Shown: positions 1 through 64,000 of the stretch, one piece after another | How the letters are laid out: every line of letters begins with the position of its first letter | Position numbering within the stretch: the first letter of the stretch is position 1 | Assembly (NCBI GenBank): GCA_950295325.1 | Contig: OX485803.1 | Location: forward strand, 51,227,554-51,291,553 | Reading direction: 5' to 3' | DNA: 64,000 nt | DNA from: Polytrichum commune | Lineage: Eukaryota; Streptophyta; Polytrichopsida; Polytrichales; Polytrichaceae | Made by a program: the position numbers and the translations under genes | The notes under the pieces: model-generated | Database searches by the model: none | Told to the model about the DNA's origin: nothing | What the model saw: only the letters and a program-made list of their open reading frames with translations

Positions 1-610
1 TTTTTTTTTTTTTGAAATTTTCCCTCCAAATTGACCATCATAACATTCTTTTGCTTCCTCTCTAGTGACCCATTTTATTGTATGAGCTAATAATACCAGC
101 ACGTCATTAATCAATGGATTATTCTTGAATCTAGACGCTCGGAGACTAAGCAAGTCTATTTTCTCAAAAATTCACAAAGTCAAGTTACGCCACTTGTACC
201 TACTCCAATCTACACCAGGCTGCATGCGTCCTTAGAACCCACATTCTGACCAAAGATTGAATGAACATATTAAAGTTTCGTGCATCTTTTTTCCTCACCA
301 AGAAGGACCTGTTTGATGACATTGGTGAGGAAATGTTATGGACTATGTAACTGATGAGAGCAGAGTCGACCACAAGCTACGATAGCAATGAGACATTCAT
401 CCACTCGAGCCACATGTAAGACATAACCAATCTACTCTTGGACAAAAACTAAAAATTCTGGATGAAATGTTTTATATGTGGACCAAAAAACACAAGAAAG
501 TCGTTGAAAGTGTTGGCTACTATTATAGAGGTGGGAGATTTGTGACGAAATGTGTTTCTTCTTTCGTTCATTCTTTTTTTTTTTTTGAAGGGAGAGGTTG
601 TCCTACTCAC

Positions 611-2359
611 TCTCAATGAGCCTCGCCGCCTTTGCACTTGTGTATTGGAGGAGCAAATGCCATCGGCCAAGCGATACTCATGCATCACCCAACTTGTCTT
701 CACACCCTTGGGGGCGCGGCCCTTGTAGAAGACGAGGGCTTTCTTCACACCAATCTTGTGCATTGTCCCATGTGACGTGTGCACTGGTCGGTCAGTGCCT
801 GTCGCCTTCCAATACCCGGATGCAGCTGCTCGGTTAGGCCTAGCTCCATTGGGGTATTTTCTGTCCCGGGGGCTGAAGAAATACCATTCACCTTCTCCAA
901 AAATGGCCTTCCCTGCAACACAATGTTCAGATAGGTAAGGTAGGTATGGGGGTCTTATGTGGTCACTCTTCTCAAACGGACACCTATATTTGAGTGGTAT
1001 ATGGCAAGGCTTGTAGTCATGAACAGACACCTAAATAGCATTACGTGTTACGATATAATTTGACCATGTGCACAAAAATATAGACATCATTCTAGGTTCT
1101 ATAGGGAACATCACAATTGAGAGGGCCTACGTGATCACTTAAAGGGAAAGACAATCTTCACTTGGGGCTCTTTATTTCTTTTACATATCTCTACTTAGAT
1201 TTAAAAATAAATGAGATGACTATCTTCGTCGATTGCAATTGCAAACCAAAATGAGACAATTCCTGAGCCAACCCGATCCGTACGTCCTTTTGAGCTCTGT
1301 ACAACATGAGTGGATAGGAAATGCACTTGTCAAGTTAATTGTCCTTAGGGGAGATTTCAAATGCCACTTTGGAATTTGACGAGGGGCTATGGAATTTCTG
1401 GATCATCTCAAAATCCTCCAGCAGCTTGATGAGCTCGCTCTCCATTGGCATGCTGATGGGTGCCAATGCGATACTCATACTGCTAAAAAAGGCGTGCGTG
1501 CTACTAATTGGGGTACATACTCGAGAAAAGCTGTGGCCTTGCTCATAAATAAGTCTTCCAATGTTGATGAATGTGCCCTTTGGAAGAAGCAGCATCTAAA
1601 GAACTTATGAGCCGTCTGTTGTGGAGGAGAAGGACGACCCATATCCTGATCCATCATGCTATGTAAGGTATGTGGGCCTTACTCGGTTGCTTTTCTTAGT
1701 AGGACACCTATATTTGAGTGATATGTGGTTAGGTGTAGATCCAAGAACAAATACCGAAAAGAAATGAATAAAAAAGAGATTGGAGTACGTGCTCAAAAGT
1801 TGTTAACCAATCGAGGTTCAATAGTCAACATAATCCTGGGGCACCTATAGGAACATTTAGCGCGCTCGAGGAATAAGAGATTATCATGAGCTCCAAAAAT
1901 CATGACGAAACCAGCTACGGCCACGATTTGGATTTGTCAATCATCTCGCACGAATGCCATAGTTCATGTCCCAAGAGAAGTGGGTGCAGAGCTAAAAGTG
2001 TTTGTTTAAGGCCCACTTACCTTCCGATGCACGACTCATAGCGTCATAATTAGATGCGGAAACGGTGTCCAAGACCCCTCATGACCATATGGTACCCTAA
2101 ATTTCACAGAAGGCATTTTAGACATGATTCTGAAAAGATCATCACATGATAGTGAAGTGAAGGAATTTTTAATTAATTTACCTGGAAGGTCCCACGGGTC
2201 GAACTTGTACAGGTCGATATCGGTGATGACAGGCATTGAAAACACCTGTGATTCTGCCTTCCGCCACAGATAATGCAACACCAGCTCCTCATCTGTGGGA
2301 TGGAACCGGAAGCCTGGTGGCAGCTGAGAAAGTGGCCCAGTGGAGGAAGATGAGGCCAT
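611..2359 (-). CDS. NAC-domain transcription factor, exons 1-2 (3' part outside the window or missing)
   Basis: A plant-specific NAC transcription factor that binds DNA in the nucleus. Exon 1 is 2359-2182 and exon 2 is 912-611, giving 160 codons. The start ATG at 2359 (protein begins [20 protein letters not shown]) is the one just before NAC subdomain A; an in-frame ATG ten codons earlier is less likely. Visible motifs are [19 protein letters not shown] (A), [14 protein letters not shown] (B), [15 protein letters not shown] and [15 protein letters not shown] (C), and [14 protein letters not shown] and WVMHEYRL (D). Intron 1 (913-2181) is phase 1 with GT-AG ends. Exon 2 ends at GSLR just before a GTGAGT donor, the usual position of NAC intron 2. 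The next exon should encode LDDWVLCRIY, but I find nothing like it in bases 1-604, so the C-terminal activation region is not visible. Sequence style suggests the ATAF/NAP (stress and senescence) group, which is an inference. Two MITEs lie in intron 1. Confidence 0.9.
937..1270 (+). mobile_element. MITE family A copy (NAC intron 1)
   Basis: This is a dispersed, roughly 330-370-bp AT-rich repeat with the recurring phrases GGACACCTATATTTGAGTG, GATTGGACTATGTGCTCAAA-like and GTGATCACTTAA-like in that order. Its ends resemble AAGGTATGTGGGCCTTA. It lies in intron 1 of the NAC gene, starting about 25 bp from the acceptor of exon 2. It has no coding capacity. Related copies occur at 1664-2023, 6147-6480, 6836-7155, 7195-7450, 48256-48609, and in reverse orientation at 10480-10835 and 38480-38760. 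Confidence 0.7.
1664..2023 (+). mobile_element. MITE family A, best-preserved copy with terminal inverted repeats
   Basis: The left end TAAGGTATGTGGGCCTTA (1664-1681) pairs with the right end TAAGGCCCACTTACCTT (2007-2023) as imperfect terminal inverted repeats of about 17 bp. The 360-bp interior is AT-rich and non-coding and shares order and wording with the other copies. No clear target-site duplication was found, so the superfamily is unassigned. It lies in intron 1 of the NAC gene, close to exon 1. Confidence 0.65.
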
Positions 2360-2399
2360 CACCACCATCACACGGTTGATTCCAAGCAATCTAAGTTCA

Positions 2400-4300
2400 C
2401 AGATTGTTCCTACCTGATTAATTACTTATTTATTATTATTCTTTTTTCGGAGGTTGAGACTGGTTCAACAAGTGTCCAGCCCTTAAATTCCCACCGATGA
2501 TGATCACAGAGGTCTGTCAGATGGCAGGAATGGTTTTAATCTATTGCTGCTGCTGCTGCTGATGATGATGATCAAGGGGATTGCTATCTAGCTAGATGGG
2601 ATGGTTTTGACAACACTTAAGCTGGTAGGAGGAAGAGGGTTCGGCCAAGTAGTGGAGGAGAATGGTGTGGGAATGGTGATGAGAGGTTTGGAAGTCATGA
2701 ACTGGACTAGGAGTGAGGAGGCCGGTGAGCATGTTAGATTTCTGCACCATTGGGATACTGAGCTTGGATGGGATGAGGTAATGGCGCTGGAAAACAATTT
2801 TATTAGGTTTCTAAATGAGCCTGAATATGGTGATCATGTAACAGCTAATTTGGTATGAGAAATTCCTTCTGCAGCTACTTCACCTGCCGAAACCTAATCT
2901 CTGTGAATACTTGTGAAATTAAATGAGGTAAGACTAGGACTACAACAACTACTACTACTACTTGTGTGGTACTAAACTGACAACTGATCATTCTGCCCAT
3001 GGATGTCTGCATGGTGCAGCTATTGAAGGCAAGTAGAAGATCTTCAAATTCTACAAGAGATAGGTCAAGCAACAGCTTGGGCGAAGATTGATCATGTGTT
3101 TTAACTTTCTTCAATTTTCCTCTTGGAGTGGAGGTCGAGATACAAGATAAAGTCCATCATCACCATGATCAGATGGCGGAGGTTAACTTAGGAGGACGGT
3201 TCAGGTTGCAATTAATCAACCCTCTCATATCCAATTTCTGATTCCCTCGTCTCCGACACCAGGTTAGATAGAGGTGGAAGATATTAAACGGTGGTCAGAA
3301 ATTAATGAACTCAGGAACAGTGCCCCCACAGTGCCCTACAATGACTGATTCACAAGTTCCAGGGATCAACTACGGAATCGAAGGAAGGAGGCATGACAAA
3401 TGCAAAATTGACACCAAGTTGTAGGCTTGGAACTGAAACTGAAACTCAGCCCTCCGGACCTCACATCAAACCCCAGTCACAAAGGTGACTTCACAAACAG
3501 CAACACCTGCACTTCTTTATGAGCTTCTCACAACATCACGTAGAAACAAAGCACCACCGCTTCTTCCACCGCTTTCAAGGACAAGCTGCCTCAGATAGAC
3601 CTTTTGCAACTTGCAGACCTGCGTGCTCATCAGGAGGACTGAATTGAATATTTCGCTGAAAACACTGAGTTTGGACCAGCAGAGAGGGTCAGTCGCTTCC
3701 GGAGAGTGGATCCCACTTGAAATTATCTAGGAAGACAGTGTGAAACTCTGTCAAAATCTAAACCTCACAGTGCATAGCGGAGCACTGCAATTCGTGGTTA
3801 ACCCGCAATTGGGGGGACCACTCTCTCTCTCCTTTTGCAAAGATCAAACCTCAACCTGCAGCTAGCTGTTTGTGCTCAACGTCTACACTCGGATGAATTA
3901 CAGACGCACCTCAAGAGTACTACTTACTCGCCATTGAAGAAGACAACAACCCACTCCTGATGATCGATGACAAAACCAGCAGACTACACCTAAAACTTGC
4001 ACAGTGCTCCTGCAAGAAAGCAACCTAAAAACAAAAACTGCACAACAGGTACTCTGTCAATATCAGAGATCAAAGACAAACCCCCGACCCATCCTAAACC
4101 AAACGATGACTAGTGTTTCATGTCAAGATGGGTCCCCAGTACTTCAAATTCATCATCAGTAGAACTCCTGGGAAGGAATCCTATATCTGAGGCTGTGGGA
4201 ACAAATCCCAAGCTCATACAAAGGGCTGGAAGAGCACGACAAAGGGCAAAGGGCTGGAAGAGCAAGACAAAAGGCAAAAGCTTCAGACAGAGGGAGGAAC
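2400..4300. other. NAC upstream region, no gene seen
   Basis: This contains a CTG/ATG trinucleotide run at about 2546-2571 and short open frames without family resemblance (for example 2601-2858, plus strand). It is the expected location of the NAC promoter and 5' UTR, but I cannot point to a specific core promoter element. Confidence 0.5.

Positions 4301-4304
<4 letters not shown>

Positions 4305-4341
<37 letters not shown>
4305..4341. repeat. (GA)n microsatellite
   Basis: An uninterrupted GA dinucleotide run of about 37 bp. Confidence 0.95.
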
Positions 4342-4344
<3 letters not shown>

Positions 4345-4679
4345 GTGCATGTGGCAGGAGTTAGAATATATATCCTAAGGAGTGCAGCTCCTGCTCCTTG
4401 CCTTTGTCCCAGCCAGCTCCCTTGCCTGCTGTGTTTGTTGTTTGTACCACCATCATCCCCGGCTAACCCTCCTGGAGGAGATGGTTTCTTTTTGCGGTTT
4501 CAGTCACATGGTGGATTGACCCCCGAAACGGAGCAAAAGTAAACTGGACGACGTTGTCATGTCATCTTGATCGCATGCATCCATGCCCCCATCCACACTG
4601 TTCCCGACGACACTCGCTGGGTAGGGTAGGGTAGGGTGAGGAGCCACTTGCTGGAATCCGTGCACCGGGAATCCAGCCC

Positions 4680-4994
4680 CTCCCCCCGCGCATCTTAATC
4701 ATCGGTTTTGACACGAGAACTAATGAATAAGGTACATCAATGTGATGTGGCCCAATTGCGGACATTTTCCAACTCGGCCACCAGCCATTTCGGCTGTTGG
4801 ATTGGCTCCGCAATTAGAATTCCCTCCTCCGCTTAGCAAGTGCGTACCACGAAAGATGGTCATTTAAAGCACCAGAACTAGAGTGGAGGTAAGACGTCAA
4901 AGTGAAGTGTCTTTTTCATTCTCTATTTTAAGTGATCACATAGGCCCTCCAAATCTAGGTATTTTAATCATCAGTTCAACACTTAACTAACAAT

Positions 4995-5067
<73 letters not shown>

Positions 5068-5530
5068 TGTGGTTTTATTGTGGACATTTTCCAACTCCGC
5101 CGCGAGCATTTTTGGGCGTTGGATTGGGTTGAATTGGGAATCATGGTTTTCTCATCCACTTAGCAATTGCGTATCATGAAGATTGTCATTATAAGTATCA
5201 AATTTAGAGTGGAGGTAAGAGGTCAAAGTGAAGGTTTTTTTATTTTCTACTTTAAATGATCACATACTAGGTCCTCATCATCCACACATCTTAATCATTA
5301 CTTTAACATTAAGTAGTACAGTATGTGGCCCAATTGTGGACATATTTCAACTCCACGAGCGAATTCGGTCATTGAATCGGGTCTGTTTTTATCTCATGTG
5401 GTTAGCCACGAAGATTGTCATTCTAAGTTTCATAATCAAAGTTGAGGTTCAGAAGTATTAAGAGGTCAAAGAGAATATTTTTCTTTCTCTTTTAATTGAT
5501 CACATAGTCGGCCCTCCTCATTGTGATGAT
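4680..5530. repeat. Three diverged tandem units (about 240-320 bp each)
   Basis: The same word order recurs three times: an ATCTTAATCAT-like start, GATGTGGCCCAATTGCGGAC, TTTTCCAACTC, AAGATTGTCATT, GGAGGTAAGAGGTCAAAGTG, and TGATCACATAGGCCCTCC. The GATCACA anchors lie at 4934, 5258 and 5498. The middle unit is longer because of a (TA)n(TG)n tract. The tail of each unit resembles one end of MITE family A in reverse orientation. Confidence 0.7.
4998..5066. repeat. (TA)n(TG)n compound microsatellite
   Basis: About 26 bp of TA repeat run directly into about 42 bp of TG repeat, inside the second of three tandem units. Alternating purine-pyrimidine tracts of this kind are polymorphic and can form non-B DNA. 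Confidence 0.95.
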
Positions 5531-5936
5531 GTTTATTATCGAACCTAAAAAGATTATCGTATTTTGAGTACATGATCTAATCTCATTGTAAGACATGTCT
5601 CTTTGATGTCCGCTTACAACCACACGCCCTGTCATATACCACTCAAAAACAGGTCTCCGATTAAGAAGAGTAACTACATAAGGCCCCACTAATATACCTA
5701 TATACCTCAGGTTGTGATTTATTGAGGTTCTAATATTTTTAAACCTACTTGTTGGACATGAATCTCGCTTCTTTCCTTCTTAGGCTGTTGGGTCAGGTGA
5801 CTCTCCTACTTAACAAATCAATTAGGTGCAATTTTCTGTACTTGTGATGAGGTAAGCAATTTGAGCTGGTCAACTGATTTACATGCTTCGTGGTCTTGCA
5901 ACTTGCAGGCTTTGGTCAGTGTTTGCGGAGGTTTTT

Positions 5937-6133
5937 GGGCATAATCGGTCAAGATCCTAGTGTTCCCAAGTCCAACTGGTTACATGTTGTGATCTTTGGG
6001 TTTTCCTTTATTAACTTGAGGTATGTTCCATAGATTCCTCTAAGATGATGAGTAATTTTCTTGAAGTCTTGATCTTCAATCAGCTATTTCTCAAACTCAA
6101 CCAATTCATCTATAACTAGCGGTCAGTTCTCCC
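5937..6133 (-). repeat. Dispersed repeat family C (ACCGGTT-containing), reverse copy
   Basis: In reverse complement this reads GGGAGAACTGACCGCTAGTT, then GAATTGGTTGAGTTTGAGAA, a segment on GGAATCTATGGAACATACCTC, GTAACCAGTTGGACTT and ACTAGGATCTTGACCGATT. The same order occurs at 23176-23375 and 43978-44176 on the plus strand. It has no coding capacity. Confidence 0.65.
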
Positions 6134-6146
6134 AGCGTTCATTGGC

Positions 6147-6480
6147 TTTGGGCCTCATATGGTCATTTTTCTTAATTGGACAACTATATTGAGTTATACA
6201 TGGTCATGTTTGTAGTTAAGAACAGAATCCAGACACTTCAAAGACACATGTTACGATGAGATGGATTATGTGCTCAATTATAGACACTATTCAAAGTTCA
6301 ATAGTTAACACAATTGACATGGTTTATGTGATCATCTAAGGTGAATGAGAACCTTCACATTGATTTCCTATACCTTCCAAATATTACCTCCAATTTGGAA
6401 TTTTGAAATTGCAAGCTTTGCGATCTACAATTGCTAGGTAGATGAGACAAATTCCAATCTGATCCAGCAACCCAAATAAT
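6147..6480 (+). mobile_element. MITE family A copy
   Basis: Starts GGGCCTCATATGGTCATT and continues with the family phrases ACTATATTGAGTTATACATGG, ATTATGTGCTCAA and TTTATGTGATCATCTAAGG. It is diverged and lacks a recognisable right end. Confidence 0.55.
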
Positions 6481-6835
6481 CTGTGGACTTGGAAGTGCCC
6501 GCAATAGGGCCACATATCTTGAGTATTGTATTAGCAGGCCAAACTCCAAAGTGAGGTTAGATACTCATTGAATTTCTAGTTGTTGTCAATGATCCGATTT
6601 TAGGCGCCGAAATACAATCCACTTCGAACATAGCTCCGAAACCCATATTCGCAATCATTTGGGATTCCAATTGAGCAAGCGAGACACCGGATGATTGTGA
6701 CGAGAACCTGCTTTTTAGCAGCATCGGCATGCGGTTGGAGGAAATAAACTTCTTAATCAATTCGCATGAACAACAGACCGTGTCAGCAAATCACAATAGC
6801 AACTGTCACAGTGTCATTCTCGGAAACCGACTTTA

Positions 6836-7155
6836 AGTTATGTGGGCCTTATGTGGTCATTCTCCTTACGTAATCGCCTATAGTTGATTGGTTTATGGTA
6901 AGTCTCGTAAACAACATACTTCAAAAGACACGTGTTGCAATGAGATTGGACTATGTGCTCAAAGTGTATACATCATTTTAGGTTTAGTAGTCAACACGAC
7001 TGAGAAGGTCCATATTATCATTTAAATAAAAAAAGAATCTTCACTTTGACTTTCTATAACTTTTACATCTCAACTTTGGTTTTTTAAACTTGAAATGACA
7101 ATCTACACAACTCGCAATTGCGAATTAGATGACATAAATCCCGAGGCAATCCAAA
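6836..7155 (+). mobile_element. MITE family A copy
   Basis: Starts TTATGTGGGCCTTATGTGGT and shares GAGATTGGACTATGTGCTCA and the following AT-rich block with other family A copies. Confidence 0.6.
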
Positions 7156-7194
7156 GGCCATATGAGGTAGACATGTCTAAATCAAAGACAACAA

Positions 7195-7458
7195 TAGCTT
7201 GAACCTCTATATTTGAGGTGTATGTGGTTAGGTGTGGCTAGGTGTGGATCTAAGAACTCGCACCAAACCTGTGTGTGTATGAAAAAAATTGGACTACATG
7301 CTCAAAATACTCTAACCATCCTCGATTCCGCATTCAACATGAGTTGAGGGAACCTCTATGACCAAGAAAATGGTTACAGATAAGAATCGGATTTGCTAAT
7401 CATCTTGCACTAACTGCATGCTTAATTTCCTACAAAGAAGTGGGTGCAGAGAGAAAAA
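7195..7458 (+). mobile_element. MITE family A copy running into the minisatellite
   Basis: Contains the family phrases AACCTCTATATTTGAGGTGT, TTGGACTACATGCTCAAAAT and AGAAGTGGGTGCAGAGAG. The last phrase continues without a break into the first 101-bp minisatellite unit. In copy 1664-2023 the same phrase lies about 20-30 bp from the right end. Confidence 0.6.
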
Positions 7459-8264
7459 CATCCATGTATGCGGGTGTGTAGTTTGAAGTGCCCACACCCC
7501 AACTGGCGTCATTCGATGATGTTCATTAGATTGAAATGTAATTATGCAAGTGAGAAAAGCATCCATGTATGCGGGTGTGCGGTTTGAAGTGCCCACAACC
7601 CAACCGGCGTTGTTTAATGATGTCGATAAGATTGAAATGTAATTAAGCAAGTGAGAAAAGTATCCATGTATGCGGGTGTGCAGTTTGAAGTGCCCACAAC
7701 CCAATTGGCGTCATTCGATGATGTTCTTTAGATTGAAATGTAATTATGCAAGTGAGAAAAGTATCCATGTATGCAGGTGTGTAGTTTGAAGTGCCCACAA
7801 CCCAACTGGCGTTGTTTGATGATGTCCACTAGATTGAAATGTAATTATGCAAGTGAGAAAAGCATCCATGTATGCGGGTGTGCGGTTTGAAGTGCCCACA
7901 ACCCAACCGGCGTTGTTTAATGATGTCGATAAGATTGAAATGTAATTAAGCAAGTGAGAAAAGTATCCATGTATGCGGGTGTGCAGTTTGAAGTGCCCAC
8001 AACCCAATTGACGTCATTCGATGATGTTCATTAGATTGAAATGTAATTATGCAAGTGAGAAAAGTATCCATGTATGCAGGTGTGTAGTTTGAAGTGCCCA
8101 CAACCCAACTGGCGTCATTTGATGATGTCGATAAGATTGAAATGTAATTAAGCGAGTGAGAAAAGTATCCATGTATGCGGGTGTGCAGTTTGAAGTGCCC
8201 ACAACCCAACAGACGTCGTTTCGTTTGATGATGTCGATAAGATTGAAATGTAATTAAGCGAGTG
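7459..8264. repeat. 101-bp minisatellite, 8 units, with a 303-bp higher-order period
   Basis: Unit starts (TCCATGTATGC) fall at 7461, 7562, 7663, 7764, 7865, 7966, 8067 and 8168, exactly 101 bp apart. Units 2 and 5 appear identical; units 3 and 6, and units 4 and 7, differ at only a few positions. The array therefore has a three-unit (303 bp) higher-order repeat. The last unit has a 5-bp insertion (TTCGT duplicated). Since 303 is divisible by three, long minus-strand open frames with repeated peptides arise, which I read as a by-product and not as a gene. Confidence 0.95.
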
Positions 8265-8337
8265 TTGTGGGTACTGTGTTGTGGTTGATAAATCCTGCGC
8301 CATTGACGCGATTGAGGACAGCGTGTGTGGGGGCCAG

Positions 8338-8338
<1 letters not shown>

Positions 8339-8371
<33 letters not shown>
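8339..8371. repeat. (GA)n microsatellite
   Basis: A GA run of about 32 bp, just downstream of the minisatellite. Confidence 0.95.
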
Positions 8372-8375
<4 letters not shown>

Positions 8376-8449
8376 AGAAGGTGGCTGGCTGGCTCGGGTA
8401 CCAAGCGGGCCTCCCCGCCCGCCCGAGCGCCTCCGCCTCTAATCAATCA

Positions 8450-10475
8450 TGTAACGTCCTTGTGGCCTGGCCTCCCATGCCAGTGGATTTATGAAGAAGA
8501 CAGCAGGCCCATTTCCTCCCCAAACCCGGAGATTCCCACGGATCGCCCATAATTTGTAGGCCATCTTATGCAATTTCCCGTCCTTGCAGGCTAGGGGTGG
8601 GTGCAGGCAGAGTAATAATCCCGTCATGTCACCAACGAAAGCCGCGTCTCCGGGGACCTGCACGGCGCCGAAATGATTCTTCGCTTCCCTTCCCTTCCCT
8701 TCGCATCCCATTGTGTGCGTGGTAGCCATCCATACATGGCTTTTTACCATGAAAGATGAAAGTGCCATTTCTATCATACTCGCTCGAGAGCTCGGTTCGG
8801 TGCCAATTAATGCATACGTTAGTAACCTATGCATTAGGAACACACGGGTATGACCGATTGATAGAAACGTGCATCATTTGAGGCGCACATCGACATAGAC
8901 ACCGGAACACCCTTCGTAGCATGACTCGATGTGCGTTCAAGGATCATGTTTCCATATCCAAATGGAGCACTTTGAGGGTTGTGTTAAAAGGCACCCTAGA
9001 TCCCTTTAGAGTCGGCTCTCAACTTGGCGAACGGCAGGCCTACTAGTTGATGGGAGGTCGGTGGGTGGAGGATTGTTGTCAGAGGCTACATAGCCCGAGG
9101 GTTGAATTCGACTTGGGTTGCAAACATGAGTTGTTTGCACATCAAGTCTTTAGTATTTAGTATTGAATATGAGTGGGGGAGGTCCGGGGGGTGCACTCTG
9201 TGTTTCTATATGTAATCACAAGGTAGCTTTTGTGACAACTTCTTGTGGTGGGTGCACATAAGGGGTATTATTTAGACATCTCTTGTATATTGTACACAAA
9301 TTTGGGGAGAGATATTCATTAGACTAAGGTTTGTATGTGTAGGAGCGCTATTTTATAAGGCGTAGAAAATTTACACTTGAATATGCTCAAGGATTTCATG
9401 TTGGTGTCCGTCACATTGCGTCACGTCCTATGATGGTGACGTTGAATCCAAAAACGTCACATTGGTTGGGGGGAGGGGGTAAGTCTGATAATCCACCCAA
9501 GGGTAAGTTAACACAACCAAACCCATAGTCAACAATCTTGTTGATTGCTACTTTGCAGTCGATATGATGGTCAACTGCAAAATAACAATCGACATAATAG
9601 TCAATTGCAAAATAATGTCAACATAGCAACTACTTGCAAAGGAAAAAAATATTAGGCATGGTGGTTGATTTGGACCATTACATCTTGTTGGCAGCAAGAA
9701 CTGGAAGTCCATATCTTTTTGAAATTCTTGGAATTTTTTTTTGGGTTTAGCAGTTGGCTAGCTAGTTGACTACCACTAGCAGTCGACTTTAAGGATAAAT
9801 AAATAATGATTAAAAAAATTTGGACCATTAGATCTTGCATCCAATAAGATGTGATGGTCCAAATTTTGTTTTATATATCATTTTTAATATCATTTTTTTT
9901 TGATAATTTTGAAATTGATTGCTAGTAGCAGCCGACCCCAAAAAAGTTTCATTTACTAAAAAAAATTCTATAGTATAAAAAATTTATCACATCACTAGGC
10001 GTCACATCCATATGATGTGACATAACATGATAGCCAAGGACCCTACCACATCCATTTGCACATGATGATCCCAGGCTATCCTCAACCTCTGTAGGAACAT
10101 GTTTATTGAGTGCATGAAAAAAAGAAAGATATGTAATACCTTAGCTCTACTTTGTGCACCTTATTTCTATTGTAAACATAAGTATTTACTTTTTGTTTAA
10201 GGTTTAGGGTCCATTTCTATTGTAAACCCTAATGTAAACCCACACTTTTGTAAATGTGATAGGGCACTTGAAACCTTGCATTGGTGTCTATTACAGATTT
10301 TAATTTAGGGAAACTCAACTTGTTTTTGTATCAAGTCTTGCTCAGCTTCTAGAAAGTAGCAAGAAGACTACAAGGGATGTTGGTCAAAGCAATCTTGCAC
10401 CGAGATCTCTTGCACCCCACCCTCCCATATTCAAAAGGTGAAATTAGGAGATTAAAGCAATGATTATGAGACCCT
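8450..10475. other. Intergenic, no gene seen
   Basis: Unassigned low-copy-looking sequence. Between 9530 and 9960 it is rich in variants of CAGTCGAC and TGCAAAATAA. A hairpin lies at 9819-9866, where AATTTGGACCATTA pairs with TGATGGTCCAAATT around a short loop; a third copy of the GGACCATTACATCTT phrase is at 9671. No open frame resembles a known family. Confidence 0.5.
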
Positions 10476-10479
10476 TAAG

Positions 10480-10835
10480 GTAGATGGGTCTTAAATGGTT
10501 ACTTTTTTCAACTAGCCCACTTCTAAGTTTGCCTAGGATATGATACACGCAATTGGTACGAGATGGTTAGCAAATCCAGACTGAGGCCATAGACATTTTC
10601 CTCATGATTTTTGGAGCTCATATGAATATTTTATTCATGATCAAAGTGGAGATTCTTGTGCTCATAAAATGGTCATATAAGTCCCCTCACTTGTGTTGAC
10701 TATTGAGACTAGAATGGTTATCACATTTTAAGTATATAGTCCAATCTCTTTTGAACACATGTTTGAATGGTATTCGTTCTTGGAGGCACACATAATCACA
10801 TATCACTCAAATATAGATGTCTTGATTTAAAATAA
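10480..10835 (-). mobile_element. MITE family A copy, reverse orientation
   Basis: Read on the minus strand it contains GACATCTATATTTGAGTGAT, AGAGATTGGACTATATACTT and TGAGCTCCAAAAATCATGAG, matching copies at 1664 and 48256. Confidence 0.6.
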
Positions 10836-10839
10836 ATAA

Positions 10840-13800
10840 ATCAATCAATCAATCAATTAAGGTTTGTCTACCTTACTTGGGTTTTTTACACTACAAAGCT
10901 GTGTTTTTACTCTTTTTCTATTTTTCTTTTTGATAATTCTTATGAATCTTCTTCTTGTAGGTAATGTGGAACTATTACACATGTAATAATAGACAATTTG
11001 GTCACAAGTTGTGTTGTTCATGATTTGGTATTTCTCTTTAGATATTCTCATTATCATAATGGATGCTAGGGACATGCACTAGCGAAAGTGTAGAAAACCA
11101 CATGCGAGAAAATGCAGGGTGGATTTTAATAAGGAGACATAATTTTTACATTTTTTTAAATATCCAATAGCGTCCTCTAAATGTGAATTTGGGAATTATA
11201 TATGATATTCGGTATGGTTCAACTTGTGGTATTTAGATGTAAAGTAGCGTAAATAAAAATAATTTTAGATTTATTTTTTATTTATAGGTTCAACATAAAT
11301 CATCTACCATTAGTGGCATTTGATGAGAAATAAGCAAAATATATGTGAACATGTGGATGGATTTGTTGAAACTATCGCCTTTGGATGAAAAGTATCGTCA
11401 TCCGGCAATGAAAAGGTTGGCTGGCTTATTTAGGGTTTCATGGGGGGGTTCAAGAATCATATGCAATATGCTAAAGTTTATAATATGATGATTGTATGTG
11501 TGTAATGTGCAGAGTAAGATTTGTGCAATGTAATGTATCCATAGTACACTGTATGCATAATGTATGTGTAGATTGTTCGCATGAAATTTCTATCACTTAT
11601 AAATAAGATAGGGTGATTATAATTATGCGACTCTAAATTTTATTTATAATGATAGGATGTTAGAAAATACCATCTACTAGAAATTTAACTACTTATAAGG
11701 TGGAAATTATTCAATGAAGGAAGGTAAATACCCCCCCCCCCCATTAAGTAGGGGGTTCTCACACGTGTATACCTAAATACCCCCGTGAATGAAATCATGC
11801 AAAATTTTGGTTTATATGTTTGTTTTTATTTCACCTCTATTTAGGGTGATGCCAAATATGTTTGTAGAGATTTGACTTTAGATGGTCTCAAAAATAATTT
11901 GGTTGCTATAAATGATTGTTTTGGTTGTACTTGTGGTTAACCACTACAATCAACCAATCTTGCATTTTTTTTCACTCACACTTGCAATGTGCAAATCATA
12001 ATGTTAGAGTGGTTGCCTCCTCAACTTTCTCCCCAAGCCTTAGCATGAAATTCTCTCAAGTTGCCACATTGGCATGAGCAATCACACTCAAGGCACCAAT
12101 TTACCGCACCAAGTAGTGGGATACATCGAGTGGAGGATGATTGTGGTTGTAATTTACATTTGCTATGCCTTTTGCACAGAAATAAGAACAAGAATAGTAA
12201 ACTACAACCACAACTTACCCAAGTGTAAACAATCCTTCATTCAACAAAATTGTAAGCTACCTTTTTGAGATTAAATACATGTCTCAAGTGCCAAGCAACC
12301 ACAACCACAATTACTTCATCAACTACAATTACAAGGCATATAATTGGACTTTACTTTCCTCGATTTATGTTTATTTGCTTTTAGTTACATTCTGGCAATG
12401 AGAGAGAACTTCAAGGTCAAAGCATGAGAAAATATTTGGAGCTTTGGATGACGCAATCACTTCTAAACAAACCTCCCACCAAAATCGCATGTTTTCACTC
12501 ATAAATTGCATCAATAAGAAGAATAATCATTCAAGACAAATACACGGGAAGTACACTCTTCAACTACAACTACACCTTACAATGTAAATTTAAAATCTTG
12601 TAGATTGTGATTGAAGTTGGGCCCAACCACAACCAAATCCACTCAAGTAGTTGTGTGTAAATGGCCCCTCATATGTGAAGAGAACACATAGTCCCTCCAT
12701 TGCAAAGGTCCCACCAAAACTTGCTTTTCGATGCTCGTAACAGCCCCAAAGGCTTTCGGTAACTACTTTATGACCACCTTCAACACACTTACGATTTCTA
12801 GAAAGGTTTGCCCTCTCGGCCGAAGAAATGGCCATGAATTTGATGAACTCCAAGATGCAGCCAAAACACTTCAATCGAATGTGCTAGTGGACAAACTAAA
12901 CCCTTTTCGAGGGCTACTACACGTGGCAAAAAACATATGGTGCTTATAGCTAGTGACCATGTAAGGAAAGTAGGCTCTATCGAAAAAGTACACTTGTATA
13001 CTAAATACACAATAAAGTGTTGTCCGGACCACAATAATATTAACTCCACTCAAAAGCTTATTGTTTCCCCCATAGTCAACAATCTCGAAGAAACAAAAGG
13101 AAAAATGCGGTCATGTGTTCGGCATGCGTGGTTGGGGTCCCCACAAGTGTCATCCTACATCTCACTTCATCCTTCCTAAGTTACAAAGGGTTTTCCATCT
13201 ACCATATTTTTTCCAGTTGGCCACTTCTTTAAAGGGCATACATAATCCGGGCAACATTCAAAATCTTTATATATATGACGCAAGGGCTTAAATTTTTTTA
13301 GATATATATTGTAAGCATGACTATGAGCAGGAGTTGTCATCCATCCAACTTTCAAGTGTATTAGAACATAATCAAAGAATTTAGCATAGACAATTCTTAT
13401 GTCATAATAAGATTGCTATACACTCTCCCCTCCTGTTACAAGTGGAATAGTTATAGCAAAACTGTTAAGAAGGGAAAACAAAAAAAACAAAAAACTAATG
13501 GTTAGGTGTAATGCAAATCAGAAGACAAAGTTGCGGATCTTGGTAGATCAAGTTGGATATACTAGGATATTTAGATGACAAGTTGATTTTGACTAGGACT
13601 GGATCACGTCTTGGAAACCCAACGACCTGGATTGGGCAATTAGGAGGCCATGACCACAATTTAGAATACCCGAGAAAACCATGAACACAAGGTTGGGGGT
13701 GAAAGTCAACGTTAACACCTCACCCTCTATGTCCATCACCACCATCACACACATATGCACATTATGTGTCTATTGTATTGAATAAATATATAAATAACCA

Positions 13801-13875
13801 ACGTCGGGCAATCCGACGTGCATTTGAGCCCATTGGCCTCACCTTGCTAAAGAATCCTCTTGGTGCATGGTGGAG
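10840..13875. other. Intergenic, no gene seen
   Basis: AT-rich sequence with a poly-C run at about 11732-11745. Around 12,590-13,180 overlapping short open frames occur on both strands with no recognisable domain; they may be decayed transposon coding sequence, but I cannot assign them. Confidence 0.45.
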
Positions 13876-13879
13876 TCTC

Positions 13880-14459
13880 AGGGGGGGTGACTGGACGAAA
13901 AGCAGGAACCACGTGAGAACAACTATAGGGTGTTTTTTTATTCATTGGCAAGAAAAATTATATAAACTTTGGTTCCACCATAGCCTACTTGAATTGCAAA
14001 ACATGTGATTATATATAACTTAGTATAAAAAGGAAAACCCCCACTCTAGGTTTGAGGTAGAAAGAAAGTAATCTGACAAAAATGACAGAGGAATTAAAAA
14101 AATAAATAGAATAAGTATATTCACATATAGTACATGCTAAATGAATGAAAAATTGAACGACTGGGTTATGATGTGTACACTCTTCTTTCATCAATATATA
14201 ACAATGTGGATATATGCCATGCCATATTGGAGTTTTAAGTTTGCCTTCATACAAAATGAGTAAATCAAAAGTTTATAAGTAATTTAGCATCATTTGAAAT
14301 AGTCTAGGCGTTCTTTTATAATTACCTATAGGGTGCTGAATATTTGGTGAAGTAGGTTTTTTATCTACTTAAAGGGTTCCCTAAAATCCAAATGAGGAGG
14401 TAAATAGCCCCCATAAAAATACCCTTTGTACCCACGTGGTTACATAACACAAGGGGGAG
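13880..14459 (+). mobile_element. MITE family G (G-rich ends), copy 1
   Basis: About 580 bp is closely related along its whole length to 40583-41194. Shared phrases include GAACAACTATAGGGTGTTTT, CATGTGATTATATATAA, AACCCCCACTCTAGGTTTGA and TATATGCCATGCCATATTGG. The left end is G-rich (GGGGGGGTGACT) and the right end is near AACACAAGGGGGAG. No target-site duplication is clear for this copy. Confidence 0.7.
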
Positions 14460-14534
14460 TGACTCCGAGGCTGGGGTTTACTGCCTACCTTATGGTGGGT
14501 GGGCTCTTAGCTTCCTACCTATCTAGTTAGTTAG

Positions 14535-14750
14535 TCCCGTCAAGTAAAGCGAAGATTTCACAGCGAGAATCGAACCTCCAACCACTCCATTCAGGAATGG
14601 GTACCTCTTCACTATCACCTGGTAGTTTAGGGTCATCTCGGACCATATTATATTGAATATAAAGAAGGTTCTCTCACTGTGATTGGGATGTAAACCCTTT
14701 ATGAGCTCCCAACTATGGTCAAGGTGAAGCATTCCTCATTCACGCTAGCT
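14535..14750 (-). mobile_element. tRNA-derived SINE-like sequence
   Basis: On the minus strand an RNA polymerase III A box TAGTGAAGAGG (14614-14604) fits TRGYNNARNNG. It is followed 38 nt later (start to start) by a B box GGTTCGATTCT (14576-14566). That spacing is tRNA-like, but the arms do not fold into a good cloverleaf (the anticodon-like stem has a 4-6-nt loop), so this is a tRNA-related SINE or relic and not a tRNA gene. The boundaries are estimates; no target-site duplication was found. Confidence 0.5.
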
Positions 14751-15039
14751 AGGCTAACGTCGTCTCTCTCTCCTCCAAAACCTCGCAAAAGAAACGTGTA
14801 CCCAAGGTTCCGAGCTTCCCCAACCTGGAAAAGGTGGCAACACATGCATGGATGTTTTAAAAGCTGAAAACATGCACAAAAATACTAACATACCTTCTCA
14901 GACTAGAAGAGGGAGCATTATGTATCAAGAGGTCTCCACTTTGAACTAATAAAAGTGGAGAACTACTGCAATCAAAATGGATATGAAACCAATTCCTTGT
15001 CAAATCCTCATCAAATCACAACGAATTTGTTTCCCAACC

Positions 15040-15205
15040 ATAACATTATTCAGATTCATAACAATGTTTTGTGGGACTAACAATATTCCATTGAATATTC
15101 CTCATATTTACACCAAATGTGAGAAATACCCAAGAATATTTTGTGAAATACCGTCACTCCCACATATCAATGTCATAGATCTGAATAATGTTATGACCAC
15201 AAACT
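15040..15205. repeat. Imperfect hairpin repeat (family H), copy 1
   Basis: CAGATTCATAACAATGTTTT near the left pairs imperfectly with TAGATCTGAATAATGTTATG at the right. The interior has two TGTGGGACT/AGTCCCACA-like blocks. Related sequences are at 22721-22876 and 23640-23740. Confidence 0.5.
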
Positions 15206-15253
15206 GATTGGCCAACCACTCTATATTATTCCATATGTACTAGGCCTCCAAAC

Positions 15254-15631
15254 TACACTAAATATGATATTTAGTGTCGTATGGTATTTAATGTCACTAT
15301 GGTACCTTTTTGGATGACACTTCTTATGAATAAGTTTACAAATATATTGTCATGGATGATGGACGAGTTCATCCATTGCCCAAAACCCTACCTTCTCTTG
15401 TCAACAACTTGTGAGTAAATATTATCATGGGTGATTGAAATCTGGATGAAATATCATTTGGTAAGTGATAGTAATTGCAACACTGTAAATCTATAATCCC
15501 CAAAAATATTGACAAGGAATGACAACTAGTGTTGGGTTAACATTTAGTGTTGGTGCCACCATACCGCACTTTACAATTAGTATTGAGCAAGACAATTAGA
15601 GTTGGTGACTCTAAGTATCATATTTAGTGTA
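15254..15631 (+). mobile_element. Non-autonomous TIR element, family T (TACACTAAATAT ends), copy 1
   Basis: The 378-bp element has perfect 12-bp terminal inverted repeats, TACACTAAATAT at 15254 and ATATTTAGTGTA ending at 15631. The interior has GACACTTCTTATGAATAAG and is shared with 38818-39162 (same orientation) and 22648-23428 (inverted). It has no coding capacity and its superfamily is unassigned. Confidence 0.65.
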
Positions 15632-15639
15632 CTACCCGT

Positions 15640-16960
15640 TGAAATCTAAAACGGCCCACCTACCGAGCATCCTAACATGGTGGGTTGTTCTTGGGTGGGG
15701 AAAACACTTGTATGCCAAAAAGACTTGCTATACGATTTGGAATTGTTTTCAATGAACAATGCACTTGAAATTCAACTTGACTACTTTCTTCACATTTGAA
15801 TGCCAATGTCACGAACTCTCATCATAAAGTCCTACTCACCAAGAGCTTTCTAGGGATGCCAAATACAACACTTGGATTCATGCAACCTAGGAGATTGCAT
15901 CATGATAAAAATAAAAATAAAAATAAAAAACCAATCAATTAATGAGATAAATATAATGTTATGTTCACTAGCCTTTCTAGATCACATGGAGGACATCGTA
16001 GCTTGTGGTCAATTGTTATGTCAATGGCATAGGGGACTCCTACATTGTAGATGTCCCACTCACAAGGTCCATGCATAATCGATATAGACACGGTTGTGAG
16101 GACCAAAATTGTCCTCGAAAACATGTTAGAGGTATGCATGCAAAGGATTCGCCAACAATGCGTATTAGCAAAGGCATCAAGTTCCTAGAATTCAATCCGA
16201 ACATCGATTCGAAAAATGTTGAGAATCTCTAGCCCTAACTATACTCAAAGTAGAGGTGCTCCTTCTATTTGGGAGAGGGGTATTGGAAAGAGTGCACAAC
16301 CATCAATGTTGTGTATTCCAGAAGCCTTTATGAGAGACCCTACCTTACTCCAATCCTCTCTTGGGCCTACTACCGTAAAGTGCTTCATGCTTTAGCTTGT
16401 AATAAAGTTTTTAAATGTCACGTGGCACTCCTCTATTGCTCTAAACCCTAAACACTCAAGTCTCCAAGCACTAGTGCTGAAATTCTCTATTGTGTAGCAA
16501 AATATAGTGTTTTTCTCCTCGAAATTCAACCCTACGGATGTGCACTGGACTTCCATATGTTCTCTTTGTGAAAATTTGAAGTCAACCGGACCACATTTGC
16601 TAGGTCATATGACACATGAACAACGCCTTCATCTGGGGGCCAGCTAGATAAAACTTTGAATTTTTTTTGTTTCATGACCATTTTGGTCATGCCACAAGTT
16701 TTTGAAAGTTGAAGACTTTGAACTAATATGTTACGTGGATGACAAATGAGCTACTCTAAAATGTGGGTTTTTTTTGTAGCAAATTTAGATGAAGTCCATC
16801 ACCCTCAAAGTTGGAGGACCACATGAGGTCATCTTTGGGAGATATCCCCCTGTTCATGGAACAAGCAACATGTGCACTAACGTTTTTCCAAATTCATCTA
16901 GTCAAGTTGTGTACAACTGTCACCTTGTCCTTAGAAAAAGAAAAAGAGACCCATGCAAAT
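15640..16960. other. Intergenic, no gene seen
   Basis: Contains an (AAAAT)n-type run near 15907-15930. A short open frame at 16,005-16,232 and another at 16,789-17,247 have no family resemblance. Confidence 0.45.
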
Positions 16961-16981
16961 TGTGCATCATATGTGAAAGAT

Positions 16982-18146
16982 GGGGGACGTTAACCCTCTC
17001 CCTACAAGCTTCTAGGGGAAGGTGGATAGGGGCTGGGGCAGCCCCCCAATTTTTTTTGGAGATTTTAATTATGAACCCGACTAAAAATTGTTGTGTGCCC
17101 TGCCCAACTTCAAAAAAACTTACCCTTACATGCTTGTCCACAAAACCCATATTTAGTGTAAATCGCCTTCAAGGTCCAAAATCCAATACACATGTGCACT
17201 TCCACTTACTAAATAAGCAATTGATCGGGATTTCATTCCAAAAGTGAAACCGTCACTAAAGCATATAATTAACTTGGAAGTTAAAAAACATTACAAAATC
17301 CTCATTAACATTGAGGTTACAATTTTTGCGACTTACCTTTTGAAGGGGTCTTTGTCATACTAAAATGGAAATTTAAATTAGTGTGTTGATTCTAGTATCT
17401 ATATTTTATAATAATTAAGATAATGCCTTCTACTTTCAGAAGTGTTCATACCAATTAAGCGTGATTAAATGTTGTCAAGCCTAAATAACCGTAATTGAGC
17501 GCAAGGCATAAGTTTCTACAAGTATTCATACACATTTGAGCTAAGTAAGCCTGATTAAGTGCAAGTAAGTACATTAAACCTAAGTAAGCGCATTTCTGAA
17601 ATCAATTAGGCTTGATTACATTTAATCACGCTTAATTAGTTTGAATACGTATGAATTAGTTTGAATCACGTAGTAGAAGGAATTTTCTAAACTATTATAA
17701 AATATACATACTAAAGTCAACACACTAATTTAAGTTTCATTTTAGAATGACAAAGACCCCTCCAAATGGTGAGTCACAAAAATTATAACCTCAGTGCTAA
17801 TGAGGATTTTGTAGTGTATTTGACTTCCAAGTTAATTACATGTTTTATTGACGGTTTCACTTCTAGAATGAATACCCAATCAAATGCTTATTTAGTAAGT
17901 GGAAGTGCACATATATATATATATATATTGGATTTTGGACCTTGAAGGGTGAATTGTACTGAATATGGGGATTTGTGGACAAGCGGCCTTCAAGAATGCA
18001 AGGGCAATGTTTTCATTTTTGAAGTTGGGTGGGGCGGGCAAAAACTTTCGGATGGGTTCAAAAAATCTCAAATTTGTTTTGGTGGGTTGCTCCTGCCCCT
18101 ATCCAACTCCCCCTAAAAGCTCGTAGGGGGAGGTTTAACATCCCCC
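16982..18146. mobile_element. Foldback (long-TIR) Mutator-type element
   Basis: The 1,165-bp element consists mainly of two inverted arms of roughly 400-450 bp (about 16982-17400 and 17690-18146) around a short AT-rich centre. The left end GGGGGACGTTAACC pairs with the right end GGTTTAACATCCCCC. The flanks are GTGAAAGAT (16973-16981) and GTGAACGAT (18147-18155), a 9-bp target-site duplication with one mismatch, which is the Mutator signature. Just inside the right end is a hairpin with arms CTCCCCCTA and TAGGGGGAG, resembling the hairpin of the large MULE at 25.6-37.5 kb. There is no transposase. Confidence 0.8.
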
Positions 18147-18159
18147 GTGAACGATATTG

Positions 18160-18955
18160 GCTCCTAAATGCTCTTACACTTGGGCAGCTCATGGGACCAC
18201 CTTCCAAAACAAGCAAACCAACCTAACAAAAAATCCTACATGCATGGAGTATGAGGTTTTTATATGCTATTTTGGCTCACATGGTAATGGGCACCACCCT
18301 CCACCAGTAGATACCTTCCATCCATGTAAATTGCCACCTAGTGGGTCACAAACCCAACAAAATATTAGGTGGCAGCCTGTTTTGGGTTGCATGACCGCTT
18401 AAGGATAAGTCCCACTCAGATCCCTTATGCGAATTTTAGTTCGGCATCAAGAAACATGGACCATGAATCACCTTACAAGTATTTGATTTTGATTTTGATA
18501 ATAAGCCCAAGTGGTGTTGGGTGTGTCCACCTTAAATGGATGTGCCAAGGTCTGAGTTTGGTTCCCATGGTTTCCAGAGCTCTTGAAGGTAATTTTCAAG
18601 AGTATAAGAGTCCCTCCATGAGCCTCAATATGTTGCATACACAAAACATGTATTTGAGCTACACACCTTCATTTGTTACTTAATTGTTTTAAGAATGACC
18701 CTATCCAAAATAAAATTTCACATCAAATACAACTCTTATAGATCAAGTTCATATCTTACTCTAGTTAATTATTTGGATTTACATACCCAACAAAAGTGCC
18801 TTTAAATGCAGATACAAGACTTGGTAATCGATCATCAATATCACATATGCCTAGATTATCATTTTTCTCTTTGACATAATACCATGTGCTCATTAAGGTT
18901 ACAAACCCATGAAAAAAAATTTTAAATGATTTCAAAATTTGAGTAAATATGGGTC
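18160..18955. other. Intergenic, no gene seen
   Basis: Only short unrelated open frames (for example 18,369-18,683). I see no repeat with a partner in this window. Confidence 0.4.
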
Positions 18956-18959
18956 ATTT

Positions 18960-19660
18960 AACTTCTAAGAGTCCCCAAGGGGTGGACTCTTCGTACCACG
19001 TATGAATTAACCTGAGTGTAAGAAGGGGTATTATTTTTCTCTATTATGTACATCTAAAAAGTTATTAATGTTTTTTTTTGAAGTAAAGGTAGATGTACAA
19101 AAGGGGGCCTTAAGGGTTAGAGAAAAATTTGATAATAAATGTGTGGTAGTTTCATCCAATATGTATTTTCATCCATTGTTGTCATATGGACATAGTTCCT
19201 AATGACTACCAAGTCCGTTTCTTTTAGGGTTTGCAATTGGGTTCTAGGTTTATGCAAACTAAAGCCTTTTGGAGTGTTCATGAGCTTCCTTAATATTATT
19301 CTCTCCATATTGTGGCTAAGTTATTGTGCTCTTGCCTTTGTTAATTTGGTACAATCGTAGAGTTCCATGCTATGGATAAAAAAAAGCATTCAATGACTTT
19401 CTCATTGGAAAGTGAAAGTGAAATCTATATGTAACAAGGCATATTCAGTTCATGATTTTAAGAAATTATATGTGGTGGAGGCATTTATCACATTAAATTC
19501 AAAAGCTTAGTATAAATACACAAGTCCATTCTCTAGCATGTTGTTAGTACGTATACATTCATTCTCCACTGTAAACTTCTCGTGTATAGGGAGTTTAAAT
19601 TCATAGTGACCCACGCACATCATTTAGGTTTCCAACAAGGGGTCCAATCCCCTGGGTTAG
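18960..19660 (+). repeat. Repeat family F, single unoccupied arm
   Basis: About 700 bp is shared with the left arm at 40135-41460 and, inverted, with 41595-42115. At 19390-19398 (TCAATGACT) it shows the unoccupied site into which MITE family G is inserted in the 40-kb copy. The left edge has the near-palindrome GAGTCC...GGACTC at 18968-18988. Confidence 0.65.
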
Positions 19661-19811
19661 AGTCCACTTCCCTTAGAATGTGACTTGAACTTACAATTTG
19701 TTTGTGAGGGAGTGGGGTGGTGATTTTTTTCGCAGTTATGACTCTTAGGCGTTTGTAACTCGTGGGCAGTGTGGTCTCAGGCAAGTTTTATTGTAGTGGG
19801 TCTTGCTCTTA

Positions 19812-20289
19812 GGGCCACTTCACACACGAGACTAAGAGCCCGTGACCATTTCACTTCAAGCACTCTCATTGGTGGAAAAGGCAGAGCTAGTCCAAGTTCG
19901 CTTCACACTATGCTTGAGGGACCAACGGAGTATGTGAATTGCAAGATGGATGTAAAGTCTACATGGATTCCTACATGGCATTAAATGGACCATGTGTTCA
20001 TGGTCACTTGGATTATTTTCAAAAACCACCTCTTGGAGGTAGGCCTAACATAAAAATGGGAAACCATGGCATTCCAAACACTCACAACTGTTGATTTATT
20101 CTATTTTATCATGTGTGAGGACCCGCATCAATAGATATTCATTGAAATAGAATTTGGTTGAGCGCCCAATCACATAAGACTTCACACTACACTTGAGGGT
20201 CCATGACCACACTACATGATTTTGGAGGTGTTTTGGAACGGCCTTTGGACACTTTCTTTTGGGCTCTTGGCTCGTGTGTGAAGTGGCCC
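19812..20289 (+). mobile_element. PIF/Harbinger-type (Tourist-like) MITE, copy 1
   Basis: The 478-bp element is flanked by TTA on both sides (19809-19811, 20290-20292), the PIF/Harbinger target-site duplication. Terminal inverted repeats start GGGCCACTTCACACACGAG and extend about 30 bp with few mismatches (right end CTCGTGTGTGAAGTGGCCC). It has no coding capacity. A second copy in inverted orientation is at 39334-39832. Confidence 0.85.
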
Positions 20290-20299
20290 TTAGTTTCCC

Positions 20300-22640
20300 T
20301 CCAAAGCCCAGCTTGGGGTAAATGGGTGCATTTGTGATGTATTTTGACCTTCAATGGAATCATTGCCACCCCATTTAATGTAAAGCTTTATAATTTCTTA
20401 AAAAAAACTCTTGGAAGTCACATGGCATTAATAGAATGTAAGAGTTGGCTCCATTTTTTTGAGACGTCTTCAACTTGCTCCCTACATCAGTTAGGGACAT
20501 TCACGTCCTAACTTACAGATTTATTGGTGTAATGGGTATTGTGCTCGCTACAAGCTCCCTACGAGCCTTGGGTCAATACCAACCCAAATTGATTGGGCAA
20601 AAACAAGATTAATTGTGCAAAATCAAATTCGGTTGCCATGAAAATAATGTTAAGAAAAAATTAAGGGGCTTGGTGGCTCACTTAATGTCCACTCGGTGTC
20701 ACCCTACATTCACACATTTGTTCCCTGACACCAAAGTTTTACCGTCCGGGTGGACGAGGGCAGTAGGGTTTCGCCTGATCCCAAAATCTCAACTTCCGAT
20801 TTTGTCAAATCTAAACTGCATGTGATGGGTAACAAATGGGAATGTGGTGTCTTCAACCCTAAAAATCAGGTAGCGTCCCCAACCCTAACCCCTCCTTAGA
20901 CCACTCATCCTACTGCATAATCCTCCAGTAGTCATTTGAGCTTCATTTTTTTAAATGAAAAAAACATGGGTTGGTCGTGACATGATATTTGTTTCACCTT
21001 ACTAACATTCTAAATGGTACATGGAGAGAGAGGGGATTATCGCACACAAGCACACTACTCATCCATCCAACATAAAACCTTGACCCCCTATACAATTGTG
21101 GCTGATTCATTTCAAATGGCTTGGACTAGATTAAGCCGGAGTCTTTAATATCAACCACAAATGTCAAATCTACTCAAAATAACACAATGCGGGCTGCATA
21201 CTATTTCAAGGCTTTTACATTAGATGAATGAGAGGTACACTTGTAGGTGACAATTCCCTCTCCATGATACACCATGATCATTTTCTTTTCTTTTCTTTCC
21301 TTTTCACCTTCATGGTGTATAGTGTAGAAAGGCATTGGGCTTCGCATGTTCCGTAAATTCATTGCATCCTAGGAGTATCTATTGTTGGGCTATACTAGAG
21401 TTCGTAGTACTACAAGCTCGAGCTCCAGAACATGTGACCACAAAGATCTATTGACATGATCTAACAGAGGTTATAGTTGCCCACACATTTGGATCTCTAC
21501 CCATAAGACCATCATAAGCCACGGCCAAGCGTACCCTAATAGACTAGACTCGACCCTAGAGAGTGAGAATTTCTTTGTTACAAGGAGGTCTGCTCAGAGA
21601 ACCATTTTTTTAAAGTGATTTCTGATATTTAAAATCTTTAAAAAAAAATTATATATATATATATATATAACAACAACAACAACAACAAGGTTCACGGGTC
21701 GTTGCCACTGGTTTTATGCCACTATGCGAAAGAATTTGGGTATTGGAACTTGATACAACAATAGATTTGGAAACCTGTAATCTATCTCGTAGTGGCAACA
21801 GTCTAAGATTCTTGTAGTGAAACATTCAGATGTTGCAGATATTGTTGAGGTTTTGAGCAGTGCATGGTATCATGGATTCTCATCATACTAGGAACAACAA
21901 CAACGTGTGGAAGGATTTATCCATTTACCCTTTCTGAATTTATTAAATAGAATTAGTCAAAGTATGTTAAGACAAGCAGTACTTAGAAGCACATGCTCTT
22001 GATATATAGTTCAAGAGTAGACGATGAGAATTCAGCTCTTTGTCGAGGACCATAGTCCAATATTGTTAATCGCGATTTCTTGAAAATGTCTTACAACAAG
22101 GAACATTAACAAATAGGAAGACGAGGGAAGACTTCTAATAGCATACGAGTCTTCACGATTCAAACCCGATGCCATTCTAATTATTGACAAGCACAACTAA
22201 AACACGTCTAGGTTGAACCGAGCCCCAAAATACTAGGTAACCATTTCCTAAATCATCACACAAAAGAAGTCATTTAAAGATAATCTCCCACACACAAAAA
22301 AGGAATGGTTCGTTTCTTTACTCTTGTGAAGCGGTTCATTTCAATGACGTTCTTCAAGACTACTAAGCATGTGCTTGGGAGCAAGCCTACCTTGTGAGGG
22401 CCCCTATATATGCCAAATAGGTACGGCTTGTATAGCTAGCGCTTATTTGTTTCATGATTGATAGTCTACTCCACAAAGGCCCTCCGAGTGGGAGTAGTAG
22501 TACATGAGTTGGTGAACGGATGGGTACAAACATAGCATTGTGGGGTAACTTAGGATGCCCATGCATGTGGCACTATCATGGCTAAGGCAAGGCTTCCTAG
22601 TCGAGTCAAGGTTGTTTGCAAACCTACCACCTTACTTGCG
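20300..22640. other. Intergenic, no gene seen
   Basis: Contains a pyrimidine tract with repeated TTTTC at 21281-21306 and a (TA)n(AAC)n compound microsatellite at 21650-21687. No open frame resembles a known family. Confidence 0.5.
21650..21687. repeat. (TA)n(AAC)n microsatellite
   Basis: A TA run of about 18 bp is followed by six AAC units. Confidence 0.95.
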
Positions 22641-22720
22641 TAGCACTTCACTAAATATTGTTATTTAGTGCCACCCATTTTATTGCCTCCCTCAAGTCCA
22701 TAATTGTAAACCGCTCGTGC

Positions 22721-22876
22721 CCATAACATTCTTCAGATCCATAATAATACTGTCAGTTATGTGGGACTGACAGTATTCCACATAATATTCTTCACATTCA
22801 GTCTCATATGGAGAATATTATGTGGAATATTGTCAATCCCACAAAACATTCTTCTGGATTTGAATAATGTTATGTT
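22721..22876. repeat. Hairpin repeat (family H), copy 2
   Basis: The two arms are nearly complementary: CATAACATTCTTCAGATCC at the left pairs with the region containing GGATTTGAATAATGTTATG at the right, and GTGGGACTGACAGTATTCCA pairs with TGGAATATTGTCAATCCCAC. The loop is around 22790-22810. Such a transcript would form a long double-stranded hairpin. Confidence 0.75.
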
Positions 22877-23175
22877 GACACTAAATGTGAGCTTAATATT
22901 CTTTGTCAATCCTTGTAAATTTAGGGTGGGAAATTATGGGTTTAGTATGAAGTTGCAATTACTGTCACTTACTGGGTGTTTTTTCATCCAAAATTCAATC
23001 GTTCATGACAGTATTTCATCACAAAAGGGTTTGGATGACGAATATACCAACTTTATTTCAACCGTTGGCATGGATTTCATCCAAATTTTAATCATCCATG
23101 ACAACACTTGTGAAGTTACTCATAAGAAGTGTTATTAATAAGGTTAGCGGGAAGTTAGTGCAGTGATTTTAAATG

Positions 23176-23375
23176 GGGAGAACCGACAGCTAGGTGTAGA
23201 TGAACTGGCTGAGTTTGAGAAATAACTGGTCCAAACTCGAGACTTCAAAAAAATTACCAACCATTTTTAAAGGAATTTACAGAATATTCTTCCATATAAT
23301 AGAGAAAACCGAAAGATGTCAAAATGTGACCGGTTGATTGTGGAAACACTAGGATATTAACCAGTTATCCCCACA
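23176..23375 (+). repeat. Dispersed repeat family C copy
   Basis: Shares GGGAGAACCGACAGCTAGG, GATGAACTGGCTGAGTTTGA, GTGACCGGTTGA and ACTAGGATATTAACCAG with copies at 5937-6133 and 43978-44176. Confidence 0.7.
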
Positions 23376-23439
23376 CATTGCATAGTGACATTAAATACTA
23401 TACGACACTAGATACAATATTTAGTGTAGTCGTGATTAG

Positions 23440-25430
23440 TCGTGCAATTACGGCTACACAAAGGAAGCTCAATACTCTCGAGCTGTGTCGTGTCCCCTAT
23501 GAATCAACAATAGGTCGGTATTTCCCTACCATCTCACTCACGAGTCAAACCCTTTGAGGTCCACGGAACCGAATCAAGGTATCCTTTATTAAAGATGATT
23601 TAAGGTTATACATATCTCAAATGTGTTATTTTTTTCAATTAGCTCCAGTCTGAATGTGGGGAATATCCGGGAATTCTACGTGGAATATTGTCAGTCCCAC
23701 ATAACATTGTTATGAAATTTTATAATGTTATGATACAAATACCTTATAATTTATCATCATCAAAGTGAAGGTTCTCTTTCTTCTTGATTAACCTAATAGC
23801 CCCTTCCCTCCCCCGGTAGTATTCTTAACAAACTTTACTTGGAATTTAGTAACATTCTTGCATTGGATTACAAATTTACAGGAGCGCCTTTTATTCACAT
23901 CACTTGAGTAACTATGCCATGACCCTGCAAGTGGTTAGTTCGTTCAGCGACCACGTCTAATTTACATCCTAACCCTAAACCCTATGTCAAATTTACGTGA
24001 ACATAGAACGTAAGATGACAAGACACACACATGATCTATGGCTGGGTAGAAACAACCCGTACACAGGTTCCTTGGAGGCAAGGCTACAATCATCCAACAA
24101 GGAAATAATGTATGGGTTGGTTCGCCCTCCCTATGCCCTACTACAAGTAATATCAGTATAATGATTATCCCGATTAGTGTGAGTTACTATTTGAAATCAC
24201 GCAATGCAATAACGACTTCTTCAGAAGTTCCATTTTAACTAACGAAAGTTCAATAGGTTAATTGAACATTATAGAACAGAAATGACTTCGCTTGCTGAAA
24301 TATTAGGTTCTCATCAAATAGCTCTAGCACAACATAACTCCAGATAGTAACACACACCAATTGGGATAATCAGTGTAGTAGAAACGCCGGCTCCTTGGAA
24401 ACAAACACGAATGAAGAGCTTCTTCACTTGCGAGCTACTACTACCGCCCCCTTTCGAGGGTGGGTTATATATGCATGGTAACCATATGCTCCAACAAAAA
24501 GTTACCTATCGGGGGTAAAAACGACAAAATATCTGCACGAGAAGGCCTCTCCGTACCTAGAACTTAAGTTTGTGGCGTGGTACGGGGGTCACACGATGCA
24601 CAATTCTTTGAGGGATCTTCCGGGAATCTATGTGAAGGCCCCGGTGTCGTGTAAGGAGGCCTCCCTCTTCCGCTTGTACCCGTTTCAATGGGCCTCCCGT
24701 CCCGCCCCCTCCCCTCCCCTCCCCTCCCCTCCCCTTCATTCATTGACCCCATTCAACGTTGTCCTTCGTGCACCCATCAATGTCCTTGGGGGAGAGAGTA
24801 CCTTATAGTATGCTTGGCTTAGTTAGCCAAGGTTGAAATAAGGCCCCCGTCCATTGACCACCCCCCCCCCCCCTCCCTTTGGCATTTTCTCGTCTTGCAA
24901 GTGCCATGTCAAGTGGTGGAATGAAATGTTTCGTCCTAGTGATTGGAAGGACGGAGGGGGAGGCTTAAAATTTGTTGACCGGTGTCAAGGGGATGCAAAC
25001 ACATAACATTATTCAGCTGAGTATGTACGCTAGGTAGGCCGGGAATAAGTGAGATCCTATTTAGAATTACACTTTGTTTACTCTCATAGTAGAGCACTAC
25101 ACTAGCTATTTCAAGTTGGAAAACTCGGGTGAAGTAGTGTACTATTATTATTATTATTCAAATGGAACAATTGATAACAACTGGATGAATGTTGTGTAGC
25201 TTGATCTGGATTTAAATTGTGTGTGTGATGATGTTTGGAAACGGGAGAAATTGAGGCCGTGCATCTTCGGGATCTCTCTCTCTCTCTCTCTCTCAAGATT
25301 GTCCTCATACACTTTGGGTCCGGGAATAAACATGCATAGTGGTGCCTTTAATCATGGGATTTATAGGTTTCAAGCTCCGTCAAGTTGAACATTGTAGCAG
25401 TCTTGAGGCCAAATTACCAACAATTGTGAC
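23440..25430. other. Intergenic, no gene seen
   Basis: Holds a partial family H repeat at about 23640-23740, a (CCCCT)n run at 24707-24735, a poly-C tract at 24860-24873, an ATT run at 25145-25159 and a (TC)n run at 25274-25294. Open frames overlapping the CCCCT run are low-complexity artefacts. Confidence 0.5.
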
Positions 25431-25552
25431 AACCAACCAATAAGTAAGGTAGAGGGTGCTAAAACCAACACCCCACCCAAAACCAACACCTATAAATGTC
25501 TCCCAATTGCCAACACTCTACTACCTTGAACCGTTCCCCATGGTCTAGGAGT

Positions 25553-25561
25553 GTCCAAGCC
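25553..25561. repeat. 9-bp target-site duplication of the MULE, left copy
   Basis: GTCCAAGCC, identical to 37527-37535. A perfect 9-bp duplication is characteristic of Mutator-superfamily insertion and suggests the element is not ancient. Confidence 0.95.
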
Positions 25562-25601
25562 GGCAGACAATATGGTACCCCCTACGAGCTTTTGTAGGGG
25601 G
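25562..25601 (+). repeat. MULE left terminal inverted repeat with hairpin
   Basis: Starts GGCAGACAATATGGTACC, then CCCCCTACGAGCTTTTGTAGG. CCCCCTAC and GTAGGGGG form a hairpin stem about 15 bp from the tip. A second palindrome-like block, CTGACAGGTCAG, follows at about 25605. Confidence 0.95.
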
Positions 25602-26210
25602 ACCCTGACAGGTCAGAAGCTGCCCGGCGCCCCTGCCCGTTCAGTGACGTCAGCCATTTACATCCAGTGTCTTTTCATCCATGCGATAGACGGAAAGACG
25701 GCAACACGATTGACATACAGATGGGCAGTTCATGTCATTCAGATGATGTCATTCCAGTCATGTCATTCCGGATCATGTCATTACTTCAGATCATGTCCTT
25801 CCGGGTTTTCCGGATCTGAGATCTGGATCATATGGAGCCAGTGTGCTCTTTCGTGTCTTTTTGGGTTACTACGTTGTGATGTCTATGATGTCTGTGATGT
25901 GCTATGTGGATTGATAGGGTGGTTTGTTAGAACCCACCACATTCACTTTCATTATGATGCTTGATCCTCTAACTCCTCATGCATGTTTAGCATTCTGATG
26001 CTTGCTGAACTTTCTGAATCACACCCAACTCTCAACCAGCATAAACATGTTGAGTTTAGGTTTTGCTCATACACACATAGAGTGGCAGCAATACAAGTGA
26101 TGCAGATATTCATGTCTACATAGTTTAGGGTTCAGCCTTTATCAGCAGGTTCATTTATCATCTGCACACCTCATCTGCACATATGATTTGTAAGTGATCA
26201 ACCTTCTCCA
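25602..26210. other. MULE left subterminal region and transposase 5' flank
   Basis: Non-coding. At 25730-25801 there is a cluster of ATGTCATTC-type words ending in ATGTCCTTCC, a motif that recurs through the element's introns and flanks. It probably contains the transposase promoter; I cannot name a TATA box with confidence. Confidence 0.5.
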
Positions 26211-29200
26211 ATGGCAAATGGAGGACTTGACTCATTATGGAATGTGGACAATGATCTGCACCAAACAGACCTTGTTGCAGATCAGGCCAAGCAGCTTGAC
26301 CTCATCATGGAGATGAGAGACCAAGTCCAAAACCCCCCTATTGGTGAATTTTGCTTCCAAGACTTGGTATGGACAAAGCATGTGACGCATGGGAAGGGGA
26401 AATACAAGACATCGATGTTGGCAGTCATTTTATGGGATAGGCTCCCTGATTTCATTCAAGGAGAGCAACACCACCCTCTCTATCCCTGCAAGTTCACCAA
26501 AGAAATCATTAGGGTTACTGCAGCCAATTCATTGAGGTCCCCTCGTGCAAATAGTGCAGCTATGGTTGTGAGGTTTGTCCTTTTCAAAATTGATTTGCTA
26601 TGATCATCCATGTCCTTCAGGGTTTTAGGGTGTCATTACTACACAGGAAGTAGGTCTTCCCAGCATTTAGGGTTCACATCTGTAAACACAGGTACTCAAT
26701 GCAGAATATCTATTTCTTTTCACAATGTCCTTCCCTATAATGCTTTGTTATTCTGAATTGATATTCAAATGTCACCCAAATTTCATTCAACACCATCTAT
26801 ACTACATACATGATTAACAATCACCTTCGATATGTAAGCAATTCATAATATGTCAATCATTCCACAATGTCCTTCCTTAGACTGTTTTGTGATTCTTAAT
26901 TGATTTTCAAATATCACCCAGATTTCATTGAACACCATCTATACTACAGATATGATTAATACTCACCCAGGATTGTACAAAGTATACACCACTCATGCAT
27001 TGCATCATCCTCTTCATGCGGCCTAGCAGGTACAGATGTAACTTTGGTCCTGAAGACAAGACAGGAATTGTCCCGCAGGACATGCAAATGCTGCTGAAAT
27101 ACACACAGACAAAAAGGAAGAAGAACATCCATACACAGAAGAAAAAACGAGGAAAGAAGGTTGTACCTGAGTATGATTCATTTCCTGTGAACAAAACATC
27201 TGTAGCAATGGTGAAGCGTATTGGGAAAACCATGGCTGGAAACTCCATCAAGCGAGGGTGTCAACGGGCCTTTGTGGCAAAACAGCCGTACCTCGATGGT
27301 GCTTTATGTGTGTTGATATATGAGAACACCGAACATTTGAATCTCCACGGAGAGCTCTGCCATGGCACAATGGTTAGTGGGACTAGGTATGCACTAGGCG
27401 CTGGACTTTCAGAAGAATTGAAGCAGAAAATAACTCAAATGCATGCGTTAGGACTTTCTCCTGCTCAGATCATGCAACAACACACAAAGGAAGTACGAGA
27501 GTTGGCCCTTTCTAATGGTGTTGTCACCCGCGATACATTCTTGTTGCCGGTTGATGTGAGAAACATTTGTCGAAAGCGAGCGGAGGAGCTTTGGGAGAAA
27601 CACCCGTCCGACCCTATAAGCATGCGAATGTGGGTTATGGAAAACCCTGAAAATGTGTTCTATTATCAAGAGCATTCCTTGTTGGACATTAATTCACAAG
27701 TGCAAAACGACTCCCCTTTCACTCTTGCTGTCCAATCTGGGTGGCAGTTGGAGATGATGGTGAAATTTGGACACAATAGTGCCTTCTCTATTGATTCTAC
27801 ATTTGGGACAAGCCAAACTAGGGTAAGCCATATCTCAGTGTCCTTTGAATTTTCATGTCATTCAGTGTTCTTCATGGTTCTTATACTTCCAATTCCGTGT
27901 CCTTCAAGGTTATTCATTCAGTGTTTTGTCTATTCAAAATTCGCAGTAGTCATTACAAACCTTCTAGTTTATATAATCCACACATTGTCGTATTCCAGTA
28001 TCCGCTGTACACAATCATGGTATTTGATGAGTGGAGAAATGGCATACCTGTGGCATTCTTTGTCATATCCCGCACTCGCGAACAAGATTTGCACCCTGTT
28101 CTTGAAGCACTTCAAAATAGAGTTCACACACTCAAGCGAGATTGGGCACCTTCTTTGATCGTTGTCGACAATGCCCAGGCAGAAATCAATACTTTGAGGT
28201 ATTCATGGTCTTGCCTCACTTTCTTTGATATTCATTGTCCCATATATGTCTTTCATGCACAATTATACGAACCTGCTGTTTTAAACTACTGTTGTTCTTG
28301 TACAACATCATATGGCCGGAGGCCAAAATATTTCTGTGTCTATGGCACGTCCGCAAGTCTTGGGCTGAGAATGCAGTGAAGAAGATTTCTGCAGTTGCTG
28401 AGAGGGCCACTGTTCTTCAGATGCTTGGAGACATAATGTATGGTAGGGGGTGCAAGGTTGATGAAGACCCAGTCGATTGGGCTGTCCGACAACTTGATAC
28501 AATAACGAACACCAGACCGCGGGCTGTAGCATTCATGAAGTACATGAATGACACTTGGAGATCCAAAACAACAATGTGGTGTGCTGCAGCACGACGCATT
28601 CCACATGCTGGCCAAAACACAAACGCTGCCATTGAATCATACCACTCCAATTTGAAAAATATTCTCAATTCTTCAAAGGAGAGGTTTGTGGGAAGGCGCA
28701 TGGATTGGCTAATCTATCACCTAATGGGAGATGTTCTTACACACTACTGGTATGGTGTGCAGTGCAAGGCGTTTGGATTCATACGCAACACAAAGCAAGA
28801 AGGTATTGTCGTAACAGCAATAATCAGGGCCAATGCCATACCTGATACAAACGTCCTCATTTGCCCGGATGAAGATGTTGCTTATGTTGGATCCATTAAC
28901 AACCGACCCAAAGTTTGGACCATTCATTCTCCGGACTCCGAGTGGGCCCAATGTGATTGTCCCATCGCAAAAGAGGGCATGATATGCAAACATACTGTGA
29001 AGGTCTTCAAAATGCTGCACCCGGATGTTGAGGATGGCGTCATTTTTCGTGAAGCAGGCACCAAACATGGCATTGACCGTGCAACTCCCTTGTCGCAGTG
29101 CTTCGCAAGGCCAACTCAGAAGCCAATTCCTCTCGACGCAGACCTACATGACAATATATTACATATTCGCGACGATGAAGGACACATCTCAGGTGGGCCT

Positions 29201-29578
29201 GCAGACCCGATTGTCATTGACTCTCACAATTCTAATGACATGATCACCAATATACCATTGGGAGAGGCCAAAAATCCAATCGACCTATCACAAGAGCGGC
29301 TATCACAGCCTGGGCCTAAAACCAAGGCGCATGACATATACATTGACTTGACGAGGACAGTCGACGAGTATCCAGCGCTCCAAGATTACTTACTTGCAGA
29401 CTTGAGGCATATACGAGGTAAGCAAACCCAGCTGATTGCGAGGGGGGTCGCCAAAATGGAATTCTCTCCCATGACGAGTTCTTTTCCTGAAAGGATGGGC
29501 GACAATTCTCTCAAACGGCATCAAAGTTTCTTGGAGATGTCGTCGCGAAGGCGTAAAAAATCAGTGCATATTACATAG
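26211..29578 (+). CDS. MULE transposase (DDE domain, SWIM zinc finger)
   Basis: This enzyme would cut and join the ends of the MULE. Exons are 26211-26572, 27030-27822, 27999-28198 and about 28303-29578, for roughly 876 residues. The first two introns have GT-AG ends and the phases agree. Catalytic residues by family comparison are Asp about 376 in FSIDSTFGT, Asp about 442 in IVVDNAQAEIN, and Glu about 563 in NTNAAIESYHSNLK. The LCLWHVRKSW block also fits MULE transposases. A SWIM zinc finger (CxC-x8-CxH, CDCPIAKEGMICKH) lies at about 669-682. The N-terminus (residues 1-120) has no domain I recognise; a lysine-rich stretch follows RYRCNFGPED. Oddity: after the donor at 28199 no AG dinucleotide occurs before 28320, so exon 4 lacks a canonical acceptor and its start at 28303 is inferred from frame and homology. 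A poly(A)-type AATAAA occurs at 29908. Confidence 0.9.
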
Positions 29579-30224
29579 TACTAATGTGCTTCTATTACTA
29601 GCCGTGTCTCTTGGTTGTCATGTTAGCGAAGTCGTTAATGATATCCATGTTTTTCACAGTGCTTATGTGTTCCTCGATGTCCAAAGCCGTGTACTACACC
29701 CTATACAGTGTCCTTCTGTGTTTCAAGGATCTTAATACACTATCCTTCAGTGTTCTGCAAGGCCTATTGATATGTCCTACACATTTCTGCAAGGACCTCT
29801 GATTTTACTTATATATGTGTGCACTTGTCTGCATTAACATGGTGCACATTGTCATATTACTGTCCTTCAGTGTTCTTCAGTGTCCTCAAGACATAAAAAC
29901 CGTATGTAATAAAATCCTCGCGCCTCACATTGGGTACATCCTATCCACATGTAGCCCAATGGTGTTCCTGCAGACTTAATGCAATGTCATTCAGTGTCCT
30001 TCCATACCTTGGGCATTGTCCTTCATGTTTGTTTTTGATATGAAAGCCCATACTACTTCATAATGTGAAATGCGTGTTGCTCTGATGGTCATTCATGTAT
30101 AATGGGCACTAGTGTGTGATAGAAAGCCAGTTCATTAAAATTGATGCACATAAATGCATATCGGTACAAACATACTTTGACATATGGAATGTCATCCTAA
30201 TAACTGCCTTCATATCTACAAGTG
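29579..30224. other. Convergent intergenic region inside the MULE
   Basis: The 3' flanks of both MULE genes meet here. There are repeated TGTCCTTCAGTG words at 29709, 29861, 29996 and 30018, and AATAAA at 29908. No further gene is seen. Confidence 0.6.
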
Positions 30225-33200
30225 CTAGAACTTCTTCTTCATTCTACAGCTTCGTCTACTCTGTTGTTTTCCACTCGTAGACGGGTCATCTTCTTGGGCC
30301 ATTACAACCTTCATGTTCCATGCAGTCTCCTCTCTAAAACCAGCCTGAATGACAGCCACCAGCGCTTCCGAAACGATGTTCCTTGTCTGTATTGCATAGC
30401 TTCTAGTGTAATTCAGCTTAAATTCCTGCATCAAAACCACCCCTCATCAATCTTGGCCGTGAAGAACATCAACTTAAAATTAAAATTGATGTCATTCAGT
30501 GTCATCTAAACACCTAATTGTGCAGTGTCATCACTAACCTCACCCAATGAACGTGGTCTATGTCTCAGAGCTTCGATAAACTCCATGATGTTCCTCAAGA
30601 CATAAAAACCACATGCCCAACCCGAGTTTTGCTTGGGAACAGATGGTTCTATCCATCTATGGACATGTGAAGACTGTGCCTGCACACTGCCACTCCTTAC
30701 GGTCCACATCTTGGCAAGCGATGTGCGAATAGTCACATCGGAGTGGAGACCACACCCTGGCATGGAGTCAATATGAAAAAAACCCCTATCCCCTAGCACA
30801 TATACACTCCAGTGCTTACCACATGTATAGGGCACTATCAGTGTTCTTACGTCCGAACCTGGAAGTGCGGTGTACTTGACATGCAAAAAGTCTATATAGA
30901 CCTCTACACTATCTTTCTTGTTACGGACATGCGATTTAAGCAGACTAACCAAATAAGGACTGCATACATAGGTTTTTACGTCCTCAATCTGTGGATTAAG
31001 CCATGCTCTTATCCAATCCAGCATATGGTTGGATAATTCTCCATATGTTTTTGTTAAGGGCAACACATCGCCCACCCAGCTTAAACTCAAATAGTCACCG
31101 CGGTACAAAAAGTCGAAACTGTTCACCATGGTCCCACCTGCTTCTGTGCAGATCGTATTCACAAGTTGTTCCAACCTGCATTACAGAAGTGAATGGATCA
31201 ACCCCTAAACATAAATGGCAGCGAATGACATAAGTGCACAACGAATGACAACAATGAAAACACTTACCGTCCATCAGGCTTGAGAGTTGTTGTTGCCAAT
31301 ACATCATCCAGAGACACGTCCAAAGCAGTTGGACGCACATTTGCGATGTCATGCGTTCCAACTTCATGTTGTACAGCCTCCAAAGCAACTTCAGTCTTGG
31401 TGGCTGCCCCCTCGTCACCCTTGGACTCTACACCATCTCTGTTGTTGTCGACTGGCAAAGCTCTCGAGAACCACGGACTTGGTCCTTCGGAAAGTGTCCT
31501 TGGCGAGCGTGGATTCTTGGAATGCATGTTGCAAAGACTCTCGTGCTGGGACAATTCAGGTGGCGGCAAAACAATCCTGTTTGGTGAGCATTGAGTACTG
31601 TTGAATTGAGACAAAGCCAAGTCCTGAGTGCTGATTCCTTCAAGTCCTTCAAGCGACCGTTGCGATGGCATAGGGATACTATCCAAACTTATGGCGGCTT
31701 GTACTTCAGCCACGAGTCCAAATCCACTTGAAGGTAATGCAGGTAGCTCGCCTATCAAGGACCGAACATAAGCTACATCTGGTGCAATGTCATCAGTCGG
31801 CTCCTCTAGACCCAACCCACAAAACAAAAGCTGCAGTTGCATCCTTCTCAAACTGATGAGTCCTTCTTGCTCCTCCTGAACGCGCAGCTCTAAGCACCTG
31901 CTCTTTTTGTAGAGGTCGCCAACTATAGCTGAACCAATATCTACATCTTCACGGAAAATGAACGAAGAACATAGAACCTGCATGACAAGGACTTACTATT
32001 AGGGCGCAGAACATGAATTTATAAGCATTGGTTGAAGGACGCGAATGACATAGTTGAAGGACATCCAAATCAGAGTTTAAGCTGAAGTTACTAACACCAA
32101 TTGCATAATATTACTTCAAAAAAACCAAGATCAAGCCATGGTTACAGAACTTAGTTGCAGAATAGAAAATATTGGCACTCAAATAGCATACATATTGCAA
32201 ATGACAAGAACCTACCTCTTCGCATTTTTCCCTTTCCTGCTCGGTTGTGTCGGCCTTGTACCACATTTGTGCAAGTTGCTCATCACGATGCATTCGCACC
32301 ATATCGGCAACTGACCTGTGTGCCATCCTCCCTACGAACGCTTCAATTTTCTCCACCACAGCGACTTGATTGGAATGGTCATAGCCAAGAAGAGCAACAG
32401 TGTCCGCATGTAGTTCGCTAAAAGTATCCACTGCACCATAGATACCAGGGAATGCAAGCCAGCCCGTATGCGGTAGACCCTGCACAATCATAGATAAAGC
32501 AACAGAGTAGTCCTTCCTACGCGCAATATCAAGTATATACTGCAAGTGCAATCCCTTGCTGGGATGAGCAAGTGGGCGTTTGTAGCCTTCAAGTGTCCTA
32601 ACCAAAGACAGTAAAGCTCTCAAGATATGAGGACACTCCGTCTCAAGGGACAACGGGTCAGATTTTGTATTCTCCAAGAGAACCGCAGACATCTCAACCC
32701 ATTCAACCTCTGTATGCTCCCAAGGAGCGGCAGGAAAATTTGGAAGCGGCCACTTCTTAAAAATCTGAAAAAGAGGGGACCAATGCCACTTCTCTGCCTC
32801 GCGTCGCTGTCTCTCAGCCATATCAAATTTCAATAGCTCGGCATCGACGTGCTTCTTGCGCAGTTCGTCCACGGTAAGAACAGCGGATGCAATTTGGCCC
32901 TCGTACGCTGTGTACGCAATGCGGTAATGCAAGTAGTCCTTAAGGTTTTTTAGTTCCTTGTACCTTTGGACATCGGAATTACACTTGAAACAACGGACCT
33001 GCGATTTGATGGTGTCCCGAAGAGCATTGTGTTCTTCAGCCGTGCGCGTAATCTGCCGAGAAGACATTAGCACCATATGTCAATGATAACAGCTAAAATG
33101 TACTTCAATGAAATATGAATTCACTTGAGTTCCAAGGCATGTTATGCATAAAGTCCACTCTGAAGTACATAAAAACAAATGAAGAACAGCGAATAAGGAG

Positions 33201-34720
33201 GTGAAGGACATACTGTTGAGTTGCCATAAAGGTACCATTGGCCAAAGGCATTTCCAATATGCTGGCCAATCGTACCGTCCTCCAATTGCGCATGCAAGTA
33301 TTGCATGCATGCATCAGGGTCCTTTAGAAGCTCCTTAGGTGCCCACTGATCATCTGTCTCTGCAATTAGGATGTATAATCCATTGTCCTCCACATGAGGT
33401 GGAGGACATGGAATTACATCGGCTGGACGAAAAAGGTGAGCGGCCTCGGCCCATGCCAAGCGTTCAATATCCTGCCTGGTAATCGGCGGTGCCCGAAGAA
33501 CTTCAACATCAGCAGAATGTCTTACAATCCTAAATTCGACATCGGATGAATCTGGAGCAGTGTCTGCAGTGGGGGAGAGTGACTCGCTAGGAGAACTCAC
33601 CCGGGGATGGTGTTCTTCAAATGACACTCGCGAGTTGCTACCGTTCTTACATTTCTTGGGTGCAGGGACTTCATGTTTGTCGAGTGGAAGGGCGGTGTGC
33701 GTACGTGGAGGCGGAGGACGTTGATCAACGGTCGGGGATGCAAGGTTGCGCTTCTTCGAAGGCCGCACCGGTTGGAGGCGCGATTTGTGTGGCGGTGAAG
33801 TCTCAGCTGCTGAAACTGCATCACCACACTCCGTTGAGGCTGCCTCTCCATCGAGGTTGAAAGGATGCGGCCGCCTGGATGGAGGTGGAGCGGTGGACAC
33901 CCGAGGTGAGCCGCGTTTTCCATATTTGGTACCAATCCTCTGTTTCTCGCCTTGTTCGCTCTTGTCCCAAGTCGGATACATCTTCAATGCCGTCGTGCCT
34001 TTGTACACGTTACAAAGCTTGAACATCCTGTGGTAAGAAGTAGTATTCTTATCTTTGTGAGACTCTTTACAATGGATGCAGGAGAATCTATACCTGTTGT
34101 TTGGCATCTTCTCCTTTGAACGGGCTGTCCAATAACATTCAAGTACGAGTTGCTCATACTCTTCCTCCAAATAAAGAGCGACGCATTGTTTCCGGTTATG
34201 CGTCATAGTGCTTCGGAAGATGCGCGACTTCCTATCCTCTCCACCACGCAGCTGCAAAAAACATGACTCCTGTCATTATTTGGAGCTGTAGGACATGGAA
34301 ATACACATGTATGCATTGCAGGACATGAAATTAACCCTAAACCCAAAAGCAGGACACCACTATTTGAAGGACATGGTTGGTAATCAAGAAGCAATTGAAG
34401 GACTTGGAAATCAACAGGAAAACATTGAAGGACATGAAATGAATCATCATCTTAAACCCTAAACAACTATACAATGAAGGACATGGGCCCTAAACCAAGA
34501 AACACTTCTATAACTGAATAACATGATTATAAACTTGAACACAATGCCTTACCTTGTCTTGCCACCCTGGAGTACCATTGATGCAGGTGTCCACAAAAGT
34601 GTCTCTTCCCAGCCACTTGATCATGTCATCGTCCTCCAAGGCATGAAAGCCTAAACCCAGCGCTTCAGGAACAAGTGTTGCAGTCGTCCATGAAACCTCA
34701 GCAACGCCTTTGGATGTCAT
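30225..34720 (-). CDS. Ulp1/C48-type SUMO-protease-domain protein carried by the MULE
   Basis: The C-terminal domain belongs to the Ulp1 family of cysteine peptidases that remove SUMO; the cellular target here is unknown. Six exons on the minus strand, 34720-34553, 34251-33214, 33052-32216, 31977-31268, 31175-30539 and 30425-30225, have GT-AG introns and consistent phases, giving about 1,196 residues. The catalytic set is intact: His about 1039 (GKHWSVYVL), Asp about 1054 (FFHIDSM), Gln about 1100 (VPKQNSGW) and Cys about 1106 (GWACGFYVL). The first 900 residues have no domain I can name. Exon 2 encodes a Cys/His-containing stretch (CIHCKESH...H...C), possibly metal-binding, then a basic proline/serine-rich linker; exon 3 is mostly helical-looking. 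Start chosen: MTSKGVAEV at 34720; an in-frame ATG at 34762 is an alternative. The gene converges on the transposase. ULP1-like genes are known passengers of plant MULEs. Confidence 0.9.
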
Positions 34721-34762
34721 ATTGCAAGGAATCTGCACCAAAACCGGAAGGCTGAAGGACAC

Positions 34763-37486
34763 AAGTCAGGGGACAGAAGTCAATACTTGAGAATGGCATC
34801 AGACTATGGACTGCAAGTCTTCTACAAGCACATGATCACAATCACCTAGTTCACAATCAGCACATTCAAAGGTACACAAAAGAAGAGTAATTGGAGCTTG
34901 CCTGTGTATTTGTAGCCTCTGGACTTTGAATGGTCTCAAGAGGCTGGAAGGTCGATGTAACAAGGAAAAGGAACGGCAAATCTATGATTGAGCGGTCACA
35001 ACACAGAGAATGCAGCTGGAGGAAGAGGAAGGAAGAAGAAGATCCAACAATTCGGTTCGGACAGTCTTGCCTATATATCTATTTCATATTCCACAAACCA
35101 TCTGCACAACCGTACACCACTATCTGCACATCAACAAACTTGCACTATTGTTTCACGGGTTTGGGATAACTCATGATGAACTTGAAAATCTTTCCTCAGT
35201 AGCCACCTGGCGATGACACTCTCACAAACTTGGCCACATGAAACAGGCGGACAATTCAATTCATGCTCTGGCAATGACACTTGTTCAAACTTAGCCACGG
35301 GAAGCTCCCAGACATTTCGAATCATACTTTAACCCCAACCGAAACAGACAATCAAACACATTAGCTCACACAACCCCTGAACATTTTTATTCTTCTCTCA
35401 AATACCTGGAACATGGAAGAATGATGATGATGATGATGATGTTCCAGACTCTCGCAGAAAGCATGTGCACAAGCTTCTAACTTCCGTGTTGAGTGTGCCC
35501 AACCCCCAAGACGCTCTGAAGTTACCTACAAAATTCTCTCAACCTACCTACCTACCTACACCCTTTTTACTCGTCTGATGGAACAATCCGTCAATCTGAT
35601 GGAGTCAGTCAGACCTGCAGAAGGCTTGGCATGAACAAACGTGTAACCCAGTGCATTAAATACCTCAACCAAAGTGTCTTTAGATTAAGCTACTACTCCC
35701 ACACATGGTAAAACGACAGAAGATTAAGCAGGGAAGACAGGGAAAGAGGTAGGTCTAGTGCATTCTCATGTTTCCAATGCAAATGCTCCAGTTCGTTTCA
35801 TTCCTCAAACTACGTGAGGTTGATAAATCAAGCAATTCAATCAATCTGACAGCACTCGAGCGAGGATTCCACTTGTGATCCTATGACATCTCGAAGACTC
35901 TCGAACGTCCCTTGACAATTCTCGTCGCCTGCCTACCTGCCTTCATTTGGGGTTGAGGGGCACGCACACAAACAAACAATCTCTCTATACATGATGCCCA
36001 CAGGAACTCCACTCACTAGACTCCCCACTCGGTGATCAAAGAGCTCTTAAAATCTTCCGATTCAGGGTTCATCAGCTCTCTTCGCTCTTCACTCACCTTT
36101 GTGCTCATTCACTTATCTAAAGTTCCTTCCTGCTATCAAATGATAAGTCCCTGCTCTGGAGCCTCCCTTGAGTAACATGTCTTCCTTGACACATTCAACT
36201 CACCCACCACCTCGGTTAGCTTCAAGCGGTGGCATTAAAATCTCTCCGGAACCTACCTGCCGCTGAACCTGATTCAAGCGGTGGGGATGCAAACCCACCG
36301 AATGGAACTGAAGCGGTTGGAAACCACGGATTCCCTAGGGTTACTGTAACTTTCGGCAACAACAGGCTGCAATTCAGGCAAAATCACATAATTTACAACC
36401 TCTCAACCAATCTCCAGCAACACCGGAATAATATTAAGCTCTTCATGCAAGTCTACCACTCTAGAAACATAGATTGCCACATGCTGCCAGAAAAGGAGTA
36501 CCCGCAGATGTTCCTCAAACATCCATATGCACGTCCTCTAATGAACTCTCCCATGGTTACTGCAACTTTCAGCTACAAGAGGGGGACTAACAGGCTGCAA
36601 TGGTGCTTACAATCCAATGGAAGACACCCAAACCAGAACTCAAGGAACTTGCGGCCATCACATAGAGGTTCACCTGACTCCACTGACTCCCTCCCTCGTC
36701 CTCTCGTGCGCCGCGTCAACCGAGAGAGTGCTTAGAAGCTGCGGCCGAATCCCTGCCTCCCAACACGAAAGCACCCAAACCCTGGAAAAAAAAAACAATA
36801 CAGATCTCAGGCAGGCCGCTCCTCTCCTCCCCCCTCGACTCTCCCTCTTCCCGCTGTCTCTCCGCCCTCCGAAGGAACACCCGGAAGCCGGACAAAGCCT
36901 CGAGCAAGTCTGTAGTAGGTCCCTGTCTCGGCAGAAACTCAAACAGCGAAACTCAAACAGCGAAACAGAGTAAAAGCAAATTAGGGTAAACGCACACAAA
37001 CACTCTCAACTGCCCAAAATGTGTAGGAAATCCAAGATGCGACTCCACATCACAGAGTATTAGCAAGACGATTGTGCACTGAAGCATCAAAGTTGTTTCA
37101 TTGAACCTGAACCGCATTCATTGAAGTCGAAATCCAAGCATAATCATACCCTAGCTGTTGATGTGTGACTGCTCAATGAAATCCTTCGCCGCGAAGTCCA
37201 ATCGCAATGACAACACCAAATCTGTCCTCATCGCCGTCATCACCACAAGGATCTGCACAATCATTTCGATTCGTGCAGTACACTCAAGAGAACAGACAAC
37301 CCTGAAAGACGTGACAGTACATGAGCTTGAGTGTACACCTGAAAAGACAACCCTCGAAGAACCTCCTGAACGAGGGTCGGAGCCCCAGGTTCTTCATCCA
37401 CGATCCACCTGCCGAACCGGTCACTTTACCGGTCGCGCCGGTTATCTCGGGCAGCTCCATCCGGGCTGACCCTGACATGTCAGGTA
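34763..37486. other. MULE right non-coding region
   Basis: About 2.7 kb upstream of the Ulp1-domain gene. It contains an ATG trinucleotide run at 35422-35442 and a GC-rich purine/pyrimidine-skewed block at about 36620-36960. Two related blocks of about 45 bp (36333-36378 and 36552-36603) each run from GGGTTACTGTAACTTTC-like to AACAGGCTGCAAT. The long plus-strand open frame at 36229-36735 has no recognisable domain. Its position suggests promoter and 5' UTR for the minus-strand gene, or a captured host fragment. Confidence 0.5.
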
Positions 37487-37526
37487 CCCCCTACAAAAGC
37501 TCGTAGGGGGTACCATATCGTCTGCC
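37487..37526 (-). repeat. MULE right terminal inverted repeat with hairpin
   Basis: The complement starts GGCAGACGATATGGTACC. On the plus strand, GGTACCCCCTAC and GTAGGGGGTACC form a perfect 12-bp hairpin stem around AAAAGCTC. Just inside lies the perfect palindrome CCTGACATGTCAGG. Confidence 0.95.
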
Positions 37527-37535
37527 GTCCAAGCC
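37527..37535. repeat. 9-bp target-site duplication of the MULE, right copy
   Basis: GTCCAAGCC, identical to 25553-25561. Confidence 0.95.
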
Positions 37536-38122
37536 CACGTAGTGATAATTTTAGGTGCCATTAGTGGCGCCAACTCATAACGGGCCTCCACTACCTTCAT
37601 GTAGGGTAGGTAATGGGCTCCACTTTATTTTGGTTGGTTCAAGGTGGGTTTAGGATGGCTTGTCAATGCCTATTTTAGCCATCCTATACACCGCCGGGGG
37701 AAGGAGAGGGGGGGGGGTGATGAATGCTTCTAGCCATACTATTCACAAAGCCAAGGAAGTAGGCCCATAAAAGCACAAAGGGAGTTGGTTCCTAGGATGC
37801 AAGGGGGACAGTACCCGGGAATCCGGGATGCAAGGTGACAGTCTTGCAAGCGAACAGGTGGGATCATGGAGGTGGCCATGTGGCTTTGCACACCGTTACT
37901 AGTTGGGCTTTGATCTAGCTTGGGTCTACTACTCAACTAGGTTGTGTTGGTATTAGGCAATGAAGATGGCATTCCTCATCGTATGCAAGGTTGCCATACA
38001 CATGACTTATGGACTGGTTTAAGGAAGCTAGTGGTTTTGACTTTGAATATTTGTCACATATCCAAATGAGGCTAAAAACATATTATCTTTCGTTATACCT
38101 ATGTTTAGCCCAAAGCTAATAT

Positions 38123-38124
38123 GA

Positions 38125-38152
<28 letters not shown>
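38123..38152. repeat. (AT)n microsatellite
   Basis: A TA/AT run of about 30 bp inside the right part of the interrupted older element. Confidence 0.9.
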
Positions 38153-38155
<3 letters not shown>

Positions 38156-38479
38156 ATGTCAACCACATAGCCACATGTATGTGCAATCGCTTAAAGTGTT
38201 GGTTTTAGCACCCTCTACCTTAGTGTGTTTTGAGCGCGACTACCCAAAAATACATCAACTGAATCTGCTCCCATTACTGTATTATTGAGCACCATACCCA
38301 CACATTGCATGGCTTAATCCCATTCCCCCGACTCTCAAACAAGAAAGGGTGAAGGGCGGTAAGTGCTTCTCCTTCTTGTTTCTTTTTCTAGGCACTTCCA
38401 AATCCACATTCGAGTGTGACCTTTAGATTGGACCAAGAATCATCTCATCCATGCACAATTTGTACATTGCAAAAATCAT

Positions 38480-38760
38480 CATTTCAAGTTTTAGGTTTAG
38501 AGTAGAGATGCAAAAATTAGAAGAGCTCAAACGGAAGATGACATCTTCTCTAAACAATCACAAGATCTTTCAAAATTATTTTGTTTTTGAACCTCAATTG
38601 CTAGCATGTTTTCAACACATAATCCAATCTTATCATAGCACATGTCTTTTTGGTATCCATTCTTAACTAACTAGACTTGCCATATATCACTCCAACTATA
38701 AGCGTCCAATCAAGAAGAGTGGTCACACAAGGCCCACAAACCTTATATGTATGTTTGGAA
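38480..38760 (-). mobile_element. MITE family A copy, reverse orientation
   Basis: The minus strand reads AAGGTTTGTGGGCCTTGTGT, then GATATATGGCAAGTCTAGTT and AGATTGGATTATGTG, in the family order. Confidence 0.6.
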
Positions 38761-38817
38761 GTACTTGAGGTATGTAAAGCTTAGGAGTGTCCAAGTTTAC
38801 CAGTATGTTTGTAAGTA

Positions 38818-39162
38818 TACTGCACTGAATATGGTATTAAATGTCATGTGGTATTATATGTCACTGTGATCACTTTCCTTATGACACTTCTTGTGAATAA
38901 GTTTACAAATATTGTCATTCCAACGCACTTTTAGTTCATTCAAATGTCAATTATTGAAATAAATTTTGGAACGTTATGCATCTTAACATTTTTGTTATGA
39001 AATATTGTCATGGGTGATTATAATTAGGATAAAATATCACTTAGTAAGTGACAGTAGTTGCAACATTGTTAATCTATAATGCCCAAATTATTTTTACAGA
39101 AAATGACAAATAATGTTAGGTTTACATTTACTGTAGCGACACTAAATACAATGTTTAGTGTA
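38818..39162 (+). mobile_element. Family T element, copy 3
   Basis: Starts TACTGCACTGAATATGG and ends ATGTTTAGTGTA. The interior GACACTTCTTGTGAATAAG matches copy 15254 in the same orientation. The left terminal repeat is degenerate. Confidence 0.6.
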
Positions 39163-39333
39163 CTTATGTAACTGTACGTGATTGGGCACATAAGATACAA
39201 GATAGTGCCAATTTTGGGCTTTAAAGCCGCCAACTTGGAATGCAAAACTGGCCATCCGTGCCTTCAATGAGAAAATGGGAAATATATAGGAGATGTCTCA
39301 GCCTAAGTTCTAACAGAAGCACCAACTACCTTA

Positions 39334-39832
39334 GGCCCACTTCACACACGAGCCAAGAGCCGTGACCATGAGATTGTGAGAGCCCAAAAGAAAGTGTCCA
39401 AAGGCCGTCCCAACACACCTCCATAAGCATGTAGTGTGGTCACGGACCCTCAAGTGTAGTGTGAAGCCATATGTGACCGGGCCCTCAACCAAATGTTATT
39501 TCAATGAATGTCTATGTATGCGGGTTCTCACACATGATAAAATAGAATAAATCAACAGTTGTGAGCGTTCGGAGTGTCATGGTCTCCTGATTTTGTGGTA
39601 GGCCTACCTCCAAGAGGTGGTTTTTGAAAATAATCCAAGTGACCATGAAACATGATCCATTTGATGCTATGTAGGAATTCATGTAGACTTTACATCCATC
39701 TTGCATTCACATACTCCATTGGTCCCTCAAGCGTAGTGTGAAGCGAACTTAGACCAGCTCCGCCTTTTCCATCAATGACAGTGCTTGAAGTGTAATGGTC
39801 ACATGCTCTCAATCTCGTGTGTGAAGCGGCCC
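39334..39832 (-). mobile_element. PIF/Harbinger-type MITE, copy 2
   Basis: The 499-bp element is flanked by TTA (39331-39333 and 39833-39835). Ends are GGCCCACTTCACACACGAG and CTCGTGTGTGAAGCGGCCC. The interior matches 19812-20289 in inverted orientation, including GCATGTAGTGTGGTCACGGA and GATAAAATAGAATAAATCAA. Confidence 0.85.
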
Positions 39833-40582
39833 TTACTAGGGGCCATAATGGGTCTATTATTCTATACTACAAACTTGAAAATGCATAGTTTAACCCTTAA
39901 TTGCATTGGAGTACATTCTAACAAATTTGGAAGTTTCATACCACCTTTCATGTTGAGGGCATTTGAGCCCACTATCGCCAACATTTTGTTTGATTCGGTG
40001 TTGGTATGTAAAACTCGATTTCAACATGAAGTTGCAAGGGGGTGGGGCGGGGAGGGGGTCATTTCATCATAAGTTGAGAAGATTCCACAGTTGTCAAGTC
40101 AAAAGTTTTCGGATTGGGGTTAAGGTTTGAATCTGGGGAGTGAACTCCTCATATCATGTGCAAAATAACGTGAATGTAAGGAGGGGTATTATTTGAGGCA
40201 TAAGTGTACATAATATACATAAGGGAGAGGTATTAATTTTTTGGGTGTGTACATTCAAAAAGGCTATCGAGTACTTTGAAGTAGACATAGATGTACAAAA
40301 AGGGGACCCAAGGTTTAGAGAAAATTTCCGACAATAGATGTGTTAGTTTCATCCAATTTGCATTTTCATCCATTCTTGTCATATGGTAATAGTCGTTAAT
40401 GACTCCCTTGTCCATTATTTTTCGCATATGGGTTATAGGTCAAACTAGAGGCTCTTGGAGTGCTCATGGGCTCCCTTGAGTTTCGCTCTCCGGATTGTGG
40501 CTAAGTCATTGTGCTCTTGTCTTGGTTTTTTTGATGCAATTGTTGATTTGCATCCTATGGATGAAGAAAATGTTCAATGAAC

Positions 40583-41194
40583 TCGGGGGCCGGGGCGGGG
40601 GGTGACTCGCCAAAAAGTAGAAACCACATGAGAACAACTATAGGGTGTTTTTTATTCACTGGCAAGAAAATTTCTATAAACTTTGGAACTACCATAGCCT
40701 ACTTAAATTGCGAAACATGTGATTATATATAATTTAGCATAAGGGGAAAACCCCCACTCTAGGTTTGAGGTAGAAAGAAATTAGTATGACAAAAATAATG
40801 AAGGAATTTGAAAAAAAAAATAGAATGATTTTATTCACATATAATACATGCAAAAGGGTTGAAAAATTAAACGACTAGGTTATGATGTGTACACTCTTCT
40901 TTCACCAATATATAGCAATGTGGATATATGCCATGCCATATTGGAGTTTTAGGTATGCCTTCGCACGGAACGAGTAAATCAAAATTTTATAAGTAATTTA
41001 GCATCATTTGAAATAATGTAGGTTTTCTTTTATAATTACCTATAGAGTGTTGAATATTTGGTGAAGAAGTTTTTGTTTCTACTTAAAGGGTTCCCTAAAA
41101 CCAAATGAGGAGATAAATAACCCCCATAAAAATACCCTTTGTACGCACGTGGTTACCTAACACAAGAGGGAGAGGACCCCCCCCCCCCCCCAAG
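40583..41194 (+). mobile_element. MITE family G, copy 2, nested, with target-site duplication
   Basis: The 612-bp element has G-rich inverted ends (GGGGGCCGGGGCGGGGGG at the left, a C run at the right). It is flanked by TCAATGAAC (40574-40582) and TCAATGAAT (41195-41203), a duplication of 8 or 9 bp. The unoccupied relative of this site is at 19390-19398. It is closely related to 13880-14459. Size, duplication length and G-rich ends would suit a Mutator or hAT derivative; which one is not decided. Confidence 0.75.
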
Positions 41195-41723
41195 TCAATG
41201 AATTTCTCATTAGAAAGTGAACATGGATTTTACATGTAATAAAGGCATATTTAATTAATGGTTTATATTTTTATATGTAGTGGAGGCAATCCTCACATTA
41301 AATTGAAAAGCTTAATATAAATACAGGAGTCCGTTTTCTAGCATGTTGTTAGTATGTAGACATTTGTTTATCTATAAACTTCTTGCATATAAGGGGTTTA
41401 ATATCATAGTGACCCACGCACGTCATTAAGGTTTCCAATGAAGAGTCCACCCCCAAGGGGTTTGAAATTCTTCATCTAATCAAGGATGATATGATGGATG
41501 TGTATAAAATAGAATCTTTTTATTTTATACACATGATTACATAAATGTGAGAAGTTGAATTAAAAAAAAGTATGAAGTTAATGTGTTTTTTTAGAGGAGT
41601 GTCCCCTAAGGGGCCCACTCTTCATCAAAACTCCAAATGACATGTATGTGTGGCTATGAAATTAGACTAACTAAGACATAATAATAATAATAACAACAAC
41701 GGTCCACTACATTATAAACTCAT

Positions 41724-41757
<34 letters not shown>
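41724..41757. repeat. (GATA)n microsatellite
   Basis: About eight AGAT/GATA units in the right arm of the inverted pair. Confidence 0.95.
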
Positions 41758-42119
41758 TTCCAATACAATGTAATAAATGCCTCCACTACCTACACAAAAT
41801 TTAAACCTTGATAATATAGGTCTTTGTTATGTATACAATCCATCTCCACTTTCATTGAGAAAGTCATTGAATATTTTTCATTCATAGGACGCAAGTCATA
41901 CTAATATGACCATACAACATATGTCTATTGTCACAAAAAATCCCTAAATCTTGGTACCCGCTTTTGAACATCTACCTCTACTTTGAGTTTTCAGTTGCAT
42001 TTTCATTTGTACACATTGGAGGAAAGACAATATCTCCCCCTTATGTATGCAAATGCCTCAAATAATACTCCTTTTCAAACTTATGCTAGTTTGCACATGG
42101 TATGAAGAGTGAAACCTCA

Positions 42120-43970
42120 CATTGAACTTGAATACCATCTTTCAAGCATGTGTTGGTTGTGACATGGTGTGGTGTAGGGTGATCTCCAAACTATTGAACA
42201 TAGTTGATACTTGCAATGATGACATGAAGCGGCGGTTTAGAGCACTTTGTCCCCAAGAAGTGCCCTCTAGAGTCACCAGGGGATAATTAAGAGTTGAGAG
42301 TTCAAGTCAAGAAACCAACTCCAACTCATTCATATGTATTCATGTTTTCTCCACCCAACTCTCATTTAAGGCATATGTGTTACATTGGATGGAAGAGTGC
42401 AATATGTAGAATGCCTAAATCAAATTAGGGTCATAGTTGGCAAGATTGACTAAAGCACATTCTTGGAGGTGTGAAATACCAAAAAAGAGTTGTATTTGAA
42501 AACTCTAACGGAACCTATCATGGGAAAGAGGAAACCCCCATTGAGTTAGCCAATGACGGTCCCCTTGCATGGCACGCTCTAAACATGTGGTTGCTTAACC
42601 CGATCAATTTAGCCACACTTGGCCGAGATTGTGAATTTTTGAAGCCTTGTGATTTTGCCAACATAGTAATTACTTTACTACAAGAATTGTGGGTCTCTAA
42701 TTGGCATTAAGGAATCTCTAAGTGGACTTTGGGTTGCTACATATTGATTTCTTCAATATAGGCTAAGAGTTAGCTTGATACAACGCATGACTTCTTATTA
42801 CATGACTTCTTATTATGGCATGGTTTTCTCTCTGGTTTAGAATCAATATGCATGTCACACACCTTTTTAGCTAGTCGAAGCTTAGTGAAAATGAGAGTTA
42901 CAGAAAAGTTAGCTAGCTAAAGCTAAGTAAGAATCCTAGGTTCGATGAACCTAGCTAGCTAAAGCTAAGTGACAAATAAAGGCCCGGGAAATTTAACTAG
43001 GTGTTGCTAGTTGGCCAGTTGTCCAAGGTCTGAAATATTGAAAATGACAATTATGTTTTTTCCTTCAATGATCGAACAAAAACGTATTTTATTAGCAAGG
43101 AGGCCAAATGTTAGATGAAGAGGAGGGGGGGGGGTCATAAGTGTGCATCACACCAAGCCTCTTGTCAAGGGACATTTTCATGTTTACTATTCAAGTGAAG
43201 TCAATTAACGTTAATAATTTAGATTGCCTACATGTCATGTGGCAATAGCATCATTATGGTGTCCATCATACCATATATTTGTTTGTTATTATTGCACCTT
43301 CATAATATACGAGTCATGCCATGCAATGCAACACACCATACCACTTGTGATTTTGTTGACCATAAAAATTTCACACCAATGCTAAAGACATTTGAAACTA
43401 TCTGGTCCATTCTATTTATAATCCCCACTTTTTGTAACAAAAGGTGTAGCTTCAATGTGATGAATGTACTTCAGTAGTATAGTTTTAAAGAAAAAAGGGT
43501 ATCATGTTTGTAAACTAATGTATTATGGAGATTTGACACATGCATAACATAGCACAATACTATAAATTAATACTCGGTGGATTCAAATGATAGTGTGCAA
43601 ACTTTCAGCTTCGTGATTACAAAATATTTAATTCTCGATTAACTTCATAAAGACTTGGAGTGTGCCACCAATCAATGGTTGCTTCAAGATTGACAGATGC
43701 AATAACTGCAAGGCAAGAACCTCAACAGTTAGTCTCATATCTTAGAGGCTTTTTGAGGCATACCATAGAGGACTCTCTAATTCGACAAAAAATAACAATT
43801 TTTCCTTCAAGTCTGGCCATTTGTCTTTCTTCCATTTGCTGAGACCACTTAAACCCGGCATGGAAACTACAATCAGCACAACTGAAGATGAAATAGAGCA
43901 ACCTCTATAGTATTCCATTGCTCTTGGTATGATTGGGTGGGCGGCATGTGTTAGTTCATGGCATGCTGCA
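42120..43970. other. Intergenic, no gene seen
   Basis: Contains repeated AGCTAGCTAAAGCTAAGT words at 42905-42970 and a poly-G run near 43123. Short open frames (42,471-42,710; 43,232-43,477; 43,660-43,842) have no family resemblance. Confidence 0.45.
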
Positions 43971-43977
43971 CTGCTCA

Positions 43978-44176
43978 GGGAGAACCAGCAGTTAGTTACA
44001 GATGAACCGGCTGAGTTTGAGGAATAACCGGGTGAAGTTCAACACTTCAGGACAATTACCGATCTTTTTAGAGGAATCTATAGAATATACCTCAAATGAA
44101 TAAAGCAAAACCGGAAGATGTGAACATGTAACCGGTTGGATTTAGAATTACTAGGATCTTGACCGACTATGCCCAA
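43978..44176 (+). repeat. Dispersed repeat family C copy
   Basis: Shares GATGAACCGGCTGAGTTTGA, GGAATCTATAGAATATACCT, GTAACCGGTTGGA and ACTAGGATCTTGACCGA with 5937-6133 and 23176-23375. Confidence 0.7.
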
Positions 44177-44179
44177 AAA

Positions 44180-45036
44180 CTTCCCAGGCACTGGCATGCA
44201 AGAACGAAAACATACCTCTACTGTAGCATTTGAAGGCAGGTACAACATGAATATCACCCAGAAATCTTGGTAAGGAATCTCTGGACATAATTTACTGTAG
44301 GTACAACTCATGAACGATATACTGTCTACATGTCTAAGGTATTGTGGAGACTATTGTAGTATGTCCACTTCCTCAGAAACTAATGACAACCAACCACAAA
44401 TGTTCACTCTGAACTGACACTCGTGGTTTCAGTTCCTATAAAGGAACAGTCTAATTTGACAAATCTATCAAGGGCTCCACACATTGAAATTTGAGAGTTC
44501 ACTCAACTGTCCTTGTTCGGTCAAAAATGATGTGATTGTTGGGTGTGACCTGGCATCTGCTGTATGATGTAAATTCCCTATGTAATTGCAAGAAGAGAAG
44601 ACACCAAAACTAAGTCACTGGGCAGAAGACACCAAAAATACACTGAAAAAGGAAGGCATAAAATTGCATGGGTAACCATATCACCCACATGGAGTATAAC
44701 TAGAAGAACTTTGCCTGAAGATGGTCAGCAAATATTTAGTACACCTAAAATCTACATTCTGTAGACCTGTTGAGAACAAACGAGAGACCATAATAACTTT
44801 CATAATCAACCATCAAAATCACCTGTAAAGTTTCTTGGAACCAGCACAGTGGACAGGAGAGTGTGCTGTATACATCAATGCAAACCTGCTTGCAAATAAT
44901 TATTTACCAAAAACAGCTTCTATTCAACCTCCAACCTCTCACTTTCTGGAAGACAGATTCCTAAACGCGGTTATGTTCTCTCATTGCTGCAAAAGGAAGG
45001 CATGTGGATAGAAGAATAATTACCCCAATTTTGAAA
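44180..45036. other. SDG40 downstream flank, no gene seen
   Basis: No open frame of note and no repeat partner in the window. Confidence 0.4.
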
Positions 45037-45042
45037 TTTATT
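45037..45042 (-). terminator. Candidate poly(A) signal of SDG40
   Basis: AATAAA on the minus strand, about 42 nt after the SDG40 stop codon. The match is canonical, but plant poly(A) signals are loosely defined. Confidence 0.5.
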
Positions 45043-45083
45043 GATGCAATACGTTCATGACAGTCTGGGATACTGGTAAGACC

Positions 45084-48000
45084 TCATCTCCTCAGCATAA
45101 AGGAACAATAAGATATGCAGCGGTCTAAAATTTTTTTATGCCCTAGTCGCCACTCTACTGCAAGCTTCCATCTTTCGAATCTAAGGTCTTCTGCAAGAGA
45201 TAAATTCCTTCCTTGGGATAATTTCCCTTTCAAAGAAACTGATTCCAGAAAATTTTCCAACTCATGTTTGATAATCTCTTGCACTTCAGAAGAAACCCCC
45301 TCCAATGCTTCTGAAGGGACTCTTGATGCTGATGTGATGTCCTTCTCTTTGTGCACACTCCAGAAGTTTCTCACCTCCTCTGTGGATTGATAGACTTTCA
45401 GAATCCCAAACAACAATTCATCCACATGTGAAGATGTCGGAAAACTCATCAGCATGTGGTCACATTTGGTTTTCAGCCATTGATAGACAACCAGGTCTGA
45501 TTCCGGAGAAATCTGTTGACCAGCAAAAGCTAAGTGTCGACGTGATTTTCTCAGTGTTGCAGGAGCAGCTGCCAGTCTCAAGTACAGCAACAAAGAAAAC
45601 GAAGGTTGTCCCTTGTAGTCAATGTAGACATTTTTGAGAGGGATCGTCTCTTGAGAAACCCAAGAATCACCTGGACTCAATTCATCTGTGCTAGGTAACC
45701 TCATGTGAACCTTGTCATTGGGATTGTAAGGTAAAAGAAAACCATAGTGCTCAAGAAGCTCAAGGTTTGTATAAGTTCCGTAGCATAGTAGGACCTGCAC
45801 AAAAACCATTCACATACAATATCACCTCTGCAACTAACAATATTGCATGCCAGCTCAAAGAGATGTTAAACAGCCTACAATAGCATCAGATATATTATGC
45901 AGCAATCTTATCTGGTCAGTCTAACCACTATGACTGTGATCTAGGTCACCATTTAATAGAACATAGAGATCCGAGACATCTGTACAAAGCACTTAAGATG
46001 TTCAATTAGCCAATTCAAACAAACCACTTGTACAATTGTAGCATTTGTGATGACAATTTCTTTTTTTTTTACCTGTTGTCCTCTCTTATAATCCTGACGC
46101 GCATAAAAGCAGTATTCATTCCTCTGAGGTTCAAATCCTCCATCTCGAAGCCGGTCTCGAAGTTCAAGGCCACCTGAAGTTTCTGAAGCATCCTCTGACA
46201 TCGCATCCACTTCTCTTTTGGATTCCCCATATGATACACCCGGACATGCATAATTGAAGTAGTCCCCAACAGGACATAAGGTGCCAGCCTCATCCCAGGG
46301 GATGAACAATGTTCGAGATGAAACCTGAAAGATTTACAGATGTTAGTTGTCAATAGTCAATTGTGCCTAATCCCCCAGACCCCATTCTTGATTTTTGTGT
46401 TGTCCAGGAGACCCTGACAGTTAGGGATGCACCATGGCAATTACGGAAGTTTCAAAGCATTTTGGCTATAGTTACTGAATTTCATGTAAAAGTTGAAGCA
46501 GTCAAGTTGATTTGTATGTCACACCTATCATTGTTAAGAGGACTTAAACAAGCTACATTGAAACGCTGATTTAGTATGGTTCACAATTTCCGTCATTCAC
46601 CCACATTCATGGTCTTGCAATAACTGGGTAGCCACTAGAGAGGGTGTCATATGACACTTAAGGTTACATGCCAAGTCGTGAAGACTGCTCTAATTAACAA
46701 AGGACACCAATTTTAATGCTACATCAGATATTTAGTGTAGTTTTCTCCCCTTCGGATCAAACAACAACTTGATTATTCTTTAAAACGTTCTAAAAGCAGC
46801 TGTCCCAAAGGGAGTCCCAGCTTTAGAGAGAATCTCTTCTATTAATAGTTGACATTTACTAAAGGCTTTACTCATAGGAACTTTTACATAACATTATTAA
46901 GCTCCATAAGAGGGGTCTGCAGGACAGGAAATCAAAAGCAATTTGATGCAATTACATAATGACATGTAAGAGAATGTTGTGCAATTTTAAGCCTTAATGT
47001 AAGGAGGTGTGAAGGCTTTCTATCTTTAGAAACACAATGGGGAGAGTACAAATAAGAGATTACAACTTCATAATGCTCGAAATTCATACATTTGTTGCAA
47101 TGAGGACCCTGATTCTTGGAAGGTTGTTCCTTCAGTCTGAATAGAAGGCCTAGACAAGGAGTTCACGAGGCTTAATAATGCTATCCGATCGACCATAAGA
47201 GGAGAATTCTGTTGTTTGAAGGTGCAAAGTCTAGAAAATCTATGAAACTGACTGTTAACTACTCCATACTAGCAGTATCAAAAGAATCAGCTGCAATATG
47301 TGGCATCCTTATCATGTTGATGATGACATATTCGGGAAGAGAATGTTGTCTGAAGATATTTGATGCCTTTGCCATATGGCTCAATGAATTTTTCTGATTG
47401 ACAATTGTTGGAGTAAAAACCTTCTTCCTTAATGTGCAAAAGTGGAAGTCAACATACACTTTGAAAATTCTCAGTGATGACCTTGTGTAGATTAGAAGTA
47501 TCAGCATTTACAGATGTTGTGAACTGTTCATATAAGAATGATAGAATCTGTCACCTAATGGACATGCCATTGCTGTACATCAAAGCAAAAGGAAGTTTCT
47601 GTCAAATTGAGGAGCGAAACACCTCATAATCCTGACATTCACCATAAAGTGAACAACATTTTGGGGTTAGGAGTACTCACGCACGGTGGCAGATGCCCAT
47701 AACCAGGCATGTAATGTAGTAAACCGTCGAGCTAACCTCAGCTTCTCCATTGACAACCGGGCACCCATCCATTCATCATGAGCTTTTTCAGCAGCCTGTT
47801 CTGCCATCCATACAGCTTCCTCCACCTATGTAGAGCAAAGAAAGCATTTTAGACGACCAGAATCATATAAACCATGGACTGTATGCATTCTATTGTTATC
47901 GATATTGTGTGACTACAAAGTTAAGTAAAATGATGCATACCTGAAGTGCTTGCGCTTCATGTGTAGTGTAGTAGGCTGCAGTATGGTAACTGCGTGGGAG

Positions 48001-50163
48001 GTGTACCAAGTATGGGTACCAAGCACTAGTGCACCCTTTTGCAACTTCCTTCAAGAGGTGAAGACAAAGAACCTAGAGCAATTTCAGTACCCAAAGAGTT
48101 AGCAAGAAACCCCCAGAGCTGTCTATGCAACACGTGTGGATAATAGTAAGTCGAATAAACTGTTGTTTCAGTAAAAGATGTTTGAAAAGATAATACTGAA
48201 TTGTGACCATTACTGTGCATTCGTTGAAAATCGTTCAGGTTTTGACGAACTAAGGCAAGCAGGTCTAATTGGATTACTTATCTTAGTTGTACACCTACAT
48301 TTGAGCAGTGTGTGGTCAGGCATGGATCTGAGAACGGACACCAAAAAGAGATTGGACTACATGCTCAAATTTTGTTAACTATTCTAAGTTCAACTGTCAA
48401 CTTAATTCAAGGGACCTTTATGTTCATTTAAGAAAGAAAAAGAATCTTCACTCTGATAATAATAAGATATTCACATGAGCTCCAAAACTACGAGGAAAAT
48501 GGCAACAGCTTCAATTTGAAGCTGCTAAACATCTTGTACTGATTGAGTGCTTGATATCCAAGGAGAAGTGGGGCAGAGATACAAGTGTCCGTTTAGGCCC
48601 ACTTACCTTACATGCAAGACCATCCAAAGTCCAGCCGACAGCATAGGGTTCAATTTTGTAATATCAATATGGTATGAAGGAGAGCAAAAAAGTATCTTAC
48701 TTGTACATCCGACAGTGAAGGGTAACAAGAGAGTGCCTGTGCAAACTCCATATCCTTCCTTGCACTTCTTCCATTCATGAGTGCCTTCTCAGGAACTCGC
48801 AAAATTCGATCTCCCAATTTTAGATCCCGTGCTGCTGATAGGCCCCTCCTACACAAGCATAGCACAAAGACATGTCCACTGTCTTACTGTGGTGTATAAT
48901 AGGGCCATCCTTCAAAAGGAAGCAATTGCAACTTGTAGTTTAAAATTGTAAAACGTAGGAAAACCCATGAACAATAATATATTCCATCTGTGCATTGTAT
49001 GAATGTTAGTTTTTCTATTCTTCTCTAAAATATTGTATGACTATTGATACCTGCTTGCATGATAATGTGTTGTAGCAGATGCAAGGCATGTAAAAAGTAT
49101 ACATGATTACGCAAGCCTGTCTGCGCACCTAGTGTTAGTGTACCTCTTTACTCACACTAGCTCTATCTACCTATAATCAGTTTGCAGAACGGAGGATCAA
49201 GCCCCTTAACTCGAAGAAGAAAATTCACAACTGGCTTGGCAACATCTTGATGATGTTGTCCTCTTTAATAACAGTGCTAAATCCACAGCCATGTTTTAGC
49301 ATGTGGTCAGTTATTCTCGTCAGACTGTTAGTTTTTCTTAGAGATGAATCACATGAAGTTGTGAGAGGACTTAGGAGCAAAGTCGGCGAAAACCACTAGA
49401 CAAACAAAATTTGGGCCCCTTTCCACATGGAGGTGCTCAGCGCTAAGTTTCCCTACAAAACTAGAATCGGTGGCAAACAAGATTGTAAGGGATAGTTCAA
49501 GTTTGAGGAGGGGACTTGCCGGCCTCTCTTTTCTGGAAACCAAAATTGACTTTCATTTGAACGGAGAAAAAACTTGATTTCCATAAGCATTTAGTGTGGA
49601 CACAAGATTGTCGTAATTTACACTAAATTTTTTCATAGTGCCATATTCTTTTCGATCAAATCGTGCCCAAACTTTTTCCGAAGTTTTGAATTTATTTTCA
49701 AGCATCTCAAAGATAAGAGGTTCAATCAATCCCAGGAATGGAACATTTAAGAAGGGTACGTGCGACCGCAGTCAGATGCCAACTTGCATGTTGAATAACA
49801 AGACAAATCTACTCTCTCATGTTTTGGCCTTCCTAATCCCTAATGCAAGATCAACCATCAAGATGCTTGAAAATACTGGCGACAGCTTAACCACTGTCGG
49901 CGAACTCTATTTAGCTTTCCGTATCGGTCAGCACATGGGAATGTGCCCTCTGACGTTTTATCTAAAATCTGCTCGAATAAGGAAAGGATTGTGCAAGACC
50001 CTTACCCGCCAGCGTCTGGGAATATCGCGATTTCAAGAGCGGACCCTAAACAAGTAGACATCGGCCTTGCAGCCCCGGCTCCTTCATCTTCGGCGACATC
50101 AGTGATGCCCTGATCTGCGGCCCAGTTCAAGAACTCTTTGTACCGCTCCTCGTCGTCCGCCAT
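45084..50163 (-). CDS. SDG40: SET DOMAIN GROUP 40-type protein (Rubisco-LSMT-like methyltransferase)
   Basis: A SET-domain protein of the Rubisco large-subunit methyltransferase/SETD3-like class, expected to methylate lysines on a non-histone substrate; the substrate of plant SDG40 is not known to me. Six coding exons, 50163-50006, 48848-48701, 48072-47941, 47825-47685, 46324-46073 and 45794-45084, keep frame throughout and give 513 residues, close to the Arabidopsis protein (about 490). Seen: FPDAGGRGLSAARDLKLGD at the SET N-terminus (exon 1-2 junction), WYPYLVHLPRSY (exon 3), VGDYFNYACPG about residues 212-222 (cofactor and substrate motif, Tyr in place of the usual His), and CYGTYTNLELLEHYGFLLPY about 281-300, then the helical substrate-binding C-terminus. 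The donor of exon 4 (ACC then GTGCGT) is weak but keeps frame. Start chosen as MADDEERY; an in-frame ATG six codons earlier exists. Intron 2 holds a MITE. Confidence 0.87.
48256..48609 (+). mobile_element. MITE family A copy (SDG40 intron 2)
   Basis: Contains CACCTACATTTGAGCAGTGT, GAGATTGGACTACATGCTCA and AGAAGTGGGGCAGAGATACA, and ends TAGGCCCACTTACCTTA. It is antisense-neutral and non-coding. It stops about 90 bp from the donor side of SDG40 exon 2 (48701). Confidence 0.65.
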
Positions 50164-50529
50164 AGCTGAACAAAATGGCATCAAATCGCCATCGTCGTCA
50201 CCGTCAAAACGCCAACGATATAAACTAATTCCCCGAAACCCAAAGCTTAAACCCTAGCACTCCGGTCATGCAGACGGCGATGGGCGTATGAAGTGCGGTA
50301 ATACGGTACTTCTGGTGTCAGAGGGTCATGCGAGCGGTAACAGGGTCGGAATCAAAAGCACAGAATAATATGACGATCCTAAATGGGGAAGACTCTAGAA
50401 TAGGTAAGCAAGATTACTGTCGGTGCTTCTTACCAGAATGGGAGTAATTAGGGTGAGTTTCCGTGTAGGCCGCTTGCCCACCAGATTATAGGCCGAGATT
50501 CGTGGCACTCAAGTAAAGTCATCCGGTAA

Positions 50530-50900
50530 GGCACCACGGGCCTTGGCTTGGTGGTTAGGGCTCATGGCCCCCAATGAGGAGGTTGTGGGTTCTATTCCCC
50601 ATGCCGGCGTGGTGCTCACCACCTTAGTCCACCCAACTATGGTGGGGGGTCCTTGGACCTTGTTGTATGGGTATCTCAAAGCCCTTTGGGGGGATACCAT
50701 GTCCGGTATCTTCAAGGCACTAGTGGCTAGCTAGGAACTAGTATAGTGTGTCACTATAGTGTCCATCCTCGAAAGGGGAGAGTAGTATTGTCCCAATGTC
50801 CCCTTGTCCGGTGGGCATCAGGTCATTGGCATTACAAACGGACACTTTATTCACGCCGGCCCCTTGCTAAAAAGGGACCGGAGTTTCTATCTATCTATCT
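50530..50900 (+). mobile_element. tRNA-derived SINE with target-site duplication
   Basis: The 371-bp element is flanked by perfect 10-bp duplications CATCCGGTAA (50520-50529 and 50901-50910). Near the 5' end are a tRNA-like A-box region (TTGGTGGTTAGGGCTC, about 50552) and a B box GGTTCTATTCC (about 50589). The 3' end is a short (CTAT)n tail directly before the second duplication. This is the structure of a plant SINE mobilised by a LINE-encoded enzyme. It lies about 370 bp upstream of the SDG40 start codon, in its promoter region. Confidence 0.87.
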
Positions 50901-51129
50901 CATCCGGTAACAAAAATCGGATGAGTCCATCAAGAAGCTCGGATGGAGCTTACTTTAGTGAAACACCTCCAAGTTGGCATGTCAGACCTCTTTTCTCCCT
51001 CATAGCTATTGTGAACTACTGGCTATTTTGTAAATATCAATTAGTTGGCAAGAGGAACGATGTGGCATTGGATGCTCTAAGCCTATTCTCTAACCTCCCA
51101 TAAGTTGTTTCCAAGGCCATGATGCGGCT

Positions 51130-51590
51130 TTGAATTCCACATGGTTATTTTGATAAATATCGCAAGATATCAACGTGTGCAATATATAATAATGACGTGT
51201 TGTCATAGACATTTTTTTTTGTTCATAATTCATTTATTTTGCACAGGTATTATTGCTCAAACATTTGTAATATGTCATAATAATATATATCAACTTATGG
51301 TAAATTGGTGAATTCAAGAATAAATTATATAATTTATTTGAAAATAATTAATATACATCATGTGATTTTAAAGATAATACAATATTTGATGAGGATAAAA
51401 TATTACAATATTTTAGATAGGCTATAGTCATACTTATGATTTTTTGAGTATACCCCATCCATAACATTGTCCCACAAGTCTAATTCCAAATAACATACCA
51501 TTTATTTATAGATTATATTATATTACCTATAAAATAAGATTAATTTTAATTTTAATTTTTTGTTGTATGTTTTATATTCTACGTTCATTG
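51130..51590. other. AT-rich intergenic, no gene seen
   Basis: Strongly AT-rich, with many TAAT and ATTA words. No feature recognised. Confidence 0.4.
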
Positions 51591-51599
51591 TTTCATTTT

Positions 51600-52003
51600 G
51601 GTCATTTTATGAACACTTGCACTAATCTATCATTAGGATGACAAAGATAGTTTTAAGTCACAAAATTAAAACCTCAATGTTAATGAGGATTTTGTAATGT
51701 TTTTGACCTCCAAGTTAATTACATGCTCCATTGATGGTTTCACTTCCGGAATGAAATCCCAACCAACTGCTTATTTACTAATTGGAAGTGCACATATATA
51801 TTGGATTTTAGACCTTGAAGTGAAGTGCACTCAATATGGGATTTGTAGTCAAGCGGCCTTCAAGAATGCAAGGGCAATGTTTTTTTTCGAAGTTGGGCGG
51901 GATGGGCAACAATTTTCGAGGGGTTCAGAAATTTCTTTAGAGGGTTGCCCTAGCCCGGATTTGACACCCCCGAAAGTTCGTGAGGGGGTATTTAATGTCC
52001 GCC
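51600..52003 (+). repeat. Solo arm of the foldback Mutator-type family
   Basis: Related along its length to the right arm of the element at 16982-18146: AATGAGGATTTTGTAATGT, GGAAGTGCACATATATATTG, AGCGGCCTTCAAGAATGCAA. It ends with a hairpin, ACCCCC...GGGGGT (about 51966-51990), and TTTAATGTCCGCCC. The opposite arm is not present. Confidence 0.7.
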
Positions 52004-52206
52004 CATATTAATTTCTTAAAAATAACCGGATTAGTAATCATAGGTTGGCAACGCATGATGCACCCACTTCTTTCTATATGAGGCATTTTTATTTTATCTA
52101 ACCCCCTTTGTATTATTGCCTTAAGTATTAGATTAGACTAGGATCATTTAGAACTACTAAAACTTGATATTTTTGAAACCCTTGAGACAAGGAGCCGACA
52201 ACGTGA

Positions 52207-53158
52207 GGTACCGTAGTTTACTAGCAGGTTAGGCAACTTGCTGCCTAATATTTAATTAAAGTTCAAAAAGTAGGTTCGGTACCTAAAAATAGTATATTCA
52301 TATTTTCGGCAATTTTCTCTTTTAATTTTTAAAAATTCGGCTTACATTCATTTTTAATTTTCTATTTCAACTTATATCTTGTACATCTCTCTTGCATTGA
52401 ATGACAAGTAAGATGTGAGTGAAGAGTTGAGAATGCTCTGTGCTTTATGCAAGTAGAGTGGAGTTGTGTTCAACAATGCATATGGGATATGTAAACTTTG
52501 AGGTGAAGCACCTAGTTAGACGTCATTTTTATAACACGCATAACTTTAGCATAGAGTCTTCAAATGACATAAAATTTGTTGGAGGTGAAATATTACTTGA
52601 TTTCTAAACTTTTCTTAGACCAACAAAATTCCAAAAAAGTTGATCTTCTATGCACAAATGAGCTCCAAAAAACTGTTATGAACGCATTTTAATTTTTTGA
52701 TCTTTACACGGCTGCAATGTTTCGTCCATATCTTTTGCATAAAGACTTATTTTGACACAAAACTTGTTGGAGGTGGAAGAAGGATTGATTTCTCAACTTT
52801 TGTTAGTTGGACAAAATTCTATAAAAACTTCATCTTCTATGCTCAATTGGACTCCAAAAATTTGTGTACAACACATTTGAAAAGCCTCGCCTAGAGTCTT
52901 GCTACTTCTTAACCCATATTCTTTGTGGACTAATGTACGTGAGCTTGATTACAAAAGGAGCACCTTCTCTCCTTCAAAATTCACATATGCTTCCACTGTA
53001 AGTAAAACTCTAGTGAGAAGTAAAAATTTCTTATTTTTAGGTAATTTTGAAAAATAATTAATTTTATATTCGGCAAAAAATGCCAATAATATTCCAAAAT
53101 TTTAGGCATCTATTTTTAGAATTATTTTGTGCCGAACCTGCTATTAAACTACGGTAGT
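52207..53158. mobile_element. Putative TIR element, about 950 bp
   Basis: TACCGTAGTTTACTAGCAGG at the left pairs with CCTGCTATTAAACTACGGTA at the right (complement TACCGTAGTTTAATAGCAGG). The right end can be read as CACTACCGTAG, a CACTA-like start, but the left end cannot and no target-site duplication is clear. The interior is AT-rich and non-coding. Confidence 0.5.
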
Positions 53159-53424
53159 GTCTAAAGTGGTTCATCTCATCCGCAAAGATGAATGAACTCT
53201 CACTAATGAAAATACATGAGTGCCACGAATCCCCGGCCCAGATTATAGTGTGAATAAGGATAAAGCTTCCCAAATGTAGAGGGAATATGGTGGGGTACAG
53301 TTCTTATGTGCCATCTACCTACTCACGTCTTCTTAAATTTAAGCTCACCTACTCATCTCCTCCTTCATGTTAAAACCTTGTTCTCCTCCTAAAAGTGGTC
53401 TTTCAATCCTTCAATGACCGGTAC

Positions 53425-53860
53425 TTTTAAGTTTAAGAGTTTTTAGTGAGCGCATGGAAGTCTAGTGGTCCGTGTCCACCGCCCTCCGCATTCTAGCGGA
53501 CCATCATAATTTGGTTGGATGGTGGCTTGTGCTTAACCACATGCAAATACCTCTAACCCACTATTATCTAGAATCTAGTGGGCAAGTGGTCTACACGGAA
53601 AGTCACCTTTGTTGGCTTTGACCCAAACTTGAGATAGAGGCATTGTGTGAACACCACTTGAGTGGCTAATGTAAAGGGTGAGTTTCCATGTAGGCCATTT
53701 GTCAACTAGATTCTAGATAATAGTGGGTTAGAGGTATTCTCATGTAGCCATCCAACCAAGTTGTCATCCAACCACGTTCTGGTGGTCCGCTAGAATGTGG
53801 ACACATGCCGCTAGACTTCCATGCGTTAACTCAAGAATCTTTAACCTACAAGTGCCACCC
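53425..53860. repeat. Long inverted repeat (hairpin element)
   Basis: The arms 53425-53607 and 53680-53860 are imperfect complements: GCATGGAAGTCTAGTGGTCC against GTCCGCTAGAATGTGG...CTAGACTTCCATGCG, and CTCTAACCCACTATTATCTAG against TAGATAATAGTGGGTTAGAG, with about 70 bp of loop. Shorter related blocks on GTGAGTTTCCATGTAGGC occur at 50451 and 54063-54082. Confidence 0.7.
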
Positions 53861-54062
53861 ACCAAAGGATTAAGACCAATTAAAGACAAGAGAACCAATC
53901 ATGTTGGTCTAGAACTCCATTCAAGTAACCGGGAGGAGGATATTAGTAGGTGGGCCCGGATTTGAGAAGATGTGAATAGCTAATTGGCATATACAAACCC
54001 TGCCCCATCATAATCACATTTGGGCAGGTTTGTCCTTATTCACACCATAATACAGTGGTTGA

Positions 54063-54750
54063 GCAGCCTACATGGAAACTCACTATAAAACCAACACCTA
54101 TTAACGCCTCCCAATCGACAACACTCTACTACTTTGAACCGCTCCCAATGGTGTAGGAGTGCCTGGGCCCATAGAGTGACGGTTTTAGGTGCCATTAGTG
54201 GCACCACCTCGTACCAGCCTTCACAACCTCCATGTAAAGGTAGGTAACAGGCTCCACTCTATCTCGGGTTGGTTCAAGGTCGGCTTAGGGTGGCTTATTA
54301 GAGCCTATTCTAGCCATTCTATTCCGGGGGGGGGCACAAGGGGGTCAGTTCTAGGCATAAAGGGGGTCAATACTTGAGATGCAAGGTGATGGTTTCACAA
54401 GTAAACTGGGTGGGATCATGGAGGTGGCCGTGTGGCTTTGCACACTGTTATTAGTTGGACTTTGATCTAGCTTGGGTCTAATACTCAACTATGTTGTGTT
54501 GGTTCTAAGCAATGAAGGTGGGTGTCCTCATCATATGCAAGGTCATCATACATAGGGCCTAGGGATTGGTTTAAGGTAGCTAGTGGTTTTGACTTTGAAT
54601 ATTCATCAAATATTCAATTAAGGCTTTAAGAATAACCTTTACACCTATGTTTAGCCAAAGGCTAATATGTCCATATCTTTTATATCAACCACATAGCCAT
54701 ATGTATGTGTAATAGCTTACAATATTGGTTTAAGCACCCTCTACCTTGTA
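54063..54750 (+). repeat. Related, unoccupied copy of the element hosting the MULE
   Basis: Aligns with 25485-25552 and then 37536-38226: ACACTCTACTACTTTGAACC, TTTTAGGTGCCATTAGTGGC, AGGTGGCCGTGTGGCTTTGC, GACTTTGATCTAGCTTGGGT. The join GGAGTGCCTGGGCCCATAGA corresponds to the MULE site without duplication. The right end TTGGTTTAAGCACCCTCTAC is the family terminal repeat. Confidence 0.75.
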
Positions 54751-54759
54751 GGGAATGAA

Positions 54760-57360
54760 GAATGAAATGGAAGGTGAATGCAAAAGAATAAAGTAAAATG
54801 AGAGGTGAAACATTGAGTGAGTACATGATGGGTACAAGAAGTGGAGAATAAAATGTAGGATGAATGCAAAAAAGTAGATTAAAGTAAAGTTATGTAGATA
54901 TAAACCAAGAGTATAGATGCATTGAATAGGGCAAAGCCTATTGAAGCAAAGCTAGTTGTTAAAGAAGTTAGGTGAGGCCCAATTTGGACTCTTTAGGTAA
55001 TGGTTTTCTAATCAACTGTAAATTGGCAAAGTTCCAAGTTGATCATTATTTAGACTATAACACCCTTTGACTTTGCTCTTATACTGTAGCAGATTTTGAC
55101 CACCAATCCAATCCATGAAGTTCGGTAATAGGCCCCATTTCAACTAGGGCTCAAGGTGAGAGCTTGAACTTTCGGTTTCAAGTTTTAAGACTTTGATGAT
55201 ATTATATTTGACAAGCTTTCATTCAATCCTCAAACTATTTGTAGCTTGAAGGTTTGAGCAAGTGCAAAGTGGTCATATTCAAAGTGAGATGTTGAGGGGG
55301 AAATGTATCAAACAAGAGAGTATTCACGAGAAGTGAAAGAATATTTGAAAGCACATTGGCTTGGGACTTACAAACAAGAGCTTAACTTTTCAATAGGTAA
55401 GGATTTTGACTAAGAGCTTATCAAATATTACAAAGTGCTTGTCATGAATATTTCACTGGGAGTCATGAAGGCACCATCCAAGTGGCATCCAACCATGGTA
55501 AGTCTAGTCTAAAGATTCAAGTTCTCAATTTGAAAGCTTAAGTGCATTGTGGACTCGAGTGAACAAGCATATGTAAGAGGCTCTCTCTGCCAACGAGATT
55601 GCTCATTATTTCAAGGTCTCAACCTCTTTAGCATAAAGATGCACTAACATCTTTTTCAAATGGTCCATATCAATTGTCGATTCATGTGCAATGTTGTACA
55701 CAAGGTCAAGCCAAACCTCAAGTAGGCAACTCCCTATATTATATGACAAAATTCCAATGACATATATAGCATTTGAGTGCAATAACAAAGTATAAAGTTG
55801 GTTTTAGTGTGATAACTATTGCACCCATTGAGTAGAGGAATCCAATGATGTGATTTTGGAAAAAAAACTAATTTTGTTATGATATGGTAAAATATTGCAA
55901 AACCTTGAACATAGTACTTTATTTGAAATAGATGTCTAGCTTGTGGATCCTTACATTCACAATATATCATTTTATTAAAAAAGTGTATGGGATTAATTTT
56001 CCCATAAGGCAATTTATCAAAGGGGGTTGAACCATTGACATAGTCATTTTTGGGTCAAGGACCAAGATTTGGGCTACACTTTACACATTTATTTGTTTTT
56101 TTAGGGTGTCTAGGCATGTCAACTCCAATCTCACGCTAACATGTCCCCTCCACCCCCAAATACCCAACCAAAGCATGTTTTAAAACACAAATTGTTTTAA
56201 AAATAAAACTCAAAAGCAATGTTTTGGAGTTTTTGTTTAAATTGCATGATTTGATCTTGAATACACTAAACCCGATGTGTGGGCATTGTGTCTCGTGTTT
56301 TAATGCCAAACACCCCAACATCCTATATGGGAGTTCCTACATGGGAGCCAAACCGATAAATATTAATATGTGTGTAATGAATGTGGCATGGCAATTTCCG
56401 GCACACATTGTCAAAGTTACAATCATCATGAATTGGCTTTGAAAGGAAATTCCCTGCAAAAACATGATTCCTATATCTTCATGTTTAATTCATCCCAATT
56501 GGTTCTTACTAGTGCAAGTTGAGGTATTCAATGATAGAATCCACTAACTTCCATGTTATAAAAATAATTAACAACGTTTTTCACCTTGAGTTGACATGCA
56601 TTGGCTTGTTGGGGGCAAGAGGTAATCCTTGCATTATCCATCCACATTAAAAACCATATTTCTACATGTTTATAGTTAATTTTAATTCACATGAATTAAG
56701 TCCTCCTAAACTAAGTATGACACGTCAACGTAACAACACTACCAAATGATTTATTTGCTATTAAATACTATATCACAACATTTTCTTTTTCTTTTATAAA
56801 TGAGAGGTACGTTTACATGCAACAATCCACTCTCTCCCATAAGGAAGAACATGCCCCTATTCACGTCAGTGTATGAATAACATTATTATTATTACAACCA
56901 TGGGCCATTTCGAGTTGGCAAACCCCATAATAAGCTACTTAAGTATGTGAGTCTTGTACTTACCAAACTTTTGATGAGTGAGTTAAGTTAACAAGAGCCT
57001 CATGGCCTTCATAGCATATATGATAGGTTGAGCATGTTATGTAGGCCCAACTTGAGCTATGGGAATAATACACTTAAATTTTGAAATATAACACTAAGAT
57101 CCTTGGCATGCCAAAGCTTTCAGTTTGAATGCAAGGTCAACATAGTGATATCAACGATTAGATGCTTACAACATAAACATGGTAGAGCATGGAGGTTGTA
57201 CCCAATATTAGAAAAGAGAACAAGACCCCACCTCCTAGTAATGTTATGTGTAAGAAATACGCTACTTGCCAAGCATGTGTGTGAAACTTGTACAACTTAA
57301 AATATTGTATCTCACCCTATAGCCATGCAGCTCTCTACTTTTCCAATCCAATCCAGTAAG
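54760..57360. other. AT-rich intergenic, no gene seen
   Basis: At 54,760-54,880 there are purine-rich words around GAATGAAATG/AAAGTAAAATGAG. No open frame resembles a known family and no repeat partner was seen in the window. Confidence 0.4.
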
Positions 57361-57369
57361 GTCGGTACA

Positions 57370-58641
57370 GACAGAGTAATAACCTGACCGGTTCCAACGG
57401 GCCTAATACCCGCTACACCGGATATCATCGTCCCTCAAGGCGCCTTGATCCGGGTATATTCTCTTCACCGAGATAAGAGTCTCCCCACCCGCCGCTCGAC
57501 GTCGAGGGCTAGAGGGCAGGAAACGAAATCCCGGAATCCTGTCCCGTGTGAGGATGTCAGGGTATATACCAGGGTATGGTGAAGGGAGCTTATATCCAAT
57601 GGTCGGACAGAGCGGAGGAGATGCAAAATCATTTCCCGTCCAATGGTCGGATACATAAACCGAGAGGTCGTCCGAGTGAATGAAAGTGGGGTAGACAGAG
57701 AACGAAGGGAGTACGAGGATCAGGGACGGACGGAGGGGATTTTTTGGACGAGCGGAGGGGACGAGGGGAGACGAACAGAGCTCAAAGAACGAACGAAAAT
57801 TGTGGGGAGTTCGAGTACGAGGTGGAGTACGACGAAGGAAGGACGGACGAAGTGGTAGTTGGACGAGCGAAAGGGGACGAAGGACGTAGTTCGTCATCGT
57901 TCACCTTGGGCTCCTCCAGCTCCTTTCTCCGTGCTCTTTTTCCTCTTCGAGCGTCTTTCGCCTTTTCTTGTTCCCCCGCCCCCCCCCCCCGGCCCGCCCG
58001 CCCGCCCGCCATGTCTGCTCCCAAACGTTCTTTGCAGCATTCCACGGTCGCGTAGCGTTTCTACAAACCGTTGTGAGCCCACACATTCGCCTGTGCATGC
58101 CTGGAGCTTCCTAACGACGTCTTAAGCTCTGAATTTGAGCGCCCAACGGTCCCGGAAGGGTTGAAACAAACGCATCCATTGTGGTTGTATTCATGGCGGA
58201 GCCGTAGCAACAGACATACACACAAAATTCGTCTCTGATTTCTAGAAACTCTTTGCGACCAAACATGTGATTTATCGTCTGTGATTGCTTCTGAGCAAGG
58301 AAGAAGGCAGTGTGTGACTTTGGATTTTCGATTTTGCTTTCTTCTTTGGTGCGCTCGCTTAGGGTTTGGAGCATATGGACAGCGAGGAGGCTGTGAGAAG
58401 TGAACAGTGGCGGGAATATAATAATAATAAGCGTCGCGGCGGAGAGAACGAGAGGGGGTTTTCATAGAGAGGGAGGGTTTTGTGAGGGCAAAAGGGTTCT
58501 TCTTTTCTTTTCTTTCTCGGGGGAGAGAGAGAGAGAGAAGCAAGCAGGAAAGTATTCGAACTGGAAGTAGCAAGGAGTGTGAAAGTGCATCTGAAGAAAA
58601 TAGCGTCCGATAATGCGCCCCAAGGCCTGGGCCGGGGCAGC
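57370..58641 (+). promoter_or_regulatory. GC-rich promoter and 5' UTR region of HUB2
   Basis: GC content rises sharply compared with the flanking AT-rich DNA. Two copies of CCAATGGTCGGA lie at 57597 and 57640. From 57,670 to 57,895 the plus strand is strongly purine-biased with many GGACGA/GAACGA words. A C-rich run and CCCG repeats follow at 57,977-58,011. The transcription start is not identifiable from sequence. An ATG at 58579 is in frame with the HUB2 start at 58642. Confidence 0.5.
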
Positions 58642-61600
58642 ATGGGAAGTGCAGAGGAACCCGAGCGCAAGAGGCGCCACCTCAGCAACAACAACCATTC
58701 TGTCTCGCCCCCACTTAAGAAGCAGACGCTCATTGCAGCTTCTGATGACAAGAAGGTATTATCTTCATTTTGTGAAACTCATCAACTCTCTATGTATCTT
58801 TCTTGTGTATGTAATTAGTTTATTATCATTTTGGCCTCAGCAAGAATCTTCTTAATTTCTGCTATTATTGATTTAATTTCTCCACCTCTGCCTCTTCTTC
58901 CATAGACCATTATGGCTCACTCAGGGAGTTCTCATGATGGTAGAGTCATTGTAGAAAATATAAAGAGTTCAATTGGTTTCTACGGATGAGGATAACAGCA
59001 AAATGGAGAATACGAGGTTGGGGTGGTCGTAAATGGTTATTGTCCCCGACTGCATATGACAATTTAGTTTTGCGACATCCTGAATCGAGTGCTTAATAAA
59101 GGGATGATGATATGGACTCTGTATACTTTATCCTATTGTTGAATGTGTACCGTGTTTAGAAGGGTTCTGTTCATTTTGTTTTTGAACTGGGTCAGTAAAT
59201 GCGGTTATGACCTATGTGGTCCCGCAATGAGCATTGTGTAGAATCCAGTTTTATCAAAGGATGGGTTGGAAAGATTATTAAAGAGTTGAAAGAAGTCGAC
59301 AATATGCAACACAGCATCTCTACTTCTTTTCAATAAGTCCTCTAGCATCTCCCCCCCCATTTTTTTTCCTCCTTAGTACGAGGATCAACATAATTAAATG
59401 ACACCTCAAACGGCTCCTATTAAAAAAAATCTGGTTCTACTGTACATAAGAGGCATCTCCTGGGGCTTTACTTTTCAGGTTAAGCTCCTTGGATTTCTGC
59501 ATTAGGTCTTTGTTGCTGAATCAGCATCAGCTTCCCTGTTTCCTGAAAGGATGAAAATATATACCACACAACTTTGAAACATATATTTGAGGGAGTATGC
59601 TTTTATCGTTGCTGATTAGAGCTGGGACATGGTGAATAAAGGACGCTATGTGGTTGGGTTTATAATCTGTTTTAGGCTTAGGGTTTCATTAAATTGCTAT
59701 ACTCTTTAAAGAATAAGTTTTCAAGAATTTAGAGAGGCCTTGCAGGTGGATCCGTCGGTTCTGCAATTCCAGAACCAGAAGTTGGCACAGCAACTGGATG
59801 TTCAGCGTTCAGAAATTAGTTTCCTGGAGGGCAAATTCAGTCAGCTCAAGAATAAGCAGTCCTCTTACGATGACACTCTTATGATTGTCAACCGGGTGTG
59901 GCATCAGGTCAGTGAACTTTTGCAGCTTCATGCTTGAATGGTGGTTGTGTATTTTAAAGATCTGGATAACAAAGAGCAGCTGGAATAGGACCTCTCAAGA
60001 TGGCCGTTCTCTTGAGTTGGTTATCTCCATGGCATATATGAGTGGGAATATCCTTTTTTCAAGAAAGCAAATTGGGACAGTCATATGTTTTTACAATGCA
60101 GACAAGGGTACCACAATGATTCTGCAGAGCAAGGACTTCTTTCATGAGAAATGGATGTTCACGTCCCACAATGCCAACTCCATTTGAAATTTCCTCAGCT
60201 ATGGAATTGTTTATGTGCAGCTGGTGGATGACTTGGAGTTGCTTGCAGTGCGTGCCAATGGTAGCACAAATGGAATTCGAGTGCTTGAGCCTGCATCAGC
60301 AAGTAAAGGTAAGCAGTTTGTTGATAAACTCTGCTTTGGTGACTCCTACTCTGTGATCAGCAAGGTCTTCTGACGTTCTTTCTTTCACAAGCTAGTGGTG
60401 TATGATTGTGAAATCTATTCTAGTCAATATATTGAGAATTAGATATGTTGAAGATGTGTTAGAGCCACCTACACTTTTTCTCTTGCTTCTCCTGTGCTCT
60501 CTCAACTTTTTGTGGCTTCTTCTTTTCAATATTACCTTTGATGCAAATGCAAAAGGTAGTTGTAATCAGGTTTTCTATGATTATGTCCAGTATGAACAAG
60601 GTCAATAGGAGTTATTAAATGCATACAATACATGAGGTGGGAAAAGTCGGAAGCTGGTTTTTATGTGGTACTGACTCTTCGGATTGCTGCACAGAAAGAT
60701 CCAACACAGGTGTCCCACCAGAGGAGACTTTTCTGCAGAGGCTTCTTGATACAGGGGCTACTGAAAGCAGCAACACAAAGGAATGTAGTAATGGCTCAAC
60801 AGTGGAGTCAGGGTTAGCAACCAGGAAGTCTGCGACGGTGAAGATCATGAAGAGCCTTGTGCAAGCTATTGATCTTCAGCGCTCAAAGAACACTGAACTT
60901 GCAGCCTCTCTGCGCAAATCTATCCCTCCTGATGGTGAGTTTTGCATTTATTTCATCTGGTGAGCTTCTGTTCTAATTAGGGTTGGCATTCTTATCATGT
61001 CTTTTCTAGCACTAGTAAACCTTGTCTAAGGTTTGGGAGAGTATTTGCATCCAGGATTATGATTATGGATTGCAATGTTGTGACTGTTACATATTGAGGC
61101 ATTTATCCCCGGTACCTTTGAAGCTGTACATGTCTGGGGTTGGGCTTTTCCATTTTGCTTGGTTTATTAGCGCATTGTATTTTGCTATCCTCAACAGAAC
61201 CTGATCCTAGGTAGTTCCAAGACCACTTCCATGTGGTTGAGCATCTATGAGTGGAGGTATCTATTGAGCATCAATAAAGCATCCCACAAATATTTAAACT
61301 GGAAAGAATAATGCAATGATAACAAGAACATAAGGGCACAATAACCTTCAAATAACACAATAACAGCATGGGTCAAACCATGTCTAGAGGTGCTCAATAA
61401 TAGATCTTGTACCACATAGAAAGATACAAGCTCATATGTAAAATCTGTTTTTTTATTTCAAAATTTGTGAAATCTGGAAGTCTCACTAGTAAACTCATCT
61501 CCAGTTCTAGATTTATTCTGATCTTCATTAGGATGGGTGTGAGGAGGAAAAAACTGGATTGAAGTGACCCAAGTTGGGCGTCATAGGGTCTCACGGGTCA

Positions 61601-63677
61601 ATGTAAATCTTATCTCTTGGGATGATATTATATCCTCATTTACAAATTAGAGGCCTGGTGACCATCTCATGATCATGGTCATTTACAAATATTTATTGCA
61701 TTTAGATTATTGGACAGCTGTTCATGACTGGTTTCAAGGTTTGTTGGTGCAGGACAGCAAGGTAGCTTCATGCTGTATCCATCATATGAGAAAGGAGGGA
61801 GTCAGGCAGGGTCTGTTAGGCATACCATATTGTTATTTGTCTGTGTTCTCTATTCTTTTCTCCTGTTAGGTTACACTTAGGTATTGGATTGGAAAAGTAC
61901 TTTTGACTATTCACTCTTGGAACTAACCAAGTAATTTGTCATGGTAATAGAAACAGGCCAGCTGCTGGAGAAAACAGATGAGGAGCTGAGAGCTGAAATA
62001 ACAAAGTTACGAGGTGTGATGGATGCCTTGCACCTGAAACATAAAGAGCTGACTGCAGAACGTGCTGCCACTAGAGACAATCGAGCCAAGGACCAGTCAG
62101 AAATCAAACGGCTAGCTGGTGTGTAAGTTTACCTTCTTGGTTTGTGTATGGTTGGCATCAAATGTCTGTAGCTCAGATGGTGTTAGCATGAGCTTAAATA
62201 TTTTCAGTGTACCTTTTTGTGCATCAAGAGTTACTTTGAAATCAAACTTGAAGCTGACCACACTAGAACACCCATTAAGGTCTGCAAGTAAGGTTAATAT
62301 GCATGCGGTGCTCAAGTGCTGGAGTATTGACAATCACTTCATAGGTGAAACTCAAGAGCTGGTTTTGACTGATTTATATTTTAGTGTTGTTATTTTGGCC
62401 TCCTCTGCAGCCTCTTCTGTCTGGTGGATGTGTTCTTCTGTTGTATTATAAACCTCAAATTTGGAATCCTACTCATTATCCTGTTTGAAGAAGTTTTGGG
62501 TGCAGCTGTAAATTCAATAAGGACAAACATTAATGTTATGCCTGACATATTTATGAATTTTTTATTTATGTGTATATTTCTTACATTTCTTCTGCATTTA
62601 TTCCAGGTGAGCTGGAGGAGACAGCAGCCGAGCTAGAAATGTGTAGAAGAAAGCTAGCAACCCTCCGTAGTCAGAAGGAATCTGCAGCAATGGCACCTCC
62701 TACACCAGGTGCCACACTGCCTGGTGTAAAGATTGAAGGTGGAGACCGAGGCACAGGGGGTGAAAAGACCTCAAGAGAAAGCCGCGAACTTGAGGCTGCA
62801 TTGGAAGAAGCAAAGGTACTTCAACTGGCAACTTCCTATCGTGTGGTCTGCATTTTGATAGGGACCAAAAGAATAGTCTTGCACATGGGAGGGACTTCCC
62901 ATTTGTGTTCCTTCTTTGAAGGCCTAATATTTACTAAGAGTATCTTAGTTTAAGGAATTTTTGATATTTAGATTCTGTATGACCTTGACACATGTCTTAA
63001 GGGGTATGCTGAATCATGTTAATACATCTTCATATAGAGTGCTCCTGCAAAGGAAGTGCAAGGTATATCAATGTGCAATGATGCCTGTGCTGAAAATGGA
63101 AGGGCATCAAAAGGTGTGTGAAATGTGAAGTATCATATGTATTGCATGTTTCTTTTGCAGACTTGTTGCTGTAAATTTTCTTGTTCTGCGACTGCTCATC
63201 TTTTGGGTAATTGGTTACTCTCAATTGTAAGTCTTGTGGCATATTGATGCTGACTATTATGAGTATTTTTGTATGTAGACATTAGGTGCACGAAGACTCA
63301 GTGAATTGCAAGAGGCCCTGCAAACACAACTTGACCTTTCCCAAAAATTGCAGAGGATGCAGGTTAAGAATTTTTCTTTCTGTATTACATATTCCTCACT
63401 GTAAAGCTTGATGAATTTTGTTGTGTATGCGATATATGTGCTTATGGTACAATCCAGATGATGTCTTCCTTGAAATCTAACCTTGAAACACTTCTTCAGT
63501 CTTATAGGTTCCCATGAGTTTCTGCTTATTCTGACTTTGTGCACCTTGTCTCGACAGGATGCGTTGGTTGATGAACAGAGGATTTTGTCATCACGTCCTT
63601 ACTTGATTCTTAACGATCAGGTCCATTATCTAAAGAGTGAGGTTGAGCGGTATCGGGGTCTGGCAGACCAGTTACAG
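58642..63677 (+). CDS. HUB2: HUB2-type histone H2B E3 ubiquitin ligase, N-terminal 395 codons (continues beyond the window)
   Basis: A BRE1/HUB-family nuclear E3 ligase that monoubiquitinates histone H2B and affects transcription of flowering, dormancy and defence genes in plants. Eight exons are seen: 58642-58755, 59746-59907, 60221-60308, 60695-60934, 61951-62118, 62607-62815, 63279-63362 and 63558-63677, all GT-AG and in frame. Recognisable family blocks are VLQFQNQKLAQQLDVQ (about 42-57), SYDDTLMIVNRVWHQLVDDL, ETFLQRLLDTGATESS, MDALHLKHKEL, RRLSELQEAL and SSRPYLILNDQ...EVERYRGL. Most of this is long coiled coil. The HUB2-like blocks (VWHQLVDDLELL, SSRPYLI) outweigh the HUB1-like start (MGSAEEPERKRRH). 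Full-length HUB proteins are about 880 residues with a C-terminal RING finger, so over half the gene, including the RING, is outside. The start at 58642 matches HUB1-type N-termini; an in-frame ATG 21 codons upstream is possible. Confidence 0.88.
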
Positions 63678-63917
63678 GTGTGTAGCCTGTGAACTATTTT
63701 TATAAGTCTTTATCACAAAGAAATAAATAAAGGTGTCAATGGCAGTTGAATGAAGGATGTTCTCTTCAACACATTGGGACCAGTTTATTTGCAAATGATT
63801 TCAAGTTTGTCCTGCACATTTTGTGTGGCAGCATAATTATTCCTTACACCATAGCTCCTGATGTTCCAAAATTTCTTACCCAATTTATTAGTCTGCTGGC
63901 TCTTTTAAATTTTTCAG

Positions 63918-64000
63918 AATCGTGGACCTCCTTTGGCTTTAGGCAGAGGGAATCTCTATGATGTACTAGGGTTCACTAACTTATTATGCCCTCTGTAGAG
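63918..64000 (+). other. Candidate HUB2 exon 9, frame apparently disrupted
   Basis: A good acceptor (TTTTTCAG) precedes 63918. In the phase required by exon 8 the translation NRGPPLALGRGN... does not look like HUB2 and hits TAG at 63996-63998. Another frame gives TSFGFRQRESL, which resembles the Arg/Lys-rich block expected here, followed directly by TGA. It may be a damaged exon, a sequence error, or not an exon at all. Confidence 0.35.

Follow-up and report, generated by a model that had tools for sequence, protein, structure and literature searches.

Structure of the element and its two genes

The window, that is, the whole stretch of 64,000 nucleotides of Polytrichum commune DNA that was analysed (C1:51227554-51291553), carries a MULE of 11,965 bp at 25562-37526. 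The element is flanked by a 9-bp target site duplication (TSD), GTCCAAGCC, with its left copy at 25553-25561 and its right copy at 37527-37535, and it is bounded by terminal inverted repeats (TIRs) of 66 bp at 25562-25627 on the plus strand and at 37461-37526 on the minus strand. The two TIRs match at 39 of 40 positions over their first part, as the sequence-only reading of this DNA had reported, and at 58 of 66 positions over the longer span. Each TIR holds an 8-bp inverted pair, CCCCCTAC and GTAGGGGG, around an 8-nt spacer, which in the left TIR is GAGCTTTT (25574-25601 and 37483-37510), and it is possible that this pair is a dyad to which the transposase binds. Between the TIRs there are two convergent spliced genes, here called T and U, whose exons are open throughout. 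A MULE is marked by a DDE transposase domain (PF10551), by TIRs, here of 66 bp, and by a TSD within about 8-11 bp, and all three were found. The element is a real and recent two-gene TIR-MULE, a member of a large clade of such elements, and the complete MULE of about 12 kb with two spliced genes that the earlier reading had described was recovered with both of its ends. A scan of 25400-37700 against Rfam returned nothing at gathering scores and a tRNA search found none. Elsewhere in the window, the frame at 449-1030 presumably belongs to a NAC-domain protein and the frame at 45084-45809 to what we take to be a SET-domain-related protein, judged by resemblance.

T lies on the plus strand and its four exons code for 875 amino acids. 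Exon 1 is at 26211-26572, exon 2 at 27030-27822 contains the first catalytic Asp (SIDSTFG), exon 3 at 27999-28198 is part of the Pfam MULE domain, and exon 4 at 28306-29578 contains the catalytic Glu and a SWIM-like CxC...CxH. In Pfam, T matched PF10551 with 58.7 bits (cutoff 27.6, E 8.5e-16) and PF21056 with 37.8 bits, and neither a SWIM match nor a DNA-binding domain was reported for it. The catalytic Glu is present in all 14 aligned rows and the first Asp in nine out of ten, the exception being family F1 with Asn. We infer from its domain, the TIRs, and the TSD that T cuts and pastes the element.

U lies on the minus strand and its five exons code for 1140 amino acids. Exon 1 (34553-34720) includes the start codon, exon 2 (33214-34251) codes for a conserved N-terminal part in which C-x2-C-x12-H-x5-C is a candidate zinc finger, exon 3 (32216-33052) is conserved and has no Pfam match, exon 4 is at 31268-31977, and exon 5 (30506-31175) holds the Ulp1 (Peptidase_C48) catalytic domain with its H-D-Q-C residues. 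The Peptidase_C48 score is 23.4 bits for the exon frame (cutoff 20.7) and 19.0, which is under the cutoff, for the whole of U; outside this region U has no family match in Pfam, and DUF1985 and DUF287 gave no match in the whole of U (E up to 1) or in exons 2, 3, and 4 (E up to 5). When a profile made from nine U domains was searched against PDB it found the Ulp1-like SUMO protease 6dg4 (E 9.4e-6), SENP8 (E 4.5e-5), and SENP7 (E 0.002). All 14 aligned rows have the catalytic H, D, and Q, and 13 have the Cys, which is Tyr in family F2; the candidate zinc finger of exon 2 is conserved in every aligned row but that of the decayed copy C4a (9 of 10). Structure predictions of exons 2 and 3 made without an alignment (pLDDT 41 and 38) were too poor for use. 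A cluster of Peptidase_C48 sequences at C5:50.1-50.5 Mb, absent among the U-search matches listed, perhaps consists of host ULP genes or of another lineage of transposable elements.

Genomic copies and age of the insertion

The sequence-only reading had staked the element on its ends recurring elsewhere in the genome, and they do recur. In the 407.8 Mb (64 contigs) that were searched the left TIR has 35 matches, and pairing these by strand and spacing gave 12 pairs that are 10.7-23.1 kb apart, one pair with a spacing of 67 kb, and nine unpaired ends. The survey of TSDs covered the window copy and ten further copies, which are all of the 12 pairs except the 23-kb one at C5:4557653-4580711. The TSD is perfect in seven of these 11 copies, being 9 bp long in six and 10 bp in one, and in the others it matches at 8 of 9 positions (two copies), 7 of 9 (one), and 5 of 9 (one). 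The closest full-length copies are at C2:8724660-8736653 (99.4%) and C6:12929322-12941339 (99.2%).

An interspersed repeat about 290 bp long surrounds the element. Its flanking parts are at 25353-25561 and 37536-37735, and a first look at the genome gave 1,174 candidates for it, of which 40 were scored. When the two flanks were joined, 38 of the 41 matches listed spanned the insertion point at 83-91% identity, as read from alignment extents and not base by base, and these 38 are copies of the repeat without the element; the other three are the window's own two flanks and one short piece. Of the ten further copies, one (C6a) is located in a relative of this repeat. The nearest core divergence is that between the window copy and C6a, 0.31%, which at a rate of 1.3e-8 per site per year, taken from rice (PMC4858842), gives a rough date of about 0.12 Myr. 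The perfect TSDs, the empty copies of the repeat, and this low divergence uphold the claim of a recent insertion with relatives that have both ends.

The transposase of the window copy

The earlier reading also described the element as complete, with intact catalytic residues. For these residues this is right: T has the first Asp of its DDE set and the Glu, and U has the H-D-Q-C of the Ulp1 domain. The copy as a whole, however, is not intact, because intron 3 of T (28199-28305, 107 nt) ends in AA and not in AG. The acceptor at 28304-28305 is AG in all seven other close copies. The length of this intron is not divisible by three, there is no other AG inside it, and its retention leads to a stop after residue 511. 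The splice sites were compared in eight close copies including that of the window, with C5b, C3b, and C5c excluded as diverged. T and U are both open across the annotated exons in three of the eight, the window copy, C6a, and C3a, and the latter two have AG or GT at every splice site listed; C2a has a frameshift in U, and in C2b, C7a, C2c, and C4a both genes are interrupted by stops or shifts.

Since the acceptor has been lost, the window copy probably does not produce a normal transposase, and it is structurally complete but probably not self-sufficient. That it is instead fully intact and currently autonomous, which would be compatible with any of the explanations of U considered below, we regard as improbable. 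Its open exons, full TIRs, TSD, and small distance from the nearest copy would agree with it, and an in-frame AG at 28403-28404 could serve as acceptor, with exon 4 then losing its first 33 residues; against this, the loss is unique to the window copy and the eight AGs ahead of 28404 in exon 4 are all out of frame. Of the suggestion that the element is still mobile or mobilisable, the first half is thus weakened while the second stands: with both of its TIRs the window copy could be moved by relatives that are open in T and U.

Pairing of T and U and selection on U

A convergent U was found beside T in 51 out of 51 cases, these being the best 51 of the 100 transposase matches listed, which were compared with the U matches. 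The distance from T to U in them is 482-3,237 bp, a measure that on the minus strand also takes in the length of the U match, and the 51 include loci that are almost the same as others in the set. A search with exon 2 showed that the N-terminal part of U is also present at many of the T-U loci.

In five between-family pairs with dS up to about 1.1, the dN/dS values for exon 5 of U are 0.168, 0.192, 0.230, 0.134, and 0.223, and those for exon 4 of T in the same pairs are 0.120, 0.095, 0.249, 0.144, and 0.173, one of these with a dS of 1.5. Pairs with saturated dS were excluded from this set; where dS was above 2, two further comparisons of exon 5 of U yielded 0.15 and 0.18. Stop codons are present in several of the family loci compared. 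Comparison with the decayed copy C4a gave U values of 0.39, 0.86, and 0.70 (exons 2, 3, and 5), and against C6a there were too few changes for a reading, exon 3 giving 1.1. The distance matrices of T and U are correlated with r 0.97 over 12 loci and with r 0.89 over the nine loci outside a distant clade, and in neither case did any of 5,000 permutations reach this. In the distant clade (L024, L030, and L031) T is about 40% and U about 24% identical, and the convergent T-U arrangement and the catalytic residues are kept; two pairs inside it gave dN/dS of 0.37 and 0.20. The high dN/dS of T in this clade (0.62 and 0.88) was set aside because the rows had been aligned via the window protein, and by direct comparison the three loci are 92-97% identical to one another over the whole stretch. 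These results show that U is a co-inherited protein under selection of about the same strength as that on the transposase.

Oriented motif arrays

The noncoding DNA of the element is rich in one short motif, about which, as about the host DNA described in the next section, the earlier reading was silent. The noncoding DNA of the core (3,161 nt) has 15 copies of GAAGGACA (TGTCCTTC) and the coding DNA (6,051 nt) has one, and relative to the nearer gene all 15 noncoding copies are in the sense orientation and none is antisense. First-order simulations gave a mean of 0.08 for this motif, and the top count for any 8-mer in 300 simulations was six; the remaining 52,027 nt of the window contain it twice. 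Most copies lie in introns and in the gene flanks at mid-element, and their orientation inverts between the two halves of the element. Neither the mosaic segment of the window copy nor its final 2.7 kb, beside the right TIR, contains the exact motif. Close to the left TIR, at 25733-25801 on the plus strand (element nt 172-240), there is a subterminal array of five TGTC(A/C)TT(C/A) units. The simulations preserve dinucleotides and leave tandem duplication unmodelled, though it made some of the copies, since a 134-bp duplication (82%) in intron 1 of T carries them.

The degenerate form TGTYCTKC, which was picked after the 8-mer counts were known, was counted in other loci, where tblastn masks, in place of gene models, set the limits of noncoding DNA. 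The sense to antisense counts are 23:0 in the window copy, 11:1 in C3b, 14:2 in C5c, 10:2 in F1, 7:3 in F2, 12:5 in F3, 5:0 in F4, and 6:0 in F5, and in all eight of these nearly whole main-clade loci the sense count exceeds every one of 200 simulations (maxima 3-4). In partial stretches the counts are 2:1 for L026 and 0:0, 0:0, and 1:0 for the distant clade, in which no motif array was seen in the parts read. The top 8-mer varies with the family, being GTTCTGCA in F2 (14), TTTCAGAG in F4 (9), and TGAATGAC in F1 (11 sense and 9 antisense). The motif changes gradually between families, and its orientation is weaker in F2 and F3, with 5 of 17 antisense in the latter. The sense bias could mean that the motif is a signal at the RNA level.

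A mosaic of host DNA upstream of U

Host fragments contribute to a mosaic that occupies the 2.2 kb from the start of U to the right end. Divergence among the copies starts beyond element nt 9212, and the variable segment (34774-36997) begins about 53 bp upstream of the start codon of U and has a right edge that depends on the copy, at 36686, 36938, or 36998 in window numbering. In the window copy it includes, all on the plus strand, a 60-bp piece at 34903-34962 (98% to C2:58551357-58551416), an 86-bp piece at 34961-35046 (98% to C5:37753582-37753667), captured DNA at 35045-36323 in two blocks from C5:12091382-12093026 (92% and 98%), and captured DNA at 36337-36656 (98% to C1:16069958-16070277); a further stretch is 83% identical to C2:38794467. 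This segment is shared with C2a (99.8%) and C6a (99.4%). Other copies have other contents: C4a has pieces of four C5 loci and of C1 and C6, C2b has pieces of C7:30.99 Mb and C6:35.78 Mb, and C3a has pieces of C1:16.067 Mb and C1:23.79 Mb together with a common repeat. The core of C3a differs from that of the window at only 51 of 9,265 sites (99.4% identical), yet its segment is mostly other sequence, part of which matches C2b at 97.7%. C2c differs from the window copy at 12 of 559 sites at the right end versus 294 of 9,275 in the core. Because the likeness of C3a and C2c in the segment and at the right end departs from their likeness in the core, it appears that copies have also exchanged parts.

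Where pieces meet, 10 of 19 junctions overlap by 2-7 bp and the others have gaps of 2-93 bp, as taken from BLAST extents with no estimate of chance. Template switching during gap repair has been offered as an explanation for Pack-TIRs (PMC8277862), and here it would be break repair with template switching that fills the segment from the start of U to the right TIR, with host fragments being replaced more quickly than the core changes. For the conserved blocks of 62 bp that precede U, an origin as exons that had lost their introns was considered and was rejected when the junctions were read; the blocks look like the outcome of insertions, deletions, and replacements. The turnover of host fragments beside the start of U in near-identical copies offers a short-time view of how MULEs capture host DNA.

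Proposed role of U

Based on the resemblance of the arrays to those targeted by VANC proteins, we tentatively propose, with confidence that stops somewhat short of even, that U is a motif-directed SUMO protease that counters the silencing of its own element. The conserved N-terminal part with its candidate zinc finger, joined to the Ulp1-type SUMO protease domain, would recognise the one-way arrays of the TGTCCTTC type that its own family carries in introns, in UTRs, and in the left subterminal DNA, and would bind to them. There U would strip SUMO from chromatin or from silencing proteins and so allow both T and U to be expressed.

Two other explanations are unlikely in our view and still deserve weight. 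One is that the arrays are by-products of tandem duplication with no binding role and that U acts elsewhere, for example, by stabilising the transposase or by damping a SUMO-dependent response of the host. The motif-bearing duplication in intron 1 of T agrees with this, as does the finding that MULEs and CACTAs carry Ulp1 sequences in various arrangements (PMC2528002); however, a related motif core is found in families whose T is about 65% identical, in separate introns and flanks, and mostly in the sense orientation. The other, to which we give slightly less credit, is that U corresponds to mudrB by position and acts as a cofactor of transposition and that the arrays are binding sites for the transposase or the cofactor. 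It would suit the convergent arrangement and co-divergence of T and U, the inversion of motif orientation between the halves of the element, and the array adjoining the left TIR, but most exact motifs are in introns and mid-element flanks, away from the right TIR. Lastly, it is hardly credible that the Ulp1 region is a passenger, that is, a functionless transduplicated host fragment, as Ulp1 sequences in transposable elements have been described (PMC2528002, PMC13317346), because the invariable pairing with T among the best matches, the kept catalytic residues, and dN/dS of 0.13-0.23 contradict it.

The element bears on the question of why plant transposons carry SUMO-protease genes, in that a U that is under selection here adjoins a candidate DNA target.

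Comparison with known systems

Maize MuDR also has two convergent genes between TIRs and a 9-bp TSD, and its second gene is mudrB. The window element differs from it in having an Ulp1 protein as the second gene product and in its TIR of 66 bp, which is much shorter. The sequence-only reading had named Kaonashi and CUMULE as known MULEs that bear ULP1. Kaonashi is described as a non-TIR MULE (PMC2528002, PMC13317346), and of the marks of Kaonashi and KI-MULEs the window element has the Ulp1 gene in reverse orientation to the transposase but not the lack of TIRs. We rejected an assignment to Kaonashi because the TIRs are present and U has no match to DUF1985.

The VANC protein of Arabidopsis VANDAL21, VANC21, binds YAGTATTAY motifs that form single-orientation arrays in the introns and in the intergenic and terminal noncoding DNA of the element, and a related VANC acts on other transposable elements (PMC5735166). 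The regions affected by VANC6 carry different motifs (PMC10398659), and VANCs that bear Ulp1 (KIU, Kaonashi) are reviewed as behaving similarly (PMC13317346). Like these systems, the window element has a second protein, with an Ulp1 domain as in KIU, and dense, short, one-way motifs in noncoding DNA that differ between families (PMC5735166, PMC10398659, PMC13317346). Unlike it, VANDALs have TIRs that are absent or degenerate (PMC6446971) and carry VANA, VANB, and VANC, whereas the window element has 66-bp TIRs and two genes, and its U lacks the DUF1985 or DUF287 that marks the VANC family. The likeness to VANC systems is one of working and not of membership. It is possible, though we hold it as doubtful, that this is a TIR-MULE lineage outside the VANDALs with its own means of anti-silencing, a zinc-finger SUMO protease without DUF1985 that is steered by arrays and that diverges together with its motif.

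Pack-MULEs and Pack-TIRs share with the window element the chimeric host fragments between TIRs, and junction overlaps are known in animal Pack-TIRs (PMC8277862); Pack-MULEs, however, are without a transposase (PMC4858842), whereas the window element has both genes of its own. Among the closest known systems are the ULP-bearing TIR-MULEs of grapevine and melon, which have TIRs and an Ulp1 sequence downstream of the transposase, with the opposite orientation among their layouts (PMC2528002). That account, as far as it was consulted, mentions no long conserved N-terminus of U, motif arrays, or mosaic, and it reports transduplicated fragments of other kinds in class II elements (PMC2528002); the literature searched, which was covered in part, likewise yielded no description of motif arrays in an ULP-bearing TIR-MULE. 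Judged by these descriptions, the window element appears to be a previously unreported form of the known ULP-bearing MULEs.
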